Below are positions 1 to 64,000 of a DNA stretch of 64,000 nt, one piece after another. The position numbers were made by a program, and so were the translations under genes. The number at the start of each line of letters is the position of its first letter. The first letter of the stretch is position 1. Source of the DNA: Anaerolineales bacterium (GTDB lineage: Bacteria; Chloroflexota; Anaerolineae; Aggregatilineales; UBA2796); NCBI GenBank assembly GCA_015075625.1, contig JABTTZ010000003.1, positions 1-64,000 on the forward strand, given 5' to 3'. A model generated the notes under the pieces. It was not told the origin of the DNA and did no database searches. It saw nothing but the letters and a program-made list of their open reading frames with translations.

Positions 1-1266
1 ACCTTTGCACGCCAGGGGATCTATGTACGGCCAACCAGTATTCTGTGTGTGATCGATAAAAATGACAACATCCTGTACCAGTATGAAAATCGCTGCCCGC
101 AGGGTTTCCCAACAGATCAGACCTATAACGCCTATGTGAGCGGCACCCCGGCTTTGGATCCGCGTATTGCGTTTATCATTAGCGATATTCTGGCGGATAA
201 CAACGCCCGCACCCCGGCAATGGGCGCAAACAGCCCGCTTAATACCGGGTCACTCCTGACCTCTGTTAAAACGGGGACAACCAATGATTTCCGCGATAAC
301 TGGACGATTGGATTTACGCATGATGTGGCGATTGGGGTCTGGTCCGGCAACAGTGATAATACACCGATGAACAATATTTCGGGCCTATCCGGTGCGGCGC
401 CCATCTGGAATGACATTGTCAACAAAATATACCAGCGATTCGAGATGCCGCCGAGCGTGTTAAACCCGCCGCCGGGGGTATCGCAGCATCGTATCTGTGA
501 TATTCGGGGGCTCAGAGATCCTGCTCCTGCGGGATCATGTGGAGGGCGGAGTGAATGGCTGCTGGACAGCCCGCCGCTCATTCCTGACAGTCAGGGCAAT
601 CTTGTCCCCCTTCAGATGGACAGCACCCCATCTGTGCCACCCGAATACGGGCCGCGCCTGATCGAAGTTTCGCCGGATACCTATGAAGTTGATGTGCGCC
701 GCCTTGATGGAAATCAGGCTAATCTTCTGGCAGCGCAAAATCCTGGGTTCGGGATCACACCGACTTACTGTATGGTCCCCGTCGAAGTTCTGGATGTGGT
801 GATTGATGAACAGCGTCAGATTTTCATTGAGCCGCCACCGTTGGAGCAGGATCGCCGCAACGCCTATCAATATGCAGCCAACGCAGGGATTCCGATTTTG
901 CCGCCATTTCCCTGTACAGGAGATACCCTGGCCGGGTTTGCGCCGGTTGCGCCCGGTGTGACCGCACAAATTGTATCTCCTACACCCGGACAAACGGTAA
1001 GTGGGAATATCCAGATTTACGGGGTCGTTAACTACCCGGATGGCTATTTCTTCGACTACTACAAAATTGAAGTGCGCGGTGGGCCTTTCCCTGATTGGAC
1101 AACCATTGAAAATGTGCATCACAACGAAGTGCTGGAACCGGGTCTGTTAGAAACCTTCTATGCTGAATCTCTGCCGCCCGGCCCTTATGATATACGTCTG
1201 TATTTGCAGGGTGATCTGTTCGTTGAGCCCTATGTTGTTTCGATTAACCTGATACCACCGCAATGA
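1..1266 (+). CDS. Penicillin-binding protein, C-terminal part (5' end outside window)
   Basis: The reading frame is open from base 1, so this is the 3' end of a longer gene. A KTGT motif near nt 268-279 followed by a DNWTIGF-type segment is the third active-site box of class A penicillin-binding protein transpeptidases, which cross-link peptidoglycan outside the membrane. After the transpeptidase end (about nt 450) comes a roughly 270-residue Pro-rich tail. Its last ~90 residues, starting with a PTPGQTVSG-like segment, resemble an Ig/PKD-like extracellular fold; that part is inference. The TGA stop overlaps the next gene's ATG by 4 bp (ATGA), suggesting translational coupling. The N-terminal glycosyltransferase half cannot be seen. 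Confidence 0.85.
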   Translation, partial: TFARQGIYVRPTSILCVIDKNDNILYQYENRCPQGFPTDQTYNAYVSGTPALDPRIAFIISDILADNNARTPAMGANSPLNTGSLLTSVKTGTTNDFRDNWTIGFTHDVAIGVWSGNSDNTPMNNISGLSGAAPIWNDIVNKIYQRFEMPPSVLNPPPGVSQHRICDIRGLRDPAPAGSCGGRSEWLLDSPPLIPDSQGNLVPLQMDSTPSVPPEYGPRLIEVSPDTYEVDVRRLDGNQANLLAAQNPGFGITPTYCMVPVEVLDVVIDEQRQIFIEPPPLEQDRRNAYQYAANAGIPILPPFPCTGDTLAGFAPVAPGVTAQIVSPTPGQTVSGNIQIYGVVNYPDGYFFDYYKIEVRGGPFPDWTTIENVHHNEVLEPGLLETFYAESLPPGPYDIRLYLQGDLFVEPYVVSINLIPPQ

Positions 1267-3101
1267 ACGAAAAGAACAACCGAAAAGCCGCCCTTGATCG
1301 TCAGATTCAACGGTTGGGACGGCATATTGACCGTCTCCAGCAGCGCAGCAATCGACTTTCGACGCTGCGCTTGCTTGTTTTTCTGATGGGTTTCGCTGCC
1401 AGTGTTGCCATTGGTCTGATGGATTTGCTCATTGGCTGGATGGTCGTTGTGACCTGGCTGGTGATTTTTGCCGTTGTGGTGCGTCTTCACAATCGACTCA
1501 CCAATACCCTGACGCGCTACCAGCTTTTGCAGCAGCTAAAACAAACGCATGTGGCGCGAATTCAGCTAGATTGGGAGAAAATCCCGATGCTGGCGGTGGA
1601 AAACCCAGGCAGTAGCCATCCATTCGCTCTGGATTTAGATGTTTTTGGCAAAAATTCGCTGCATCAATTGATCGACACTTCGGTCTCCTATGAAGGCAGT
1701 TTGAGATTAATGAATTGGCTTCTGACCGTGGAACCAGATTACGCCCAGATTCAGCGCCGGCAAAACCTGCTTCGAGAATTGATCCCGATGAAACTGTTCC
1801 GCGAAAAGCTGATTTTGGCGGCAAGGCAGGTGGGGGAAAAACGCTGGCATGGGCAGCCGCTCATCAACTGGATGACCCAGGATGTCGAGAAGCCCATCTC
1901 CATGCATTTTCTGAGGCTGACCACCGGTCTGGCTGTGCTGCATGTAATCCTGTTTATCCTTTACAGTACGGAAATACTACCGCCAGGGGTGTGGCTCGCG
2001 GCTTTTGCGGTGTATGCCGCCGTGTATGGTTCTGGCTGGCGCAGCAACATGTTTGGGACAGCGAAATCGCTGCACGATTTGATCCGCCAGTTGAACGCTA
2101 TATTCCGGCATGTAGAAGCCTATGATTTTCCGCATACACCCTATTTAAAGAGCTTGTGCCAGCCGTTTCGGGATCAGGAAACGCGGCCCTCTACGCTTTT
2201 AGAGCGTTTGAATCGTGTCTTAGCAGCGGCCAGCATTCAAGGCAACCCGATTTTCTGGCTGGCGCTGAACGTGATTTTGCCCTGGGATTTGTATGCTGCG
2301 TATGCGCTGCAAAAAATCCGTGCTGCGCTCAGGACCTCATTTGCGTGCTGGATGGACGCATTTTTTGAACTGGAAGCATTGTGTTCGCTGGCGAATTTTG
2401 CCTACCTCAATCCGGAATATACCTTTCCTTCCGTCGTAGATACTACTGAGGTGACCTTTAAAGGGGAACAACTTGGGCACCCGCTGATTTCATACACGGA
2501 GAAAATCTGCAACGATTTCTCGTTTTCCAGGTCAGGGGAAACCGTGATCATTACCGGGTCAAACATGGCGGGCAAGAGTTCATTTTTACGGACGCTTGGC
2601 TTGAATCTGTGTCTAGCCTACGCTGGCGGGGTGGTGAACGCTGCACATTTCCGCGTTTCGCTGTTCCGTCTGTTTACCTGCATTCGGGTCAGCGATTCGG
2701 TTACGGATGGGATTTCGTATTTTTATGCCGAGGTCAAGCGCCTGAAATCCCTGCTGGAAGCGCTTCGCGCAGATCATCCCTATCCTCTGTTTTTTCTGAT
2801 TGACGAGATTTTCCGGGGAACTAACAATCGGGAACGGCTTATTGGAAGTCGTGCGTATATTAAAGCCCTGACAGGGCATCGAGGGGTAGGTGCGATCTCA
2901 ACCCATGATCTTGAGCTGGTCAAGCTGGCAGATGATATCCCGGACGTGGTCAATAAACATTTTCGTGAACAGATCATGGATGGGCAGATGGTATTTGATT
3001 ATTTGCTGCGCGATGGCCCCTGCCCAACCACAAATGCCTTGAAAATTATGGCGATGGAAGGGCTGCCTATCGGGGAAGAAGCGGTGCTTATTCCAAAATA
3101 A
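1263..3101 (+). CDS. Membrane-anchored MutS-like ATPase
   Basis: 612 residues. The C-terminal third carries the MutS domain V ATPase: Walker A GSNMAGKSS (~residue 430) and Walker B FFLIDEIFRGTNN (~residue 510), followed by a STHD motif. The N-terminus has no mismatch-recognition domain. It has two hydrophobic stretches at ~38-78 and another pair at ~215-260, so this is the membrane-associated MutS-like type rather than mismatch-repair MutS. The substrate is unknown. It overlaps the upstream penicillin-binding protein gene by 4 bp, which hints at a shared transcript and possibly an envelope role (inference). Confidence 0.85.
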   Translation: MNEKNNRKAALDRQIQRLGRHIDRLQQRSNRLSTLRLLVFLMGFAASVAIGLMDLLIGWMVVVTWLVIFAVVVRLHNRLTNTLTRYQLLQQLKQTHVARIQLDWEKIPMLAVENPGSSHPFALDLDVFGKNSLHQLIDTSVSYEGSLRLMNWLLTVEPDYAQIQRRQNLLRELIPMKLFREKLILAARQVGEKRWHGQPLINWMTQDVEKPISMHFLRLTTGLAVLHVILFILYSTEILPPGVWLAAFAVYAAVYGSGWRSNMFGTAKSLHDLIRQLNAIFRHVEAYDFPHTPYLKSLCQPFRDQETRPSTLLERLNRVLAAASIQGNPIFWLALNVILPWDLYAAYALQKIRAALRTSFACWMDAFFELEALCSLANFAYLNPEYTFPSVVDTTEVTFKGEQLGHPLISYTEKICNDFSFSRSGETVIITGSNMAGKSSFLRTLGLNLCLAYAGGVVNAAHFRVSLFRLFTCIRVSDSVTDGISYFYAEVKRLKSLLEALRADHPYPLFFLIDEIFRGTNNRERLIGSRAYIKALTGHRGVGAISTHDLELVKLADDIPDVVNKHFREQIMDGQMVFDYLLRDGPCPTTNALKIMAMEGLPIGEEAVLIPK

Positions 3102-3104
3102 GCA

Positions 3105-3132
3105 TTGACATGCCGGGCCGCTTTGCTATCAT
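3105..3132 (+). promoter_or_regulatory. Sigma70-type promoter for the tRNA-Ser pair
   Basis: A perfect -35 TTGACA (3105-3110), a 16-bp spacer and a TATCAT -10 (3127-3132) end 15 bp before the first tRNA base. That spacing fits a start a few bases upstream of the mature tRNA. Confidence 0.75.
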
Positions 3133-3147
3133 AGATTCACGCTCGTT

Positions 3148-3234
3148 GGAGCGATGGCCGAGTGGTTTAAGGCGGTAGTCTTGAAAACTACTGTGGGCGC
3201 AAGCTCACCGGGGGTTCGAATCCCTCTCGCTCCG
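3148..3234 (+). tRNA. tRNA-Ser (anticodon UGA)
   Basis: The acceptor stem GGAGCGA pairs with TCGCTCC, with G as discriminator. The anticodon stem GTAGT/ACTAC encloses a CTTGAAA loop, giving anticodon TGA (3182-3184). A long variable arm and a GGTTCGAATCC T-arm are typical of serine tRNAs. CCA is not encoded. Confidence 0.97.
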
Positions 3235-3263
3235 CCTAACCGCGGCAGTTAACAATTGTATAT

Positions 3264-3350
3264 GGGAAGGTGCCAGAGTGGACGATTGGGGCTGCCTGCT
3301 AAGCAGTTACACCCGTAAGGGTGTCGCAGGTTCGAATCCTGTCCTTCCCG
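3264..3350 (+). tRNA. tRNA-Ser (anticodon GCU)
   Basis: The acceptor GGGAAGG pairs with CCTTCCC. The anticodon stem GCTGC/GCAGT encloses CTGCTAA, so the anticodon is GCT (3298-3300). The long variable arm (CACCC/GGGTG hairpin) and the T-arm GGTTCGAATCC confirm a class II tRNA. It starts 29 bp after the first tRNA-Ser and is probably co-transcribed with it. CCA is not encoded. Confidence 0.97.
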
Positions 3351-3387
3351 CAGCTTAGGACGGTAAGCGAACCTTCCGTTCTGACGA

Positions 3388-3418
3388 AACCAGCAGCAGT
3401 CTTGCTGCTGGTTTTTGT
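3388..3418 (+). terminator. Rho-independent terminator of the tRNA-Ser pair
   Basis: A perfect 9-bp stem CCAGCAGCA/TGCTGCTGG with a 4-nt loop is followed by TTTTTG; flanking A/T pairs extend the stem. It lies 37 bp after the second tRNA. Confidence 0.9.
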
Positions 3419-3419
3419 T

Positions 3420-3566
3420 TTGCTATAACCCTGTCTTTCTTCTGCGTCGCCGCTGTCTCGTATCCAATTGCGAATATCCTGAAGATATGAGAACGGCGCA
3501 CGCAGTTCCAGATTGATGATTCCCTCACAGTCAATCACGACCCGTGAGACGATGTGATGCAACAAT
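3420..3566 (-). pseudogene. C-terminal remnant of a large serine recombinase
   Basis: Read on the minus strand, this stretch encodes HHIVSRVVIDCEGIINLELR, then a PFSYL segment and a KTKTSS-type tail. That resembles the extreme C-terminus of large serine recombinases (integrases of phages and mobile islands). The catalytic N-terminal domain and zinc-ribbon are absent. The frame has no stop until it runs through the tRNA-Ser genes, so the original 3' end is lost. A recombinase tail abutting tRNA genes is the usual scar of an integrated island. Assignment rests on motif memory only. Confidence 0.55.
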
Positions 3567-3592
3567 TGTACTGACCCCCTGAGATTGGACAC
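3567..3592. repeat. Possible IS3-family-like terminal sequence
   Basis: TGTACTGACCCC (3567-3578) followed shortly by TTGGACAC (3585-3592) looks like the terminal inverted repeat of IS3-family elements. It sits exactly where the recombinase-like coding stops. No partner end was found. A 10-bp direct repeat ACGCTGCTAA occurs at 3591-3600 and 3643-3652, just outside. Confidence 0.3.
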
Positions 3593-3639
3593 GCTGCTAA
3601 ATGCAGTAGCATAGTCTATGAAAGGGAGGAGGCAGATAG

Positions 3640-4445
3640 GGAACGCTGCTAACCTCGCCAATTGAATTTCTTGAGCTATTAGCAATACTGAAAAAACGAG
3701 GAACAGCTATTGAGGATGTGAAGTATTCAAAATTATCCATCGGCCAAGGATTAAATCTTACAAAAGATTACTTTATCCAAGAAAGTGATGTAAAACAGTT
3801 AAATATATCATCGGAATCATTAATTCCATTTATAACCTCATCGGAAGGATCACCTTTTGAGGTTACACAGACCGATTACTCTTTTTGGTAGACCAACGGC
3901 AACTGTCAAAAGAGGAATTTAAGCAGTTAAGAGCAGCTAATTTCAAACCGTTTGACCGCAATGCAACTAGAAAAATTGAACCGATCTTGGTTCTTCCTCG
4001 TGGAATTGGCAGGCACTTTTGTGCCATAAACACAATATCTGCATTTAGCGCAAGCTATGTTGATATCTACGATGCGTGGGAGACCCCATCAGAAGAAGCG
4101 ATGCTAAATTTGTGGTTATTCTTGAATTCTTCGGTAGCATGGCTAATTAGGGAAGTCGTTGGGCGAAAAAATCTTGGTGGCGGTATGTTGAAGGCAGAAG
4201 CCGTAGACTTAAAATCATTTCCCATCTATCTGAACTTTGGGCAATTATCCGACATTAGATCAATTTGTGATGAGTTACGAAAGCGTGAGGCTTTAGATAC
4301 GGTTTCCGAAATTGAAACACCTGAACATAGACGGATTGATAAGATGGTTTTTGATTATCTCAATATTGAGTATAACCGTAGAATCGAGCTAATAGACTTG
4401 CTCAGAAAAAAGATTTTAGAACGTATCGAAAAATCGAAGACTTAA
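3640..4445 (+). pseudogene. Truncated, frameshifted type II/IIG restriction-methylase C-terminal region
   Basis: Two adjacent frames make one protein. Frame one (3640-3888, ending in TAG 3889-3891) gives ...VTQTDYSFW; the second frame (from ~3885) continues VDQRQLSKEEFKQL to the stop at 4443-4445. The break lies at a run of five T (3882-3886), so a 1-nt indel is likely. The ~190-residue second part, with NLWLFLNSSVAWLI and GGGMLKAEAVDLKSFPI-like stretches, resembles the target-recognition/C-terminal region of Eco57I-like or N6-adenine methylase-type enzymes. The methylase core is missing upstream. Codon use is AT-rich compared with most of the window. The next gene (DUF3644) starts 3 bp after the stop, suggesting an ancestral operon. 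Confidence 0.55.
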
Positions 4446-4448
4446 AAT

Positions 4449-4954
4449 ATGAAACACGAAGCCAAATTACTACCTCACCTTACGCACAGACCCTCACCCT
4501 CTAGCCCCTCTCCCGCGTAGCGGGAGAGGGGCTATTCGCTTTGGGAGGGGCGCTGCCCCTCCCTTACCCTTTTATGCAGGTACTCTCAGGGAAAATTACA
4601 TTGCTTGCGTAAGGTGAGTTACTACTTGATAAAGCCATCAACCCCCTATTGCTCAGCGTCGATCACTTCAACAAAGCCTCTGATATGGGACGTGTTGAGG
4701 CGGTTTTGATTTTCCTTGACCACTCTTTTGAGATGCTGTTGAAAGCATCGCTTGTTGAGCGTGGGTCAAGAATCCGAGAAAAGCGGGCTAAAAACACGAT
4801 TGGCTTCGCTCACCGCATCAGAAAGGCTCTCACAGAAAACGGTGTTCAATTTTTGACGGAGGATCAGGCACTCAATCTTCAAATCATCAATAACTATCGT
4901 GATGCGGCGCAACATTACCTACTCGATATTTCCGAGCAACTGCTTAGTGAGTAG
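4449..4954 (+). pseudogene. DUF3644-family gene interrupted by a MITE and truncated
   Basis: The ATG at 4449 starts MKHEAKLL, then the frame is broken by a 145-bp element. Removing the element plus one copy of its 7-bp target duplication restores the frame exactly: ...KLLLDKAINPLLLSVDHFNK, continuing to the stop at 4952-4954. The restored protein (~117 residues) matches the N-terminal part of DUF3644 proteins, with KASLVERGSRI and NNYRDAAQHYLLDISEQLL segments. Full-length members are much longer as I recall them, so the 3' part has also been lost. DUF3644 genes often sit beside restriction or other defence genes, which fits the fragment upstream. The biochemical role of the family is not known to me. 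Confidence 0.7.
4474..4618. mobile_element. 145-bp MITE with 13-bp inverted repeats and 7-bp target duplication
   Basis: The ends are perfect 13-bp inverted repeats CTCACCTTACGCA (4474-4486) and TGCGTAAGGTGAG (4606-4618). They are flanked by direct repeats TTACTAC (4467-4473 and 4619-4625), a 7-bp target-site duplication. The interior holds a GC-rich hairpin (CCCCTCTCCCGC/GCGGGAGAGGGG, ~4505-4531) and a second palindrome (GGGAGGGGCGCTGCCCCTCCC), but no open reading frame. It is therefore a non-autonomous element; the parent transposase family was not identified. Confidence 0.85.
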
Positions 4955-5003
4955 CTAAAAATGCCAGTATATAATGGAAGCAAATAGTGAGTGAGGATAA
5001 AGC

Positions 5004-5237
5004 ATGATGAATGTGCTTGAACGCGAGATTATCGAGAAATTTCACCAGCTAGACAAACCTACTCAGAGGCGGGTATGTGCGCTGATTGAGCAGATAACAG
5101 AGGAAATGCGTTCAACCGAAAAACAGAGGTCTTAGGTTGACTTCATCAATGCAACCTACAGCTCACTAGCTGATGACCCGTTGGATGAGATTGATAATAC
5201 ACATTTGCCGCCGCCAGCGCGTGATGAAGTCGAATGA
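5004..5237 (+). pseudogene. VapB-like antitoxin gene with in-frame stop
   Basis: The ATG at 5004 follows a GAGGATAA ribosome site. The first 43 codons (MMNVLEREIIEKFHQLDK...) end at an in-frame TAG (5133-5135). The same frame continues for 33 more codons (VDFINATYSSLADDPLDEI...) to TGA 5235-5237, which overlaps the downstream vapC ATG in ATGA fashion. The overlap shows that the original antitoxin ran to 5237 and that TAG is a nonsense mutation. The assignment to the antitoxin role comes mainly from this overlap with the PIN-domain start. Confidence 0.6.
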
Positions 5238-5305
5238 GATACTTGCTTGACACGAATATATGCGTTCGTTATCTGAACGGGCAGACCGTGGCTATGCGGG
5301 TTTAG
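5234..5305 (+). pseudogene. VapC (PIN-domain toxin) N-terminal fragment
   Basis: The start reads MRYLLDTNICVRYLNG, the classic N-terminus of VapC PIN-domain ribonucleases with the first metal-binding Asp (DTN). Homology stops after about 16 residues, where the sequence switches to an IS transposase tail in another frame. The toxin frame ends at TAG 5303-5305. The remaining ~115 residues, with the other acidic catalytic residues, are gone. Confidence 0.7.
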
Positions 5306-5535
5306 ATGGTTGGCTGCTGGCACTCTGCAACTGGGTGTTGCAGGTGATCAAGCGCCCCAAAGCTACCTCAAGGTTCACTTTGCTACCCCGGCGTTGGGTT
5401 GTGGAGTGCACCTTCGCTTGGCTTGGTCGCTATCGTCGTTTGAGCAAGGATCATGAAACTCTGCCCACTTCCAGCAAAGCATGGATTTATATCGCTATGT
5501 GCTGTCTTATGCTGAAGCGTTTGGCAAATTTATGA
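5260..5535 (+). pseudogene. IS5-like DDE transposase C-terminal remnant
   Basis: From about residue 8 the frame encodes ADRGYAGLDGWL and later RRWVVECTFAWLGRYRRLSKDHE with a CCLMLKRLA end. This is the catalytic DDE 'Y-R-E'-type C-terminal block of IS5/IS4-family transposases (the Glu lies in VVECTF). The N-terminal DNA-binding and first two Asp regions are absent. It begins inside the vapC fragment, so the insertion/deletion event destroyed the toxin. Confidence 0.75.
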
Positions 5536-5819
5536 CTTTCCGTACACCCTCTTAGAGAATTCGATAGTTAAAACCCTACAACGCTGTCGTGATTTTCATA
5601 CTCTTCATCGACATCCAGCGCCAACTTGTGAGATAATCTACTTTCGCTAAGCATGCTAGACGCGCAATCCCCCCGCCTCCCACAGAACCATGTAAAGACA
5701 CACGGCACGCCCTGTCCGCATGGGGATATTCGGTGGCACGTCGCCCCTTGCCCCCCTTTCCCCATTCCAATGTACACTCTCCATTACCCTCATGTCTGCG
5801 TACCACCGAGGACGGCGTT
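5536..5819. other. Gap between decayed island and NACHT/FGE gene
   Basis: No convincing full gene. On the minus strand 5568-5625 could encode a C-terminal peptide (LALDVDEEYENHDSVVGF-stop), perhaps a gene remnant. At 5696-5735 there is a GACACACGGCACGCC-type stretch related to the hairpin at 7349-7369, a recurring intergenic motif in this genome. Confidence 0.4.
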
Positions 5820-7265
5820 ATGACCTTGCCTGATGATGTTCTGACACGTGTTGCTGCGATGCTGCTGCCTCTGATGGGGGACACCCTACCCGCGAACGGA
5901 GACGACCTCCTGCGCAGCTTACCCCGCCTTGCCTATGCGATGCAGCGCCGCCGCACCGTAAAACCCGGCGAGGTGGCAAGCGCCCTCACGGTCATCCCCC
6001 GTGCGGAGGTCGTCCCGGCGATTCTCAGCGAACAACACCTCTCCCTGGCAGGCAAGGCAGCGATCTTGGAGACGGGGGAGGACGTCCGATTCACCAATCA
6101 ACACCTTCAAGACTATTTCCTCGCTGTCTATATGATGGGTGAGATTGCGGCGGGACGGCTGCGGGCGGCGGATATTTGGAAACAAAGCGCTCCTGATGGG
6201 AGCATGGTGCGCACGCATTGGGAGGAGGCGACGATCCTCTTGGCGGGCTTGTACAGCGACGACTGCACACCCGTTTTAGAGTGGTTGAAGGACGCCAATC
6301 CCGAACTTGCCGCAGATTGTATCGTGAAAAGCGGGGCAGCCGTCCCACCAGCGACGCTGAATGCTCTCCACAGCGCATGGCTGCCGCGCCTGATCGATCC
6401 CAAGCGCGAACGCGATCCCCGTGCGCGGACGGCATTGGGGCGTGCGCTCAGTACAGCGGGTTTGGACAACCGTCCCGGCGTGTGTGATTTCGAGTGGGGG
6501 GCGGACTATTGGTGTCGTGTTCCGGCGGGCGAATTCACCAGGGGAAGTGGCGAAGATCCCGACAACCCGAACCGAATAGAGACGATATCCTACGACTATT
6601 GGATTGCCAAGTACCCTGTGACATGGGGACAGTTCACATTCTTCTTGGATGCTGCCGATGGCTACATGGAAGACCGCTGGTGGCAAGACCTGCACCCCGA
6701 TGGGTTGAAACTGCGTGGCAAAAATGCCCTTCAACAATGGAAGATCGCCAACCACCCCGCCGAGACGGTGAATTGGTATGAGGCGATGGCATTTTGCTGT
6801 TGGCTGAATGCCCGTCCATCCGTCCTCCCCGCGCCATTAGGGGAAGGGGTGAACAGTGAGGACTACCTTCTACGCTTGCCCACCGAACAGGAATGGGAAA
6901 AAGCGGCGCGGGGGACGGATGGGCGTATCTATCTTTATGGCAATATCTTTGATAAAGCAAAAGGGAATGTCTATGAGACGGGGATTCGGCAGACCTCGGC
7001 AGTGGGTATTTTCCCCCATGGCGCGTCGCCTTATGGCGCCTTGGACATGAGCGGAAACGTCTGGGAGTGGTGTCTGAACGAGTATCAAACGGGCAATCTA
7101 GATGTCGGTTCGAGTGACCGAAAAGCCCTGCGCGGCGGGTCTTGGTGCGACGATCAAGACCGGGCGCATACCGCCTATCGGGTCAGCAATCGCCCGCTCA
7201 ATCGACACAGCTACGTCGGTTTTCGGTTGGTGGTTGGGGTGCGCCGCCCTTCTCTCCGCGCCTGA
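5820..7265 (+). CDS. Truncated NACHT-tail protein with FGE-sulfatase (SUMF1/PvdO-like) domain
   Basis: 481 residues from ATG 5820 (MTLPDDVL). The first ~200 residues are helical and contain FTNQHLQDYFLAVYM, which looks like the end of a NACHT NTPase module (the F-x-H-x-x-x-Q-E-Y-F-like helix). No Walker A or B motif lies upstream, so the ATPase appears lost or never present. Residues ~230-475 form a C-type-lectin-like FGE-sulfatase domain: WIAKYPVTWGQF, NWYEAMAFCCWLN, LPTEQEWEKAARG, DMSGNVWEWC, RGGSWCDD and YVGFRLV. The second active-site Cys of true formylglycine-generating enzymes is not evident, so sulfatase activation is unlikely. NACHT-FGE proteins occur in Chloroflexota and cyanobacteria and may sense or bind ligands. 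It lies next to a decayed island. Confidence 0.75.
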   Translation: MTLPDDVLTRVAAMLLPLMGDTLPANGDDLLRSLPRLAYAMQRRRTVKPGEVASALTVIPRAEVVPAILSEQHLSLAGKAAILETGEDVRFTNQHLQDYFLAVYMMGEIAAGRLRAADIWKQSAPDGSMVRTHWEEATILLAGLYSDDCTPVLEWLKDANPELAADCIVKSGAAVPPATLNALHSAWLPRLIDPKRERDPRARTALGRALSTAGLDNRPGVCDFEWGADYWCRVPAGEFTRGSGEDPDNPNRIETISYDYWIAKYPVTWGQFTFFLDAADGYMEDRWWQDLHPDGLKLRGKNALQQWKIANHPAETVNWYEAMAFCCWLNARPSVLPAPLGEGVNSEDYLLRLPTEQEWEKAARGTDGRIYLYGNIFDKAKGNVYETGIRQTSAVGIFPHGASPYGALDMSGNVWEWCLNEYQTGNLDVGSSDRKALRGGSWCDDQDRAHTAYRVSNRPLNRHSYVGFRLVVGVRRPSLRA

Positions 7266-7348
7266 TCATGGGGCGTCCGAACGGGGCGGATGCGTAATCC
7301 CCTGCCCCCTCAGCCCACAGAGGGGAAAGGGGGAAAAGACAGGATGTA

Positions 7349-7375
7349 GGGACACAGCGTGCCGTGTCCGTATTT
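7349..7375. repeat. GGGACAC...GTGTCC intergenic hairpin
   Basis: A short palindrome (GGACAC 7350-7355 / GTGTCC 7364-7369) followed by GTATTTTG lies between the convergent FGE and gltB genes and could end transcription from the left. Related sequences occur at 5696-5735 and, more loosely, at 20540-20565 and 46380-46405. Confidence 0.4.
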
Positions 7376-7402
7376 TGAGTCGCCCCTACGAAAACCGCCC
7401 CC

Positions 7403-10400
7403 CTACTCTGTCGCCACCGATTGATCGACCTGCAAACTGGCGGGGACGATCTTCACAAATTCTTTCTCCCACCGCGCTAACATTTCGTCAATCCGCGCTG
7501 CCGCCTCCGGTTGGTTGGCGTTAGCCAGCGCTTCGCGGTAGGCGCATAGCAAATCCATCAGGTTTTGCTCGTCGCCCCGGTCTGTGGGGAGGATTTTCAC
7601 ATTGGCGCCCTTCGCCAGCCGCCGCTTGATCGCCGCCATATCAAAGCCGAACTCTGGACGCAGCCGGAGATAGACCACGCCGCCTGTCATCCCGCTGCAA
7701 ATCCATGGACCGGGGTCGCCCAAGACGAGTGCCCGCCCGGAGGTCATGTACTCAAAGGCGTACCCTTTCAGGTTGGCGCGGGTGGCGATGAAGCCCTGAT
7801 CGTCACGGATTTTTTCCGCGATCTCCCCACCGATGATCAGATCAGCCCCCGAAAGGCGCACTCCGGCGCGGCTGTCGGCGTTTCCCTGAATGATGAACTG
7901 CCCACGCTGCGCCCCGTAAGCGAAACTCTTGCCAACGCTCCCGCCGACGCGCACGCCCTTGTGATTCATGCCCTTCAAGATGGCAACTTTCCCACCAAAG
8001 GCGCATTTCCCCAACCCGTCTTGGGTTGCCCCTTCGACAACGATGGTGACATCGCCGCCATGAAACGCCGCCAACCCGTTCCCCGGCACGGCGGAACTGT
8101 TGAAGTTGAGGGTGATTGACTCCGGGCGTTTTTGATCGCGGCGGAAGCTCACCCCATCGCGTGCGCCAAGCGTCAGCCCGTTGGCAAAGCCAAAACGCCG
8201 CACTAACGCCCCCACAAGGTGCGTCCCCAACGCCCGATCAATGCTGCTTGCCTCGGCGTCTTCGTAGGTGATCACGTCCTCGCCGGACTCAATTGCCTCG
8301 CTGACCATATCGGAGATGATCTCCGTCAGGTGGTTGCGCGGGCGGCGCAAGGCGCGCCCAATCGTCCGGCTAAAGTGCGGACGCTCCACGCTAGCGGCAA
8401 CCGCCAGCAAGGGGGTCATGTCCAGTTGATCGGTCATTCGCGCTTGCAGCAGCAGATCGGCACGCCCGACAAGGTCTTGCAAGCGAGCAAAGCCCAACCG
8501 TGCGGTGATCTCCCGCGCCTCTGCCCCCACCGCCTCGAAAAGGTGGCGAAGCTGCCCAACGGCGTCCTCGTACACCTGCGGCTCAAACGCCTTCAAGCCG
8601 TGCGCAATCGCCTGCTCTTTCGTCTCAATCTGGGTGGTAATCCCCACATGACAGGTGTCCGTCTGGCACTTGCGGCAGATCGTACAGCCAATGGCGACCA
8701 TCGCCATCGTCCCAAACCCGACGCGGTTTGCGCCGAGGAGGATCATCTTGACGACATCCGTCCCCGATTTCATCCCGCCATCGCACCAAATTTCCACCTT
8801 GTCCCGCAGACCTGCCTTCAGCAGGGCGGCGTGTGCCTCCACGACGCCGATCTCGGCGGGCAAGCCGACGTACTTTAGGCTGTGTTGGCGTGCCGCACCG
8901 GTGCCGCCATCGTAGCCCGTGATATTGATAATATCGGCGTTCGCCTTCGCCACGCCAACGGCAATCACCCCGATCCCCGGCACGACGGGGATTTTTACGG
9001 CAACTTTTACACGGGGGTTGCTCGTTTTCAGTTCCTCAATGAACTGGGCGAGATCTTCAATTGAGTAAATGTCGTGGTTGTTCGAGGGGGAGATCAAATC
9101 GACCCCGATGTTGGCATTCCGTGCCGCCGCCACCTTTGCGCTGACTTTCTTCCCCGGCAAATGCCCGCCCTCGCCGGGCTTTGCCCCCTGCCCAACCTTG
9201 ATCTCCAAGAGGTACGACGAATTGATCAGTTCGGCGTTTACCCCAAATCGCCCGGAGGCGATCTGCTGCCCGCGATGGTGGGGGTACTTGCCGAGCATGT
9301 CTTTGATCTCGCCTCCCTCCCCATTCAGGCTGTACATGTCCAGTTGGAAAGCGGCTTCGGCATAAGCGCGGAAGGCGATCTCCCCTTGCGAGCCGAACGA
9401 CATCGAGGAGATAATGAAGGGCAAGCTGTGGTGTCCCACCCCCAGTTCAACCTCATCGGCATCGACGCGGCTGTCGGGATCAAAGGCGAAATCGAGCGTG
9501 TGCCGAAGGGCGACGGGTGTCGTCCGTTCGATCTCGTTCAGGCGCTCCATGATCCCCGTGTAATCGACCTCCCCGCTGGCGACCTGCCCCGCCATTTTGT
9601 AAATGTGCGGGTAGATACGCGTCTCTTTGGGCAGCCGTGCGCCCTTGCTCTCCAAAATCTGCGTCCGGTTCTCCGATTCCCGTTGGAGCATTGCCCATGT
9701 CACGCCGCGTTCCGCCGTCCCCGCATAATTCACACAGCCCATGAGCTTGGCAACGGGCGTCGATAAGCCCATCGAGGCAAAGGTTTTCCCGTAGCCGCGT
9801 AGTTCGTGAACGCCCATTGTGGAAGTGATCTTCTGCAAGCCCTTTTCTAGTGCGGTAAAGAGACTCACGACGCGGTTGGCGCGGTCTTCCGGCGTCCCGC
9901 TGCGCATGACGGCGGTTTCGATCAGCATGTAAGGATTTACGGCATCTGCGCCAAGACTGACGGCGAGGATCACATCGTGCAGGTTGCGGATCGCGGCGCT
10001 GCGCAGGATGATTCCCGCTTTCCGGCGGCAATTCCGTCCGTTGGCATCGACCTTCAAGCGCAGCGCCCGATCCACGACGGCGAGGGCAAGGTGTGGGTCA
10101 AGCCAGCCGCACCCGTTCAGGAACATCCCCCCATCGTCAAGGGCGATCAACTGAGCGCCAGCTTCTAGGGCTGCCAGCGCCTCACCGGAAAGGCGCTCCA
10201 ATGCGCTGTAGATCGTTTCTTCGGGGGCGCGGGCAGCGCTCAGGATCACGGCACGTTCGCCAAAGGCGGCGAGGACATCTTCGTAAAGCCATGTTCCGGC
10301 GCATCCGGCGGCTTTGGCATAATCGCCCGTGTCAAGGAGGGGATCACCGGCAATTTGCCCACCCGCCAAAACGGGCAACGCCAGTGGGATGGGCGCGGGT

Positions 10401-12010
10401 TCGTCCTCACCCTCGGCGCTGTTTAAAGACGGACGCGCCCCCAAAATTGCCTCGGTGCTGAAGTGTTCCGTCTCCCGCTCGCGGTCAATCGCCGGGTTGG
10501 TGACGACAGCGACGGCTTCCTTGAAATATTCGCTCAGGTTACGCGGTCCATCGTTGGAGAGCGCGGCAAGCGGTCCATCATAGCCTAGCGAGCCAATCGG
10601 ATCGGCGGCTTTATCCGCCATCTCCACCGCAATATCCCGATCTGTCCGATACCAACCGACGGCTGCCCGCCATGCCTCGGCGCTGCCGGGGGCATCGGGC
10701 GGTATCCATGCCGGAGCGTTTGTCAGCGTGGGCGGCGTCTTGACGGGCTTCAACGCCCGAGCGCGGCGGAGGACTTCCCCGCGCACCTCTACATCGTTGA
10801 AAATACGCACTGTCGATCCGCGATGGATGGAGAGGGCGACCTTTTCACCGGGGGCAAGCGGGCGCGGATCGCGGACGTTCTGTTCCAACGGCACCACGCC
10901 TTGTTCAGAGCTAAAGAAGTAATCCTTTTCCGTCTCGCCAAACCACAGCGGGCGCAAGCCCATGGCGTCTACGCTGAACAAGCATTCATCGCCAAAGCGG
11001 GAGACGATGCCAGCGGGTCCTTGGGCAAAGGGACCCCACCCCATCCGGTAGCGGCGGTAGAGCGCCTGTGTCTCGGTGGGGAGGGCGAGCGCCTCGTGCG
11101 GGACGGGCGGAAAGGCGATCTCCATTGCCTCTAACAGGGTAAAGCCATAGGTGTGGATCAGCACTTCGAGCAGGCGGTTAAGGTCTTGGGAGTCCGATCC
11201 GTTGCGATCCAACTGTGTCCCAAGCATCCGCGCCTCTTGGCGCAGACGGGCAATTGTATTGATCTCGCCATTGTGACCGAGCAGCGAGAAAGGCTGCACG
11301 CGCTCAAAGGCGGTTTCGGTGTTCGTGCTATAACGGGAATGCCCAATAGTGATTGCCGATTGAAATTCGGGGTCGCGCAGGTCGGGATAATACTTGTAGA
11401 GCGTGTCCACATGCCCACGCACCTTGTAAACAACGCTGTGCGTGCTACAACTTACCACATGGATCACCAACTCGCGCTCGATGTGCATCTGGAAATCAAA
11501 GAGACGGGCATTCGCATCACGGGTATCCCGCCCGGGTGCAAAGCCCGCCATCTGCCAAAAGACAGGTTCTTGGGCGCGGGCGAGCGGACCCAACATTTCG
11601 GGGCGGGTTTGCCCCGCTTCGCTGTAGGTGATCTGCAAGATATGCAGTTTCGCCAATTCTTCAATCTTGGCGACGGTCTCTGCGGTGTTCTCCGGTGACA
11701 AAAAGAGGTGTAGCACGAAGAAATTTGGGTCGTTGGACAAATCGCCGGAATGCCCCTCCTCAATGAGCATCCGCCGCCAGATGATGCGCGGAATATCGGT
11801 CAGAACGCCACAGCCGTCGCCTTCCCCGGCGACCTCTCCCGTGCGGTGTCCCATCCGCGAGAGTGCGGCGAGGGTGCGTTTGACATTGCCGTGTGTCGGT
11901 TGTGCCGTCTTGCGGACATTAGCAATCAGGGCGCAGGCGTCACGTTCCATAAGGTATGGACGGTGGTTTTCTTCCGGTGGTGGCATAATCGGCATGGCGT
12001 TTACTCCCAT
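7403..12010 (-). CDS. gltB: Glutamate synthase, large subunit
   Basis: 1535 residues, the normal length. It transfers the glutamine amide nitrogen to 2-oxoglutarate. The N-terminal Ntn glutaminase domain starts at Cys26 (ERDACALIANV) after a 25-residue propeptide, and GEVAGEGDGCG follows. A central domain precedes the FMN-binding TIM barrel (about 790-1170), with SMSFGSQGEIAF and GKGGE-like segments and the 3Fe-4S cysteine set in GCTICRKCQTDTCHVG (~residue 1108). The C-terminal GXGXG beta-helix runs from about 1250. No gltD small subunit is adjacent, so the electron donor is encoded elsewhere or is ferredoxin. ATG 12010 is the first start; ATG 11995 is possible. Weak ribosome site. Confidence 0.97.
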   Translation of the reverse strand: MGVNAMPIMPPPEENHRPYLMERDACALIANVRKTAQPTHGNVKRTLAALSRMGHRTGEVAGEGDGCGVLTDIPRIIWRRMLIEEGHSGDLSNDPNFFVLHLFLSPENTAETVAKIEELAKLHILQITYSEAGQTRPEMLGPLARAQEPVFWQMAGFAPGRDTRDANARLFDFQMHIERELVIHVVSCSTHSVVYKVRGHVDTLYKYYPDLRDPEFQSAITIGHSRYSTNTETAFERVQPFSLLGHNGEINTIARLRQEARMLGTQLDRNGSDSQDLNRLLEVLIHTYGFTLLEAMEIAFPPVPHEALALPTETQALYRRYRMGWGPFAQGPAGIVSRFGDECLFSVDAMGLRPLWFGETEKDYFFSSEQGVVPLEQNVRDPRPLAPGEKVALSIHRGSTVRIFNDVEVRGEVLRRARALKPVKTPPTLTNAPAWIPPDAPGSAEAWRAAVGWYRTDRDIAVEMADKAADPIGSLGYDGPLAALSNDGPRNLSEYFKEAVAVVTNPAIDRERETEHFSTEAILGARPSLNSAEGEDEPAPIPLALPVLAGGQIAGDPLLDTGDYAKAAGCAGTWLYEDVLAAFGERAVILSAARAPEETIYSALERLSGEALAALEAGAQLIALDDGGMFLNGCGWLDPHLALAVVDRALRLKVDANGRNCRRKAGIILRSAAIRNLHDVILAVSLGADAVNPYMLIETAVMRSGTPEDRANRVVSLFTALEKGLQKITSTMGVHELRGYGKTFASMGLSTPVAKLMGCVNYAGTAERGVTWAMLQRESENRTQILESKGARLPKETRIYPHIYKMAGQVASGEVDYTGIMERLNEIERTTPVALRHTLDFAFDPDSRVDADEVELGVGHHSLPFIISSMSFGSQGEIAFRAYAEAAFQLDMYSLNGEGGEIKDMLGKYPHHRGQQIASGRFGVNAELINSSYLLEIKVGQGAKPGEGGHLPGKKVSAKVAAARNANIGVDLISPSNNHDIYSIEDLAQFIEELKTSNPRVKVAVKIPVVPGIGVIAVGVAKANADIINITGYDGGTGAARQHSLKYVGLPAEIGVVEAHAALLKAGLRDKVEIWCDGGMKSGTDVVKMILLGANRVGFGTMAMVAIGCTICRKCQTDTCHVGITTQIETKEQAIAHGLKAFEPQVYEDAVGQLRHLFEAVGAEAREITARLGFARLQDLVGRADLLLQARMTDQLDMTPLLAVAASVERPHFSRTIGRALRRPRNHLTEIISDMVSEAIESGEDVITYEDAEASSIDRALGTHLVGALVRRFGFANGLTLGARDGVSFRRDQKRPESITLNFNSSAVPGNGLAAFHGGDVTIVVEGATQDGLGKCAFGGKVAILKGMNHKGVRVGGSVGKSFAYGAQRGQFIIQGNADSRAGVRLSGADLIIGGEIAEKIRDDQGFIATRANLKGYAFEYMTSGRALVLGDPGPWICSGMTGGVVYLRLRPEFGFDMAAIKRRLAKGANVKILPTDRGDEQNLMDLLCAYREALANANQPEAAARIDEMLARWEKEFVKIVPASLQVDQSVATE

Positions 12011-12253
12011 CGTGTGGATGGTGGATGTACGAATTCAGGGTATATCTTGGTGAAACAAGGGAAAAAAAACATTAGGTGTCAGCGGACGCCAAAGCCCCAT
12101 AGTGGGTTAATCTCACATAGGGCAGGTGTGGCTGAACAATAAATGAAGAATATCACAAGCGTAAACGAGGCGTATTCGGCACGATGCACATAAAATTTGG
12201 GATGGTTTAGTGCAATGTGCCTAGTGGGGGGTGAGGGGAAATTTAGAGAGAGA
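12011..12253. other. Spacer between restriction-modification remnant and gltB
   Basis: About 240 bp that should hold the gltB promoter and leader on the minus strand. I see no RNA gene and no clear riboswitch or terminator. Confidence 0.3.
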
Positions 12254-12598
12254 TCATTCAGCGTCTCCTGTAACACCGATGATCAGCACAGGAACATCGA
12301 TATCTGCCTCGCCGCGATGTTTCAAATCCCAAACAAATTGTTCAAAATAAGAGACACCACTAGACATTTCCGCTGCAAAATCACTCTGCGCTGCAAACTG
12401 GGCTTTATAGGCAGCATTTAGGTCACGTGGATTGTACAGCAAGCGCCCTGTCATCGTTTTTTCGAGGCTGATTTTGGTACGGTATTCGGCGCTACGAATT
12501 GCCCTAATGATCATTTTTATCTCATCAAATTCAGCCGAAAACCGCGTTTCGATCACCTCACGCCCACCCTTAAATGAAAACAAACCGCCGATTCTCAT
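12254..12598 (-). pseudogene. BglII/BstYI-like restriction endonuclease with internal deletion
   Basis: 114 codons, against ~200 in BstYI. Residues 1-68 (MRIGGLFSFKGGREVIE..., YRTKISLEKTMTGRLLYNP, LNAAYKAQF) align with the N-terminus of BstYI as I remember it. Residues ~76-114 (AEMSSGVSYFEQ..., VPVLIIGV) align with its C-terminus. The ~85-90 middle residues, which carry the catalytic Asp and the Glu-x-Gln pair, are missing. A 9-bp direct repeat CGCTGCAAA (12371-12379 and 12389-12397) marks the scar. The frame is kept, so a short, presumably inactive protein could still be made. It overlaps the upstream methylase by 4 bp (ATGA). A GATC-core target is inferred from the family. Confidence 0.8.
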
Positions 12599-13548
12599 CC
12601 CTCCTCACCCCACTCTTTTGGCACTTGGGCAACCTTTTCGCGCCCTGTCGGTTCATGAATTGGCGTTCCAATAGCGCGAAGGCGTAGCTCACCACTGTAA
12701 AACGCAGCGATCCGCTCTTTTGCTAATCCTACATAGGCGGGTTCTTTTTCTGCCCCGATTGCCCGACGATTATGTTTGAGCGCGGCAATTAAAGATGATC
12801 CTACTCCAGCATAAGGATCAAACACGCGATCTCCCTCATTTGTCAACGCTAAGACGCATCGTTCGGCAAGTTCAACCGGAAATTGGCAAGGGTGAGGCGT
12901 TTTTTCAGAGTGGTTGGATTTCACATTGGGAATATCCCACATCCCCAATGCCCATTCATCCGCCATAATCTCCCACACATCTGAGGGGTTTTTTCCTTTG
13001 GGATTGCCAGAAGGCTTGCCGAGGTTGGGTCCCTTATAATGGCGTTTCCCTGGATATTTGGAGGGAACACGCACAGGATCAAGATTAAAAATGTAGTGAT
13101 CTGATTTCGTAAACCATAAGAGTGTTTCGTAGCGCCCTGAAAAGCGCTTGGAGGCATGTAAACCATGCCCAAAATGCCACACAATTCGGTTGCGGAGCGC
13201 CAACCCTGCCCCTTTGAAGAGAGGGTAATAGAACATATCAAGGGGGAACACCTCTCCATCGTCTACGTAATTCCCTACTTGCCAACATAAGCTCCCATTT
13301 GGATGCAAGATGCGCACCAATTCGCGGATTGTCTCGGCTTGGGTCGCCAGATAGGACTCAATGGCGGTGCGCTTTTCATAGACCTTACCCAGATTGTAGG
13401 GCGGAGAAGTGATAATCAGGTTGACGCTTTGATCGGGTATGGTCGGCAGAAAACCGTTCACATCCCCTTCATAAAGGATGATCGCTGCCGTACTGTCATC
13501 GTGGTTGCTGATGGTATAAGGTGTAGGGAAAAGGGGGAGAGTATCCAT
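12595..13548 (-). CDS. DNA (cytosine-N4) methyltransferase of a BglII/BstYI-like system
   Basis: 317 residues. It has the class-beta order: catalytic motif TSPPYN at 47-52, then the AdoMet-binding motif FDPYAGVGSS at ~243-252. TSPPY and the pairing with a BglII/BstYI-like nuclease fit N4-cytosine methylation of an (A/R)GATC(T/Y)-type site; modified base and site are inference. All motifs look intact, so it probably works as an orphan methylase, protecting DNA from a nuclease that is now broken. Its TGA overlaps the nuclease ATG (12595-12598). Confidence 0.9.
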   Translation of the reverse strand: MDTLPLFPTPYTISNHDDSTAAIILYEGDVNGFLPTIPDQSVNLIITSPPYNLGKVYEKRTAIESYLATQAETIRELVRILHPNGSLCWQVGNYVDDGEVFPLDMFYYPLFKGAGLALRNRIVWHFGHGLHASKRFSGRYETLLWFTKSDHYIFNLDPVRVPSKYPGKRHYKGPNLGKPSGNPKGKNPSDVWEIMADEWALGMWDIPNVKSNHSEKTPHPCQFPVELAERCVLALTNEGDRVFDPYAGVGSSLIAALKHNRRAIGAEKEPAYVGLAKERIAAFYSGELRLRAIGTPIHEPTGREKVAQVPKEWGEEG

Positions 13549-13639
13549 ATCCGATAATATATCATGAAAGAGGGACGGCTAAACCTTAGTCCGCCCATGT
13601 TGTCGTCATCGAGGGGTTGATGGCGCTGCCTTGTAGATA

Positions 13640-13680
13640 GGGGTAGGGTGGGGACGCCTCAGGAGGCGTCCCTACGAGGG
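13640..13680. repeat. GGGACGCCT/AGGCGTCCC intergenic hairpin
   Basis: A near-perfect palindrome (GGGACGCCTC-A-GGAGGCGTCCC) in the gap between the esterase and methylase genes belongs to the recurring 'GTAGGGACG' intergenic sequences of this genome. It has no T-tract, so a terminator role is doubtful. Confidence 0.45.
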
Positions 13681-13749
13681 TGCGGGCGGAATGGCGGGTA
13701 GCATATCAACACACCCCTAGTTAAAGCCGGGACACATCCCTAAAAACCA

Positions 13750-14610
13750 TCATCCCAAGCGCGGAATCAAGAATCGAAAGGCATCGGGCAAGCGCCGCGC
13801 CCAGGCTGATTCATTGTGCAGCCCGCCTTCGTCCTCTACATACAGCAGATTTTCCCCATCGCGGTAGCCGTATGTTCGCAGAACTTTGGCAAGGCGCTGC
13901 ACGCCCTGAAAGTAGCGCCTGTTTCCGTTCTTCCCACCGGTGATGAGATTCAAGGGCGAGGGGGCAAAAACATGCCCCTCTTTTGTCCCTACATCAAGAT
14001 AAATCTTCCCGCCGCCGTGTGCCTTCGCCTCGATTGCCTCGTAAAGCCTTCCGCGCCCAAACCAATAGGCTGTGCTGAACGCCCCACACAAGCCAAACAC
14101 TTCTTGGTGCATCAGGAATCCGTACAGGCTGATTAGCCCGCCCATCGATGAGCCAGCAATGCCCGTCGTCTCTTTTTCGGGAAGCGTTCGGAAATCGGCG
14201 TCAATGAGGGGTTTTAGAGTGTTGATGATGAAGCGCAGGTAATCATCGCCGCGCCCATCAGGAACGCCAGGGCGAGGTGATTGGTAGGGGTTCAATTCGA
14301 CAATGCGCAGATCATTCATATGGGGAATACCGACGACAATCGTCTCAAGCCCTTCAGCAGAAAGTGCCGTCAGGGTTTCATCAACCCCCCACTCGCCAAC
14401 ATAGCTCGTCCGCGCATCAAAGAGATTCTGCCCATCGTGCATATAGATCACTGGGTAGCGCTTTGTCCCTGCCCCATACGAGGGCGGCAGCCAGACAAGA
14501 ATATCCCGCGTGTTCCCTAATTCTGGGCTGTGAAACGCTTTGCACACGCGCAGGTCACCCGTGACCGTATGATCTTCTCTTGTCTCTTCATAGCGCAGCC
14601 AAAGGGTCAT
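13750..14610 (-). CDS. Putative esterase (esterase D / enterochelin-esterase-like)
   Basis: 286 residues. An alpha/beta hydrolase of the PF00756 type: IYMHDGQNLFD (strand and oxyanion region), nucleophile elbow GSSMGG (~residue 152-157), a KIYLDVGTKEG strand and a late His in GGLHNESAWARRLPDA. The catalytic triad is therefore visible as Ser, an acid and His. There is no signal peptide, so it is likely cytoplasmic; the substrate is unknown. It starts 2 bp after the stop of the Mg-chelatase-like gene and probably shares its transcript. Confidence 0.88.
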   Translation of the reverse strand: MTLWLRYEETREDHTVTGDLRVCKAFHSPELGNTRDILVWLPPSYGAGTKRYPVIYMHDGQNLFDARTSYVGEWGVDETLTALSAEGLETIVVGIPHMNDLRIVELNPYQSPRPGVPDGRGDDYLRFIINTLKPLIDADFRTLPEKETTGIAGSSMGGLISLYGFLMHQEVFGLCGAFSTAYWFGRGRLYEAIEAKAHGGGKIYLDVGTKEGHVFAPSPLNLITGGKNGNRRYFQGVQRLAKVLRTYGYRDGENLLYVEDEGGLHNESAWARRLPDAFRFLIPRLG

Positions 14611-14612
14611 GG

Positions 14613-15833
14613 TTATGCCGTATCTCCCTGTAAGATGGTGTCGATCTGCGTTCGGATCAGGGCATCTTCTGCCCGCTGCTGCTCGGAAAATTCCACCATA
14701 TATTGGCTGCGGCGCAGCCGCAGGGCAAGCGGCGCTACGGCACGAACATCGGCAATCGTCGCCTCCGTCCGCCCATCCGCCGCAGCATAGGCGCGGGCTG
14801 CCTCCAACATGACATACTCGGCGCGGTGGCTGTCAATATCAAGGCGACGGACGAGTTCCAAACCCAAATCAAGGGCGTCGGTGGTCAGTTCCACCTCTTT
14901 GAGCAGGTCACGTGCCACGCCAATTTCCTCACGGGCGTTCACCGTCGCCGCCGCCCAATCCTTGATGAACGTGCGCGGATTCGTCCGGTAGGCGCGAACA
15001 CGCTGGTAGATCTCCAGGCGTTCCTCGCGGTTCATCAACCCCCGCACGACAACGCGCAGCCCAAAGCGATCCATCAACTGTGGGCGCAGCGCCCCTTCTT
15101 CGGGGTTCATCGAGCCGATCAGGACGAATCGCGAACGGTATGTTCCGGCAATCGCGCCCCGCCGCACGGTGTATGATCCCGCCGCTGCCGCATCCAAAAT
15201 GGCGTCTACGATGGGGTCTTCAAGCAGATTTACCTCGTCCACGTAGAGAAGGTTTTGGTCGGCGCGGGCGAGAATTCCTCGCTCCAAGCGCACCTTTTGC
15301 TGTTGGACGGCGATGCGTTCATTCACCCCCCCAACCACATCGTCAATACGGGCATTCAGGGGCAGTTCCAACATCTGCACAGCCCCCCAGCGGGTGATCG
15401 ACTCTTGCGCCCGAATTTTCTTTAAGCAGCTTGCGCAAATGCCCGCTGCTCCCTCCCGTGCGTAATCGTCGGGGAGGCAGCCTTGCCCTTCTTCGCAGGC
15501 GCTCACTTCAACATCGGGGAGAAGTGTCGTCAGGGCGCGGACGGCAGTCGTCTTACCTGTTCCTCGCGGTCCGATCAGTAAGACGCCGCTCACCGCCGGA
15601 TTGATCACCGTCAGCAGCAGGGCGATGCGCATTTCGACCTGTCCGACCAGCGCCATAAAGGGAAAGGGGAGGTTATCTGCCAACCCTAAATCAGCCGATT
15701 TTCCTGAGAGAATCGCCCGCGCCCCGGATGTGCTTAACAGCCGCAGCAGCATCGAGGGAAGGTGTCCCTCCGGCGGGCGTTCTGGATCAATCGGGGGAAG
15801 GGCGTTTTCGCCTTGGGCGGGTAGGTCGGTCAT
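14613..15833 (-). CDS. Magnesium chelatase subunit I-like AAA+ ATPase
   Basis: 406 residues. Walker A GPRGTGKT (~87-94), Walker B LLYVDEVNLLED (~188-199), an arginine-finger region GSMNPEEG...RPQLMDRFGL, and the lid. This matches BchI/ChlI, the ATPase motor of Mg chelatase. Between strand 2 and Walker B there is a four-Cys segment (CEEGQGC ... ICASC) that may bind metal. No bchD or bchH and no chlorophyll genes are in the window, so it may serve a MoxR-like chaperone role or cobalt/magnesium insertion; this is open. It forms a two-gene unit with the downstream esterase. Confidence 0.9.
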   Translation of the reverse strand: MTDLPAQGENALPPIDPERPPEGHLPSMLLRLLSTSGARAILSGKSADLGLADNLPFPFMALVGQVEMRIALLLTVINPAVSGVLLIGPRGTGKTTAVRALTTLLPDVEVSACEEGQGCLPDDYAREGAAGICASCLKKIRAQESITRWGAVQMLELPLNARIDDVVGGVNERIAVQQQKVRLERGILARADQNLLYVDEVNLLEDPIVDAILDAAAAGSYTVRRGAIAGTYRSRFVLIGSMNPEEGALRPQLMDRFGLRVVVRGLMNREERLEIYQRVRAYRTNPRTFIKDWAAATVNAREEIGVARDLLKEVELTTDALDLGLELVRRLDIDSHRAEYVMLEAARAYAAADGRTEATIADVRAVAPLALRLRRSQYMVEFSEQQRAEDALIRTQIDTILQGDTA

Positions 15834-15855
15834 GAAATGTCCCTTGATTCGGCGC

Positions 15856-16404
15856 TTAGGTGGGGATAATGCCGTGTCCCGCCAGCCATTTTACGGCGCG
15901 GGCAGTGATCCGCTCATCGCGGAACGCCAACCATGCCTTCAACAGCATTCGGTCTCGGCTCAGAATCGCCTTATAACGGCTTAATGTACCACCACCCGCG
16001 AAACACGCCTCTAGATTTTCTTGGATTTCTGTATCACTGACGTGATCGAGGAAGGCGGACATATCTTGAATATCACCGACGGGGTTTGTGCCGGGAATCA
16101 GGATATAACGCCCATCGGCGTCGGGATTGGTCATGCGTGCCACATCGCGGAAGGCATTTTGCAGCAGGTAGGGAATGTTTTGGGCAGACATGGCAGCATC
16201 CATGCCTTCCGGTGTGTGCGCTTCAGGGGTGGTCAGGGTCTCGGCAAAGTAATCAAACTGGCGCCGCACATCGCTGGTGATCAAGATGATCTCGCCCGTT
16301 TCGCCATCAAGGTAATGCTGCCCATGATCGGGTGACGTCTCGCAGGCAAGGCGCAAATAGGCAAGGTCGATGGGAAGCTGACGTTTTGGGTTAGATGCGT
16401 TCAT
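15856..16404 (-). CDS. UPF0158-family protein
   Basis: 182 residues from ATG 16404 (a GTG just upstream is possible). It contains HYLDGETGEIILI and a C-terminal KAWLAFRDERI-type segment, typical of UPF0158 proteins (LDxxTGEV near the N-terminus, FxxxxxxRxxxxAxxWL near the end). The function of the family is unknown. It is soluble, with no signal. It lies 22 bp upstream of the Mg-chelatase-like gene on the same strand and may be co-transcribed. Confidence 0.65.
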   Translation of the reverse strand: MNASNPKRQLPIDLAYLRLACETSPDHGQHYLDGETGEIILITSDVRRQFDYFAETLTTPEAHTPEGMDAAMSAQNIPYLLQNAFRDVARMTNPDADGRYILIPGTNPVGDIQDMSAFLDHVSDTEIQENLEACFAGGGTLSRYKAILSRDRMLLKAWLAFRDERITARAVKWLAGHGIIPT

Positions 16405-16478
16405 CACAAAAAACTATAGCAACTCTTGGTCATGCTTGCCACGCGCTTATGATCACGGTGTCTTATGTAGGGGCTTGT

Positions 16479-17003
16479 CTACTTGCTATCTGTCGGTGTT
16501 TTCTCTTGTTCTAGAAGGTAAAAAACCAAATCATGCTCCACCGTTGGGGCGGTAAAGTGGGTGTGGATCATGGCGAGGATTTGTGAGCGGTGATCCGTCG
16601 CATGGTTTGCCAGATGGAGCAAAAGGGCGTAACGCGGATGGCGTTCAGCAATGCCACGATGGGGGAGATTCCAATCGATCACCGCATTGAGGGCTGTCTC
16701 GTCAAGGGCGTTGATGTAGGTCAACACATCGGCGCGTATCTGCTCGTAGTGTGCGCTTACCGCAGCTTTTGTAGAGAAGTCGCCATACTTAATCTGGTCG
16801 GGAAGGGGGGTGCCGGGTTGAAGGCGGGCAACCCACCGCCGCTCAGCGCTCATCAGATGGACAACATGGTTACGGATAGAGCCGATGGAATAGGGGAGGT
16901 CTTCGACAAACTGTGCATCCGTCAGGGAGAGAATACAGTCCCACACCTTGTCAAAAGCGGCATAGGTGTAGCCAAAGAGTAAGCGGATCGCTTCAGGAGT
17001 CAT
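16479..17003 (-). CDS. DinB/YfiT-family putative metal-dependent enzyme
   Basis: 174 residues from ATG 17003; a TTG at 17015 is less likely. A four-helix DinB fold is indicated by the spaced histidines: NHVVHLMSAERRW in helix 2 and NHATDHRSQ in helix 3/4 provide the usual three His ligands for a divalent metal. DinB-superfamily members include mycothiol- and bacillithiol-dependent transferases; which thiol, if any, is used here cannot be told. It stands alone between convergent-spaced genes. Confidence 0.85.
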   Translation of the reverse strand: MTPEAIRLLFGYTYAAFDKVWDCILSLTDAQFVEDLPYSIGSIRNHVVHLMSAERRWVARLQPGTPLPDQIKYGDFSTKAAVSAHYEQIRADVLTYINALDETALNAVIDWNLPHRGIAERHPRYALLLHLANHATDHRSQILAMIHTHFTAPTVEHDLVFYLLEQEKTPTDSK

Positions 17004-17131
17004 GGGCGTGGTCAATCCTCATACAGGGCAACGTGACAAACCTGAATCCAGCCTGACGAGGATAATACCCTAAACGGGTCGGGGCGGCTAGGGAAAGCCG
17101 CCCGACAAAAAACGCCTTGTGCTATGGTTGA

Positions 17132-18976
17132 CTACTTCAGAGTAAGGGTGAAACGGGAGAGCGAGACGCCTTCTTTCGAGTACGTTCCCGATATGGTGGC
17201 ATGGGTAAATTCGCCAAAGACGCCCCGCACGATGCCATAAAGCTGTTCTACTTGGGCAGCGGCTTCCGCTTGCCTCGCGGTGCGCGTCGCCTCGTAGTTG
17301 GGGGTGGGCTGCGGTGTGGTAGACATGGGCGGAAACGGCGTCATCGGCGGTATGCTGAATGACAAAAATGCGCTGGCGTAAGTGGTTGTGATCAAACTTA
17401 GCGCATCCCACCCGTTTTCCCCTATATAGAGGACTTGCGTTGGGTTAGCGACCATGACCTTTGCGGCGGCGGCATAGGTGGCTGAGCCATCTAGCCCCGG
17501 CACCCCGCTGAAGACACCCTCAACGGCTTTGCGCGTCCCCACGACAAAGACCTGATCATTGGCGGCGATGAGCAGTTCAACCGGCTCGGCAAGGGTGGGG
17601 GCGGTGAAGGTGAGAGTCACTGCCGGAATCGCACCATTGATCTGTTCACGGCTGACGGTCACGGGAGAATTCGGGGCGGGACGATCTGACGCCTTCACCA
17701 ACAAATCGCCAATAACCTTTGCCATGTTCTTTGCTTTTTCGGGATCAGCGCTGGTATCGATCACGATCCCAACATTGAGCGCCTTCAGGGAGACGGGTTC
17801 TTGTTTCACACCCTGAAGGAGCATATTCGGGGCGGTGGAATCGTAGCTGAGGAAGATTGCCGTGTCCTTTTGCATCCACCCCATAATATCCGTTGCCAGA
17901 TCAAGCCCTGTTGCCTCCCGCACGCTGTCGGTAAGCTGGCGCATCATCCGTTCGCGTTGGTCAGGGGGAAGTTGGCTTTCCAAGAGGGCAAGAGCCGCTT
18001 CATATAACTGATTGAGGTCAGCGATCTGTATCAACATGCCGGCATCTTGCGGGATATGTTTCAGGAAACTGGTCTGGACGGGCGTGGTGTAAGGGAGGAC
18101 GAGTCCGGTGCGCTTCCCTATATCAAGGTCATAGGTTTGGGCGAAATCGAGCGCCAGCGTTTTGCCATCAGAAAGCAGCGTCCCCCCAATGGTGATCGCT
18201 TCCAAAGAGGCAATGATCGGCTGATCAAAGGGATTCCCCGCACCTGTGCCGCCCATCCCACCCATGCTCTGTTTTAAGGTGCTGAAGATCGTCCCCATAT
18301 CAAGATAAGCATAGAGGTTGTACTCGGCTTCGGGGAGTTCGCCCGCGGCCCGTATGTAACGGCTTAAACTCGTCAGCGCCTCGCCCTTCCCAAGCGGGAC
18401 AGCTACCTGAGCCTCACTCCCGAAGATGAGCGCCGTATCCCCTACAAGGATGTAGTAAGGGGTGTTTATCCGCACGACAAAGGCGGTGTAATCGCCCATC
18501 GTCAGGCGTTCTACAGAGGGAACATCCTTCAGAATCAGGGTGATAAATGCCTCCGCTTTGGCGCGGTCTGTCACCTCGGCAGCAAAGGTGAAGATCGTCG
18601 TCTGATCGACATTGCGCCCCATCAGCCGCGAGGCAGAAAGACCAATGGCAACCCGTGACCCTAGCCACGAGCGGACTTCTTTCTCGAAATCGAGGCGAAA
18701 GGCAGCGCCAAAGAGGTCATGCAGCCCCTTGCGCAAAAATGATTCGGGAAGTTGAACGCCGGGAATTTTCGCGGCGAGACGACTGATTAATGCCTCCAAT
18801 GTGGCAAGATAGGCATCATCGGTGCGAATGCTGAGAAAGACATCGGTGTTGGCGGGCATGTAAGCCGCCAGTTTGTCCGCCTCACGGCTTTGGGCGGCGG
18901 TAGAGTTAAATGGTAGCGTGGTTAGGGTGAGGGCGGCAATGAGTAGGATCATAAACAAACGTCGAATCAAGGGCAT
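17132..18976 (-). CDS. Secreted DUF3352 protein
   Basis: 614 residues. A signal peptide (RRLFMILLIAALTLTTL..., cleavage near residue 28) is followed by AAYMPANTDVFLSIRTDD, the hallmark start of DUF3352 proteins, and an alternation of beta and helical segments over the full length. These exported proteins of Chloroflexota and cyanobacteria have no known function. The ATG is preceded by TGAGGAG at about 10 nt, a good ribosome site, and a TATACT -10-like box lies farther upstream. Confidence 0.8.
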   Translation of the reverse strand: MPLIRRLFMILLIAALTLTTLPFNSTAAQSREADKLAAYMPANTDVFLSIRTDDAYLATLEALISRLAAKIPGVQLPESFLRKGLHDLFGAAFRLDFEKEVRSWLGSRVAIGLSASRLMGRNVDQTTIFTFAAEVTDRAKAEAFITLILKDVPSVERLTMGDYTAFVVRINTPYYILVGDTALIFGSEAQVAVPLGKGEALTSLSRYIRAAGELPEAEYNLYAYLDMGTIFSTLKQSMGGMGGTGAGNPFDQPIIASLEAITIGGTLLSDGKTLALDFAQTYDLDIGKRTGLVLPYTTPVQTSFLKHIPQDAGMLIQIADLNQLYEAALALLESQLPPDQRERMMRQLTDSVREATGLDLATDIMGWMQKDTAIFLSYDSTAPNMLLQGVKQEPVSLKALNVGIVIDTSADPEKAKNMAKVIGDLLVKASDRPAPNSPVTVSREQINGAIPAVTLTFTAPTLAEPVELLIAANDQVFVVGTRKAVEGVFSGVPGLDGSATYAAAAKVMVANPTQVLYIGENGWDALSLITTTYASAFLSFSIPPMTPFPPMSTTPQPTPNYEATRTARQAEAAAQVEQLYGIVRGVFGEFTHATISGTYSKEGVSLSRFTLTLK

Positions 18977-19159
18977 CAGATCATTCTCCTCAGGGGTTTT
19001 CCTTACCCGTAAAGTATAGCCAAGCTAGGGTGGTAAATCACCATGACAAGCGTGGAAATGCTTTCAACACGAATCCTCACCCCGACACGGTGTGCCTTCG
19101 TTTTTAAGCCCCGGCGGGGTGGGTATGCCTAGCGCGGCAGCTTCCGCCCTGCGCCGTGC

Positions 19160-20470
19160 TTAGGCGATCTCCTCAAGGGCGCTTTCATCGATCTGATCAT
19201 CAGCGTTCGTCGGGATAAAATAGCCCACTGTGCGCTGTGAGGGGCGAAGGTATTTTTGGGCAGCGCGGTGAACATCGTCAAGGGTGATTGTCAGCAAACG
19301 TTCCCCGGCGCGTTCGTGCCATTGAGGATCGCCTGCCACATGCTCAAAATACGCCATCTTGAACGCCTGATTGGTGATCGACTCTTTGTTATAGGCAAGT
19401 AGCGCCCGAATCTGTTTTCGAGCGCGATCTAGTTCGGCTTGGGTCAGTTCCCCACGAAGCGCCCCGTCAATAACGCCGTAGATCGCCGTCTCCACCTCCT
19501 CTAGAGTGCGCCCCTCGCGAGCGGTAGCGCTGAAGGAGTACATGTAAGGATCATGTGTTTCGTTCAGCCCCGTCCCCACGCTCACGGCGATCTCGGTTTT
19601 TACTAATGCCTGATACAATCGCGCTGTTCGCCCTCCTGCTGAGCCGCCACCCGGAATACTTGCCCCGTCCAAAATGGCGTCCAGCATAAGCAAATGCAGC
19701 CAATCGGGGTCGGTCACTGCCGGAGCGCGGTAGGCAATCATCAGGGCATGGGTGGGACCGGGGCGCTCCACACGAAGACGCCGTTCGCCTTGCTGTGGTG
19801 GCTCTGGGCGGGCAAAAAGGCTAGGACGTTCCCCACCGGGCAGCCCCTCGTAGAGTTCACGGATACGCGCCGCCATGGCTTCCGATTCAAAATCTCCGGC
19901 AATCCCGATAATGGCATTCGCTGGCGTGTAGTGCCGCCGATAGTGGTTGTAGAGATCGTCCCGCGTCATCGTCAGCAGGTCGTGCGTGTCACCAATGATC
20001 TTATGACGGTAGCCATGCACGCGGAACATTGCCCCGTGAACGTCCTCCGTGAGCCAAAACCAATGGCTGTTCTCGCTTCCGCGCCGCTCGGAAAGAATCA
20101 CGGTGCGTTCTGATTCAACGTCCTCTGGATGGAAGGTGGCGTTCACCATCCGGTCTGCCTCAGCCCGCAGGGCAAGGTCGATGCGCTCGGCGGGCATGGT
20201 TTCATAGTAGGCGGTGTAATCATAGGATGTTTGGGCGTTCCATTCGCCCCCTTCGCGGTCAATAGCGGCGTCAAGGTACCCCGCCGGAAACTGCTCTGTC
20301 CCTTTGAACAGCATGTGTTCCACCCAGTGTGAGACGCCCGTTAAGCCAGTCGGTTCGTTCCGGCTGCCAATGCGGTAAAGAACCCAAAAACTGATCACGG
20401 GGGCGGTGTGCATCGGCTTCAGCAGCACCGTTAGCCCATTGCTGAGGATGATTTTTTGGAGGTCTGACAT
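19160..20470 (-). CDS. M16-family zinc metallopeptidase
   Basis: 436 residues from ATG 20470 (MSDLQKIILSNGL). The track of residues LTGVSHWVEHMLFKGT holds the inverted zinc motif HxxEH (HWVEH), and the third ligand lies in the downstream ERTVILSERRG helix. An inactive-like second domain with DRARKQIRALL follows, so this single chain has the two-domain form of pitrilysin/insulinase relatives (like PqqL or YmxG) that assemble as homo- or heterodimers. There is no signal peptide. No second M16 gene is adjacent, although many bacteria encode an active/inactive pair. GTG or ATG starts up to 20512 are possible. Confidence 0.92.
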   Translation of the reverse strand: MSDLQKIILSNGLTVLLKPMHTAPVISFWVLYRIGSRNEPTGLTGVSHWVEHMLFKGTEQFPAGYLDAAIDREGGEWNAQTSYDYTAYYETMPAERIDLALRAEADRMVNATFHPEDVESERTVILSERRGSENSHWFWLTEDVHGAMFRVHGYRHKIIGDTHDLLTMTRDDLYNHYRRHYTPANAIIGIAGDFESEAMAARIRELYEGLPGGERPSLFARPEPPQQGERRLRVERPGPTHALMIAYRAPAVTDPDWLHLLMLDAILDGASIPGGGSAGGRTARLYQALVKTEIAVSVGTGLNETHDPYMYSFSATAREGRTLEEVETAIYGVIDGALRGELTQAELDRARKQIRALLAYNKESITNQAFKMAYFEHVAGDPQWHERAGERLLTITLDDVHRAAQKYLRPSQRTVGYFIPTNADDQIDESALEEIA

Positions 20471-20512
20471 GAAAACGGCAATGCCTTGTAGGTTGTTAGG
20501 CGATTTGTTCAT

Positions 20513-20816
20513 TGTAACAGGATCAGCCCTTGCCCTGTAGGGACATGCCGCAGCGCGTCCACCTAGCCACCCCTATCCCCCCTACCCCCTTTCGGCGTAG
20601 ATAGGGAAAGGAGGAGAGATTCCCTTTCTCTATTTACGGGGTGGGGGTTAGGGCTTCCAAGCCCGGAAGAGGTGGCTACTCATAGCCCAACGTTAAACGT
20701 CGGGCGCTCACGGGCGGCGCTGGGCGCAATGCCTTGCGCCCCTACGGGGAGGCAGCGCTCACATGTCAAATCCGAATGTACGGGCGGGCGCTCAGCCCTT
20801 TTGTGGGTTTCCCCTC
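20513..20816. repeat. Intergenic repeat region upstream of metal-transport operon
   Basis: About 300 bp with no gene. It holds GC-rich palindromic stretches (CCCCCTACCCCCTTTCGGCG and a matching GGGAAAGGAGG side), plus GCTCACGGGCGGCGC and AATGCCTTGCGCCCCTACGG motifs that recur at ~28740-28790. Confidence 0.5.
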
Positions 20817-20845
20817 TTGACACGATCTCATCTTTGGTGTACATT
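20817..20845 (+). promoter_or_regulatory. Promoter of the metal ABC-transport operon
   Basis: A perfect -35 TTGACA (20817-20822), a 17-bp spacer and a TACATT -10 (20840-20845) lie 46 bp upstream of the ATG at 20891. Confidence 0.7.
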
Positions 20846-20856
20846 ATGATCAATAA

Positions 20857-20875
20857 TTAGGTTAGCCTAAATTTC
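20857..20875 (+). promoter_or_regulatory. DtxR/MntR-type metal-regulator operator
   Basis: TTAGGTTAGCCTAAATTTC closely follows the DtxR/IdeR consensus, with the palindrome TTAGG-N4-CCTAA at 20857-20870. It sits just downstream of the -10 box, over the expected transcription start. A metal-loaded DtxR-family repressor (iron or manganese) would block the operon there. The regulator gene is not in this window. Confidence 0.75.
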
Positions 20876-20890
20876 AATTTGAGGAAAGCC

Positions 20891-21871
20891 ATGAGATACC
20901 GTATCGCCCTCACCCTTATCATCCTTATCAGTGTGGCGTTTTCGCCCACAGGCTATAGCCGTGCCGAGCGTGGGACGATGTTAAGGGTCGTCGCCACAAC
21001 GACGCAAGCAGCTGACGCTGTGCGTATTTTGGCGGGGGATCGTGTCCACCTGACGGCGCTCATGGGGGCAGGCGTTGATCCGCATCTCTACAAGCCCACC
21101 GAGGCAGACATTGCAGCAATGAACCAAGCCGACCTCGTGATCTACAGCGGACTTCATCTGGAAGGGCAGTTTGATGAGGTGTTCAAGGCTCTCGGCGAGC
21201 GGGATATTCGCACCTACGCGGCGGCGACGCCTGTCTTGGAGGCGGGGTTCGTTATGGAGGTGGCAAGTGGCGCTCATGATCCCCACTTCTGGTTTGATCC
21301 GCTGAACTGGGCGATGGCAGTCGATGGAATCGCCGCCGTACTTGGCGAAAGCGACCCGCCCAACGCTGCCTTCTATCGGACAAATGCCGACGCTTACATT
21401 CGCCATTTGGAGGCGCTCTCGGCGTGGGGAGTGGAGGCAATGAGCGTCGTCCCCGCCGAACACCGTATTCTGGTCACCTCGCACGATGCCTTTCAGTACT
21501 TTGCTGCCGCTTTTGGGTGGAAAGTGGGTGCGATTCAAGGGATCAGCACAGTCACTGAGGCAAGCGTTGCCGATATTCAAAAGGTGGCAAAGGCAGTCAT
21601 TGCCGCGCAGATTCCGGTAATTTTTGTCGAGTCCAGCGTTCCCAAGCGGACGGTGGAGGCAGTGGTTGAGGCATGTAAGGCGCAGGGCGTCTCCGTGCAA
21701 ATGGGTATCCGCGAACTCTATTCGGATGCGATGGACGCGCCGGGGAAGTATGGTGGGACGTACATCGGGATGCTGACGCACAACATTTTGACCATCGTGA
21801 AATCGTTTGGGTACGATGTACCATCCTTCCCGCAGACGCTTCTGCCGCAGCCGCCTCCCGAATTACTGTAA
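20891..21871 (+). CDS. Metal ABC transporter substrate-binding protein (TroA/ZnuA-like)
   Basis: 326 residues from ATG 20891, chosen because GAGGAAAG ends 2-5 nt upstream; a TTG at 20879 is rejected. A signal peptide ([15 protein letters not shown]) is followed by a TroA-cluster fold with the metal ligands [25 protein letters not shown] and a late acid in ELYSDAMD. The DPHLYKPT form and the [11 protein letters not shown] end recall manganese/iron-type binding proteins. The His-rich loop typical of ZnuA is missing, which favours Mn or Fe over Zn; this is inference, supported by the DtxR-type operator. It is the first gene of the operon. Confidence 0.92.
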
Positions 21872-21903
21872 GGCACGATCTCACGAAGGAAGTGATTTTA
21901 ACC

Positions 21904-22701
21904 ATGACGGCAACGACACCGCTGATTGCTTTTGAAACCCACGATCTCACCGTCGCTTATCCGAACCAAGAGCAGCCCGCCCTTTGGGGGGCAACACTGC
22001 GCATCCCAGAGGGCGTCCTCATGGCGATTGTCGGACCGAACGGCGCAGGCAAAAGCACCCTGATCAAAGCAGCGCTGAACATCCTCCACCCCACAGCGGG
22101 CGAGGCACGGTTTTACGGAAAACCCTACCGCGAGGCACGCAGCCTGGTTGGCTATGTCCCCCAGCGGGGGAGTGTCGATTGGGACTTCCCGACCACTGTC
22201 CTTGATGTGGCAATGATGGGTATTTATGGGCGGCTTGGCTGGCTGCGACGCCCGGGCAAAGCTGAACGCCAACAAGGGATGGACGCCCTGCAACAAGTGG
22301 GTATGGCAGAGTTTGCCGGACGGCAGATTGGACAGCTTTCCGGCGGACAGCAGCAACGGACGTTTTTGGCGCGGGCGCTTGTTCAGGATGCCTCAATTTA
22401 CTTTATGGATGAGCCATTCGCGGCGGTGGATGCCGTCACTGAACGAGCGATTGTTGCCCTTCTGCGCGAACTGCGCTCACGCGGGCGAACGGTCATCGTC
22501 GTTCACCACGATCTGAGTACCGTGAAAGAGTACTTCGATTGGGTAACGCTTCTCAACGTTGAGGTCATCGCCAGCGGCGCGGTGGGAACAACCTTTACCG
22601 AGGCGAATCTGAACCATACCTATGGGGGGCGAGTTGTCATCGGTGGTGGAACATCGCCGCGCCCATTGGGCGGGGCAGGTTTGGCAGCTGCTACCTCATA
22701 A
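21904..22701 (+). CDS. Metal ABC transporter ATP-binding protein (TroB/MntB-like)
   Basis: 265 residues from ATG 21904; AAGGAAG lies about 12 nt upstream. Walker [10 protein letters not shown]-loop VPQRG, signature LSGGQQQR, Walker B IYFMDEPF and the H-loop VVHHD are all intact. [15 protein letters not shown] after the Q-loop is typical of Mn/Zn-type ATPases. It starts 32 bp after the binding-protein gene. Confidence 0.95.
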
Positions 22702-22740
22702 GGGGCAGCAAGGGATACGCCATTCAAAGGCAGATTGACG

Positions 22741-23607
22741 ATGATTGAACTCGATTACACTCTCCTGATCGTTGCCCTCGGCGGGGCGCTTCTCGGCGCG
22801 TTGAGCGGTGTCCTCGGCACATTCGCCGTCCTGCGTGGGCAAGCCCTCCTCGGTGATATGCTCTCTCATGCGGCGCTGCCCGGGGTTTGCCTCGCGTTTT
22901 TGATTGCCGGACGCTCTCCTCTCGCCCTTTTACTTGGCGCGGGGATCGCCGCGTGGCTTGGGGCGCAGCTTGTCAGCGCGATCACCGATACAACGCGCAT
23001 CAAAGCCGATGCCGCCATTGGGATCGTCCTTGCCTCGTTCTTCGCCTTAGGGATTGCCTTGCTGTCTTCTATTCAAAAACGCGATGATGCCGCCCAAGCC
23101 GGTTTGGATAAATTCATCTTTGGGCAGGCAGCGGCAATGTCCGCCAGCGATATTCTCCTGATCGTCCTTGCCGGCGGGGTGATTCTGCTCAGCATCATCG
23201 CCTTTTGGAAGGAATTCAAACTGATCACCTTTGATCCCGAATTCGCCGGGGCAAATGGCTATCCGGTGCGGTTCTTTAAGGCGCTTTTGGCAACGCTGAT
23301 CGCGGCGGGCATCGTCTTAGGGCTGCAATTGGCGGGCGTCATTCTCATGGTAGGCTTGCTCGTCGCTCCAGCGGCGGCAGCACGGCAGTGGGTGAAATCG
23401 CTGGCAGGGATGGCCCTTTTAGCGGCGTGCTTTGGCGGATTTTCTGGCGCGGCGGGGGCATTTCTCAGCAGCATAGAGCGCGGCTTGCCAACAGGTCCAC
23501 TGATCATCGTTGTGGCGTCGGCGTTGGTGGGGGTGTCGCTTTTGGTTGCCCCCGAACGGGGCATTCTTGCCGTAATGCGCGGGACAAGCCGAACAAAGGC
23601 GAGCTAA
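22741..23607 (+). CDS. Metal ABC transporter permease 1 (TroC/MntC-like)
   Basis: 288 residues from ATG 22741. About eight to nine transmembrane helices and the family motifs LLGDMLSHAALPGV and WKEFKLITFDPEFA (the coupling-helix region) and GVILMVGLLVAPAAAA identify an ABC-3-type permease. It lies 39 bp after the ATPase gene. A second permease follows at 24449, as in TroC/TroD pairs. Confidence 0.93.
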   Translation: MIELDYTLLIVALGGALLGALSGVLGTFAVLRGQALLGDMLSHAALPGVCLAFLIAGRSPLALLLGAGIAAWLGAQLVSAITDTTRIKADAAIGIVLASFFALGIALLSSIQKRDDAAQAGLDKFIFGQAAAMSASDILLIVLAGGVILLSIIAFWKEFKLITFDPEFAGANGYPVRFFKALLATLIAAGIVLGLQLAGVILMVGLLVAPAAAARQWVKSLAGMALLAACFGGFSGAAGAFLSSIERGLPTGPLIIVVASALVGVSLLVAPERGILAVMRGTSRTKAS

Positions 23608-23952
23608 CCGACTTGTCCACTGCACAGCTAGGGTATGTTGACAGTGTAATCCCAGTGATCTCGCCGCTAAAGGAGCGGGTTGAAAGCAGCCACCTCTTCG
23701 GGGTTTGAAAAGCCTGCCTCCACCCCGTAAACAGGGAGAGGGGAGAAATTCTGCGGGCGAGGGGGTGAAGGGGAAGCCCCCTCAAAACCTCTTTTCCCCC
23801 TCTCCCTGAGGGAGAGCGGGTACACGCCGAAGGCGGGTCGCAGGGGGATGAGGGCAAGAGCGTATCTATTGTTATAAAAAGCAAACATTCCAAATCTAAA
23901 ACGTGGATTACAGTTGGCAAAGAGATGATCTCTATAAAATGAGGAGTCTTTC
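23608..23952. repeat. Repeat island inside the metal-transport locus
   Basis: No gene. 23636-23709 is a copy of a dispersed two-hairpin repeat (TGTTGACAGTGTAA ... CCGCTAAAGGAGCGG ... CTCTTCGGGG-TTTGAAA). 23733-23850 holds long GC-rich palindromic sequence (AGGGAGAGGGG and its reverse CCCCCTCTCCCT). These repeats separate the first three transporter genes from the last two. Confidence 0.7.
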
Positions 23953-24390
23953 ATGGCTAACCATAACGATGATCCGCAAGATCCACAACTGAAGACAACG
24001 GAAGGGTTGATTGTTAGCACCGTTAATGATATCCATATCCTAAATATCACAAACCTGCGCCGCGAGACGGTGGATGTGCTTTTAGATATTATTGCCCTTC
24101 AAAACAAAACGGCACGGGAGACGCACAGCCATCTGAGGCGGCTGTTCATTTTAAAGGGCATCTTCCCGACACCTTATTTTACAACACGAGTGCTGCGCGA
24201 TCCGCAGAAATACCAAGCCCCGCCACATTCTTCCAACGCGGTGGTGACGAATGATGGGTTGATGTGGCGTGTGGTGCGCGGGTTGATCGGCAAATTGGAT
24301 ACGAGCGCTGACTCGACAACACACATGGTGGGCAACGAAGCGGAAGCCTACGCATGGTTGGATGCGCGACACAAAACATTAGGCACTTAG
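23953..24390 (+). CDS. Hypothetical protein, possibly STAS-like fold
   Basis: 145 residues, soluble. Not recognised. GLIVSTVNDIHILNI near the start and EAEAYAWLDARHKTL at the end are reminiscent of SpoIIAA/STAS-like small proteins, which often end with an 'AxxWL' helix; this is a weak inference. It lies between two permease genes of a metal ABC transporter, 58 bp upstream of the second one, but follows a repeat island and may have its own promoter. Confidence 0.55.
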   Translation: MANHNDDPQDPQLKTTEGLIVSTVNDIHILNITNLRRETVDVLLDIIALQNKTARETHSHLRRLFILKGIFPTPYFTTRVLRDPQKYQAPPHSSNAVVTNDGLMWRVVRGLIGKLDTSADSTTHMVGNEAEAYAWLDARHKTLGT

Positions 24391-24448
24391 GGGGTTAGCC
24401 GCGTTTCAGCCGCTGCCCCCCTACAGGGATGATTTGGAGGGCAACACC

Positions 24449-25666
24449 GTGAACGCACTTGAGCGTTTGATCATTAATATTCTTCTGCGCTTTTTCAGCG
24501 CCGATCAGGTGAATACGTACTTTGCCGATCCGCGCAACACGGCGATCCTCGTTGGCTCGCTGGTGGCGGTGGCGGCGGCGGTGCTGGGCGTTCTGCTCTT
24601 GCTGCGCAAAATGACCCTCGTCAGCGATGCGATCAGTCACAGCGTCCTGTTTGGCATTGTCGTCGCTTTCCTCGTCATGATCGCCTTTGGCGCAGAGCCA
24701 GAATTATCCTCGCCATGGCTCATTGTGGGAGCAGCCCTCGCTGGTATTCTGACGGTGACGCTTACCGAGGCACTGGCGCGGACAAAACGGGTCAACGTGG
24801 AGACGGCGTTGGGGTTGGTCTTCCCCCTTCTGTTTGCCCTCGCCGTGATCATGGTGGGGCGCTACATCCCCAACGTCCATCTTGATGCTGATGCGGTGAT
24901 GATCGGGGAAATTGGCGTGGCATGGGCGAACACAAACTCCCACTGTCTGACAGCCTGTGACTCCGTGACAATCACGGCGGAAGACCCTCGCGCCAGCGTT
25001 GGACGGCGCTGTGTGAACTGCACCCCCGGTGGGATCACCCCTCGCGACCCTCGCGCCGAATTCGAGACAACCTGCGCCAACTGTGGGACGTATAGCGCGG
25101 CGGAAGCCTGGCGTCTGCGCCTGATCGACACCTCGCCAACGCTTGTGTTCTTCCCCCGCGCCGTAATGCCTATCGGCATGGCAGCCTTAGCCAACTGTCT
25201 GTTCGTCCTCATCCTCTACAAGGAATTAAAACTGGCAACCTTTGACAGCGCGTTGGCGGCGGCATTAGGCTTTCGCCCCGGCACCTTGACCCTCACCCTG
25301 ATGGGCTTGGTCAGCCTGACGGCGGTCACCGCCTTCAATGCGGTGGGGGCGGTGTTGGTGGTCGCCTTTTTCATCCTCCCTGCTGCCGCCACATACCTTT
25401 TGACGGATCGTTTATGGCGGATGGTTGTGTTCGCCCCGCTGTTTGGCATTGTCGGCGTTGTCCTCGGTTACGAGGCGGCGCGGGCGCTGAATCTCTCCAT
25501 CTCCGCTTCGATGGTCGTCGCCCAATTTGCCCTGTTCCTTGTTGTGTGGTTCGTCTCGCCCCGCTATGGACTCATTGCCGAACGCCTCCGGCGGGAGGCG
25601 CGGCGACGTGGTATTAAGGCGCGGTTGGCGGCACGAGCAGCGGCGTCAGGGGAGTCAGTGGGGTGA
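24449..25666 (+). CDS. Metal ABC transporter permease 2 with a six-cysteine insertion
   Basis: 405 residues from GTG 24449, chosen for the GGAGGG site 8 nt upstream. It is an ABC-3-type permease with eight to nine predicted helices and the motifs LVSDAISHSVLFG, HLDADAVMIGEI, YKELKLATFDSALA and GAVLVVAFFILPAAAT. Family members run near 280-300 residues. The extra length is a ~55-residue insertion right after the GEI motif with six cysteines in the pattern C-x3-C-x17-C-x2-C-x17-C-x2-C (residues ~166-212). CVNC and CANC each follow a DPRA segment, so the insertion is an internal duplication. It could be a zinc-ribbon-like metal site at the mouth of the channel. The C-terminal tail is Arg-rich and cytoplasmic. 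Its 3' end overlaps the convergent WD40 gene by 53 bp. Confidence 0.9.
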   Translation: MNALERLIINILLRFFSADQVNTYFADPRNTAILVGSLVAVAAAVLGVLLLLRKMTLVSDAISHSVLFGIVVAFLVMIAFGAEPELSSPWLIVGAALAGILTVTLTEALARTKRVNVETALGLVFPLLFALAVIMVGRYIPNVHLDADAVMIGEIGVAWANTNSHCLTACDSVTITAEDPRASVGRRCVNCTPGGITPRDPRAEFETTCANCGTYSAAEAWRLRLIDTSPTLVFFPRAVMPIGMAALANCLFVLILYKELKLATFDSALAAALGFRPGTLTLTLMGLVSLTAVTAFNAVGAVLVVAFFILPAAATYLLTDRLWRMVVFAPLFGIVGVVLGYEAARALNLSISASMVVAQFALFLVVWFVSPRYGLIAERLRREARRRGIKARLAARAAASGESVG

Positions 25667-26609
25667 GTGGTTCGCCGCCTGGGAGGGCGTAGCGGTAGAC
25701 GACATTCGCCGCGCCCACAACGGCAATCTCATCGCCATCAGGACGGATTGCTGCCAGACGGGGAAGATCGCCATCGGGAAGGGCAATGGTGAGGTCGAAT
25801 TCTGCCTCCCGCCCATCCCAAACCACAACGAGTCCGCTTTCGTCCATGCTGATTGCCTCGCCATCCTTAAAACCGACGGCGAGGATGCGCCGCGTGTGCT
25901 TGCGCAGAGAGCCTTCTGGGGCGCCGTTTGCCTGATAGGTGCGCACGATGCCATCGGCGCTCCCCGTGATGTACCGCTCGCCGTCTGTCTGCCACGCACC
26001 AGCATAGACACGAGCGATGTTTGTTTGCGGATTTGTATACCCTTCCCCTGTTGCCCCATTCCAGAGCAGGGCGCGGTTATCGGCGGCAATGGTCAGAATA
26101 CGATCCCCGCCGGGCTGCCAAAACGCCCCCAACCCCCGCGCCTGATGCTTAAAATTATCGGCGAGGAGGTTTCCCGTAAGGGCATCATAGAGGCGCATCC
26201 GCCAATCATCGCCAATGGTTGCCACACGGTTCGCCCCGCCCCACGCCGCACCATTCACCGCCCCCACAGCCCCCCGCAAAACAAGAAGGCGAGTCTGGGT
26301 TGGAATATCCCACAGGCTGATGATCCCATCGTAACGGGCGAGGGCGATCCCCGTCCCCCCAAGCTGCCAGCCAATGGCGCTGATACCCCCCACATCAAGG
26401 ATCGTTTCGTGGAGGGTGATCGGCGTGTTCAGATTCTCTCGATCATAGAGAACCGCCTCGTGAATCGTCCCTACGGCAAGATGCGTCCCATCGGGAGACC
26501 AAGCAAGGGAACGAATTTGGTTGGGGGGAATTTGCGCCCTTACCGGTGCAACGATCAGCACATTGATGACTGTGAGGGCAAGGGCGAATGTCAAACGAAG
26601 CAGTGGCAT
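25614..26609 (-). CDS. Secreted WD40-repeat protein
   Basis: 331 residues from ATG 26609; longer starts at 26705 read through repeat DNA. A signal peptide (LLRLTFALALTVINVLIVAP) precedes about six to seven WD40-type blades (RSLAWSPDGTHLAVG, ISLWDI, LLLWNG/LLWNGATGEG, VVVWDG). A single beta-propeller is expected, probably a protein-binding platform in the periplasm-equivalent space. The C-terminus ends in a short 'PLTP' repeat tail. It overlaps the 3' end of the metal permease gene by 53 bp in convergent orientation. Upstream is repeat DNA, so the promoter may lie within it. Confidence 0.8.
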   Translation of the reverse strand: MPLLRLTFALALTVINVLIVAPVRAQIPPNQIRSLAWSPDGTHLAVGTIHEAVLYDRENLNTPITLHETILDVGGISAIGWQLGGTGIALARYDGIISLWDIPTQTRLLVLRGAVGAVNGAAWGGANRVATIGDDWRMRLYDALTGNLLADNFKHQARGLGAFWQPGGDRILTIAADNRALLWNGATGEGYTNPQTNIARVYAGAWQTDGERYITGSADGIVRTYQANGAPEGSLRKHTRRILAVGFKDGEAISMDESGLVVVWDGREAEFDLTIALPDGDLPRLAAIRPDGDEIAVVGAANVVYRYALPGGEPLTPLTPLTPLLVPPTAP

Positions 26610-27075
26610 GGCTCTCTCTAGGTTCTGTTGACAGTGAGCGCCCGCCGCTAAAGCAGCGGGCTGAAAGTAGCCACCCCTTCGGGGCTTGGAAACCCTACCC
26701 CCCACCCCGTAAACAGAGAGGGAATCTCTCCCCCTTTCCCCGTAGGCAGGGAAAGGGGGTAGGGGGAATAGGGTGGCGCTACCCTCTTACCTTCCTTATC
26801 TTACATCCTGAAGGTCTTTCTCGCTTGTAATTGGGCGTTGATCACGAAAGGCATTCTATGAATCCCTATCCCTCCTAGCTCCTCACCGTTAACGGCGAGG
26901 GGAAACGCCTTTACCCCCTTTCCCCGCACACAGAGAAAGGGGATGAGTTTTTTGAAACAGGTTCTAAACTTCTTATGAAGGTCTCTTGCTTTTCTTTCCT
27001 TTGTGGGGTTAGCCTATCACGTCGCTTGGTTGTATTTGTGTGAAAGACCCCTACATGTGGCACATGGGATAGACT
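26610..27075. repeat. Repeat-rich intergenic region
   Basis: 26626-26692 is a copy of the dispersed two-hairpin repeat (TGTTGACAGTGAGCGCCCGCCGCTAAAGCAGCGGG-type, then CCCCTTCGGGG). 26700-26945 holds palindromic GC-rich sequence (AGAGAGGGAATCTCTCCCCC and CCCTTTCCCCGCACACAGAG). No gene is apparent. Confidence 0.65.
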
Positions 27076-27399
27076 GTGAGCGCTCGTTTTTCTGATCGGT
27101 TTGATGTGGACTCTTTTGACCGCCTTACGGTGCGTCTTTCTTGCCGATAGCAAGCGGGCAATTCTCACCCGCCGCCCGCCTCCGCCGCCCGCCAGCGAAA
27201 CGCCGATGATCACGGGGTTGTTGTCTATGAATTGGACTTGGAAAAACGGCAAGGTCGCCCGTTGATTGATGATCCCCTCTACAACAACCGCCTTGTCCGC
27301 CTTAGCCCACTAGGGGATCAGCTTGTGTTGCAGCGGAACGCGCTGCGGCGGGCGGGCAAGTTGAGGCTACTTGCCGAGGCGGGAACGCAGCCGAAATGA
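27076..27399 (+). pseudogene. Possible small membrane-protein gene broken by frameshift
   Basis: Two frames look partly coding. One (from ATG 27104) reads MWTLLTALRCVFLADSKRAI then a Pro run, a membrane-helix-plus-basic-tail start. The other, ending TGA 27397-27399, reads VVVYELDLEKRQGRPLIDD... RLSPLGDQLVLQRNALRR. Joining them with a 1-nt shift around 27185-27215 gives one plausible protein of ~100 residues. The second frame alone is blocked by a TAG at 27148. It ends 29 bp before the ArsP-like permease, so it may have been its operon partner. Low confidence. Confidence 0.35.
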
Positions 27400-27427
27400 A
27401 TACCGTAGGGAGTAAAAGGCATACCTC

Positions 27428-28366
27428 ATGGACATTGCCACCCAACTTCAGTTATTTACGACGCGCTTCCTCGGCATTTTTATCGAGGCGGTGTCGTTTT
27501 TGCTGCTTGGCACGCTTGTTTCGGGGCTGATCGAGGTCTTTGTCCGCCAAGAGGATATGCTCCGTCTGCTGCCGCGCCGCCGCCTTCCAGCAATCTTGAC
27601 CGGGGCGTGTTTGGGGTTTCTGTTTCCGGTGTGCGAGTGCGGCGTTGTTCCCGTTGCGCGGCGGCTTTACCAAAAAGGGCTGCCGCCCGCTGTGGGAATC
27701 ACGTTTCTGCTTGCCGCACCGGTGATGAACCCGATTGTCCTCGCCAGCACGTTCAGCGCCTTTGGATGGGGAACGGTGCTTGTCGGGCGCTATGTGATCA
27801 CGATGCTCATTGCCGTGAGTGTGGGCTTGCTGTTCAGCCTGCAAAGCAAGCCGCAGCGGATGCTTGCCCCCCAAGCCTATGCCACCTTAGCACGCGGCGG
27901 CGGGGGCGATCCGGCGGACGCGCCGACAAGCAGCCGCGAGTCACTTCTCGCGGCTTTGCTGCGGGCGTTACGCTTGGCGGGGGACGAGTTTTTCGATGTG
28001 GGGCGCTATTTGGTCATTGGCTGCGCCCTTGCTGCGGGGATGCAAATCTTCATCCCCCAAGAGACGCTGCGGACGATCAGCGCCGATCCGGTGGTCTCGG
28101 TGTTTGTCATGGCGCTACTGGCGTTTGTTCTTTCGGTGTGCAGCACAACAGATGCGATTATCGCGCTGAGTTTTGCCAACCCCGCGACAGGTTTCACGAC
28201 GGGATCGATCCTAACCTTTTTGACCTTTGGTCCGATGGTAGACATCAAAAGTTTGCTGATGTACCTGAGCGTCTATAGGCGGCGGACGGTCATTTACATG
28301 GCGATGTTACCCCTTTTGATCGCCGTGTTCATCGGGATTTGGCTCAATTTGAATGTGCGGTTTTGA
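27428..28366 (+). CDS. ArsP/YraQ-like permease (UPF0718)
   Basis: 312 residues, about eight transmembrane helices in two inverted halves. PVCECGVVPVARRL in the first half and VCSTTDAIIALSF in the second are the paired Cys-containing motifs of the PF03773 permease family, whose members export organoarsenicals or Cu/Zn-type substrates. A TPMVDIKSLLM-like end is present (FGPMVDIKSLLM). The substrate is unknown; no arsR or other resistance gene is adjacent. The partner (DUF1980/TIGR03943-type) often found with this permease is not intact here, although a broken small gene lies just upstream. Confidence 0.88.
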   Translation: MDIATQLQLFTTRFLGIFIEAVSFLLLGTLVSGLIEVFVRQEDMLRLLPRRRLPAILTGACLGFLFPVCECGVVPVARRLYQKGLPPAVGITFLLAAPVMNPIVLASTFSAFGWGTVLVGRYVITMLIAVSVGLLFSLQSKPQRMLAPQAYATLARGGGGDPADAPTSSRESLLAALLRALRLAGDEFFDVGRYLVIGCALAAGMQIFIPQETLRTISADPVVSVFVMALLAFVLSVCSTTDAIIALSFANPATGFTTGSILTFLTFGPMVDIKSLLMYLSVYRRRTVIYMAMLPLLIAVFIGIWLNLNVRF

Positions 28367-28950
28367 AGGGTAGAGGAGGAGGAATGGACTCTGTGGGAAG
28401 CACAGCCTCCCACCCACCCTTGTTTGAAAGGCATAGTTTGTGGTGGTACTTAAGCACCGCCACAGTGAACAGGCGGTATAGCGCATGATCCCGCCGCTAA
28501 AAGGCTTGCCCGGTAATAGTCCATCAGGAAGGTAACCACAGAAAGAGACAACCCTCATCCCCCTGCCCCCTTCTCCCTGTGGGAGAAGGGGGCATCACGT
28601 TTTCGAGAGGGCTTCCCCCTCACCTGCAAAATATCTCCCCTTTCCCTGTCTACGGGGAAAGACGACTGCTGCGCAGTAACCGGGGGATAGGGATTCTTTA
28701 GAAATTTTCTTGACGGACTACTAGATTGTGTTGACAGGGTAATTCCCGTAGGGACGCAAGGCATTGCGCCCATTGCCATCCGTGAGCGCCCGCCGCTAAA
28801 GCAGCGGGCTGAAAGCAGCCACCCCTTCGGGGCTTGAAAGGCAAGTTTGCACAGGTTGTGCGACCTTCTTCACCACAAACGGCTTTTGTGATGGTACTTA
28901 GATTAGACAGGAAAACGCCCTGCCCCTATTCTTTTTGCCGTCCCTTGCTA
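28367..28950. repeat. Repeat-rich intergenic region
   Basis: About 580 bp without a gene. 28728-28840 is the most complete copy of the dispersed two-hairpin repeat (GTGTTGACAGGGTAATTCCC ... CCGCTAAAGCAGCGG ... CCCCTTCGGGG-CTTGAAA). A partial copy lies at ~28490-28515. 28555-28690 has a GGGAGAAGGGGG-type palindrome. GATTCTTTAGAAATTTT at ~28691-28710 recurs near 46030. Confidence 0.7.
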
Positions 28951-28952
28951 TA

Positions 28953-28970
28953 GTCTATAGGGCTATAGAC
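28953..28970 (+). promoter_or_regulatory. Perfect palindromic operator upstream of membrane protein/aldo-keto reductase genes
   Basis: GTCTATAG-GG-CTATAGAC is an 8+2+8 perfect inverted repeat 23 bp before the ATG at 28994. TATAG within it could serve as part of a -10 box, so binding here would block transcription. The regulator is unknown; the nearest one is the PadR protein at 30594, which is unproven as a partner. Confidence 0.55.
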
Positions 28971-28993
28971 GTTTACAAAGATACCTAAAGGCA

Positions 28994-29395
28994 ATGGCAG
29001 ATCAACCAAACCCCGAATCGTCCCCATCGGGTAATCTTCAAGGCGTTTATGTGGATCGCCTTTTCACCGTGCGGGTGACGGTGGCAAGCCTCATTGTCGG
29101 CATCTTCGGTGCGGCGTTGGCGGCATGGGTGCTGCTCAGTTTTCTGCGTCCGGGGGAGGCAGACCCCAACCAGCCAGGCACGCCAGCATGGTCGGTAACA
29201 CAGATTGTCTTGCCCCTGACGTTTATTGTCAGCGGGGGAATTCTGTTTTGGGCAGTGTTCAACCTCCCCGTGCGCATCGCCAAACGGCGAGGTGTGGTGC
29301 TTGACCCCGATATTTTCCCATGGACGGGGGCGGTTTTGGTTGGGGTTATTGTGGCGATTGGTTTTGTGATTGGGATGCTCACCGGAAGGATTTGA
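28994..29395 (+). CDS. Small three-helix membrane protein
   Basis: 133 residues with three predicted membrane helices (about 27-50, 70-90 and 108-130): VASLIVGIFGAALAAWVLLS, VLPLTFIVSGGILFWAVF and VLVGVIVAIGFVIGML. The first ~20 residues are polar and Ser/Pro-rich. Not recognised. It starts after a palindromic operator and is followed 3 bp later by an aldo/keto reductase gene, so the two are probably one operon. Confidence 0.75.
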   Translation: MADQPNPESSPSGNLQGVYVDRLFTVRVTVASLIVGIFGAALAAWVLLSFLRPGEADPNQPGTPAWSVTQIVLPLTFIVSGGILFWAVFNLPVRIAKRRGVVLDPDIFPWTGAVLVGVIVAIGFVIGMLTGRI

Positions 29396-29398
29396 GAG

Positions 29399-30511
29399 GT
29401 GATCTCAGGACGGGCAACGACAGAAGGAACGCGGCGTTTCGCGGACCGACAAGGGGCGGCACGGGCAAGTAACTATCGCCAAGCCGTCGATGGCTTATGG
29501 CTTTCTTCGCTTGGCGTGGGGACATATCTGGGCGACCCTGATAACCTCACGGATGCGCACTATACAAGGGCATTTCAAGAAGCCTTAGAACGCGGGGGGA
29601 ATGTCTTTGATACGGCGATCAATTACCGCTTTCAGCGCAGTGAGCGGGCGCTTGGGCTGTGGCTGGCGGAGGCGATCAGCATCGGAGAAATTCGCCGTGA
29701 TGAGATAGTCATTGGCACGAAGGGGGGGTTTGTCCCTTACGACACAGAGATGCCCGCCGATCCACGCCGGTGGGTGGCAGAGCGATTTTTGGATACGAAA
29801 CTGGCAAAACCACACGAATTTGCCGCCCGCTACCAACACTGCCTTGCGCCCGCTTATCTGGAAATGATGCTGACGTGGAGTCGTCGCAACTTGGGGCTGG
29901 AAACGATTGATATCTACTACATCCATAACCCCGAAACGCAGTCGATTGCGCTGAGTCAGGAAACCTTTGAGGCGCGGCTGCTGGATGCCTTTGAGACGCT
30001 GGAACTGGCGGTAGAGCGAGGGGACATTGGCAGCTATGGCTTGGCGACGTGGACGGCGTTTCGCGCCCTTCCCAACGACCCCGCCTACCTCTCCCTGACG
30101 GCGCTGGTCAGTTTGGCGACACAGGTTGCCGGGCAAAACCATAACCTGCGCTACCTGCAACTGCCTTACAACTTGTTTATGACCGAGGCTTTTGCCTTCG
30201 AGAACCAACAGGTGGGCGAGCGTTTCATGAGCGCCATTGACGCCGCCAACGATCTGGGACTGACGGTGGTGTGCAGCGCGTCGCTGATGCAAGGGCGCTT
30301 GGCGCTGCCGATGATGCCCGAACTGGTTGACCACCTCCCCGGCTTAGCAACAGACGCACAGCGAGCGATTCAGTTTGTCCGTTCCAGCCCGGGCGTCACA
30401 ACAGCGTTGATCGGGATGAAATCGGATGTCCATGTGCGGGAAAACCTTGCCCTGACGGAGATTCCACTCGTTGATGGGGAGATTATTCGGGGCTTGTACG
30501 GACGAGAGTAG
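29399..30511 (+). CDS. Aldo/keto reductase
   Basis: 370 residues from GTG 29399, with GGAAGGA about 8 nt upstream. A TIM-barrel AKR: SLGVGTYLG at the start, NVFDTAINYRFQRSE (catalytic Asp/Tyr block), a Lys in IGTKGGFVP, a long insertion, IDIYYIHNPETQ (in place of the usual H-N pair), and a late NADPH site in SSPGVTTALIGMKS. It reduces carbonyls with NADPH in the cytoplasm; the substrate is unknown. Residues 95-140 are longer than in the core family. Confidence 0.88.
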   Translation: MISGRATTEGTRRFADRQGAARASNYRQAVDGLWLSSLGVGTYLGDPDNLTDAHYTRAFQEALERGGNVFDTAINYRFQRSERALGLWLAEAISIGEIRRDEIVIGTKGGFVPYDTEMPADPRRWVAERFLDTKLAKPHEFAARYQHCLAPAYLEMMLTWSRRNLGLETIDIYYIHNPETQSIALSQETFEARLLDAFETLELAVERGDIGSYGLATWTAFRALPNDPAYLSLTALVSLATQVAGQNHNLRYLQLPYNLFMTEAFAFENQQVGERFMSAIDAANDLGLTVVCSASLMQGRLALPMMPELVDHLPGLATDAQRAIQFVRSSPGVTTALIGMKSDVHVRENLALTEIPLVDGEIIRGLYGRE

Positions 30512-30529
30512 CAGGTAAAAATAATCCAC

Positions 30530-30557
30530 CTGACATGTTCTACAAATGGAATATACT
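30530..30557 (+). promoter_or_regulatory. Promoter of the PadR gene
   Basis: CTGACA (30530-30535), a 16-bp spacer and TATACT (30552-30557) give a good sigma70-like promoter 36 bp before the ATG at 30594. CATGTTCTACAAATG overlapping the spacer is a weak inverted repeat, possibly for autoregulation. Confidence 0.6.
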
Positions 30558-30593
30558 TTGTGCAATAGTTAGCGGCTTGCACGGACTGTACCC

Positions 30594-31262
30594 ATGCTGC
30601 GTTATGTGTTGCTCGGCGCGTTGAGCTACCAACCGCTGACGGGCTACCAGTTGAAACAGTTTGTCGATTCTTCGGCAAAACACTTCTGGTATGCCCAAGT
30701 CAGCCAAATTTACCGAACCCTTGATGGGTTGGAAAAAGAAGGCTTTCTGCGTTCAGAAATTGAAACGCAAGAGGATCGCCCGGATCGCCGCCTATACCAC
30801 CTGACGCCTGCCGGACGTGCCGACCTCTTGGCGTGGTTAGCACAGCCCATGACGGAGATTGAGACAGAGAAAGACACACTGCTGGTGCGGTTGTTTTTCT
30901 CGGCGCTGATCGACAAAACGACCCTGCTCACCCAACTTCGCCTCCAACGCACACTCCGCCAGCAGCAACTCACCCTCTACCAGACAGAGATTCTTGAACA
31001 AATTAGATTAGGCATGGAACGCCGCCCCGACTTGAAACGGGATGCGCTACTCTGGGATGCCGCCCCCTTGCCCTCGGAGAAAGAGGTGGAACTGGTGATC
31101 GGGATGCAACCGACCTCGGCGCTCATCCGACGCGGGCATTGTTTGCGGGTGGCGCATGCTGGCGCGGACAAGGATACCTTTGCCCGAATTCCGGCGGTGG
31201 GAACACCCCAATGGAAGGTGCGGCGGGCGTCCCAGATTCGGCTGCCGGTTGTCCCACGTTAG
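30594..31262 (+). CDS. PadR-family transcriptional regulator
   Basis: 222 residues. The N-terminal ~90 residues form the PadR winged helix: MLRYVLLGALSYQPLTGYQLKQF, then VSQIYRTLDGLEKEGFLRS and RRLYHLTPAGRADLLAWL. Residues 90-150 match the helical Vir_act_alpha_C effector domain up to KRDALLW. The last ~70 residues (after WDA) do not resemble the family and are Arg/Pro-rich, so a frameshift may have replaced the native C-terminus. PadR proteins usually repress neighbours in response to small molecules. The gene has its own promoter. Confidence 0.85.
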   Translation: MLRYVLLGALSYQPLTGYQLKQFVDSSAKHFWYAQVSQIYRTLDGLEKEGFLRSEIETQEDRPDRRLYHLTPAGRADLLAWLAQPMTEIETEKDTLLVRLFFSALIDKTTLLTQLRLQRTLRQQQLTLYQTEILEQIRLGMERRPDLKRDALLWDAAPLPSEKEVELVIGMQPTSALIRRGHCLRVAHAGADKDTFARIPAVGTPQWKVRRASQIRLPVVPR

Positions 31263-31272
31263 CTGCCGCAGA

Positions 31273-33582
31273 TTATGGGATGAGCCAATCGAAATCATCC
31301 TGCGTCAGATCGTTTAGCGCATCATCATCGATAACCAGTTGGTCTGGGGTGTGTTCAGCCTGTGGTGGATCAAACGGGCGGGAGGGGTCGAGCCAGTCGT
31401 CAAAATCATCCTCCGCTGTGTCGGCTAGGACATCCTCAACTGCCGCTGTGTCGTCGGGTTCAGGCTGAAGCGGATCAGTGGGGTGGGAAGGTGGAACAAG
31501 CCAGTCAAGATCATCCTCATCAGCGCTTAACTCCGTTAAGCCATTATCAAGGGCGAATTTATCTAGGGTGTGTTCAGACTGCGGGGGATCAAAGGGACGG
31601 GAGGGGTCGAGCCAGTCATCAAAATCATCCTCCATCTCGCCGGCTAGGGCATCCCCAACGGCGAATTCGTTCGGGGTAAGTTCGCCTTGCATTAGATCAA
31701 GCGAGAGCGAGTCGAGCGCGAGCCAATCAAACGCATCTCCGGTCATGTCGATGATCGGATCATCGGTTGCTACCTGATCGAGGCGGCGATCTTGTGGGCG
31801 CTCTAGCGCGTGGTCAGGCTGTGGTGGCGGCGTGAGTATCCGATTTCCGTGCTTATCAATGTAGAATCGTTCATCGCTATGCTGCGCTAAGCCAAAAATC
31901 CCATTTCCGTAGTTACGGAACGACGATCCATAGAAAAGTACCCGATAGACTTGTCCTGAATTGAAGTGTGGCACACGTCCCAACCGCTGGACAATCGTGT
32001 CGTAGAGGATTCCGTAGTGGGCTGGATGCCCGATATTCTCCAGTACATTGGTAAGTAAATTTTTCATGGAATCAGGTAACGGGCGAGATGAGCGGCGGTT
32101 TTGCCCTCGTGCATCTTCTACATAACGCCTGATGAGTTGATCAACAAGGCGTCGTTCAGCACCACGTTCATCCTCATAATCTGCCGCAATGAGATCGTAT
32201 TCGTGAAGACCGTGCGAAAGCTGTTGGGAAAGCCTTTCTAAAGCGCGAACCAGAGGGGCATTCTTGGGGGGATCAAAAGCACCCTTTATTCTGCTGTTTA
32301 TTCTGCTGTGTTCTAACGCTCTGTAGAGTTTGGTTTTTAGTTTCACCTCAATTTGACGGATACGCTCACGGGTGACACCTAGCCTTTCCCCAACTTCTTC
32401 TAGGGTGAGCGCGGGATGATCGTTCAATCCAAAGCGCAAGCTGAGGATGCGTTGTGCGCGTTGATCCAGATGTCGCTGGCTAAGGCGTTGAAGTGCCTCC
32501 TTCAGCCAAGCGATATCGGCGAGGTCTTCTAAGGAGGCATCAACGATGAGATCAGGCAGAGGAATTTTGTTCCCACCCTGTTTATAGTTCGGAAGGCGGT
32601 CTCGCTCAAGGGAGAGGGGGGGGTCAAAGAGGGCGTAAAAAAGCTGGGCGAGTTTTTCGTTCGCTTGCGCCTGTTTTTTTTCGTTGCGGCGTTCCTTCGT
32701 CTCCGATTCTGGGTAATCATGATCGACGTTGGATGGTGTATTTTTCTTCTGCCCAAGAATCACCTGAATGTCAGCCATACTGGGGGATCGTCCATAGCGA
32801 CTGCGAAAGGCAGTGACACTCTGATGGAGGATGCGAAATTTTTCAAAGAGGTGGATAGGAATACGGATTATTCCGTGTTGATCGGCAGTGGCGCGGGCAA
32901 TCCGTTGGTGTATCCACGTTGCCGCATAGAGTTGAAAGTGAGCGCCAACATATTCTTTGAATGTCTCGGTTGCCCGCCACAACCCCCAAATGCCCTCTTG
33001 CACAAGGTCAAGGTAAGGCAGCCCCCGCCCAATGTAGCTGCGGGCGACCTTCACCACATACCGGAGCGTCCCCTCTACAAGGCGTTTTTGTGCCTCATCC
33101 GCCTCGACAAGGCGTTCACGGATATAAGCATCTGCCTGATCGTCGGCGGGAGTATCAAGGCGACGCAGGGCGGGCGGCAAGAGGGAGATGAGATAAAAAC
33201 AACGCCACCCTTGCTCGATAAAGGCGGCTTGCCCCGCGTCGGAAAGATCGGTGTAGCGACCAAAGAGGTGTGACAATGCTGAGGGCGCAGCGTGTGTGGG
33301 CGTATTGAAGAAGGGGTCAATGTCGTTCGCCAGTACGCCTAAATCAAGGGAGGGTTGTCCAAACTGGGCGGCGGTTTGATTGATCTGCTGATAAGCGATT
33401 TTCGCTTGGTGGAGAACGGCGTTTGAATCGATTGCATCTGTCGGTTTCCGGTTAGATTCATCCGCTCCACGAATGACCATCTTCCATTGGACGCGCCGAA
33501 TAAGGGGGGCGTAATCTTCACGTCCGCGAATGATGGGAATCGCGGCAAGGTCTTGGAAAAATAGTTTTAATAGATTGGGCAT
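31273..33582 (-). CDS. Large sigma70-family factor with HARE-HTH-like domain and acidic repeat tail
   Basis: 769 residues. Residues ~165-240 are sigma region 2 (YLDLVQEGIWGLWRATETF, QLYAATWIHQRIAR). Region 3 follows, then a ~90-residue Lys/Glu-rich insertion (~275-350) and region 4 at ~375-425 (RFGLNDHPALTLEEVGERLG, RIRQIEVKLK). Residues ~505-568 (LLTNVLENIGHPAHYGILYD, SSFRNYGNGIFGLAQ) look like an HARE-HTH domain, rarely linked to sigma factors to my knowledge. The last 170 residues are strongly acidic and carry five copies of a DDFDWL-type motif at about 616, 652, 690, 725 and 762. Two copies extend to DDFDDWLDPSRPFDPPQ and are 73 codons apart. No anti-sigma gene is adjacent. Start MPNLLKLFFQDL at ATG 33582. 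Confidence 0.85.
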   Translation of the reverse strand: MPNLLKLFFQDLAAIPIIRGREDYAPLIRRVQWKMVIRGADESNRKPTDAIDSNAVLHQAKIAYQQINQTAAQFGQPSLDLGVLANDIDPFFNTPTHAAPSALSHLFGRYTDLSDAGQAAFIEQGWRCFYLISLLPPALRRLDTPADDQADAYIRERLVEADEAQKRLVEGTLRYVVKVARSYIGRGLPYLDLVQEGIWGLWRATETFKEYVGAHFQLYAATWIHQRIARATADQHGIIRIPIHLFEKFRILHQSVTAFRSRYGRSPSMADIQVILGQKKNTPSNVDHDYPESETKERRNEKKQAQANEKLAQLFYALFDPPLSLERDRLPNYKQGGNKIPLPDLIVDASLEDLADIAWLKEALQRLSQRHLDQRAQRILSLRFGLNDHPALTLEEVGERLGVTRERIRQIEVKLKTKLYRALEHSRINSRIKGAFDPPKNAPLVRALERLSQQLSHGLHEYDLIAADYEDERGAERRLVDQLIRRYVEDARGQNRRSSRPLPDSMKNLLTNVLENIGHPAHYGILYDTIVQRLGRVPHFNSGQVYRVLFYGSSFRNYGNGIFGLAQHSDERFYIDKHGNRILTPPPQPDHALERPQDRRLDQVATDDPIIDMTGDAFDWLALDSLSLDLMQGELTPNEFAVGDALAGEMEDDFDDWLDPSRPFDPPQSEHTLDKFALDNGLTELSADEDDLDWLVPPSHPTDPLQPEPDDTAAVEDVLADTAEDDFDDWLDPSRPFDPPQAEHTPDQLVIDDDALNDLTQDDFDWLIP
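31340..31635. repeat. Imperfect ~70-bp direct repeats in the sigma factor gene
   Basis: Two near-identical stretches (about 31344-31413 and 31563-31632, offset 219 bp or 73 codons) encode the DDFDDWLDPSRPFDPPQ copies; a degenerate third copy lies at ~31480-31525. The repeat keeps the frame, so the tail grew by in-frame duplication. Confidence 0.8.
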
Positions 33583-33834
33583 GAGGAGTTGAGGTGTAAA
33601 ATGATATTTACACCACTATAACATGAAATGGTCGTGATTCGTGCGGCGGTTAGGTCGTTGGGCTGAAACCAACTAACCCTTCGGGGCTTGAAAGGTATCA
33701 TCCTCTCGGGATGCGGATAGGGCATCCCTACCCTATGCCGAGAGGCAATCAGGTATCTTGCATTTGCAGACGGGCGGCGCTCATGCCGACAACGGCGATC
33801 AGGGCGGCGATGATCGCCATGAGAATATAGACCC
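33583..33834. repeat. Intergenic region with partial dispersed repeat
   Basis: 33645-33694 carries a partial copy of the two-hairpin repeat (GTTGGGCTGAAACCAAC ... CCCTTCGGGG-CTTGAAAGG). The remainder holds no gene I can support. Confidence 0.6.
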
Positions 33835-35238
33835 TCACCCCTGTTCATCCGGCTCAGTGTGGATCGTCACCCGCCGTAGTTCCGGCAGCGAAGCGCGGAT
33901 GTGAGTCTCCATTTCCTCAGCGATCAAATGTGCCTCTTGGACACTCATCGTCCCCGGTAGTTGGCAGGATACACTGAGCGCATAGCCTGCCATAACCGCC
34001 CGCACTTGGGCATCGGCAAAGCGGGCTGTGGGGTAGCGCTCTTGGGCAATCTGAAGGGCGCGATCTCGCAGAATAAGCGCCATCTCGCTTTGCATAATCG
34101 ATCCGGCGTTCATCTCGGCGGGTTCGATGTGCGTCACCACGCGGACGATAGCGGGCAGATCAGCGCAGACGCGCTCCTCAAGGGCGCTCACTTTCTCATG
34201 CGCCTGACGGAGGGTGAGGGTAGGGGGAACTTCGACATGCATTTCAAGGATGCGCCCTTCGGCGCTGAGGATTTCGGTCACTTCGTGAATCGATAATCCC
34301 ATCGCATCCGCCGCCGCCCGCGCTGCTAAGGCATGATCTTTCCCTTCGGGGCGGTTCGGTGTGAACTGCACTTGCACCTCAATAACACCAGTATTTTCTG
34401 CCCGGAGACGGCGCTCAATTTCTTCGGCAAGGGCGTTCGCCCGATCCGCTGTCGTAGAGGGATCAACGCGCACTTCGACATCGGCTTGCACGGCGTCGCC
34501 GGGACCACGACTCCGCGCCCGTGTGACACTTGTCACCCCCGGCACAGAAAGCGCCACGCGCTCGATCAGGGCGGGGTCAAGGGCAATCCGATCTGTAAGA
34601 ATACCGGTGGTTTGTTTGAGGATCACGAACGCTGCCCGCCCAATGAGGACGACAATCAACAAGGCGATCACAGTATCCATCCAAGCGAAGCCAAATGCTG
34701 TCATTGCCAAACCGATGATCACCGAGAAGGAAATATAGATATCGACACGGGTCTGCGATGCATCTGCCAAGAGGACGGGCGAACGGAGGCGTTTTCCCTG
34801 TCTTGTCTCGTATAGGACAACGGTTAGATTCACCAGAATGGTAATCACCATCACCGCCACATTCAGGATGGACACCTCCACCTTACCCCCATGCAAGAGG
34901 CGATCCAGCGCCGAGGTGAGGATTTCCCACGCCGCCACAAGCAGCAGTCCACCAATGGTCAGCGTGGCGAGAGTCTCAAAACGGCGGTGACCGTAGGGAT
35001 GATCAGCATCGGGCGGACGACCCGCCACCCGCGAGGCGGCAATCCCCACAAGGTTGCTGGCAGCGTCCATCGTGGAATGAAAACCGTCGGCAACCATCGC
35101 CAGAGTTCCCGTCAGCACGCCAATGACGATCTTTGCGCCGGCAACCCCCGCATTAGCAATCAAGACCAACCAAAGGGTGCGCTGCACATGACGAAACCGT
35201 TCGGCGTCGGGGAGAGAGACGAGCGGCGGCGCACTCAT
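33835..35238 (-). CDS. Cation diffusion facilitator (CDF) transporter with three C-terminal domains
   Basis: 467 residues from ATG 35238. Six transmembrane helices: helix 2 has ADGFHSTMDAASN with the H-x3-D metal site. Helix 5 has ADASQTRVDIY, where the usual His is Gln (Q-x3-D). The cytoplasmic part repeats the ~80-residue dimerisation/ferredoxin-like domain three times (about 215-290, 305-380 and 395-465), each with a VxVxxPxTxxxAxxLAEEIE-like pattern; most family members carry one copy. It exports divalent metal (Zn, Mn or Fe) by proton exchange. Start overlaps the rnhB stop (ATGA), so the two are coupled. Confidence 0.9.
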   Translation of the reverse strand: MSAPPLVSLPDAERFRHVQRTLWLVLIANAGVAGAKIVIGVLTGTLAMVADGFHSTMDAASNLVGIAASRVAGRPPDADHPYGHRRFETLATLTIGGLLLVAAWEILTSALDRLLHGGKVEVSILNVAVMVITILVNLTVVLYETRQGKRLRSPVLLADASQTRVDIYISFSVIIGLAMTAFGFAWMDTVIALLIVVLIGRAAFVILKQTTGILTDRIALDPALIERVALSVPGVTSVTRARSRGPGDAVQADVEVRVDPSTTADRANALAEEIERRLRAENTGVIEVQVQFTPNRPEGKDHALAARAAADAMGLSIHEVTEILSAEGRILEMHVEVPPTLTLRQAHEKVSALEERVCADLPAIVRVVTHIEPAEMNAGSIMQSEMALILRDRALQIAQERYPTARFADAQVRAVMAGYALSVSCQLPGTMSVQEAHLIAEEMETHIRASLPELRRVTIHTEPDEQG

Positions 35239-35867
35239 GATAGTTTTAAACCGGGGAGAGGGGCGCTTAGCGTCTTGGCGATGAACTGTGTCCGGTGGTG
35301 TTCTGTCGCCCCATAACGGCGCAAGGCGGCAATATGGTCTTTTGTCCCATAGCCGTGATTGCGATCCCACCCATACAGGCTGTGCATCTGATGAAGATCG
35401 GTCATGATCCGATCCCGCGTCACCTTTGCCACAATGGACGCGGCGGCAACAGCCGGGATAGATTCATCGGCGCGGATGCGGTTGATGTGTTTTGCTTTCA
35501 ATGGTGGCGGGAGTTCAAGGCGCAAATTTCCATCGACAAGGTAGTGATCGACGGGGTGAAGGCTTACCCCGACGCGCCCAATAAGACGCTCAAAAGCGGT
35601 TCGATTTGCCCACCCAATGCCATGTGCGTTGATCGCCTCCACACTGATTTCGATGACCTCCACACAAAGGGCAGCCTCATAAATCACGGTGTAGAGCGCC
35701 TCACGCTGTTTCTGGCTCAATTTTTTGGAATCGCGCAGGATTGCCTTGCGAAACTGTTCGGCAAAGTCATAGCCCACCGGAAAAATCACGGCAGCGGCAA
35801 GCAGTGGTCCAGCAAAGGGTCCCCGCCCCGCCTCGTCCAGCCCGCAAATGCGTTCACCTATCAGCAT
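35235..35867 (-). CDS. rnhB: Ribonuclease HII
   Basis: 210 residues from ATG 35867; a GTG at 35900 would add 11. It removes ribonucleotides and RNA primers from DNA-RNA hybrids. Motif ICGLDEAGRGPFAGPL carries two metal-binding acids (Asp-Glu), followed by RDSKKLSQKQRE, VDGNLRLEL and AAASIVAKVTRDRIM with the distal Asp. The C-terminus HRTQFIAKTL is typical. It is translationally coupled to the CDF gene and divergent from a glycosyltransferase 62 bp away. Confidence 0.96.
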   Translation of the reverse strand: MLIGERICGLDEAGRGPFAGPLLAAAVIFPVGYDFAEQFRKAILRDSKKLSQKQREALYTVIYEAALCVEVIEISVEAINAHGIGWANRTAFERLIGRVGVSLHPVDHYLVDGNLRLELPPPLKAKHINRIRADESIPAVAAASIVAKVTRDRIMTDLHQMHSLYGWDRNHGYGTKDHIAALRRYGATEHHRTQFIAKTLSAPLPGLKLS

Positions 35868-35929
35868 AAGGCACGTTCTCGGTATAATGCGCCCGATCAC
35901 TATCCCGTCATTTTAACACAGCAACCCTT

Positions 35930-37027
35930 ATGCCCCGACTCGTCCTTGTCCATGATTGGTTGAATCAAGTTGGCGGTGCGGAAGATGTGCTGACCGAATT
36001 GGTGAGCATGTACCCCAACGCCCCGGTCTATACAAGCCTGTATGATCGGCAGCGAATGCCCTCTGCATGGCGCGAATGGACGATCAAAACGCTGTGGATG
36101 GATCGTCTCCCCGGCATCTATGCCCATCATCAACGGTATTTGCCGCTCTACCCACTGGCGTTTGGCGGCTTACACCTGCACGATTATGAAGTGATCCTCA
36201 GCAATAAGAGTGGGTTTTGTCATGGGGTGCGCGGCGGCAAAAATACGGTTCATGTGTGCTACTGTCTTGCCCCCACACGCTATGTCTGGCAGTTTGATGC
36301 CTATGTCGAACGGGAGCAGTTGGGGAAGGCGACGCGGGCGCTTTTGCGCCCCATCATCCGCGCCCTACGCCGTTGGGATTACGCGGCGGCGCAGCGGGTG
36401 ACGCACTTCCTCGCCATTTCGACTGAGATTCAAGAGCGCATCCAGCGCTACTATGGGCGCTCCTCTACGATCCTTTTTCCGCCGGTGGATACGGAACGGT
36501 TCGCCAGCGCGAACGCCGAGGGAACGGGCGATTATTTCCTCGTCGTCTCTCGTCTGATTCCCTACAAACGCATCGATCTCGCTGTGGAGGCGTGCAGCCG
36601 TTTGGGGGTGCGCTTGTTGGTTGCTGGACGGGGGCGCGATCAGGAACGGTTGGCGGCAATGGCGGGACCAACAGTGGAATTTTTGGGCTATGTGCCGGAT
36701 GCCGACCTTCCCGCGCTCATGGCGGGCTGCAAGGCGTTCCTCTTTCCCGGTTTGGAAGATTTTGGGATCACCCCTGTGCAGGCAAACGCCGCCGGACGCC
36801 CAGTGATCGCCTATCGCGGCGGCGGGACGTTGGATACGGTGATCCCCGGAGAAACGGGGGCGTTTTTCACTGAAACTACGGTTGAATCGCTCATGGGGGC
36901 GATTCAGCACTTCATCCCCTCCGCCTATGATTCCGAAACGTGCCGCACCCACGCCCGCCGTTTTGATCGCACTGTTTTTCGGGAGCAGTTGACGGCGTTT
37001 ATGCGGGAAAAGGCGAATCTCGTTTGA
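35930..37027 (+). CDS. GT4-family glycosyltransferase
   Basis: 365 residues. Two Rossmann-like lobes (GT-B): N-terminal LVLVHDWLNQVGGAEDVL, C-terminal YFLVVSRLIPYKRIDLAVEA, LLVAGRGRD and the donor-binding FPGLEDFGITPVQANAAGRPVIAY with the E-x7-E pattern. It probably adds a sugar to a cell-surface polysaccharide or glycolipid. A TATAAT at 35882-35887 could be its -10 box. It diverges from rnhB and converges on another glycosyltransferase. Confidence 0.9.
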   Translation: MPRLVLVHDWLNQVGGAEDVLTELVSMYPNAPVYTSLYDRQRMPSAWREWTIKTLWMDRLPGIYAHHQRYLPLYPLAFGGLHLHDYEVILSNKSGFCHGVRGGKNTVHVCYCLAPTRYVWQFDAYVEREQLGKATRALLRPIIRALRRWDYAAAQRVTHFLAISTEIQERIQRYYGRSSTILFPPVDTERFASANAEGTGDYFLVVSRLIPYKRIDLAVEACSRLGVRLLVAGRGRDQERLAAMAGPTVEFLGYVPDADLPALMAGCKAFLFPGLEDFGITPVQANAAGRPVIAYRGGGTLDTVIPGETGAFFTETTVESLMGAIQHFIPSAYDSETCRTHARRFDRTVFREQLTAFMREKANLV

Positions 37028-37050
37028 TCTGCCACAGAACGGTATACCCC

Positions 37051-38304
37051 TTAGCGTGACGTTCGGGTGTTTGTCCCCACGACTCTTGCAAAGACGTTTT
37101 GTATGGCGTGTACCATATCCTTCAGCAGAAACTGCTCTGCCACCCGCTGCTGCCCCGCTGCGCCCATCTGCGCCCGAAGATCATCGTCTATCAGCAGGCG
37201 GATGAGCGCCCCTGCCAAATCATCTACGCGAAGCGGATTTACCGTGAAGCCCGTCTCGCCATCCCCCACGATTTCCGGCACACCGCCAAAACAGGAGCCG
37301 ACAACGGGCGTCCCCGCTGCCATGCTCTCCAACGCCATCATCCCCGCACTCTCGAAACAAATGGAAGGCATTACCGTGACATCCGCCATGCCGTAGCCGG
37401 CGGCTAAATCCGCCCCGCCCAACCATCCGCCCCTTAACAGGTGCGCCTTCAGGGTCGGCGCAACAGCGGGCAGCGGCGCATTGGAGAGGACAAGCAAGGT
37501 GACATTCGGGACACGTGCCGCCACAATGTCTAGCGCGGCGAGAAGGGGAGCGACTCCTTTTTCACGGCTTAACCGCCCGCCAAAGAGGATCACACGCCGC
37601 CCCCCCAAGCCGAACTGCGCCCGCAGCCCCTCCACCCGTGCCGGGTCGGGGGTGAATGCTGCCGGATCAATCCCGCTGTAAACGACTTCAAAGGGAGGAA
37701 ACCCATTGACTGCCAACGCGCTGCTCATCGCCTTGCTAACGGCAATTCGCGCTTGCACGTCGCGCTCTAAAATCCGCCGGACACGCCTTGTTCGTAAAGG
37801 GTTATAGCGTCCGCGCATTCGCCGCAGATTGTAGAGAGGCGGCAAACGGTACGCCTTTGGGGTTAGCGGGCGTTCGGCGCATACGTCGGGCGTCACAAAA
37901 TGGGTGAGCTTGCCATAGGCAAAGGGCATCACATCATGGGCGGTAAAGACGACAGGGATACCCATCTCGGCGGCGAGGGTCAACGCTGCATAGGAAAGAT
38001 GATTGTGGATCACATGGGCATTCAGCACATCGGGCTGAATCTCGTGGAGAAGCTTTCGCAATGGGCGAAGAATCAGGGGATTACGCACCATCCGCCATGC
38101 CTGCCAACGTGCGGGGTAAGCCGAATGGAGGTGATAGGTGGGAATTCCCTCTCGTTCAGCCCGAAAAGCCGCCCCTTGTGTCGCCGCGATTACATGAACC
38201 GATTCACCTGCATCGCGCAGCCCACCCGCCAGAGTCCACGCCACGCGCTCGCCGCCGCCGGCGTGTTCGGGGGGAATACGATCACTCAGAAGGACAATCT
38301 TCAT
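37051..38304 (-). CDS. GT4-family glycosyltransferase
   Basis: 417 residues. N-terminal LLSDRIPPEHAGGGERVAW, then VILFGGRLSREKGVAPLLAAL, and the donor-binding block MPSICFESAGMMALESMAAGTPVVGS. The fold is GT-B, likely UDP- or GDP-sugar-dependent, acting on the inner face of the membrane. It is transcribed toward the first glycosyltransferase (24-bp gap), so the two are convergent and not one operon. Confidence 0.9.
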   Translation of the reverse strand: MKIVLLSDRIPPEHAGGGERVAWTLAGGLRDAGESVHVIAATQGAAFRAEREGIPTYHLHSAYPARWQAWRMVRNPLILRPLRKLLHEIQPDVLNAHVIHNHLSYAALTLAAEMGIPVVFTAHDVMPFAYGKLTHFVTPDVCAERPLTPKAYRLPPLYNLRRMRGRYNPLRTRRVRRILERDVQARIAVSKAMSSALAVNGFPPFEVVYSGIDPAAFTPDPARVEGLRAQFGLGGRRVILFGGRLSREKGVAPLLAALDIVAARVPNVTLLVLSNAPLPAVAPTLKAHLLRGGWLGGADLAAGYGMADVTVMPSICFESAGMMALESMAAGTPVVGSCFGGVPEIVGDGETGFTVNPLRVDDLAGALIRLLIDDDLRAQMGAAGQQRVAEQFLLKDMVHAIQNVFARVVGTNTRTSR

Positions 38305-38419
38305 GGCGAGTCCTCTTTGTTGGGCAGTCTTTAGCGTGTGATTGGACTGCCGCTGACGAATTAGGACAAGGCAAAGCCATTGCGCTAGAAAGCCGATTGC
38401 AGCATAATCACAGGTGTTT

Positions 38420-38451
38420 ATTGAGATTCACTGAGATGCATTGAGAATCAC
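38420..38451 (+). repeat. Tandem 10-bp repeats upstream of methyltransferase gene
   Basis: Three head-to-tail units TTGAGATTCA, CTGAGATGCA and TTGAGAATCA (38421-38450) lie 20-50 bp before the ATG at 38470. The 10-bp period puts copies on one face of the helix, as for a regulator binding site. Confidence 0.5.
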
Positions 38452-38469
38452 CAGCGAAACGCATCGATC

Positions 38470-39177
38470 ATGGCACTTTCTCTTGAAAAGCAAGACCATT
38501 ACCGCGAATTGTACCGCGCCCGCACTCCCGGTTGGCGACCCGCCACCGAACGTTATGAAACGGTTATCCGCGATCATCTCCGTCCGGGGCTGCGCGTTTT
38601 GGATGTTGGCTGCGGGCGTGGGGGCGTCTTGGAGCAGCTTGGTGAGCTTGTCGATTATCCAGTGGGGGTTGACCCTGACCTTGCCAGCCTACGGGAACAC
38701 CGTCTTGCGACATTGCCGCGTGCTGCCGCCCTTAGTGATGCCCTTCCCTTTGCTCCAGAAAGTTTTGATATGATTCTCGCCAGTTGGGTGCTTGAACATC
38801 TTGACGATCCCTTGCGCACCTTGAACACCATTCGCCGGACGCTTACCCCCGGCGGCTTGTTCATCTTCCTAACCCCCAATGCCCGCAGCCTTGTAGCGCT
38901 CTTGAATCGCCTGTTTCGCCCGTTCCAAACCATCCTCGTTCCACGTCTCTATGGGCGGGCAGAGGCAGACACCTTCCCCGTCCGGTATCGGGCAAACACT
39001 AAAAGCGCTCTCCAGCATTGGGCGGGGCGGGCGGGCTTGCAGTGTGAACGTCTTTTCTTCATTGCCGACCCATCCTACCTTGCCTTCACACCGTTTCTCT
39101 ATCGGGTGAGCCACGCCCTCGCCCAGTTTACCCCACCTGTTCATATCGTCGGCGTGTTCCGGCGGGAGGCAGCCTGA
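38470..39177 (+). CDS. Class I SAM-dependent methyltransferase
   Basis: 235 residues. The AdoMet-binding motif VLDVGCGRGGVLEQLG (~42-57), an acidic loop GVDPD at the end of strand 2, and DMILASWVLEHLDDP (motif post-III) identify a small-molecule or lipid methyltransferase of the Methyltransf_11 type. The substrate is unknown. Stop TGA is followed 1 bp later by the TPR gene, and PyrK/PyrD-like genes continue downstream, so it is the first gene of a four-gene unit. Confidence 0.9.
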   Translation: MALSLEKQDHYRELYRARTPGWRPATERYETVIRDHLRPGLRVLDVGCGRGGVLEQLGELVDYPVGVDPDLASLREHRLATLPRAAALSDALPFAPESFDMILASWVLEHLDDPLRTLNTIRRTLTPGGLFIFLTPNARSLVALLNRLFRPFQTILVPRLYGRAEADTFPVRYRANTKSALQHWAGRAGLQCERLFFIADPSYLAFTPFLYRVSHALAQFTPPVHIVGVFRREAA

Positions 39178-39178
39178 G

Positions 39179-40222
39179 ATGACGACGATTAATACCCCAC
39201 CGTTGACGGCGCTGCCTCCCCCCATCGAATACACCTATCAAACAGGGCTGACACTCTCCAAATTGGAAGCCATTCGTGCCGACCTCAGCGAACGGCTGAC
39301 AACGATCACCACCCCCTTTGAGATTGCCACCGAATCAGGACGATTAGCAGGTGTTCTTTACGCACTGGGCGAGGCGGCAGGGGCGCTGGCAGCCGTAGAA
39401 ACAGCGCTGCGGGCGGCAGAGGCGGCAAAGGAGACGGCGCTTGGTGGTTACCTTGCTTGTGTGGGTGGCGCAGCCGCCTGTTTTCAAGGGCAGTATCAAC
39501 GGGGGGCAAATTATTTTGAAGAAGCCGAACAAGCCTTCGCCGCCAGCGGAGATAGCATTGGGGAGGCATTTCGCCGCCAAGCCTATGCCCGTGAATATGC
39601 CTCCGATCTAAGGCAGTTTTCCAAGACAACTGAATATCTCACCGTTGCTGTACAGGTACTCCGAGGGCGCGTCCCCCAAACGGTGATTATCGAAAATCTG
39701 CTCACCCAAGCGGCGTGTATGGTGCATCAGAACGAACTGCGCCGCACACGGGAGATTATTCAACAAGCCGAGGCGCTCATGAACGAGCAAAAAGCACACT
39801 GGTTTCGCCCCGAACTTGCTGTCATCAAAGCCGATATTGCTGTTCTAGAGGGAAACACCGAGGATGCCTTGAAACACTGTTACACCGGGTTAGGGGGCAT
39901 TGGCGATAGCGGCGATTTACGGATGCTCTCGCCGCTTTACCTGTTGTTAGGGATCATCCTTGAGCGCGAGAAGAACCGTGAGAGCGATGTGCAAGATGCG
40001 CTAGATAGGGCAATCGCTACGGGGCGTGTCCGGGCGCGGCGGCTGCACCTTGCCCTTGCCCTCCGTCAAATGGGGATGCACATGCGGCGGCTGACGGCAC
40101 GCAATACCGTTCGGGCAAAAGGGAGCGGCTTTCTGTTTGAGGCAGAACGAATGCTAGGCGAAATTCAGCTAAGTGAGCAGTTCCCCACCGCCCCCGCCGC
40201 GCCGCTTCCTCAGATTCTTTGA
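39179..40222 (+). CDS. TPR-like helical-repeat protein
   Basis: 347 residues, almost all alpha-helical. Repeating units of ~35 residues such as GRLAGVLYALGEAAGALAAV, CFQGQYQRGANYFEEAEQAF, LTQAACMVHQNELRRTREII and DIAVLEGNTEDALKH look like tetratricopeptide repeats (about seven). GGAGG stands 9 nt before the ATG. No catalytic motif; a scaffold or regulator for its neighbours is likely. It is in the same unit as the methyltransferase and PyrK-like gene (2-bp gap to the latter). Confidence 0.75.
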   Translation: MTTINTPPLTALPPPIEYTYQTGLTLSKLEAIRADLSERLTTITTPFEIATESGRLAGVLYALGEAAGALAAVETALRAAEAAKETALGGYLACVGGAAACFQGQYQRGANYFEEAEQAFAASGDSIGEAFRRQAYAREYASDLRQFSKTTEYLTVAVQVLRGRVPQTVIIENLLTQAACMVHQNELRRTREIIQQAEALMNEQKAHWFRPELAVIKADIAVLEGNTEDALKHCYTGLGGIGDSGDLRMLSPLYLLLGIILEREKNRESDVQDALDRAIATGRVRARRLHLALALRQMGMHMRRLTARNTVRAKGSGFLFEAERMLGEIQLSEQFPTAPAAPLPQIL

Positions 40223-40224
40223 TC

Positions 40225-40971
40225 ATGAACGAAGCGCAAGCCATCATTGAACGGGTGCGGCGTATCGCCCCTACCCTCCAGCGGTTAGAAGTTGCCACCG
40301 ATAAAACCCATCGGTTGATCGGTGCAGGGCAGCTTTTGCTTGCCCGTCTGACGGATTCCTTCGATCCCTATCTGCGGACGCCATGGCTGCCTATTGGGCG
40401 TGGCTCAAACGGCACCCTGATTATTGAACGTCCTACCCATCACCTTTATGCGCCCGGGCAAATCGTCAGCCTGTTGGGTCCGGTTGGCAAAGCGCTGCCC
40501 ATCGGGGATACCGTGCGGGCGCTGTTGTTGATTGCCTACGAAACAACACCCGCTGCCTTGCTTATGGCGGCAGCGCAGGTCATTGAACGTGGCGGGGCGG
40601 TGGCGCTGGCGCTCATCGGGCGGGCGGCAGCCTACCCCGTCGAGGCGCTACCGCCGGAGATCGAAATCATTCGTGCTGCTGATGATGTGCGCTGGACAGA
40701 GCGAGATCGGATGATCACCTGGGCAGAACAGATCATTGCCGTTGCCCCACCCGTTTACGATCTCCCCGCCTACACACGCCTTTTTGATCATGTGAAACGT
40801 ATTCGGATTGAACCCGCAGCAGACTACCTTTATGGCGTTTTTCATCACGCCATGCCGTGTGGGGTGGGGGCGTGCCAAGCCTGTTTGGTCGGTTTGAAGG
40901 GCGGGCGCGAGGCGCTGGCATGTGTTGATGGTCCTGCCTTTGATCTGACCGATGTCCGGTTGGAGGGGTGA
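40225..40971 (+). CDS. PyrK-like [2Fe-2S] flavoprotein, divergent
   Basis: 248 residues from ATG 40225. A ferredoxin-reductase-like architecture: a beta-barrel (LLLARLTDSFDPYLRTPWLPI), a nucleotide-binding half, and a C-terminal [2Fe-2S] site MPCGVGACQACLVGLK...ALACVDGP with four Cys (C-x4-C-x2-C-x11-C), typical of PyrK, the electron-transfer subunit of dihydroorotate dehydrogenase B. The FAD motif is altered: the usual RRPxS-type box reads RTPWLP, and the GGGIG stretch is replaced by LLIAYETTPAALLMAA, so NAD(P)H or FAD binding is in doubt. It overlaps no gene but starts 2 bp after the TPR gene and is followed 8 bp later by a PyrD-like gene. Confidence 0.8.
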   Translation: MNEAQAIIERVRRIAPTLQRLEVATDKTHRLIGAGQLLLARLTDSFDPYLRTPWLPIGRGSNGTLIIERPTHHLYAPGQIVSLLGPVGKALPIGDTVRALLLIAYETTPAALLMAAAQVIERGGAVALALIGRAAAYPVEALPPEIEIIRAADDVRWTERDRMITWAEQIIAVAPPVYDLPAYTRLFDHVKRIRIEPAADYLYGVFHHAMPCGVGACQACLVGLKGGREALACVDGPAFDLTDVRLEG

Positions 40972-40979
40972 GAAAACCA

Positions 40980-41924
40980 ATGACAATCAGCATTTCCTCA
41001 GGAAAACTAACCCTCGAACTGGCAAGCCCGCTCATTGGTGGGTCAGGGGCGTTCGGGTTTGGGGGAGAATATGCCCACTTGGTCGATCTCGATTTGCTTG
41101 GGGCGGTGGTTACCAACCCGATTTCGCTGAATGCCCGCCGTGCGGCGCATGGCACACGGATCATTCCTCTAGATAGTGGTATTCTCGTTCATACTGGACT
41201 GCCGAACCCAGGCATTTACAAAGCGCAACGCCAGTATGGGGCGCGGTGGAAAAGCAGCCCCGTTCCCGTGATCGTCCACCTGATTGGAACAACCCCGGAC
41301 GAGATAGCCGAATGTGCCACGTTCTTAGACCGTCAGGAGGCAGTGGGGGGTATTGAGTTAGGCTTGCCCGACAGCGCTACCCCACAAGAAGTACGTCGCT
41401 TGGTAACGGCGGCGCGGACGAAAACACAAGTCCCCATTTTGGTTCAACTCCCACTTGGGGGAGGGATTCAGGTGGCGATTGCGGCGGCAGAGGGTGGCGC
41501 AAATGCCCTAGTCGCTGCTGCACCCCCACGCGGAACAGCCCGCGATCCACTCAGTGGGCGCTTTATTGGAGGGCGTCTGTATGGACCCACCGTGAAAGCG
41601 CAAACACTGCGGGCAACAGGGCAAATTGCTGCCCAAATGCAGATACCCATCATTGGGGCAGGGGGTATCCACAGCGCTGATGATGCCCGTGATTTTTTGG
41701 CAGCGGGGGCGGTGGCAGTCCAAATCGATTCCGTTGTGTGGGTGCGCCCAGCATTGGTGGGTATGATCGCCCGTGCGCTCGGTGGTTTGGAGGCAACCCG
41801 TCCCGCCGGAGCGCTCAACGACGAATGGTCAACCGATGAGAGCATAAGCACACCGTCGATGCGTGCCTCCATCTTGCCCTCTGCCCCCTTGCCGCCCGAT
41901 AGCCAGAGCAAGCCCTCAGCGTGA
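40980..41924 (+). CDS. PyrD-like FMN protein lacking DHODH catalytic motifs
   Basis: 314 residues from ATG 40980; GGAGGGG lies ~11 nt upstream. The fold matches class 1B dihydroorotate dehydrogenase: SPLIGGSGAFGFGGEYAHL at the start, VHTGLPNPGIY, FIGGRLYGPTVKA and the FMN-phosphate site GAGGIHSADDARDFLAAGA. But the catalytic Cys motif NxSCPN is replaced by GIELGLPDSATPQ, the substrate Lys of KGIT reads VVTNPIS, the KLPP-type Lys reads VQLPL, and the NT-type Asn reads AAPPRG. It probably binds FMN but does not oxidise dihydroorotate. It is coupled to the PyrK-like gene and is probably the last gene of the unit. Confidence 0.8.
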   Translation: MTISISSGKLTLELASPLIGGSGAFGFGGEYAHLVDLDLLGAVVTNPISLNARRAAHGTRIIPLDSGILVHTGLPNPGIYKAQRQYGARWKSSPVPVIVHLIGTTPDEIAECATFLDRQEAVGGIELGLPDSATPQEVRRLVTAARTKTQVPILVQLPLGGGIQVAIAAAEGGANALVAAAPPRGTARDPLSGRFIGGRLYGPTVKAQTLRATGQIAAQMQIPIIGAGGIHSADDARDFLAAGAVAVQIDSVVWVRPALVGMIARALGGLEATRPAGALNDEWSTDESISTPSMRASILPSAPLPPDSQSKPSA

Positions 41925-41935
41925 GTGGAGTTCAA

Positions 41936-42313
41936 TCATTCCACCCACACTTCAACCCGTTCAGCATCATCGTGGTCGTCATATTCAAAGATTTTGCCGG
42001 TTTGCCCGCTGCGGATCGCCTCTAGCGCCCGTGTAAAATCGACCTCGCTATCGGTGGGAATGAACCGCGCTCCTAGCTTGATCCCAACATTGACAAGACT
42101 CATCGGAACGCTCACATTCACTTTCGTTTTGTTCGTTGCTTTATTCGTGACGCGCACACGCAACCAACGTGGATCGCGCCCTCGATCTTTGTCTTCTGCT
42201 TTCTTCGCCCCAACGTTCAAGGCTTGGAGCAGGCGTGATCCTTCATCGGGGCTGATCTTCCCATCACGGATCATATCGAGGATTTTCATCCGTTCTTCAG
42301 CGGTGGTCATCAT
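41936..42313 (-). CDS. SHOCT-like domain protein (short paralogue 1)
   Basis: 125 residues from ATG 42313 (ATG 42310 possible). Residues ~5-33 form a helical hairpin ERMKILDMIRDGKISPDEGS-RLLQAL, the 'SHOCT-like' module of YvlB/LiaX-type envelope-stress proteins. After a charged linker, the C-terminal ~75 residues (LRVRVTNKATNKTKVNVSVP, then GIKLGARFIP and an acidic DDHDDAERVEVWVE end) match the downstream-facing paralogue at 44813. It is the last gene of the operon, overlapping the GNAT gene by 17 bp and ending 11 bp before the convergent PyrD-like gene. Confidence 0.75.
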   Translation of the reverse strand: MMTTAEERMKILDMIRDGKISPDEGSRLLQALNVGAKKAEDKDRGRDPRWLRVRVTNKATNKTKVNVSVPMSLVNVGIKLGARFIPTDSEVDFTRALEAIRSGQTGKIFEYDDHDDAERVEVWVE

Positions 42314-43352
42314 ATCTTCCTTCCTGTACAGGCATCTCCCAGCGCATTTGCAGCCATGTTTGGCGGCGCTCAAAGCCAAGATCGTCCAAGAGCGCGGTGG
42401 TCACTACGTCATCCGCCGGATGTTCGATGTTAATTGGGGCGCGGTATCCCTCTAGGCGTCGGAGGGCATAGTTCACCAGCGGTGCTTCGTACTGTCCTTG
42501 ATAGCTAGGATGGACAATCAAAGTCAATTTTGCCGCACCGCCAAAGGATGTTAGGCAAGACAAGGAGGCAGCCACACCGCGCCCCGTTGGTTCACGGATG
42601 ATCCAGTGTTCCTCACCCTTTCCGGCAAGATAACGCCCCAAGACATTTCCCAACGACGGGCGAAACACCTCTGGGAGGGTTGGTTGTAACCAGCCCATCC
42701 CGCCGCGCTCGTTGGGACGGACACGCTCTGCAATGGCATACTCGGCTTGCCAATCCCCGCGCCCGCGAAGGGTAATATCGGGCATCTCCATCAATTTAAG
42801 AGGGGGACGAAAGCGATTTGGGCGCTGCCAGCGGATGAATGTCCGTTTGACAGAGAAACCAAGCCGTTCGTAAAGCCTTCGGGCAGCGCCGTTTTCGGCA
42901 TCCACCTGAAGAATGGCGTAATGCCCTTTCAGTTTGCCGATAAGCTCAAGCGAGGCTTTCATAAGCGTTTCAGCAATTCCCTGCCGGCGATAATCAGGGT
43001 GTGTGGCAACATTCGCCACAATATGCCCCTTTCCCATGCTGCGGGGAAGGGCTGCTTTGGAAACAGAGACATTGCCGACCAACACACCACGATCTAGGTA
43101 GACAAAGCCTTGTTCCAACCCCCCCGCCATCCGATCTACGCCTGCCAAGAGCCACAGAAGGGGACCGGATTGACTGATCATCCTCATTTCGCGGACGGCA
43201 GCACGCCCTGCCTCGTCCATCGTCGCCCCAAAACACAGTTCGATCAACTCTGCCACCGCACCGAGATCGCGCCGCAAATTGACGTGGCGCATCCCGGTGA
43301 ATTCGCTGCTTTCCCTTCCCTCACCAACGATAGACGCTGCCACAGGCAACAC
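42297..43352 (-). CDS. GNAT-family N-acetyltransferase
   Basis: 351 residues. The acetyl-CoA motif VATHPDYRRQGIAETLMKAS (Q/R-x-x-G-x-A type) lies in the N-terminal half, followed by GAARRLYERLGF. The C-terminal ~150 residues are less conserved and may be a second, degenerate GNAT domain. GTG 43352 or GTG 43343 are both possible starts; GGAGG lies at 43354-43358. It lies between two SHOCT-like genes of one operon; the acetylated substrate is unknown. Confidence 0.82.
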   Translation of the reverse strand: MLPVAASIVGEGRESSEFTGMRHVNLRRDLGAVAELIELCFGATMDEAGRAAVREMRMISQSGPLLWLLAGVDRMAGGLEQGFVYLDRGVLVGNVSVSKAALPRSMGKGHIVANVATHPDYRRQGIAETLMKASLELIGKLKGHYAILQVDAENGAARRLYERLGFSVKRTFIRWQRPNRFRPPLKLMEMPDITLRGRGDWQAEYAIAERVRPNERGGMGWLQPTLPEVFRPSLGNVLGRYLAGKGEEHWIIREPTGRGVAASLSCLTSFGGAAKLTLIVHPSYQGQYEAPLVNYALRRLEGYRAPINIEHPADDVVTTALLDDLGFERRQTWLQMRWEMPVQEGRYDDHR

Positions 43353-43358
43353 TCCTCC

Positions 43359-44762
43359 CTACAGCCGTCCCTCCAAGGCGGCAAGGAGGCGTTCGGCTTC
43401 TTCCACTGTGATCTGTTTGCTCTCCACCATGCGCAAGATAGCCAAGCGCTCTTGGTCAGAAACGGGCTCCACCGGGCGGCGCGGCGGCGCAGGAGGTGCA
43501 GGCGGTGCCGGTGCTGCGGGTGGTACACCAAAGCCAAAGGAGAATCCCCGGCGCTTTGGTTTTTCCTTTTCTCGCTCGGTTCGGCGCTCTGCCCGTTCGC
43601 GGATTCGCTCGCCATGCTCACGGAGTCGTTCGCCATGCTCGCGCATCCGATCTGCTTGACGAGACATTGTTTCCTGAACCCGCGCCATCTGCGCTTTGAT
43701 CTGTTCCGAGATCATCTCCTCCAGATTGTCTGGGATCATCCCTTCAAAGTCAAAATCGAATTCGGGTCCGAAGGAACGCCCTTGCACCAATTGAAACTCC
43801 CCGCCGATCTCCTCAATCTGGAAGCCAACGCCGTTTGTCTCAGCGTTGCCAAGCGTGATGGTCATTTGCCCGTTGCTCATGATGACCTTTGCCCCTGGCA
43901 CTCTCACGCTTTTCTCTGTTTCACTCGGAATGATGAACCGCGCCCGTGTTCCGCCCCGGATTTTTGCTAGAACATCGCTGCCCACCGAACCGACATGGTA
44001 GGGGGTCATTTCGTCCAGCGCCATGTCAATAACCAGTTCCGACCCAACCTCACCGATCTGGAGGGGTCCGTTGCTATCGATAATGACACAATCGGAGCCG
44101 ACAGCGGTGATCTGGAGTGGTCCTTGAATCTCTCGAAAGGTGGCATCGGATCCCACATTTTGAACGTTGACCGGACCCATGATGCGTTTCACTTGGGCAT
44201 CTGAGCCAATATCTGCCAGTATCAAGGGACCGGCAACATCGCGGATTTTCAAATCCGAGCCGACGGACTCGGTGATGGTGACGGGTCCTGAAATGTCCTG
44301 AATAACGGCATCGGAGCCGATACTGCCAATGACCACCGGACCGGCAATATCACGAATCACCGCATCTGAGCCAACAGACTGAATCGTTAGGGGTCCGGCG
44401 ACATCCGTCACCCGCAGATCGCTGCCAATCTCTTGGATCACAAGCGGTCCGCCAATATTGGAGATAATCGCATCGCCATCAACCTCAAGAACACTTACCG
44501 GCGCAGTCATGCCCGTTAAGTGGAGTTCGCCTTCCACCGCCCGAATGGTAAGCTTGACGTGCGGCGGGAGCATGAGCATTACATCGCCTTCGCCGTGAAG
44601 GGTGACGGCGCGCTGCTCCTCGTCGCTCTCTATCTGAACATCCTCGCCCACTGCTTTGAGTGTTGACCCGCCATATCCTTGGATGGTCAAATCACCTTCT
44701 ACGCGCTCAATGATCACTTCCCCATTGGGGTGCAAATCGTGTTCAAAACTATCCTCATGCAT
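43359..44762 (-). CDS. Beta-solenoid DUF4097-like protein with eight 'GSD' repeats and SHOCT-like C-terminus
   Basis: 467 residues. Residues ~104-265 consist of about eight repeats of ~19 residues, GP(L/V)xIxx(I/V)GSDxxIxDI, predicted to form a right-handed beta-solenoid like DUF4097/DUF4098 adhesin proteins. Then come a coiled-coil/charged segment (~340-400, MSRQADRMREHGERLREHGE), a Pro/Ala linker (APAPPAPPAPP) and a C-terminal SHOCT-like hairpin (DQERLAILRMVESKQITVEE-AERLLAAL). No signal peptide or lipobox is present. The same module in YvlB and LiaX senses cell-envelope damage in Firmicutes; a comparable role is inferred. It is the third gene of the operon. Confidence 0.8.
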   Translation of the reverse strand: MHEDSFEHDLHPNGEVIIERVEGDLTIQGYGGSTLKAVGEDVQIESDEEQRAVTLHGEGDVMLMLPPHVKLTIRAVEGELHLTGMTAPVSVLEVDGDAIISNIGGPLVIQEIGSDLRVTDVAGPLTIQSVGSDAVIRDIAGPVVIGSIGSDAVIQDISGPVTITESVGSDLKIRDVAGPLILADIGSDAQVKRIMGPVNVQNVGSDATFREIQGPLQITAVGSDCVIIDSNGPLQIGEVGSELVIDMALDEMTPYHVGSVGSDVLAKIRGGTRARFIIPSETEKSVRVPGAKVIMSNGQMTITLGNAETNGVGFQIEEIGGEFQLVQGRSFGPEFDFDFEGMIPDNLEEMISEQIKAQMARVQETMSRQADRMREHGERLREHGERIRERAERRTEREKEKPKRRGFSFGFGVPPAAPAPPAPPAPPRRPVEPVSDQERLAILRMVESKQITVEEAERLLAALEGRL

Positions 44763-44812
44763 GGTGAGGGGTCTCCTCCCTTCCTATACAACCGCAGTTG
44801 CGATACCATTCA

Positions 44813-45247
44813 CTATTCGACATAGATGCGGACACGATCTCCATCGTGGTCATCGTCTACTTCAACCAGTGTTACCGAGTCTCCCCCCTCAACCCGCCTC
44901 AAGACCTCATCCCAATCCGTGTGGGGGAAATCAGGAAAAAAACGGGCGCCAAAGCGTACCCCCGCCGTGACCATACCCAGTGGCACTTTAATTTTGACCA
45001 CCTCGTGCGCGTTCTTTTCCACCCGAATACGCAGGTAACGTCTTTTATTGGGTTCGTGTCGTTTTGCTTTTTCGTCGCCACCTGAGGCATGGTGGCGCGG
45101 GGCATCTTCGGCGGGTGGGGGCTGGTTCGGGGGGAGTTCATCCATGCCGGTTGTGCTGCTCCCCTGTGCATTTTGGATCAAGCGCGTCGCCTCATCAACG
45201 TTGATTTCCCCATTCGCTAAGCGCCCTAAAATGTCTGCTCGGTTCAT
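44813..45247 (-). CDS. SHOCT-like domain protein (short paralogue 2)
   Basis: 144 residues. The N-terminal hairpin MNRADILGRLANGEINVDEA-TRLIQNA is SHOCT-like. After a polar linker (PPNQPPPAEDAPRHHASGGD) the C-terminal domain RYLRIRVEKNAHEVVKIKVP, GVRFGARFFPD and an acidic DDDHDGDRVRIYVE end match the C-terminal domain of the paralogue at 41936. The order (SHOCT first) is also the same. It is the second gene of the operon, 42 bp after the DUF2089 gene. Confidence 0.75.
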   Translation of the reverse strand: MNRADILGRLANGEINVDEATRLIQNAQGSSTTGMDELPPNQPPPAEDAPRHHASGGDEKAKRHEPNKRRYLRIRVEKNAHEVVKIKVPLGMVTAGVRFGARFFPDFPHTDWDEVLRRVEGGDSVTLVEVDDDHDGDRVRIYVE

Positions 45248-45289
45248 GATCCGACTTCCTCTCCAAAACGGTATTGGTTATCTGCCTTC

Positions 45290-45664
45290 TTAGCCACGTA
45301 AAAGGGCTAAGGCATCGTCATAGGTGATCTCGCCCTTCTGAAGTTGATCGAGAACGCGCTTGCGTTCTTCCTCGGCGGGGGGAGGGGGTTCTTCCTCACT
45401 GACATCATAGCCAAGCGCCCCAATGACTTCCCGCAGCAGTTTGCGAATGGTAGGATACGATTTCCCCAACCGTTCTTCCACCGCTTTGATCTTCCCTTCG
45501 CAGACGAGGAAGATTTCAACAAACTCCAATTGTTCAGGGCTAAGCTGTGCCAACCGTCCAGCATAGAAATGCCCTTCAATGGTTGTGTCACACGCCCGGC
45601 AATGAAGGCGGGTGATTGCCAACGTCTCCCCACAGACTGGACAAATGCCTAAGACCGGATGCAT
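45290..45664 (-). CDS. DUF2089-family protein with zinc-ribbon, HTH-like and SHOCT-like parts
   Basis: 124 residues from ATG 45664 (MHPVLGICP); the GTG at 45688 is less likely because it is too close to the predicted start of transcription. Two CxxC pairs (CPVCGETL, CRACDTT) form a zinc ribbon. The DUF2089 core with EFVEIFLVCEGKIKAVEERLG and SYPTIRKLLREV looks like a helix-turn-helix. The C-terminus EEERKRVLDQLQKGEITYDD-ALALLRG is SHOCT-like. DUF2089 proteins are probable DNA- or RNA-polymerase-associated regulators (inference). It is the first gene of the operon and sits under a good promoter. Confidence 0.8.
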   Translation of the reverse strand: MHPVLGICPVCGETLAITRLHCRACDTTIEGHFYAGRLAQLSPEQLEFVEIFLVCEGKIKAVEERLGKSYPTIRKLLREVIGALGYDVSEEEPPPPAEEERKRVLDQLQKGEITYDDALALLRG

Positions 45665-45697
45665 AAACGCCCTTTCTCTTTCTGCCACCTATCAATT

Positions 45698-45725
45698 ATT
45701 TTAAGATTAAAATTGAAAATGTCAA
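45698..45725 (-). promoter_or_regulatory. Promoter of the SHOCT/DUF2089 operon
   Basis: On the minus strand: perfect -35 TTGACA (45725-45720), 16-bp spacer, -10 TAAAAT (45703-45698). The inferred start lies about 27 nt before the ATG at 45664. AT-rich flanks stand out from the GC-rich surroundings. Confidence 0.75.
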
Positions 45726-46409
45726 TAGATCAATCAATTTGATTTATAAAAAGCACATAAGTATTCCGTGCAATCAAAGAGAGAGTTGCAAACTTACCTT
45801 AGGTAGGTGAGTTTGTTCACCCCATATTCATCGAAAGGGGTGTGTGAAGGGGGTGAGGTTGTCAGAGCGCATGTGAAGCCTGCTCGCTGAGATCAAGGGT
45901 TCGTCTTTCCCTGTTTTCAGCTCCGTCCTTTAAGGCATGTCTTGGAACGAGATTCTGTTGAGGTTTTTGGTTCAGAATCCCTAACCCCCCTGCCCCCTTT
46001 CCCTGTGTACGGGGAAGGGGGCAGGGGGGTTCTTTAGAAATTTCTGTGGTGAGGTATTAGATCATGACCAATCTGGTCTCATTAGAGTCTCACCTCACGT
46101 TCACGCCCACCTAAACCACCGCGATTACCCTTAAGATTAGTTCACCAGTAGAGAACATATGAGATTGAGTCCTGTAACCACTGGTGAGCGGCTGTGCGTT
46201 AACCTCGGAGGTGCGCGTCACTGTGGTTAGTGCCAGCATTCAGACGAACCGTCCGGTGTGTGTCCCCCCCTTCACACATCAGGCGGTTCGTTTGTTTGGG
46301 GGAATTAGCGCGATTTTCCCCTAATATCCTATTGCCACACCCTCACTGGTTGGAGGGCAACCCGCCTTTTTATGATAGATGGACGCGCTGTAGCACGTCC
46401 CTACTCGAT
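45726..46409. other. Long intergenic region with repeats
   Basis: About 680 bp with no convincing gene. 45788-45808 has a short imperfect inverted repeat (ACTTACC ... GGTGAGT). 45990-46040 holds GC-rich palindrome plus TTCTTTAGAAATTTCT. 46244-46291 is an unexplained inverted repeat. 46324-46372 has CCCTCACTGGTTGGA-type sequence that recurs at ~47311-47345, on the other side of folD. Confidence 0.6.
46244..46291. repeat. Inverted repeat ACGAACCG/CGGTTCGT with secondary pairing
   Basis: Outer arms ACGAACCG (46244-46251) and CGGTTCGT (46284-46291) are perfect 8-bp complements, and inner stretches GTGTGTG/CACACA also pair, giving a long bulged hairpin. No T-tract follows. Possible structured RNA or element end; unassigned. 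Confidence 0.45.
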
Positions 46410-47282
46410 TCAGACTCGTTCTGCCGCCTTCAAGGTGTTCTCTAGCAATAAGGCAATCGTCATCGGTCCGACGCCCCCCGGCACGGGCGTGATCGCCCCC
46501 GCCACAGAAAGTGCTTCCTCATAATCGACATCGCCGGCAATACGCGATCCGCTTTTTCGGGTAGGATCGGGGACGCTGGTTGTCCCCACGTCAATGACTA
46601 CCGCGCCGGGTTTGATCCAACTGCCCTTGACCATCCCCGGACGCCCCACCGCCGCCACCAAAATATCTGCCGTGCGTGTTACAGTGGGCAGATCGCGGGT
46701 GCGGCTGTGGCAGATAGTGACCGTACAATCACGCCCCGTCAGCAGCAGTGCAACGGGCATTCCGACGATGTTTGAGCGCCCTAAAACAACCGCATTCGCC
46801 CCGCTGAAGGGAACTCCCGTCACTTCCAAAAGGCGGATCACACCAGCGGGTGTGGCGGGAACAAAGAGCGGCTCACGTCCTTTTTGCGCCAAACGTCCGA
46901 TGTTCATCGGATGAAAACCATCCACATCTTTTGCCAGCCCTACAGCGGCAAGAACAGCTTCCTCATCAATATGATTAGGGAGTGGTAGTTGGACGAGTAT
47001 CCCGTGAATGTCGGCGCGTTCGTTCAAGCCGCGCACGGCATCTTCCACTTGGGCTTGGCTGGCATCTTTCGGTAGGTCAATGCCAATGGAATCGATTCCC
47101 ACCTCGGCACACGCTCGCCGCTTCATACTGACATAGGTGTGCGAGGCAGGGTTATCCCCAACGAGGACGGCGGCAAGACCGGGGCGAATCCCGCGTGCGG
47201 CATAGAGCGCATCCGTGCGCGTTTTAATCTGCTCCCGAAGGCGGGCGGCAATGGCTTTTCCGTCAATGATTGTGGCAGGCAT
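46410..47282 (-). CDS. folD: Bifunctional methylene-THF dehydrogenase/cyclohydrolase
   Basis: 290 residues, full length. It interconverts 5,10-methylene-THF and 10-formyl-THF with NADP. Catalytic Lys is in YVSMKRRAC; LVQLPLP and KDVDGFHP follow; the NADP-binding GRSNIVGMP and TPVPGGVGPMT motifs are intact. The usual PCTP Cys reads PATP, a change seen in some members. The gene stands alone between repeat-bearing gaps. Confidence 0.95.
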   Translation of the reverse strand: MPATIIDGKAIAARLREQIKTRTDALYAARGIRPGLAAVLVGDNPASHTYVSMKRRACAEVGIDSIGIDLPKDASQAQVEDAVRGLNERADIHGILVQLPLPNHIDEEAVLAAVGLAKDVDGFHPMNIGRLAQKGREPLFVPATPAGVIRLLEVTGVPFSGANAVVLGRSNIVGMPVALLLTGRDCTVTICHSRTRDLPTVTRTADILVAAVGRPGMVKGSWIKPGAVVIDVGTTSVPDPTRKSGSRIAGDVDYEEALSVAGAITPVPGGVGPMTIALLLENTLKAAERV

Positions 47283-47491
47283 GATGCACTATCTATCGTT
47301 TATTGCATGCAGTACCCTCACTGGTTGGACTGCAACCAGCCTTCTTCCAAGAAGGACGGGCGTCGTTTGTTTTCCCTTGATCACCACCGCCTGCCCATCG
47401 CCAAGTATATCGTGCTAAGCGGGGCTGTCAACCACTGAGGGGGCAATCTCGTTGAGAAAATGCTGTAGGTCGCAAGAAATCAGATTGTACC

Positions 47492-47980
47492 CTACGTCAC
47501 CGCAGAGAGTTCGCGCTTCATGTCTTCCAACGCCTCACCCGATTCCCAACGGGGGGCAACCCGCGTAATAATCGCCTTTTGGATGATCCCCGCTTCGTCA
47601 ACAAGGAACAACCCGCTTTTTTGGACGAGGGAGAGAATCGCCTTATTCAGTGAGAAGGCATCATAGGCATCACCGCTGCTATCGTGAAGAACAATAATCT
47701 CCGGGGCGATACTTAGGGAGCGGACAAGGCGCTCCGCCTCCTGACGTGAGCCAGGTCCGATCACGATCAATTGGACACCCAACCCCTGAAAGGCAGCTAC
47801 GGCTTCGCCCATCTTCCGCACAAACAAGCGGCAGGAAGGGCAGTTGAACGACCGCATAAAAAAGATGAGCAGTTTTTTCTGCCCTTTGAAGGTTGCTAGG
47901 GGCAGTTGTTCCCCTGTAATGGTAGAAAGCGTGATTTCTGGAGCGTCAATATTTGGTTGGATCAGATCGCTGATGGTCAT
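47492..47980 (-). CDS. Peroxiredoxin-like (AhpC/TSA) protein
   Basis: 162 residues, thioredoxin fold: ITGEQLPLATFKGQKKLLIF, then the redox site FNCPSCRLFV with C-x-x-C, then VIGPGSRQEAERL and HDSSGDAYDAF. The CxxC form at the peroxidatic position is like the peroxiredoxin-like families of Chloroflexota; it likely reduces peroxides or acts as a thioredoxin-type oxidoreductase. No partner reductase gene is adjacent. Confidence 0.82.
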   Translation of the reverse strand: MTISDLIQPNIDAPEITLSTITGEQLPLATFKGQKKLLIFFMRSFNCPSCRLFVRKMGEAVAAFQGLGVQLIVIGPGSRQEAERLVRSLSIAPEIIVLHDSSGDAYDAFSLNKAILSLVQKSGLFLVDEAGIIQKAIITRVAPRWESGEALEDMKRELSAVT

Positions 47981-48092
47981 AGGACTGCTCTCATTGGTTC
48001 GTCTTTTGTTGCCGTCTCTCCCTACGTTTACGCTAACGAGCGCAGCGATGGATGTATGCTCATGGTTTGGTGCAGAACAGCAGATGAAGCGC

Positions 48093-49151
48093 CTATCTCA
48101 CAGACGCTCTCTTTTGGGCAATGCTTTCCAATGCCCATTGCGCATGTGGGGGCAAAAGAGGGTTGGGATCGTGGAGCAAGCCTCGTAGGAGAGGGACGGC
48201 AGATTCATCGCCCCAGTTGCCCGCCGCCACGCACGCATTACGAAGAAACCGATCCCGCCCGAGGCGGGCAATAGGGGTTTTCCCATACTGCCTGTCAAAG
48301 GCACGCGCATCTAACGCCAAAACATCCAGCAAAAGCGGGGCAACGCGCTCTACCGAGGGCGGTTGAAAAAAAGGCTCGTTCGTAGGCTGGGCAAAACGGT
48401 TGAAGGGACACACGTCCTGACAGACATCGCAGCCCATGATCCAGTTTCCCATCTGCGGGCGTAAGGCGGGGTCGATCTCGCCCTTATGCTCAATGGTGAG
48501 GTAGCTGATGCAGCGGCGGGCATCAAGAACATACGGTTTGGGGAAAGCATCCGTTGGGCAGGCAGTGTGGCAGCGGTTGCATGTGCCGCACAGCGTTTCA
48601 CGATGGGGCGCATCATAGCGATCCATTGGGGCATCGGTCAGGATCATACCGAGAAAGAAGTAGCTCCCCCGCCGAGGGTGAATCAGCATTGTGTTTTTGC
48701 CAATAAAGCCAAGACCCGCCTGCTGAGCGTGACTTCGTTCGAGGATTGCCCCTGTATCGACATAGATTTTGTAATGGTGGGGGGCAATTTGATCGGCTAC
48801 CCATGCGGCAAGGGACTCAAGGCGAGGGGTGAGTACATCGTGGTAATCAACACCCCACGCATAAGCAGCGATCCGCCCTCGCGAAGGATCAAGCAGAATC
48901 GCCTTAGGGATATTGAGAGCGTGATAATCGAACCCGACGACGATGAGCGAGCGAACTTCGGGCAGAATGACGGTTAAATCACGGCGTCGGGCAAGACGAT
49001 CCGGGCGGCTGAGGTAGCCCTAGGTCCCCTAAAACCCCGCCTCGAACCTGCGATGTTCGGATTTAAGGTGGGGGGTGGGTTGGGCGGGGGTGATACCCAC
49101 CAGATTAAAGCCTAAGGCGCGGGCATGAGCAGTGATCGCGGCGCTGTCCAT
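48093..49151 (-). pseudogene. queG: Epoxyqueuosine reductase gene, broken near 5' end
   Basis: The C-terminal two thirds is intact in one frame from about 49019: GYLSRPDRLARRRDLTV, VVGFDYH, GFIGKNTMLIHP, two 4Fe-4S sets (CGTCNRCHTACP and CDVCQDVCP) and a HEAT-like end. The first ~25 codons, from ATG 49151 (MDSAAITAHARALGFNLVGI), are in another frame. They join the rest after a 1-nt shift in a C-run (~49082-49100), through SEHRRFEA and then two TAG codons (49029-49031 and 49020-49022). QueG performs the last step of queuosine tRNA modification. With one shift and two stops, full-length protein is unlikely; the part from ATG 48689 could only give a fragment. Sequencing error could explain the shift but hardly all three. 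Confidence 0.75.
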
Positions 49152-49157
49152 GCGGCG

Positions 49158-50009
49158 TCAGGGGCGGGGGGTATTCGTCGGCGGGAAGGCTAAGCCGCCT
49201 ACTGAGGTAGGCGCTTGGGGTGGCTGTGTGCTGCGTGCCGCGCCTGTTGGGGTGAGCGTTGGTCCGCCGCCAAGCGCCACCGCCGCCCGCCACTGTGCCT
49301 CATTGTCTGGGTAGTAATAGTGCGGTCCATCCCAATAGGTGGGGAAGATGAACCCATATTTGAACAGATAGCCTCGCAGCGGCTCAATGGAGATCATTTG
49401 CCGGCGCGTGCCGGGGACATGATCGCGGCGGGTGAGGTAGAGATCAACGGCGCGTCCACTGGCGTGCTGACTCCAGCGATCATCGCCGCGATAGGCGGAG
49501 GCAAAAAAGACAACCAAACCCTGATCGGTGAGGTAGGTTTGCACCTCTGGATCATCTAGGAAGGCGGTGAGGGGGGCGATGAGGTCGGGGTGAATCCCTT
49601 CCCATTTGCCATAATAGGCATCCATCACGGCGAAATCGCCTGGCGGACGCCACAGGGTGTCCAACGTTGGCACGAACCCCCGCGCATAGTAGGTATAACC
49701 AACGTGATTGCGATCAATGCAGACATACTGCATCACCGGACAATCCAACGTCCAGCCCGCCCGCGTTCCGCTTTGGAACGCCCCCCCCTTATCTTTGGGA
49801 AGGGAATACGGGCATTGGCAGACAAGTCCCTCCCCGCCACATTCGGCGCTATGCCTGCACCACTGCCCCAATGTGGGGGTGGCAAAGGGCGTTTTGCCGT
49901 CTTGGGCAGTGGCACGTACTGGCGCAAGGATCATCATAAGCGCGGCAAGAACGAGCAGTGCGCCGCTGCTGGCAATCAGAATAGGCGAAAAGGGCAATCG
50001 ATGGGGCAT
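49158..50009 (-). CDS. Secreted VanY-like D-Ala-D-Ala carboxypeptidase (M15)
   Basis: 283 residues from ATG 50009. Signal peptide or N-terminal anchor (LIASSGALLVLAALMMILAP). A Cys-rich segment follows (WCRHSAECGGEGLVCQCP and a further CPVMQYVC), probably disulfide-bonded, then the M15 fold: ASAYRGDDRWSQHASGRAVDLY carries the SxHxxGxAxD zinc motif, and DGPHYYYPDN the C-terminal His. It trims peptidoglycan stem peptides outside the cell. Pro/Thr-rich tail. Start TTG 50024 is less likely. No van regulatory genes nearby, so it is a wall-remodelling enzyme rather than a resistance gene. Confidence 0.85.
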   Translation of the reverse strand: MPHRLPFSPILIASSGALLVLAALMMILAPVRATAQDGKTPFATPTLGQWCRHSAECGGEGLVCQCPYSLPKDKGGAFQSGTRAGWTLDCPVMQYVCIDRNHVGYTYYARGFVPTLDTLWRPPGDFAVMDAYYGKWEGIHPDLIAPLTAFLDDPEVQTYLTDQGLVVFFASAYRGDDRWSQHASGRAVDLYLTRRDHVPGTRRQMISIEPLRGYLFKYGFIFPTYWDGPHYYYPDNEAQWRAAVALGGGPTLTPTGAARSTQPPQAPTSVGGLAFPPTNTPRP

Positions 50010-50118
50010 AGAGATACAATCCAACCTCGTAGCAATATTATGTACAATGCCATGTTCTCAGGGGGTTGTCAACACGAGTTTGGTGCTGTTTTTGAATTTG
50101 CGTAGGGTTTGGTTGATC

Positions 50119-50775
50119 CTACTGTTGTGGGATTCGCGTCGGGGTTGTGGCGCGTCTCAGCGCACAGAGCGAGGCGGACAATGCCAGCCCTAAACTAAGC
50201 GCGGCATCGGCACGGACGCCCCACCACAGGGGAACAACGTCCCCTCGGAACATCTCTAGTCCGGTTAAACCGAAGGCGATGAGGGCAAGGGGTATCCACA
50301 CCCGCAGCCCCCGCCCCACCTTTAGCAGCCGTAACCCGCCGTAGAGCGCCCCCCCGCTTAGGGTCAGGGCAATGCCCATCGCCGGAATATTCAAACGGGG
50401 GGCGATGATCCCGAACACATCGGGGGTTTCTGCGGTGAAGAACGATGGCAGATCAGCAAGGGAGCGCACCTCCATACCGTAGGCACAAAAGCCGGAAAGA
50501 CACCCCGCCCAACCGATCAGAATGATGAGCAAAAAGACGGGCATCAGGGGTTCAAGCAAGGCAGATAAATCGATGCGCCGCCGCCCCGCCCAAAACGCCC
50601 CAACGAAAAATGCCGCCACCAGCGCCATATGCCAATCGATTCCATCGAGAGCAAGGCGTTCCCCTGGGTGTGACTCAAAATAATTCCAATTGAGCAGCAC
50701 ATGCCCGACACGCCCCCCGACCACCCCGCCGATGATCATCCAAGCCAACGCATCAAGGCGCGTAAAGGGAGGCAT
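50119..50775 (-). CDS. Lgt-like prolipoprotein diacylglyceryl transferase homologue, divergent
   Basis: 218 residues, about six to seven transmembrane helices. GGVVGGRVGHVLLNW near the start matches the GGRLGYVL motif of Lgt, and a short Gly-rich motif GCLSGFCAYGME follows, where Lgt has GRWGNFxN. It is shorter than typical Lgt (~260 or more) and lacks the usual HGGL-type His-Gly motif in clear form. Either a divergent transferase or a related membrane protein of unknown substrate. Confidence 0.65.
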   Translation of the reverse strand: MPPFTRLDALAWMIIGGVVGGRVGHVLLNWNYFESHPGERLALDGIDWHMALVAAFFVGAFWAGRRRIDLSALLEPLMPVFLLIILIGWAGCLSGFCAYGMEVRSLADLPSFFTAETPDVFGIIAPRLNIPAMGIALTLSGGALYGGLRLLKVGRGLRVWIPLALIAFGLTGLEMFRGDVVPLWWGVRADAALSLGLALSASLCALRRATTPTRIPQQ

Positions 50776-50981
50776 TGCTATACCTAAATCTCCAATCCTA
50801 TCGCCGCAACCGGCATGTTAACCAATGATTCTATCGAAAAAAACAGTGATTCTAAACGAGAATGAAACTGTTTATGATCCTGTCTCGCACAGATCGGCGT
50901 GTTATAATCCCGCCCAATTCTGTCCCAAAGAGACTCAAAAAAACAAGCCGCTCACCAAGCGAAGGGGGGCAAATTTCGCCC

Positions 50982-53270
50982 ATGACCGTGAAACCCGCCA
51001 CCACCGGAGGGCGCCCCAGCCCATACAAAACTGCTATCCTCACGGATCGGCGGACAGCGCTGCGTCTGTTTGTCGTCATCGGAGCGATTGTGATCCTGAT
51101 GGGCTTGATCGGGGTGATCACCATCGCTCCGGCACAAACGATCACCCAGACCATCCAAAGTCAATATTCCGAACAGCAGCGCCTTTTGGCAGGCTCACTC
51201 GCCCGGAGTTTGGAAAATTACTTCAACGGCTTGGCGAACGAACTGATCAACCTTTCGACGCGCCCGGCAGTGCAATCCATGACAGGGTTGCGAGCAGAGG
51301 CGCAGCGTATTGTGAACGAGGTGGGCGAGCGCAACAAAGGGGCGCTCAAAGCAATCGTCCGCATGGACTCCAATGGTGTTCCGCGTTACGCCTACCCCGA
51401 AGCGTACAGCCTTTTGGTGGAAGCAGATCGCCCCCTGCCCTGGACAATCACCCCCGCCGACGCCGAAAAATTCATTGAGGGGCGGGGCGTGCAGTTCGCC
51501 CGCCGTTCGATTGGCATTGACGGGGCAACCTATCTATTGGTCATGCCCATTGTGGCGGGCTTGAATCGCACCGAACTGATCGCTTTTGAGCTTGATCTTG
51601 ATACTTACCTGAACACGAACATTGGATCGGCAGACATTGGGACATCGGGGCAGATTTGGATTTTTGACCGCTTTGGGGCGCTCATCTACGACTTCCGCGA
51701 TCTGCCCGCCTTCACGGGTGGGACAGCGCAGTTCCTCAGCGTGACGGATGCCACGTTGATCCGCGAATTTCCGACGGAAGATCGGCTCTCCATCATTGTT
51801 CCCGTGTATACCGCCTTCACTGAAGATCGCAGCGGTGTTGCCTCGCTTGTCCTCATCCTCAGCCGGACGTTGACCGAAGCTAACCTTGTCGTTCAAGACT
51901 CGTTGAACTCGTTGTTCTTGTTCAGCCTCGGCGTGATTACCTTTGTCGTTTTGTTCGGCGTCCTTGTGGGGATATACCTCCTGCGTGAATCTGCCCGCCG
52001 CCGCCGAGAGGAAGCCCGCCGTTCGACGGCAAACACATTGCTTGACCTCTCCCGTTCGATGAATTCGAGTCTTGAATTGAACACCGTTTTGGGTCATATT
52101 TTGGAAAACCTTGAAACGGTTTTACCCCACGACAACGCCTCCATTCTGCTTTTGAATGAAAACAAAGAGAGCGTCCAGATCGTCGCTGAAACGGGTGTCG
52201 ATATGATCGATAACCAGCGCCAAAACCTCACGCTGAAGGAAATTGGGGCGGGGAAACTCGTCCTCGATTCCTCGCAGCCAGTGATTATCAACGATACGCT
52301 CCATGATTCCCGCTGGACACCGCTGCCAGGCAGCCCAATCAAGGCATGGCTCGGCGTGCCGTTAAAAGTCCGCGATGAGATGGTGGGTGTCCTGAACATC
52401 AACAGCCAAGAGATAGATCGGTTCACCCGTGATGATCAGGGCGTTGCCCAAGCCTTTGCCGACCAAGCCGGGGTTGCCATTCAGAACGCCCGCGCTCATG
52501 AACTTCAATTGCGGGCATACCAGCAAGAATTAGAAACCGCCCGCGCCATTCAAAATAGCTTGTTGCCACAAGATCGCCCCCCGATTGACGATATCCAATG
52601 GGCGGTGCGTTCGATTCCGGCGCGGCAGGTGAGCGGTGACTACTACCAGTATTTCATCCTCCCCGATGGGCGCTTCTCATTGGCGGTGGGCGATGTCAGT
52701 GGGAAAGGCATTCCGGCGGCGCTGCTCATGGCGGTCATTATGACAACGCTGCGCGATGAAATTTTGCGAAATTCCTCCCCTGCCGACCTGATGAGCGAGT
52801 TAAACACCCGCCTTCTGCCCCGTTTTAAGCAAAACAGGATGAACAGTGCCCTGATCCTGTCCATCTATGATCCCTACACCCAACTCATTGAGATCGCCAG
52901 CGGCGGGATGCTCTCCCCCTATGTGCGGAGTGCGGGCAGTTGGGCAGAGATCGAAGTGAGCGGCTACCCCTTAGGGGCAGCATCGACGGCATCGTATAGT
53001 CCAAAGGTGGTCAAACTTTCCCCCGGCGCGATGATTATCTACCTGACCGACGGCGTGATCGAAGCGCAAAACCGCCAGCGCCAAATCTTTGGCTACGATA
53101 AATTCGAGCGGTTGTTGAACGATTTGCCCCTTTCAGCAACGGCGGATGATGTGGCGGACGCCATACTCAAAGCAGTGCGCGAACACCTTGACGGGCTGGA
53201 CGCGCAAGACGACATAACAATTGTGATTATGAAGGCACTCGAAATTCAAGGGGAGAAAGTCTTGCCATGA
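50982..53270 (+). CDS. PP2C-type phosphatase with Cache-like sensor and GAF domain (RsbU/SpoIIE-like)
   Basis: 762 residues from ATG 50982. Membrane helix ~27-50, an extracytoplasmic Cache-like sensor (~60-330), second helix (SLNSLFLFSLGVITFVVLFG, ~335-360), then a GAF domain (~400-550: NTVLGHILENLETVLPHDNA, LGVPLKVRDEMVGVLNI) and a C-terminal PP2C/SpoIIE phosphatase (~560-760: QVSGDYYQYFILPDG, GDVSGKGIPAALLMA, YLTDGVIEAQ, DDITIVIMK). Key metal Asp residues are all present. It would dephosphorylate a STAS antagonist in response to an external signal. Its TGA overlaps the next gene's ATG (ATGA). A longer start at 50862 is possible. Confidence 0.9.
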   Translation: MTVKPATTGGRPSPYKTAILTDRRTALRLFVVIGAIVILMGLIGVITIAPAQTITQTIQSQYSEQQRLLAGSLARSLENYFNGLANELINLSTRPAVQSMTGLRAEAQRIVNEVGERNKGALKAIVRMDSNGVPRYAYPEAYSLLVEADRPLPWTITPADAEKFIEGRGVQFARRSIGIDGATYLLVMPIVAGLNRTELIAFELDLDTYLNTNIGSADIGTSGQIWIFDRFGALIYDFRDLPAFTGGTAQFLSVTDATLIREFPTEDRLSIIVPVYTAFTEDRSGVASLVLILSRTLTEANLVVQDSLNSLFLFSLGVITFVVLFGVLVGIYLLRESARRRREEARRSTANTLLDLSRSMNSSLELNTVLGHILENLETVLPHDNASILLLNENKESVQIVAETGVDMIDNQRQNLTLKEIGAGKLVLDSSQPVIINDTLHDSRWTPLPGSPIKAWLGVPLKVRDEMVGVLNINSQEIDRFTRDDQGVAQAFADQAGVAIQNARAHELQLRAYQQELETARAIQNSLLPQDRPPIDDIQWAVRSIPARQVSGDYYQYFILPDGRFSLAVGDVSGKGIPAALLMAVIMTTLRDEILRNSSPADLMSELNTRLLPRFKQNRMNSALILSIYDPYTQLIEIASGGMLSPYVRSAGSWAEIEVSGYPLGAASTASYSPKVVKLSPGAMIIYLTDGVIEAQNRQRQIFGYDKFERLLNDLPLSATADDVADAILKAVREHLDGLDAQDDITIVIMKALEIQGEKVLP

Positions 53271-54418
53271 CACGCCATACACACTCTAAACCGATTCGGA
53301 CGCTGGCTGTTATTTTGGTAACAGTCTGCGCCGTTATGTTGAGCGCTTGCCAGCCCTCCGCCCAACCAACGGCACAGCCGACAGTCACCCCCCGCAGTGA
53401 TTACAAACTTGGCTTGGTAACAAACGAAGGGGGGACGATCAATGATGGGACGTTCAACGAACTCGCGCATAAGGGTGCCGCACTGGTCAGCCGCGATTTC
53501 GGGATTGATTTTGCTTACCGCCAAAGCCAAGAGGCGAAAGATTATGCCACCTTCATTGAGGCAATGATTGCCGAAGGGCGTAATATCATCATCACCGTTG
53601 GCTACCAAATGACAGAGGCGACTCTTGCTGCTGCCGAGGCAAACCCGAAGGTCTTTTTCATTGGGGTTGATTACACCACCGACAAAGACCTAAAAAACTT
53701 CATTGGGCTGCAATTTCGCGAAGATCAGGGTGGCTTTCTTGCCGGCGCGCTGGCGGGCATGATGACAACATCGAACGTGGTAGGCGTTGTTGGCGGGATT
53801 CAGATTCCGCCGGTAGAACGCTTTGTAAACGGCTTTACGAATGGCGCGAAATACGTCAACCCAGCGGTAAAAGTGCTTTCCGTCTACACGACCAGTTTTG
53901 CTGACGTGAAACAAGGGCAAGATGAGGCGGATAAGATGACGAAAGAGGGCGCGGACGTTCTCTTTGGGGCGGGCGGGCTGACGGGTTCGACGGCGATTGT
54001 GCGGGCAGCGGCAAGCGGCGCCTATGTGATCGGCGTTGATCAGGATGAATATCGCACCACCTTTGGCGGCGGGAAACTCTCTAACGCCGATAAAATCCTG
54101 ACCAGTGCCTCAAAGGGTGTTGATACGGGCGTTTACGCAGCGGTGGAGAGCATCCTCAAAGGGACGATGACGCCCGGGACGGTACTGCTTTCGGCGGCAA
54201 ACTGCGGGATCACCTACGCGCCCTTCCATAACACCGAGGCAGCCGTTCCCGCAGAGGTAAAAACCCGTTTGGAGAACATTTGGCGGGCATTAGCCGGAGG
54301 GACATTGGAAACAGGGGCGAATGACGCCGCGGCAAAAGCGCCGGAACCGTTGGCGGCGGGTGCTCAACCAGAGGTGAAAGCCGACGCCCCTGCTATGTCA
54401 AGCTGTGTGAAGAACTGA
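53267..54418 (+). CDS. BMP-family (PnrA-like) substrate-binding lipoprotein
   Basis: 383 residues. A lipobox (VMLSACQPS, Cys at ~26) shows that it is a lipoprotein. The Bmp/PnrA fold is indicated by LGLVTNEGGTINDGTFNELA, IITVGYQMTEATLAAA, GLQFREDQGGFLAGALAG and VGVDQDEYRTTFG. Members bind purine nucleosides or similar for ABC import. No permease or ATPase is nearby; the gene overlaps the phosphatase gene by 4 bp and precedes the anti-sigma kinase, so it may supply the ligand signal to the phosphatase's sensor (inference). Confidence 0.88.
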   Translation: MTRHTHSKPIRTLAVILVTVCAVMLSACQPSAQPTAQPTVTPRSDYKLGLVTNEGGTINDGTFNELAHKGAALVSRDFGIDFAYRQSQEAKDYATFIEAMIAEGRNIIITVGYQMTEATLAAAEANPKVFFIGVDYTTDKDLKNFIGLQFREDQGGFLAGALAGMMTTSNVVGVVGGIQIPPVERFVNGFTNGAKYVNPAVKVLSVYTTSFADVKQGQDEADKMTKEGADVLFGAGGLTGSTAIVRAAASGAYVIGVDQDEYRTTFGGGKLSNADKILTSASKGVDTGVYAAVESILKGTMTPGTVLLSAANCGITYAPFHNTEAAVPAEVKTRLENIWRALAGGTLETGANDAAAKAPEPLAAGAQPEVKADAPAMSSCVKN

Positions 54419-54561
54419 TAGGCGTCTTTTCCCTGACCAATGCATGTTGGGAAAACCCCTTATAAGATGGGGGATTGATATTAGAACACGTCTGCAATGT
54501 TCAGAAAATGTGTCTGATGATATAGTGTGCATAGGAATGCCACAGAGGAGTGGGCGGCGTT

Positions 54562-55047
54562 ATGGGACAATCGATCTATGAACCCGTGAATGGCAAAGTG
54601 GAGATTTTCCTGCCAAGTACGCTTGGCTATGAAAAAGTGGCGCGAAACGCCGCCGCCGCTGTTGCCGAGGAAATGGGCTTTAGTGAAGACCGCATCGAAG
54701 ACCTTAAAACGGCTGTCGCTGAGGTGTGCATGAATGCCATTGAACATGGCAATAAAGAGGACAAAACAACCTCTGTCACCGTCCTTTTGGAGGCGGGTCC
54801 AAACCAACTTGAGGTTAGCGTCAAAGATGAAGGGCTAACACCCATGCCCGCCGAGTTCCCCAAACCCGGGCGTCCAGGTGAAGACAATCGCGGGTGGGGG
54901 ATGTTCTTCATTCAGCAATTGATGGATAAGGTTGAAGTGTCGCGCTTGCCGGTAGGCGGCAATCAAGTACGAATGGTCATTTACCTTGAGCCTGAGGGTG
55001 GCGAGGGCGGTGAAGGCGACGGCAAAAGCGACACAAAGAAGGAGTAG
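54562..55047 (+). CDS. Anti-sigma regulatory kinase (RsbW/SpoIIAB-like)
   Basis: 161 residues from ATG 54562; AGGAG lies ~11 nt upstream. GHKL ATPase with N-box AVAEVCMNAIEHGN, G1-like KDEGLTP and G2-like NRGWGMFFIQQLMD. It should phosphorylate the STAS protein next door and bind a sigma factor. Acidic Gly/Glu tail. Middle gene of the partner-switching set. Confidence 0.9.
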   Translation: MGQSIYEPVNGKVEIFLPSTLGYEKVARNAAAAVAEEMGFSEDRIEDLKTAVAEVCMNAIEHGNKEDKTTSVTVLLEAGPNQLEVSVKDEGLTPMPAEFPKPGRPGEDNRGWGMFFIQQLMDKVEVSRLPVGGNQVRMVIYLEPEGGEGGEGDGKSDTKKE

Positions 55048-55052
55048 CGCGA

Positions 55053-55421
55053 ATGACTGGAGAAGTTGGGCTACGTCACGAAGAAAATACGGGCTTTATG
55101 GATTTTCCGCGGGATGTCACTGCGCAAACCCGTGAAGCCGCCTACGAAACCTACAACAAGCTCGCTTTTGCTAAAGTAAAGGCGCTTGGGCTGAACTTCG
55201 CCGGGACAGATTACCTTAACAGCGCGGGGATCGGCTTGATCATCAGTTTGGTGGAGGATGCCGTTGAAGCCGGGCGGGTGGTCTATGCCTATGGACTGAA
55301 CTCGCACAACCGGAAATTATTCCGTATGGTTGGATTGACAGAGCGCCTGATTCTTGTCGCGGATGAAAACGAAGCCCGCGAAAAAGCAAAGGAGCGCACT
55401 GCCGGGCAAACCTCACCATAG
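55053..55421 (+). CDS. STAS-domain anti-anti-sigma factor
   Basis: 122 residues. STAS fold with the phosphorylatable Ser in LNFAGTDYLNSAGIGLIISL and VYAYGLNSHNRKLFRMVGL. It is the target of the adjacent kinase and the PP2C phosphatase, 5 bp after the kinase stop. Confidence 0.9.
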   Translation: MTGEVGLRHEENTGFMDFPRDVTAQTREAAYETYNKLAFAKVKALGLNFAGTDYLNSAGIGLIISLVEDAVEAGRVVYAYGLNSHNRKLFRMVGLTERLILVADENEAREKAKERTAGQTSP

Positions 55422-55464
55422 CGCTTACCACAGCCGTTCGAGGACACGAGGCACAAGAGAACTC

Positions 55465-55848
55465 ATGGCTCATATCTTGATTATTGAAGACACGGAAGAA
55501 CTCCGCGAGATGATGACGACGCTTGTCCAACGGATGGGGCATGAGGTAAGTGTCGCCCAGGATGGGTTGGAAGGGGTCCGAGCGGCAAAGACAAGCCGTC
55601 CCGATTTGATCATCCTTGACCTGATGATGCCCGTTGCCTCTGGTGATTTAACGCTTGGCTACCTTCGCAGCACCGACACCTTTAAACATGTTCCGGTGAT
55701 CGTTGTCTCTGCCCACCCTAGCGCAAAGGCAATTGCCGACAAATTGCAAGCCCATTGCATCGAGAAGCCCTTCGGTTTTCCCGAGCTAAAAGCGCTGATT
55801 GATCGTTTACTATCCGAATCGGAAGAAATGAAGCCAAAAGACCAATGA
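55465..55848 (+). CDS. Single-domain response regulator
   Basis: 127 residues from ATG 55465. CheY-like: ILIIEDTEELREMM with the acidic pocket, phosphorylated Asp in PDLIILDLMMP (~54) and Lys in IEKPFGFPEL. No output domain. It closes the signalling set and overlaps the peptidase gene by 4 bp. No histidine kinase is in the window. Confidence 0.92.
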   Translation: MAHILIIEDTEELREMMTTLVQRMGHEVSVAQDGLEGVRAAKTSRPDLIILDLMMPVASGDLTLGYLRSTDTFKHVPVIVVSAHPSAKAIADKLQAHCIEKPFGFPELKALIDRLLSESEEMKPKDQ

Positions 55849-57635
55849 CAGCACCTACCAATGAATTAATCACCGGCGCAGAGAATGTCCTTTGGGACTT
55901 AAGCGACCTCTACGCCGGCATTGAGGACCCGCTCATCAGCCGTGACCTTGAGAGCGCCGAAAAAGACGCCGAGGCGTTTGCCGCTCAATACCGAGGGAAA
56001 ATTGCCTCGCTTTCAGCCGCAGAGCTTGCCGAGGCAATGGCAGCATTGGCGAAAATTGAAGAACGCAGTGATCGGGTTGGGTCGTTTGCCCAATTGATCT
56101 GGTCAACGGATGTCAGCAATGCCACTTACGGGGCGCTTGTCCAACGCAGCCGCGAGGCGGAGTCGCGCATTTCGCAAATCCTGCTCTTTTTCAGTTTGGA
56201 ATGGAAGGCAATCCCCGACGAAACGCGGGTTGACCTGAATGATCCCCGTCTTGCTCTGTACCACCACGCCCTTGCCAAACTGCTTGTTTACCGCCCCCAT
56301 ACCCTGAGTGAGCCGGAAGAAAAAATCCTCACTGAAAAAGCCGTTACCGGACGCGATGCGTGGGTGCGCTTTTTTGGTGAGACGGTTGACCCTGTGGAAT
56401 ACAATTTTGAGGGGCAGAACGTTCCGCAGTCGGTGGTGCTGCGGGGGCTGTACAACCCAGAGCGGGCATATCGCCAGCGGGCAGCCGATTCCGTGACGGC
56501 GGGCTTAAAGACAATCCTTCGTCCGGTCACCTACATCATGAACACGCTGCTCCAAGAGAAATCGTCCACAGACCGCCTGCGCAGTTTCCCCACATGGATC
56601 AGCAGCCGCAACCTGAGCAACGAAGCGCCGGATGGGGCGGTAGAGGCGCTGATCAGCGCGGTGACTTCGCGCTATGACATCGTGGCGCGGTATTACACTC
56701 TGAAGAAAAAGCTGCTTGGCTACGACGAATTGTTTGATTATGATCGCTACGCGCCGCTGCCCGGATCGGGATCGACCTACACCTGGGAGGGAGCGCGGGA
56801 ACTGATTCTGAATGCTTTTGGGACGTTTCACCCCCAAATGGCAACCATCGCCAGCGAATTCTTTGACCATCGCTGGATTCATGCGCCAATCAAGCCGGGC
56901 AAGCGCGGTGGGGCGTATGCCGCGCCGACCATTGCCAGCCATCACCCCTACATTTTCGTCAATTTCGCTGGCATGAGCCGTGATGTGGCGACCCTAGCGC
57001 ACGAGTTGGGGCATGGCATTCATATGTACCTCTCGCGTCCACGCGGTCACTTTGGGGCGCATACTCCGCTGACGACGGCGGAAATGGCGTCTGTTTTTGC
57101 CGAGATGGTGGTCTTTAGCGATCTGCTCCAACGGGAGACAGACCCCCGCGCCCGCTTGGGAATGCTTGCCGGAAAAATCGAAGATTCCTTTGCCACTGTC
57201 TTTCGGCAAATCGCCATGAACCGCTTTGAAGACCGCATCCATACCGAACGACGGACAAAAGGCGAACTGACGACGGCACAAATCAGCGCCGCATGGATGG
57301 ACACCCAGAAGGCGATGTTTCAGGGCAGTGTGACGCTTCGCGAGGATTACAGCGCATGGTGGGCATATGTTGGGCATTTCATCCACACACCCGGATATGT
57401 CTATGCCTATGCCTTTGGGGAACTGCTCGTCTTGGCGCTGTTCAATAAGTACAAGTCTGAGGGGAGCAGCTTTGCCCCGAAATACCTTGAAGTTTTGGCG
57501 GCGGGCGGGTCGGATGCGCCAGAGCGCATTTTGGCGAAGGTCGGCGTTGATCTGAACGATCCGGCATTTTGGGCAGAGGGCGTCAAGGCGCTCGATGATC
57601 TGGTGAGCGAGGCGGAACGTCTGGCGAACGCCTAA
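55845..57635 (+). CDS. pepF: Oligoendopeptidase F-like M3 peptidase
   Basis: 596 residues, close to PepF length. The zinc site HELGHGIHMYLSR (HExxH-like HELGH) and a downstream Glu in TTAEMASVFAEMVVF are intact; YSAWWAYVGHFIHTPGYVYAYAFG is the substrate region. It cleaves oligopeptides in the cytoplasm. Its start overlaps the response-regulator stop, so it lies at the end of the signalling operon. A terminator follows. Confidence 0.95.
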   Translation: MTAPTNELITGAENVLWDLSDLYAGIEDPLISRDLESAEKDAEAFAAQYRGKIASLSAAELAEAMAALAKIEERSDRVGSFAQLIWSTDVSNATYGALVQRSREAESRISQILLFFSLEWKAIPDETRVDLNDPRLALYHHALAKLLVYRPHTLSEPEEKILTEKAVTGRDAWVRFFGETVDPVEYNFEGQNVPQSVVLRGLYNPERAYRQRAADSVTAGLKTILRPVTYIMNTLLQEKSSTDRLRSFPTWISSRNLSNEAPDGAVEALISAVTSRYDIVARYYTLKKKLLGYDELFDYDRYAPLPGSGSTYTWEGARELILNAFGTFHPQMATIASEFFDHRWIHAPIKPGKRGGAYAAPTIASHHPYIFVNFAGMSRDVATLAHELGHGIHMYLSRPRGHFGAHTPLTTAEMASVFAEMVVFSDLLQRETDPRARLGMLAGKIEDSFATVFRQIAMNRFEDRIHTERRTKGELTTAQISAAWMDTQKAMFQGSVTLREDYSAWWAYVGHFIHTPGYVYAYAFGELLVLALFNKYKSEGSSFAPKYLEVLAAGGSDAPERILAKVGVDLNDPAFWAEGVKALDDLVSEAERLANA

Positions 57636-57665
57636 CTCAACAACCTCATTTGTTCTCCCCTCATG

Positions 57666-57699
57666 CTCCCTCGGTGACACCAGCCGAGGGAGTATTTTT
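57666..57699 (+). terminator. Rho-independent terminator after pepF
   Basis: Stem CTCCCTCGG/CCGAGGGAG (57666-57674 and 57684-57692), 9-nt loop, then TATTTTT. It lies 30 bp after the peptidase stop. Confidence 0.88.
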
Positions 57700-57743
57700 C
57701 CATCCAACAATCCGCCATGAAGCCCCTAACGCTCAGCTAGGTT

Positions 57744-57825
57744 GTGTTGACAATTCTCTTAGGCTGCCCTCTTTGCGGACACGCCTTTCAGCCCCGCCCC
57801 TTCACTGGTTTTACAGTGTCAACAC
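57744..57825. repeat. Short element with GTGTTGACA/TGTCAACAC ends
   Basis: 9-bp perfect inverted repeats, 82 bp overall, in the gap between pepF and the M23 gene. The same GTTGACA start opens the dispersed two-hairpin repeats at 23636, 26626 and 28728, so this copy may show both ends of that family, with its inner part reversed (ends in CACTGGTTTTACAG). Confidence 0.55.
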
Positions 57826-57837
57826 ACTCTCGGCGGT

Positions 57838-59466
57838 CTAAACGCGCACATTGTTTTCTACCCACCCCGCCTCGCGCCATTCGCCCGCCCCTTGCAGCAG
57901 CCACGCCATGACGGGCAGCCCCACTGCCGCGCAGCGCCGATAGACATTTGCCAACTTCGTCCCGTTGTTCACAATGCCATCGGCGGGACCGCCCTCCGTG
58001 ATAATGATTGAACGTCCTTGCGCCATCTGCCGCCAACGATCTGGCTTCAGGTCAATATCGTTGCCATCGCCCACGAAATAGGCGTGAACACCCACCCAGT
58101 CACTTGCGCCAATGGCTTCCACGCAGCCCGCCGCAAAGCGAAACTCATCCATCCGTAGGTTTTGCACATCGCCGCCAGGGGAGAGCGCCGGAAAGCCGAT
58201 TTTCACATTAGGGAGTTCGGCGCGGTATGCCTGAAGCACCTGCATATACCAACGGCTGAACGTCGTCCCATCTTGCCATGCCGTTTTCCAGCCCTCGCGG
58301 GTGACGTTCGGCTCGTTATGGACGGCAACAACCAACGGCGACCCGCCAAGCGCCGCCTGATATTCCTTCAAGATCGGCAAAGTCCGCGTCACAAAATCCT
58401 GCGGGTTGCCCGTCACCGCCCCGTGATGAGCCGCACGGATGATGAAATGCTTGATTCCGGCATCGCGGAAGCGGGGGATGGCGAACTGCGCTTGCCCCCC
58501 TTCATAGGCGGCGATCAAGACGGATTCCGGTTTGTTGTGGCGGATCAGATCGATCTCTTGATCGGTGGGCGACCACCCTCCCGCGCTGGCATGGACGCCA
58601 CGCGGGGCAACCGTCACGGTGAAGGCGGCAGCGGGCGGCGTGACCGGTGGGGTGACTGGCACTTGCGGCGGGGTGGGCTGCTGCGGCGGAAGCGGTGAAA
58701 TTACAATCGGACTCGGTGTCGTGTTGGAGGGCGCAGAGGGGAGTATCTCGGTGAATGCCTCAGCGATCCAACCGCCGCTGGTCAATTCCCGCCACATAAA
58801 GCCCTCGGCGTTCAGCCGTGCGCCCGCCCGCACCTCGATGATTGTGCGGAAGGGCAAACTGTGGAGGATTTTTCCGCCCAGGCTTGGGCGGGCGCGGACA
58901 TTCAAGCCAGAGGCACTGATGATCCGCAAAAATTCAGGCAAGATGCCTGTTCCAGCGGGCGTGCCGATGGGTGTCCCATCGGTGGGTTCAAAGGAAACCG
59001 TCTCGTTGAACCAATCCGTTGGGTTGATGTACTCCATCAGCAGGCGGGCTTTGTTCTTGTTGGGCCAATCAAGGGCATTGTTCGTCCGCATAACGTCGAA
59101 ATGGAGATGCGGTGCGGTGGAACGTCCCGTGTTGCCCAGCGTGCCGATCACATCCCCTGCCCGTACCTGCTGCCCCTTGCTGACGCGAATCTCAGCGAGA
59201 TGCCCATAGCGGCTGAATAAATTCGTCTTATGCTGAATCAAAATTAAGTTTCCAAAGCCGTTGTTGCCAGCAAACTCTGCCCATTTGACAACACCATCTT
59301 CAACGGCATGGATCGGTTCGCCACCCTGCCGCGATTTGGCAAGGTCATGTCCGGTATGCCATGCGCCAAACTGCTGGAAATAACTTTCATCGACATATTG
59401 GGTGGTGATAAACCACCCCGTGCCGGGGTAACCGGCTTTTCCGGTCACAGGGGAGACTTTTGCCAT
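57838..59466 (-). CDS. M23 peptidase-like protein with SH3b and TIM-barrel hydrolase-like domain
   Basis: 542 residues from ATG 59466 (GGAG ~11 nt upstream; start 59511 possible). The N-terminal M23 lysostaphin-like domain (~20-180) has WHTGHDLAKSRQGGEPIHAV and PHLHFDV (the HxxxD and HxH zinc motifs). A GlyPro-rich SH3b-like domain (SGLNVRARPSLGGKILHSLP, ~205-265), a long Pro-rich linker, and a C-terminal domain with VAVHNEPNVT (NEP acid) and ASDWVGVHAYFVGD that looks like a TIM-barrel glycosidase follow. No signal peptide is apparent, although its activity is expected outside the cell. Multidomain wall-acting enzyme or phage-lysin-like protein; the last role is inference. Confidence 0.82.
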   Translation of the reverse strand: MAKVSPVTGKAGYPGTGWFITTQYVDESYFQQFGAWHTGHDLAKSRQGGEPIHAVEDGVVKWAEFAGNNGFGNLILIQHKTNLFSRYGHLAEIRVSKGQQVRAGDVIGTLGNTGRSTAPHLHFDVMRTNNALDWPNKNKARLLMEYINPTDWFNETVSFEPTDGTPIGTPAGTGILPEFLRIISASGLNVRARPSLGGKILHSLPFRTIIEVRAGARLNAEGFMWRELTSGGWIAEAFTEILPSAPSNTTPSPIVISPLPPQQPTPPQVPVTPPVTPPAAAFTVTVAPRGVHASAGGWSPTDQEIDLIRHNKPESVLIAAYEGGQAQFAIPRFRDAGIKHFIIRAAHHGAVTGNPQDFVTRTLPILKEYQAALGGSPLVVAVHNEPNVTREGWKTAWQDGTTFSRWYMQVLQAYRAELPNVKIGFPALSPGGDVQNLRMDEFRFAAGCVEAIGASDWVGVHAYFVGDGNDIDLKPDRWRQMAQGRSIIITEGGPADGIVNNGTKLANVYRRCAAVGLPVMAWLLQGAGEWREAGWVENNVRV

Positions 59467-59649
59467 AGCCCACGCTCCATCTCTGAACACACGAGGAATC
59501 AAACCAAACACAAACTGCGTTCATCCTACACCCGTTTTCGATTCGATGCTGTGCGGTTGGGCTACGGGTTGCCTATGAGGGATAGAGTGCCTATGGGCAT
59601 AGGGCGGGCGACCACATCGACAGGTCGCCCCTATGAAGATAGAGAGGGG

Positions 59650-60003
59650 TTACTTGATGGCGATCAGTTCGACCTCAAAGATCAAGGTGGCGTTGGGGGG
59701 AATTACCCCGCCCGCACCCCGCGCCCCGTAGCCAAGCGCCGCCGGAATGGTCAGTTGGCGCTTTCCCCCCACTTTCATCGACATAACGCCTTCATCCCAT
59801 CCCTTGATCACCTGCCCAACGCCAATACGGAAGGAAAAAGGCTCCTTGCGATCTTTGGAGCTATCAAATTTGGTGCCGTTTTCCAGCGTTCCGGTGTAGT
59901 GAACAACGATGGTCTGCCCCGATTGCGGCATTGCCCCCGTCCCTTCAACGAGATCGACATAGCGCAAGCCAGAGACAGTCGTGATTGTTTTTTGCTCAGA
60001 CAA
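59650..60003 (-). CDS. FKBP-type peptidyl-prolyl isomerase
   Basis: 117 residues from TTG 60003, chosen for AAGGAG 9 nt upstream; longer starts lack family similarity. The FKBP fold is complete: [59 protein letters not shown]. It assists protein folding in the cytoplasm. The ribosome site lies in a perfect palindrome GGAGAATTCTCC (60005-60016) that could hide it. Confidence 0.9.
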
Positions 60004-60119
60004 GGGAGAATTCTCCTTAGGATATTCACCGTGCGGGGTACTCACGACGGTGATCGGGTTAGCCCGAACAATTGTCGCCAACTTAGGGCGGCGGCGCAAT
60101 AGGGTTATATCACACCCCT

Positions 60120-61667
60120 TTAAGGCACAATGCGATATAGGCGATACCCTTCTGCCCATATCACAATTTGCAAAAATGGCGGGATGTCCTCCCCCCGCCA
60201 CAAAGCAACCAATGGCACAGTATGGGCGGGATCGATCAGGACATGAGTCACCCCATAACGTGCGGCAATTTCCGCGATCCGCTCTGGTGGCGCGTTGGGA
60301 ATAACCACTGCCGAAATGCCGCGAAAGTAGTAGAGGGCGGCGGGATCGTTAAGCATGACCACTGCTCCCGGCGGCACATCCAGCCAGCCATAGGCGCTCT
60401 CCCCGCCCCATGCGGCTGCTTTGCCCGCCGCCGTTGTATAGCTGAGGTACGCCAGCCAAACGAGCGCCGCCCCACTGAAAACCGCCTGTGCCTGCCGCAC
60501 GCGCCAGCGCCGCCACTTTGCCAGCCGAGCAATCACCCCCTCCAAGCCAATGACGCCGAGCGCCGCCCAAAAGGGGACGAGCGCCGCCGCTGAGTGAAAC
60601 AGTCCGCCGCGCATCCCCGAAAAAGGAAAGACGAGCGTCATCAGAAGGTGGAGGGCGGGCATGTAGAGCAGAAATCCGGCGAGGAGCGGATCACGCCGCT
60701 GCCGCCATAAGCCGATCACCATGAGCGGTGCAATGAGGATTCCCCCCTCAACGGCGAGGAACGTCTGCGCGTTCAGCGCTAACGCCTCGCCCCGCCCGCG
60801 AAGGATCGCCCCTAGACCTTGTGCGAAAAAGGCGCTTGCCTCAATGCGCGGCGGGTAGTTGAACAGATCGTCATACGTCCGCGCAAAGGCGAGATCAAGC
60901 CCACCAGCGGGAAGAATTGTCCCGGAGATGCTCAGATTGCGGGCAAACCAGGGCGTCATAATCAGAAGGTAGGAAGCAACGCCGATTATTGCCCCGCGCC
61001 ATGCCCGCCCCGTCCGCCAACGTCCCCAAAGTGCGGCAATGACAAGCGCCGCCACAACGAATAGCCCATCGTTACGGGTGAGGTGTGCTAAGCCGCAGCA
61101 GACGCCCGCCCCCGCCCACGCCAGCGTTTTTTCGTGCGCCCGCCCGATCCCGCAGCCAATGAGCGCCAGCGCCGCAAAAACAGCAAAGGGAGCGAAGGTG
61201 GCGGTGGTGAACCAATAGGGAAGAAAATAGCCGCTAAGGAGTGTAACCAGCCCGCTGAGCCACCCAGTGCGGCGCGTCCCTCCCAAACGCCCGCCAAGCC
61301 ACGCGCCAATGAGGGCAAGGGCGATATAGAGCGCCACAAAACCGACCTGCGCCGCTTTGAAGCCAATCCCAAAGATCGCCATCCCCACCGCCGCCACAAA
61401 CGAAGGCATCGGCAGCCAATAGAGGTGGCTTGGGGCGGGGAGCGTCGTTGGATTGCCCAAGTATGTCCAAAGAACGGCGTCGGTCAGCCCTTGCCCGCCA
61501 ACGAGCCGCGCCGCCGCATTGTAGTAATAATAGGCATCGGTGTAGCCCGGATTGTGCAAGGGCGCGGCGGCAGCCACCCCGATGATGAGGGCAAGGGCAG
61601 CCAGAATCAGGTAATCGCGCCGGATAAGGTGGGGGGCGTTAGGTGTGGTCATGGTGTGGGCGCTCAC
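60120..61667 (-). CDS. GT-C family glycosyltransferase (ArnT/GT39-like)
   Basis: 515 residues, about 12 membrane helices. The first extracytoplasmic loop has [17 protein letters not shown] with the catalytic-type Asp, and [18 protein letters not shown] follows. A soluble C-terminal part with [11 protein letters not shown] is present. Members transfer lipid-linked sugars to proteins or lipids. It starts at GTG 61667 (GTGA) overlapping the upstream enzyme's TGA; ATG 61652 is an alternative. Two-gene operon. Confidence 0.85.
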
Positions 61668-62872
61668 GGCGACTCCTGACGTAGAATCCCGAACAAAACA
61701 ACGGCGAAGGCGATCAGGACACCTGTCCGCGCCAAAATCGCCATGCCAAAGAGAGGGCGGTAGGCGGCGCTGATCATTCCCTCAGCGTCCGCGCCGATGA
61801 TGAAGATCAGCGGGTATTCGGCAAAACTAAAGAGGGTCAGGGCAAGGGCGAGGATCACCCCGCTGCGGGTGGGAATGGTCAGTAGGATGAGTGGAATCAC
61901 GAGCGCCTGCCATTGGGTACTCCACCCTGCCGACCACAGGTAGAGAAGCGTCACCGTGATGGCGACGAAGGCAACCAGTCCGCGCTCATTGCGCCGCTGT
62001 GAGAAGGCATAAACGGCAGCGCCAATCCCGCCAAAGAATACCAACCGAAATAATGGTGGGATGCGCGGCGGGCTACCGCGTCCATCCTGAATGGCGGCGG
62101 GATCACGGCGATCACCGTTGAATGTCCCGCTCATGAAATTCCCATCGATCAACGCCCACACGGTTTGGAAAGAGGGTTTGACAAACTGTGCGGTGAGCGA
62201 AGGGACACCATAGATTGGGGCAAAGACTAAGATCGCCCCTAAGCCAAACCCCGTCAGGCTGAGGGCAATTCCCGTTGTGCGGAGTGCCAAGCGCGGGGGG
62301 CAAACGCGCCACACCGCCACCAACGCCGCCAATGGGACAAGTTTTGTCAGCGCTCCAAGCGCGATCAGGATGCCCGCTGGCGCATCCCGCTTGGCGATCA
62401 GAAGGCGCAGCGAGCCAAGCAAGAAAAACGTCACCACCCCCTCGAAATTCCAAAAACCGAGGATTAGCGGGGCAGGCATGAGGGCGTATGTCCAGGCAAG
62501 AGTATCCCCCACCGGAATGCCATAAAGCGCCTTCCCAATCCCCCGCACAAGGAGGATATTTCCTACATCAAAGGCGATCAAGACAAGAGCTAACAGATTC
62601 GCATACGAACTAAACCGCCGATCGGAGAGCGCATAAATACCCCCAGATATGAGGGGAATGAGGGGGGGGTATTCGTACCAATAATCGTGATAAGGTAAGA
62701 GTCCTTGTTGGGTGTTTTCAGCAATCCCAAAATGGTAGGCAAAATCGCCGTTGACAGTGATCCCCCGCTCAAGAACGCCCCTTGGCGTTTGGACAAACTG
62801 CGGTGGATGGGCAATGAGAAGCGTCACCCGCAGGGCAACAACGAGATAAAGCAAGGTGCGTAGATCAGGCAT
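61664..62872 (-). CDS. GT-C family mannosyltransferase-like protein
   Basis: 402 residues, about ten membrane helices. GDFAYHFGIAENTQQGLLPY and YWYEYPPLIPLISGGIYAL carry the D/E-x-Y loops of DUF2029/GT87-like enzymes. Polyprenol-sugar donor and a surface-glycan acceptor are inferred. Its stop overlaps the next GT-C gene by 4 bp; the two may build one glycan. Confidence 0.8.
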   Translation of the reverse strand: MPDLRTLLYLVVALRVTLLIAHPPQFVQTPRGVLERGITVNGDFAYHFGIAENTQQGLLPYHDYWYEYPPLIPLISGGIYALSDRRFSSYANLLALVLIAFDVGNILLVRGIGKALYGIPVGDTLAWTYALMPAPLILGFWNFEGVVTFFLLGSLRLLIAKRDAPAGILIALGALTKLVPLAALVAVWRVCPPRLALRTTGIALSLTGFGLGAILVFAPIYGVPSLTAQFVKPSFQTVWALIDGNFMSGTFNGDRRDPAAIQDGRGSPPRIPPLFRLVFFGGIGAAVYAFSQRRNERGLVAFVAITVTLLYLWSAGWSTQWQALVIPLILLTIPTRSGVILALALTLFSFAEYPLIFIIGADAEGMISAAYRPLFGMAILARTGVLIAFAVVLFGILRQESP

Positions 62873-63007
62873 GGGGGGGAAACCTGAAGTGAAGGCGCGG
62901 GGGCGCAGGGTGTGTCATACTTACCAGTATAGCATGAGGGTTACAGGCGTGAACGAAGCTATTGAGAAGGCAGTGAGTTTCGTGATAGGAGCGGCGCACA
63001 GGAATCC

Positions 63008-63805
63008 ATGATCCGGTTTATCCATATCACCGATACGCATGTGAGAGGGGCAGCGGGGTTTGAACTCTATGGGCGAAACGCTTTCGCTTACCTCGAAACC
63101 CTTGTCGATCATCTAAACAGACACACGTTTCCGATTGATTTCGTCCTCCATACCGGGGATGTCGTTGATGATCGCAGCGAGGCGGCTTACCATCTAGCGA
63201 AAACAGCCCTCTCCAAACTGCGTTACCCAATTTACTACGTGGCGGGCAACCATGATGACCCCGCAGCGCTACGCCGTGTGCTGCTGAATAACTCATCAGA
63301 GAACGATCTCGGCGGGCGGTTCGATTACAGCTTCAGTTTAAAGGGAATCACCTTTGCCGTCTTTGATTCACGCGGGGAACGCGACCCCGCTGGTTGGCTA
63401 AGTGAGGAGCAGTTGGCGGCATTGCGCACCCTTTGCACGGCGGATGGCCCGCCGCTGGTTATTGTCCTCCACCATCCGCCGCTGCCACTTGATTCGCAGT
63501 GGATCGATCATGGTGCGGCACTGGCGCTGATGCTGGTGGAAAACCACGCAGCGTTTCGGGCGGCAATCGCCCCGGCGCGGGGACGGCTGCGCGGGGTATT
63601 TTTTGGTCATATTCACCGCGCATATCAGGCATATCACGAGGGGATTCTCTACGCCAGTGCCGCCTCTGCCCTCGCCCAGTTGGAAAGCTACCCGGAACAG
63701 CCCTACCCCAACACCGCACCGGATGAGCCAGCGGGATATAGTATTGTTACGATGACGGGAGAGACAACCATCCTTCGTCATATTTTTTTGCGCCTCCCTT
63801 CATAG
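63008..63805 (+). CDS. Calcineurin-like metallophosphoesterase
   Basis: 265 residues. All five metallophosphoesterase motifs are present: FIHITDTHVRG, TGDVVDDRSE, GNHDDP, LHHPPL, GHIHRAY. It is CpdA/Icc-like and may hydrolyse cyclic nucleotides or other phosphodiesters; the substrate is unproven. The ribosome site AGGAAT lies 5 nt before the ATG. Confidence 0.93.
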   Translation: MIRFIHITDTHVRGAAGFELYGRNAFAYLETLVDHLNRHTFPIDFVLHTGDVVDDRSEAAYHLAKTALSKLRYPIYYVAGNHDDPAALRRVLLNNSSENDLGGRFDYSFSLKGITFAVFDSRGERDPAGWLSEEQLAALRTLCTADGPPLVIVLHHPPLPLDSQWIDHGAALALMLVENHAAFRAAIAPARGRLRGVFFGHIHRAYQAYHEGILYASAASALAQLESYPEQPYPNTAPDEPAGYSIVTMTGETTILRHIFLRLPS

Positions 63806-63856
63806 GGACTGTGTTCACTGGCGATCATACGCCATCTCAAAAAGGAATGCCGCACT

Positions 63857-64000
63857 ATGTTCGAGCAGTATGTCCAGCAATTGAACCACCCAAACGCTGA
63901 TAAGCGCCGAGAAGCGATTTTGTGGTTGGGAAAAAGCGGCGATCCCCGCGCTCTAAAACCGCTTGCCACCGCCTACAAAACAGACCCCGTGAACGATCTC
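63857..64000 (+). CDS. HEAT-repeat protein, N-terminal part (cut by window end)
   Basis: The frame starts at ATG 63857 (AAGGA ~10 nt upstream) and reads MFEQYVQQLNHPNADKRREA, then ILWLGKSGDPRALKPLATAY, the start of a PBS/HEAT-like helical repeat. It is open to the last base. Expected to be an armadillo-type scaffold. Confidence 0.7.
   Translation, partial: MFEQYVQQLNHPNADKRREAILWLGKSGDPRALKPLATAYKTDPVNDL

Follow-up and report, generated by a model that had tools for sequence, protein, structure and literature searches.

The window, a 64,000-nucleotide stretch of an Anaerolineales genome, contains at positions 31273-33582, on the reverse strand like all features of the gene given below, a single intact, ATG-started frame of 769 codons. 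The encoded protein (769 aa) is an RpoD-type σ70 factor followed by a C-terminal HARE-HTH-like domain and an acidic repeat tail. Alignment with the RpoD of the same genome (L107) shows that regions 1.2, 2, 3.0, 3.2 and 4 are all present, with region 1.2 starting the N-terminus and region 1.1 missing. Specifically, a region 1.2-like segment (residues 5-33; 33484-33570), with a match to TIGR02997 from residue 6, is followed by an insert (residues 36-150; 33133-33477) at the position of the RpoD non-conserved region, for which searches of Pfam, NCBIfam and PHROGs returned nothing useful. Region 2 (residues 160-240; 32863-33105) is matched by Sigma70_r2 (PF04542) over residues 168-234, at an E-value of 2.9e-12 and with 46.6 bits against a curated cut-off of 24. 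After region 3.0, the rest of region 3 is replaced by a K/E-rich stretch, and a region 3.2-like finger comes next. Region 4 (residues 371-420; 32323-32472) is matched by Sigma70_r4 (PF04545) over residues 371-414, at 1.7e-12 and with 47.1 bits against a curated cut-off of 24.1, and its VTRERIRQIE helix, the conserved −35 recognition helix, is identical to that of the genome's own RpoD.

Regions 2 and 4 both exceed their curated Pfam cut-offs, which places the protein in the σ70 family and bears out an earlier note on this DNA, which had called the two regions intact. In NCBIfam and PDB searches, the core groups with the RpoD/SigA/RpoS sigmas, and the ranking of its best matches puts it with RpoD-like sigmas. 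The protein, whose tail the earlier note had contrasted with primary σ factors, is not the primary σ itself: the TIGR02393 score of 147.6 lies below the RpoD equivalog cut-off of 354, and a separate, normal RpoD sits at G000:C1:294674. By its sequence, the protein is an alternative, RpoD-type σ70 factor, and its anatomy is firm. Region 4 is followed by a linker (residues 421-503; 32074-32322) that lacks a family match. Direct searches of Pfam, NCBIfam and PHROGs with the linker and the HARE segment gave nothing useful, and three of the best weak matches to the linker (L068, L069 and L070) were rejected because they fall within or close to genes with no visible relation to σ or HARE proteins.

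Locus and distribution

The neighbouring genes encode a PadR regulator, an aldo/keto reductase, an ArsP permease, a cation-efflux protein, RNase HII and glycosyltransferases; they include no defence genes, and we discarded a reading of the locus as a defence island. The cation-efflux gene, of the zinc type (33835-35370), adjoins the σ gene, and a zinc uptake cluster comprising ZnuA, an ABC ATPase and two ABC-3 permeases lies at 20879-25666 of the window. A gene for an N6/N4-type DNA methylase (PF01555, 1.9e-49) is found at 12595-13548, 18 kb from the σ gene. Between a TATAGT hexamer (33615-33620) and the σ ATG lies the palindrome GGTGTAAA-N6-TTTACACC (33593-33614), so that the two elements together span 33593-33620. 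The inner arms of the palindrome occur free of mismatches at the σ gene and nowhere else in the genome, and the hexamer and palindrome possibly represent a promoter and operator, both putative.

The protein is known so far from one genome only, and this single occurrence calls for caution and caps the claim. A full-length search of 61 genomes (its own and 60 relatives) returned only generic σ core matches of about 31-44% identity, and no match to the N-terminal 430 residues exceeded 152 bits within the class, which is the range of ordinary sigmas. An orthologue of the C-terminal part was absent from 396 genomes of the class and from 400 genomes of the phylum, the second set partly overlapping the first. 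Plasmids and phages gave no matches beyond the σ core, and peptide-pattern scans of 84,980 species' genomes and of viral contigs found none, the reach of such scans, built from a single protein, being close relatives only. A sister genome retains the pair of RNase HII and cation-efflux genes, and the gene after the cation-efflux gene is not a σ gene; its translation was read as a carbamoyltransferase. At 0.52, the GC3 of the σ gene lies below the values of its adjacent genes (0.59-0.71). Acquisition or rearrangement at the σ locus is likely.

The HARE-HTH-like segment and the acidic tail

The HARE-HTH-like domain, a predicted winged helix (residues 504-572; 31867-32073), is recovered by profile-profile comparison and through an intermediate, and missed by direct Pfam search. 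The σ factor does not reach the gathering score of PF05066, and Pfam detects no HARE-HTH in the frames of this genome, the σ factor included. Comparison of residues 495-580 with 18 HARE-HTH domains of the same class by hhalign gave a probability of 95 and an E-value of 2.5e-8. The real score of 43.2 compares with 24.4 for the best of 200 shuffles, and 86-residue windows of five neighbouring proteins all scored 16.3 or less. In addition, BLASTP identified the HARE domain of L032, which itself exceeds the PF05066 cut-off, as the closest found, with 39% identity over 59 residues. Homology to HARE-HTH domains thus stands on both hhalign and the BLASTP match to L032. The earlier note had proposed that its view would fall if homologues lacked the tail and it were limited to this assembly, or if the HARE-HTH call failed a profile search; the protein is indeed known from this assembly only, whereas the call survived, by hhalign. 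Against solved structures, the best PDB match of the HARE profile is an RNA polymerase δ subunit, a weak match (E 0.011). Viral scans for HARE domains, made for a deeper alignment, found none, and single-sequence AlphaFold2 gave pLDDT values (46 for the HARE segment and 38 for the whole protein) too poor for use.

The tail consists of five tandem units of 36-37 residues in the pattern A-B-A′-B′-A″: A (residues 586-622; 31717-31827), which belongs to DNA repeat family D5, B (623-659; 31606-31716), A′ (660-696; 31495-31605), B′ (697-732; 31387-31494) and A″ (733-769; 31276-31386), all delimited by W-L spacing and by DNA repeats. Five D-(F/L)-D-(D)-W-L motifs place W-L at residues 620, 657, 694, 730 and 766, at spacings of 37, 37, 36 and 36 residues, in agreement with the five copies of the earlier note. 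Its 219-bp offset is likewise right, but corresponds to two units of about 36.5 residues and not to one; the DNA repeats at 31323-31443 and 31542-31662 are 79% identical. The regular expression D[FL]D{1,2}WL matches the tail four times, and none of 100,000 shuffles of the tail yielded more than one match. Residues 606-769 contain 50 D/E and 3 K/R, for a net charge of −47, and no structure is predicted for them; the acidic repeat tail described earlier is upheld. Searches of Pfam, NCBIfam and PHROGs with the tail returned nothing useful, and a search of the genome with it found only itself.

The pair of near-identical repeats reported earlier is present, although the identical protein block, EDDFDDWLDPSRPFDPPQ, is 18 residues long and not 17. 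Its two copies, at residues 651-668 (31579-31632) in unit B and 724-741 (31360-31413) in unit B′, are set apart by five synonymous changes but not a single replacement (dS 0.78, dN 0), whereas the flanks are rich in replacements (dN 0.63 against dS 0.35 in the left flank). Because the block was picked after looking, we also compared the longest replacement-free run with random placement. In this one repeat pair from one genome, the probability of synonymous-only change in the block is about 0.00025 (sites), and that of the run is 0.00015. Since only synonymous changes have accumulated in the block, amid flanks with many replacements, the motif itself seems to be under purifying selection, beyond charge alone. 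The divergence of B and B′ at synonymous sites argues against gene conversion or a copy made very recently. A pure polyanion would need no conserved 18-residue motif, and the apparent selection on it favours specific binding as the role of the tail. The tail would then illustrate how a short peptide motif can come under selection within a disordered region of a bacterial protein.

Similar motifs, which the earlier note did not consider, occur in TPR proteins of the same order. In this genome they were seen in two proteins, 1270 and 1000 aa long, that are encoded side by side elsewhere (L106:5952-9764 and 9947-12949; about 71951-78948 of contig G000:C4). Both have tetratricopeptide repeats (TPRs), weak in the second protein, and long acidic stretches, probably disordered, that are full of DWL, AWLQ and PSWL. 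The first has matches in 21 of the 21 genomes searched, mostly via its TPR part, and its DWL array is retained in one relative. The notion that DWL clusters occur everywhere in the proteome was dropped: in a 400-kb sample of the rest of the genome, DWL sites are scattered singles, and clusters have been seen so far in the σ factor and the TPR proteins.

Readings of the C-terminal part

The δ subunit and σ region 1.1 are thought to have related functions at the main channel of polymerase, and a natural σ core with a δ-like module would make this idea testable in one polypeptide by simple truncations. Because the Firmicutes δ subunit is laid out in the same way, with a HARE domain and then an acidic disordered tail, our preferred, though tentative, reading, to which we give somewhat less than an even chance, is a σ factor carrying a δ-like module in cis. 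In Bacillus subtilis δ, a folded N-domain is joined to an acidic region that is disordered and has a net charge of −47; the N-domain resembles σ region 1.1 and binds the β′ shelf and jaw (PMC7749165). The acidic region of Staphylococcus aureus δ has been proposed to enter the main channel, to exclude DNA and to compete with region 1.1 (PMC11156646). Since region 1.1 is absent here and the parts at the C-terminus follow the order seen in δ, a δ-like gate in cis would be the most economical reading. In the hypothetical mechanism, the σ factor would direct polymerase to promoters near the housekeeping type, the HARE domain would dock either on polymerase or on promoter-proximal DNA, and the tail would mimic nucleic acid, competing at the main channel against non-specific DNA or RNA, a step modelled on the proposals for the C-terminal region of δ and for region 1.1. 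The WL motifs would serve as specific anchor points of the tail. The HARE domain is tethered to region 4 by a linker of 80 residues, across which it would have to reach the β′ shelf and jaw. Against the δ-like reading weigh the conserved motif, which charge alone would not call for, the marginal sequence similarity to δ and the occurrence in a single genome.

The main rival is a multivalent docking array, in which the DWL repeats would bind a partner (a scaffold, an anti-σ factor or a TPR protein) that stores, localises or releases the σ factor, the acidity being secondary. We keep it close because a selected motif implies specific contacts here too, and rate it as somewhat unlikely. Selection on the exact motif, and not on charge alone, speaks for a docking array, and the two TPR proteins with their DWL-, AWLQ- and PSWL-rich stretches come from the same genome, one of them having a TPR part found in all 21 relatives and a DWL array kept in a relative, while other DWL sites in the 400 kb are scattered singles. 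However, the likeness between the σ tail and the TPR proteins is one of a three- to five-residue motif only, the tail finds no homologue in the genome, and no partner gene lies beside the σ gene. A form of the δ-like module in which a built-in, δ- or σ1.1-like C-terminal gate acts in cis under the control of a WL-binding partner, possibly a TPR protein, shared across the lineage, is improbable in our estimate; if true, the gate would be a HARE winged helix bearing an acidic array of WL peptide motifs.

HARE-HTH domains have been proposed as readers of modified DNA (PMC11037411), and the domain could thus read modified or particular DNA and steer the σ factor to such promoters, with the tail serving in activation or solubility. 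The order of region 4 and then HARE is seen again in proteins of the same class that also carry an RNA polymerase αCTD, and the DNA methylase gene is only 18 kb distant. The methylase is, however, unlinked to the σ gene, and that HARE-HTH domains read modified DNA at all has only been proposed; we regard this alternative as quite improbable. The least probable of all is that the gene is a singleton, acquired recently or changing fast, and that its additional C-terminal part serves no lasting function. This would fit the single genome, the sister genome without a σ gene after the cation-efflux gene, the low GC3 and the fast-changing tail flanks, but sits poorly with the intact 769-codon frame, the retained DNA-contact helix of the σ core and the synonymous-only changes in the motif.

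Comparison with known systems

By E-value, the top NCBIfam and PADLOC profile is MzaA, of the Mza anti-phage system, a match made via the σ core. In MzaA, however, the σ core lies at the C-terminal end, and we rejected the identity: the score is 162.6 bits against an equivalog cut-off of 800, and there is no mza neighbourhood and no adjoining defence gene.

A related arrangement is that of an αCTD-σ region 4-HARE-HTH family of the same class (L032:619-3132, L097:1-2364 and L098:34-1692), in which σ region 4 is likewise followed by HARE-HTH, in another protein family. Those proteins have an RNA polymerase αCTD of their own, no σ region 2 by Pfam, two HARE domains by BLASTP and no reported acidic tail.

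With the RpoD/SigA-type (group 1 and 2) σ70 factors, the protein shares regions 1.2, 2, 3.0, 3.2 and 4, the insert between regions 1.2 and 2, and the VTRERIRQIE helix. It differs from them in having no region 1.1 and a replaced middle of region 3, in its added HARE-HTH domain and acidic repeat tail, and in scoring far below the RpoD equivalog cut-offs.

The δ subunit (RpoE) of Firmicutes RNA polymerase shares with the C-terminal part the sequence of a HARE-HTH-type domain, here a predicted winged helix, and an acidic, disordered region behind it. δ is a separate small polymerase subunit, whereas here the corresponding parts form the C-terminal part of a larger protein, fused in frame behind σ region 4, and DWL repeats build the tail. 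Sequence similarity to δ is marginal: neither the δ family models nor solved δ chains matched the C-terminal part, the HARE domain and tail searched directly against the PDB found nothing, and only the HARE family profile reaches δ, weakly. The net charge of −47, spread over 164 residues in the σ tail and over 83 in B. subtilis δ, is a coincidence of no weight. The link to δ that the earlier note had drawn is nevertheless upheld by the same order of parts and by δ being the best, if weak, PDB match of the HARE profile.

Follow-up and report, generated by a model that had tools for sequence, protein, structure and literature searches.

The closest described system to the locus analysed here is class 1B dihydroorotate dehydrogenase (DHODH), represented by the PyrDB–PyrK complex of Lactococcus lactis (1EP1–1EP3, 5KSW, 5UE9). 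In this enzyme, electrons pass from FMN through a [2Fe-2S] cluster and FAD to NAD (PMC8097209), and Lys48 of the catalytic subunit is needed (Combe et al. 2006, as cited in PMC8097209). Parts of the same architecture recur elsewhere. NfnA/NfnS of ferredoxin:NADP oxidoreductase and the gamma subunit of sulfhydrogenase (5JCA, 4YLF, 9NEZ) bind FAD and a pyridine nucleotide and have a partner other than a DHODH barrel, whereas dihydropyrimidine dehydrogenase (1GTE, 7LJU) is one large polypeptide with [4Fe-4S] clusters, in which the FMN domain keeps both FMN and the catalytic Cys.

The window, a 64,000-nucleotide stretch of contig JABTTZ010000003.1 of an Anaerolineales bacterium (GCA_015075625.1), contains a PyrK-like and a PyrD-like gene, hereafter K and D, at positions 40225–41924, which a first-pass annotation made from the letters alone had placed correctly. 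The pair shares with class 1B enzymes both folds, the gene pairing, the four-Cys [2Fe-2S] site and the GxGGI of the barrel. In contrast, D lacks the NxSCPN loop, Lys48, Asn72, Asn100, the Asn-Thr pair and the second phosphate Gly of PyrDB, and K lacks the RRPxS, GxGT and GGGxG motifs of PyrK. K resembles the Nfn and sulfhydrogenase subunits in fold and in its C-terminal [2Fe-2S] domain (Z 21–22), but not in their FAD and NAD(P)H motifs, and D has the same barrel as the FMN domain of dihydropyrimidine dehydrogenase (Z about 29). The class 2 PyrD of the same genome (locus L001) belongs, like D, to the PF01180 family but has an NISSPNT active site. Judged by its active-site residues, the pair is derived from class 1B but is not a member of it.

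Locus organisation and fold

K and D are preceded by genes for a methyltransferase and a TPR-like protein (Table 1). The gaps between these genes are 1 bp (methyltransferase–TPR) and 2 bp (TPR–K), and the stop codon of K and the start codon of D share a GTGA overlap. Such tight spacing suggests that the four genes are transcribed together. On the 3' side of D (41936–45688), convergent genes encode SHOCT-like, acetyltransferase, DUF4097-like, SHOCT-like and DUF2089-like proteins. In several relatives the same genes come after D on its own strand, so that the block is inverted in the window by comparison.

Table 1. Features of the K–D locus, in positions of the window. Residue 1 in the numbering of K is the Asn at 40228.
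Feature	Position	Strand	Remarks
Class I SAM methyltransferase, at the 5' end of the gene string	38470..39177	+	Methyltransf_23, 70 bits
TPR-like helical-repeat protein, 5' of K	39179..40222	+	Sub-threshold ComR_TPR match only
PyrK-like [2Fe-2S] protein (K)	40225..40971	+	248 aa; ATG 40225, TGA 40971; alternative start TTG 40219
C-x4-C-x2-C-x12-C [2Fe-2S] ligand motif of K (C211, C216, C219, C232)	40858..40923	+	Invariant in 87/87 relatives
PyrD-like (beta/alpha)8 barrel without DHODH active site (D)	40968..41924	+	318 aa; GTG start
N50 of D, position of class 1B Lys48	41115..41117	+	Lys in 0% of tiers 1 and 2
Site of NxSCPN loop deletion in D, now GLPDS	41361..41375	+	Loop missing in 86/86 tier-1 sequences, present in 30 canonical sequences
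G232-G233 of D, kept half of barrel phosphate-binding site (GxGGIH)	41661..41666	+	100% in tier 1
D254 of D, replacing Gly of second FMN-phosphate loop (GT)	41727..41729	+	Asp in 98% of tier 1

In profile searches, D matched PF01180 (DHO_dh) above the cut-off (88.7 bits) and K matched PF10418 (DHODB_Fe-S_bind; 37.5 bits). D fell below the cut-offs of both equivalog families (PRK07259, 142.8 vs. 269 bits; TIGR01037, 123.1 vs. 270 bits), and its PRK07259 score suggested a protein derived from class 1B, yet far outside the equivalog. The top scores of K against the NCBIfam families of Nfn and sulfhydrogenase were below 27 bits. AlphaFold2 models of the single chains had pLDDT values of 88.7 (D) and 94.7 (K). 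The best structural match of the D model was 1EP2_A (Z 33.6, rmsd 2.4, 272 aligned residues, 28% identity) and that of the K model was 5KSW_B (Z 22.6, rmsd 3.0, 233 aligned residues, 18% identity); K also matched 1EP1_B (Z 22.3), and Nfn-type subunits tied with 5KSW_B. As modelled, both proteins retain the class 1B DHODH fold.

Substrate and cofactor sites

D was aligned as 86 sequences from the order of the window (tier 1), 26 from other Anaerolineae (tier 2) and 30 canonical class 1B sequences, nearly all of the latter from other Chloroflexota. Among 85 positions invariant in the canonical sequences, 36 were kept and 23 were lost in tier-1 D. The first-pass annotation had noted the absence of the NxSCPN Cys and of the substrate Lys and Asn residues, and all of these losses were confirmed. 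The change at the Cys was more than a point mutation because the entire loop is deleted, the canonical IELNISCPNVxxGGxxFG being reduced to IELGL--PDS in every tier-1 sequence. Lys48 of L. lactis aligned with N50. N72, N100 and the Asn-Thr pair, which have substrate roles in DHODH structures, correspond to V74, H104 and A185-P186, and the Asn of the motif corresponds to G132. Lys48 and the substrate Asn residues were retained in only 0%–1% of tier-1 sequences.

The accompanying statement that D keeps its FMN motifs was only half right. GxGGIH is intact, but the canonical GGLSGP has become GRLYGP, which is near-invariant in tier 1, and the Gly of the second phosphate loop is now D254. In the alignment, most FMN-contacting residues of DHODH were replaced in D. 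New polar residues (H75, H104, R188, R192, D193, R203, Y205 and D254) are fixed within the order of the window and mostly absent from the class-wide tier 2.

In K, the four Cys of the [2Fe-2S] motif, also recognised in the first pass, were conserved in 100% of 70 tier-1 and 17 tier-2 proteins and are the best-conserved residues of the protein. The earlier observation that its FAD box is altered and that a GGGIG-type site is lacking held as well: RRP[LIF]S was replaced by R-x-x-W-x-P in tier 1, the VGxGTxxL loop was shortened and lost, and GGGxG of the NAD motif was replaced by an AYETTP-like sequence. Motif comparison within tier 1 identified no FAD or NAD(P)H site in K. The site losses in K and D cannot be attributed to chance, since dozens of independent genomes show identical changes.

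Judged from these sequences, in this bacterium and most of its relatives the pair has lost its orotate site, its NAD site and probably both flavin sites, while the [2Fe-2S] site is kept under strong selection. The pair almost certainly no longer oxidises dihydroorotate, a conclusion drawn from both sequence and genome evidence, and very probably no longer uses NAD(H). Weak or absent binding of FAD and FMN is the more probable state, read from motifs, although new contacts could hold a flavin, given that GxGGIH is kept.

Distribution, selection and pyrimidine synthesis

Among 84,980 species genomes scanned, 240 relatives were found, and the best 80 of these comprised 79 Chloroflexota records and one MAG with a Bacteroidetes label whose sequence nests within this set. 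The family occurs throughout Anaerolineae, with relatives in Chloroflexia. In the phylogenetic tree, a check proposed in the first pass, the NxSCPN-less proteins of the order of the window formed one clade (support 100/99), as did canonical class 1B (100/100), and all degenerate D proteins, including a divergent Chloroflexia group, fell outside the canonical clade. Tier-2 D proteins have diverged fast; their long branches leave the inner order of the tree unsure, and the sites may have been lost once or several times. The dN/dS values of close pairs were 0.04–0.13 for D and 0.04–0.25 for K, indicating strong purifying selection on an ancient family rather than decay. In 64 of 81 loci, K lies 5' of D in the same orientation, and in about 41 the two genes are no more than 65 bp apart. 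D was present in 48 of 61 relatives (in one of these in pieces only), none of the 61 had K without D, and some MAGs had D with K not detected. The pair is missing from one family of the order and is thus dispensable. Its sole match on a viral contig was one weak hit to K that came from a canonical class 1B pair, and a viral origin was therefore rejected. No paper on the NxSCPN-less clade was found in the open-licence full-text literature. In the reading favoured here, an ancestral class 1B PyrD and PyrK pair diverged within Chloroflexota and the present copy was repurposed.

The genome containing the window (4.68 Mb in 5 contigs, 98% complete) has three DHO_dh genes, namely a class 2 PyrD, a PRK07565-type protein and D, and K is its only PF10418 gene. 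The class 2 PyrD, at position 330756 of contig C2, has an intact NISSPNT motif and scored 371 bits against TIGR01036. The true pyrD that the first-pass annotation expected elsewhere in the genome is thus present, and this gene is evidently the pyrimidine enzyme of the organism. The PRK07565-type gene (L003, 1240–2244) lies between the end of a pyruvate:ferredoxin oxidoreductase-like gene and a HypD-like gene.

Across the order, another DHO_dh, class 2 or class-2-like, was found in 42 of the 48 genomes with a D-like gene, and the motifs read in ten of these other DHODHs were NISSPN (class 2) and N[LVI]SCPN (class-2-like). The remaining six genomes, which lack a second intact DHODH, also had no pyrE above the cut-off, whereas pyrE was found in all four tested genomes having another DHODH. 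Incompleteness of the MAGs weakens single cases of pyrE absence, but not the overall pattern. D therefore survives where the pyrimidine pathway is apparently gone, and the two sets of genomes together indicate that the pair is not a pyrimidine enzyme; the idea that it replaces a missing pyrD was rejected because pyrE is missing from the same genomes. Outside the order, about 38 Anaerolineae genomes have a tier-2 copy; canonical class 1B is present as well in 19 of them, and class 2 in 12. One-for-one replacement of canonical class 1B was ruled out, as about half of these genomes have both, and this coexistence marks the pair as a paralogue that has diverged, not as a housekeeping enzyme that was modified. 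Each of the seven Chloroflexia genomes with a D-like gene has another DHO_dh (250–288 bits).

The class-2-like DHODHs of the order are about 380–440 aa long and use Cys as the base (N[LVI]SCPN) in place of the Ser that is usual in class 2. They were seen in L253 (1069–2286) and six other loci, adjoin pyrE in the three genomes checked, and score below the NCBIfam cut-offs.

Gene neighbourhood and possible roles

The first pass had noted a linkage to a methyltransferase and a TPR protein. Five further genomes have an orthologue of the methyltransferase (53%–59% identity) upstream of K, and no homologue of the TPR protein was found in the other loci compared. Linkage to PIG-L and FHA genes was stronger across the family. 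A PIG-L/LmbE metal-dependent deacetylase (AHPDDE and GHPAH motifs; PF02585, 95 bits) separates K from D in about 18 loci, and a tandem FHA protein (nearest NCBIfam FhaB/FipA, 120.1 vs. cut-off 125) directly follows D in about 18. FmdB is a neighbour in 12 loci, and dnaX, often with ybaB, precedes K in about six. In most of the seven Chloroflexia genomes, a HEAT/PIG-L/FemAB/murE/D cluster places the D-like gene next to murE. LmbE-type enzymes act on substrates containing GlcNAc (PMC4101496), and the presence of PIG-L in both classes, together with murE and FemAB, weakly suggests work on cell-envelope amino sugars or peptidoglycan. With the FHA protein included, the neighbours hint at either an envelope or a regulatory function. 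This hint is weak because the neighbours vary between lineages and genes may be adjacent without sharing a function. A single conserved pathway was ruled out on the same grounds, the contexts (dnaX-ybaB, sbcDC-methyltransferase, FmdB, FHA, PIG-L) differing from lineage to lineage.

The loss of the old sites, with the cluster site under selection, implies that the pair now has some other job. Our best reading, to which we assign a probability of about 0.5, is that the complex was repurposed as a [2Fe-2S] relay or sensor and no longer runs canonical flavin chemistry. Judging from fold and operon, K and D most likely still assemble as a PyrD–PyrK-like complex, and the four invariant Cys suggest that K still carries the cluster. 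Formerly in the middle of the FMN–[2Fe-2S]–FAD wire, the cluster would be the sole recognisable redox site left and might relay single electrons for a protein partner or serve it as a redox switch. The reshaped barrel pocket, which in the order of the window includes the new polar residues of D and E130, could bind a ligand or that partner. The neighbouring genes are a weak pointer to amino-sugar or peptidoglycan metabolism of the cell envelope and its phospho-signalling. In its broadest form, a phylum-wide flavin-free [2Fe-2S] redox switch that governs cell-envelope metabolism by way of a PIG-L deacetylase and FHA proteins, the proposal is unlikely.

The strongest rival, which is the interpretation offered in the first pass, is a flavoenzyme with a changed substrate, in which D would keep FMN in a modified site, exchange electrons with the cluster of K and use the new His, Arg, Asp and Tyr residues as its active site. 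Its strength lies in the intact half of the phosphate site (GxGGIH) and in the polar residues fixed within the order; the retained fold and partner agree with it, and PIG-L and methyltransferase neighbours would fit a biosynthetic step. However, replacements affect most FMN-contacting residues as well as the GT phosphate loop, K lacks any identifiable FAD or NAD(P)H site through which to give or take electrons, and the polar residues are mostly lost in tier 2, leaving this reading a tentative one. It is unlikely that the pair is a structural pseudoenzyme with no redox role, in which the cluster only stabilises K and the complex serves proteins such as PIG-L or FHA as a scaffold or an allosteric partner. 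The PIG-L and FHA genes at the pair and the rapid divergence of tier 2 would suit such a role, but the cluster ligands are the best-conserved residues of K.

A divergent yet working DHODH might be argued from the fold, the partner gene, the PF01180 score and the three dihydroorotate oxidase/dehydrogenase genes listed in the genome paper of Chloroflexus aurantiacus (PMC3150298). It is nevertheless highly improbable, as the base, the substrate Asn residues and Lys48 are all gone, an intact DHODH is encoded elsewhere, and D is kept where pyrE was not detected. A decaying class 1B relic, redundant beside another PyrD, would explain why every old functional site is lost, but this is scarcely credible for genes with dN/dS far below 1, open frames, a kept operon and newly fixed residues.

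Under the relay or sensor reading, the family would offer a clear example from nature of an enzyme with three cofactors that has apparently been reduced to the middle one and kept under selection. Hundreds of Chloroflexota genomes contain these genes, which automatic annotation may label as DHODH and its electron-transfer subunit. By their sites they cannot be DHODH, and pathway reconstructions that count them are therefore at risk. The more divergent NxSCPN-less D-like genes of Chloroflexia (L265, 4715–5563, in contig C1 of G178, and six further loci) probably have C. aurantiacus among their carriers. The use of a lone [2Fe-2S] relay becomes a question testable in a culturable phototroph. By gene position, the murE-adjacent gene is probably Caur_2338, listed as an anaerobic DHODH in the genome paper (PMC3150298). 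In one lineage (L126–L144), the K–D pair lies in a long syntenic block with genes for NUDIX, cob(I)alamin adenosyltransferase-like, glycosyltransferase, FmdB, agmatine deiminase-like and PfkB proteins.
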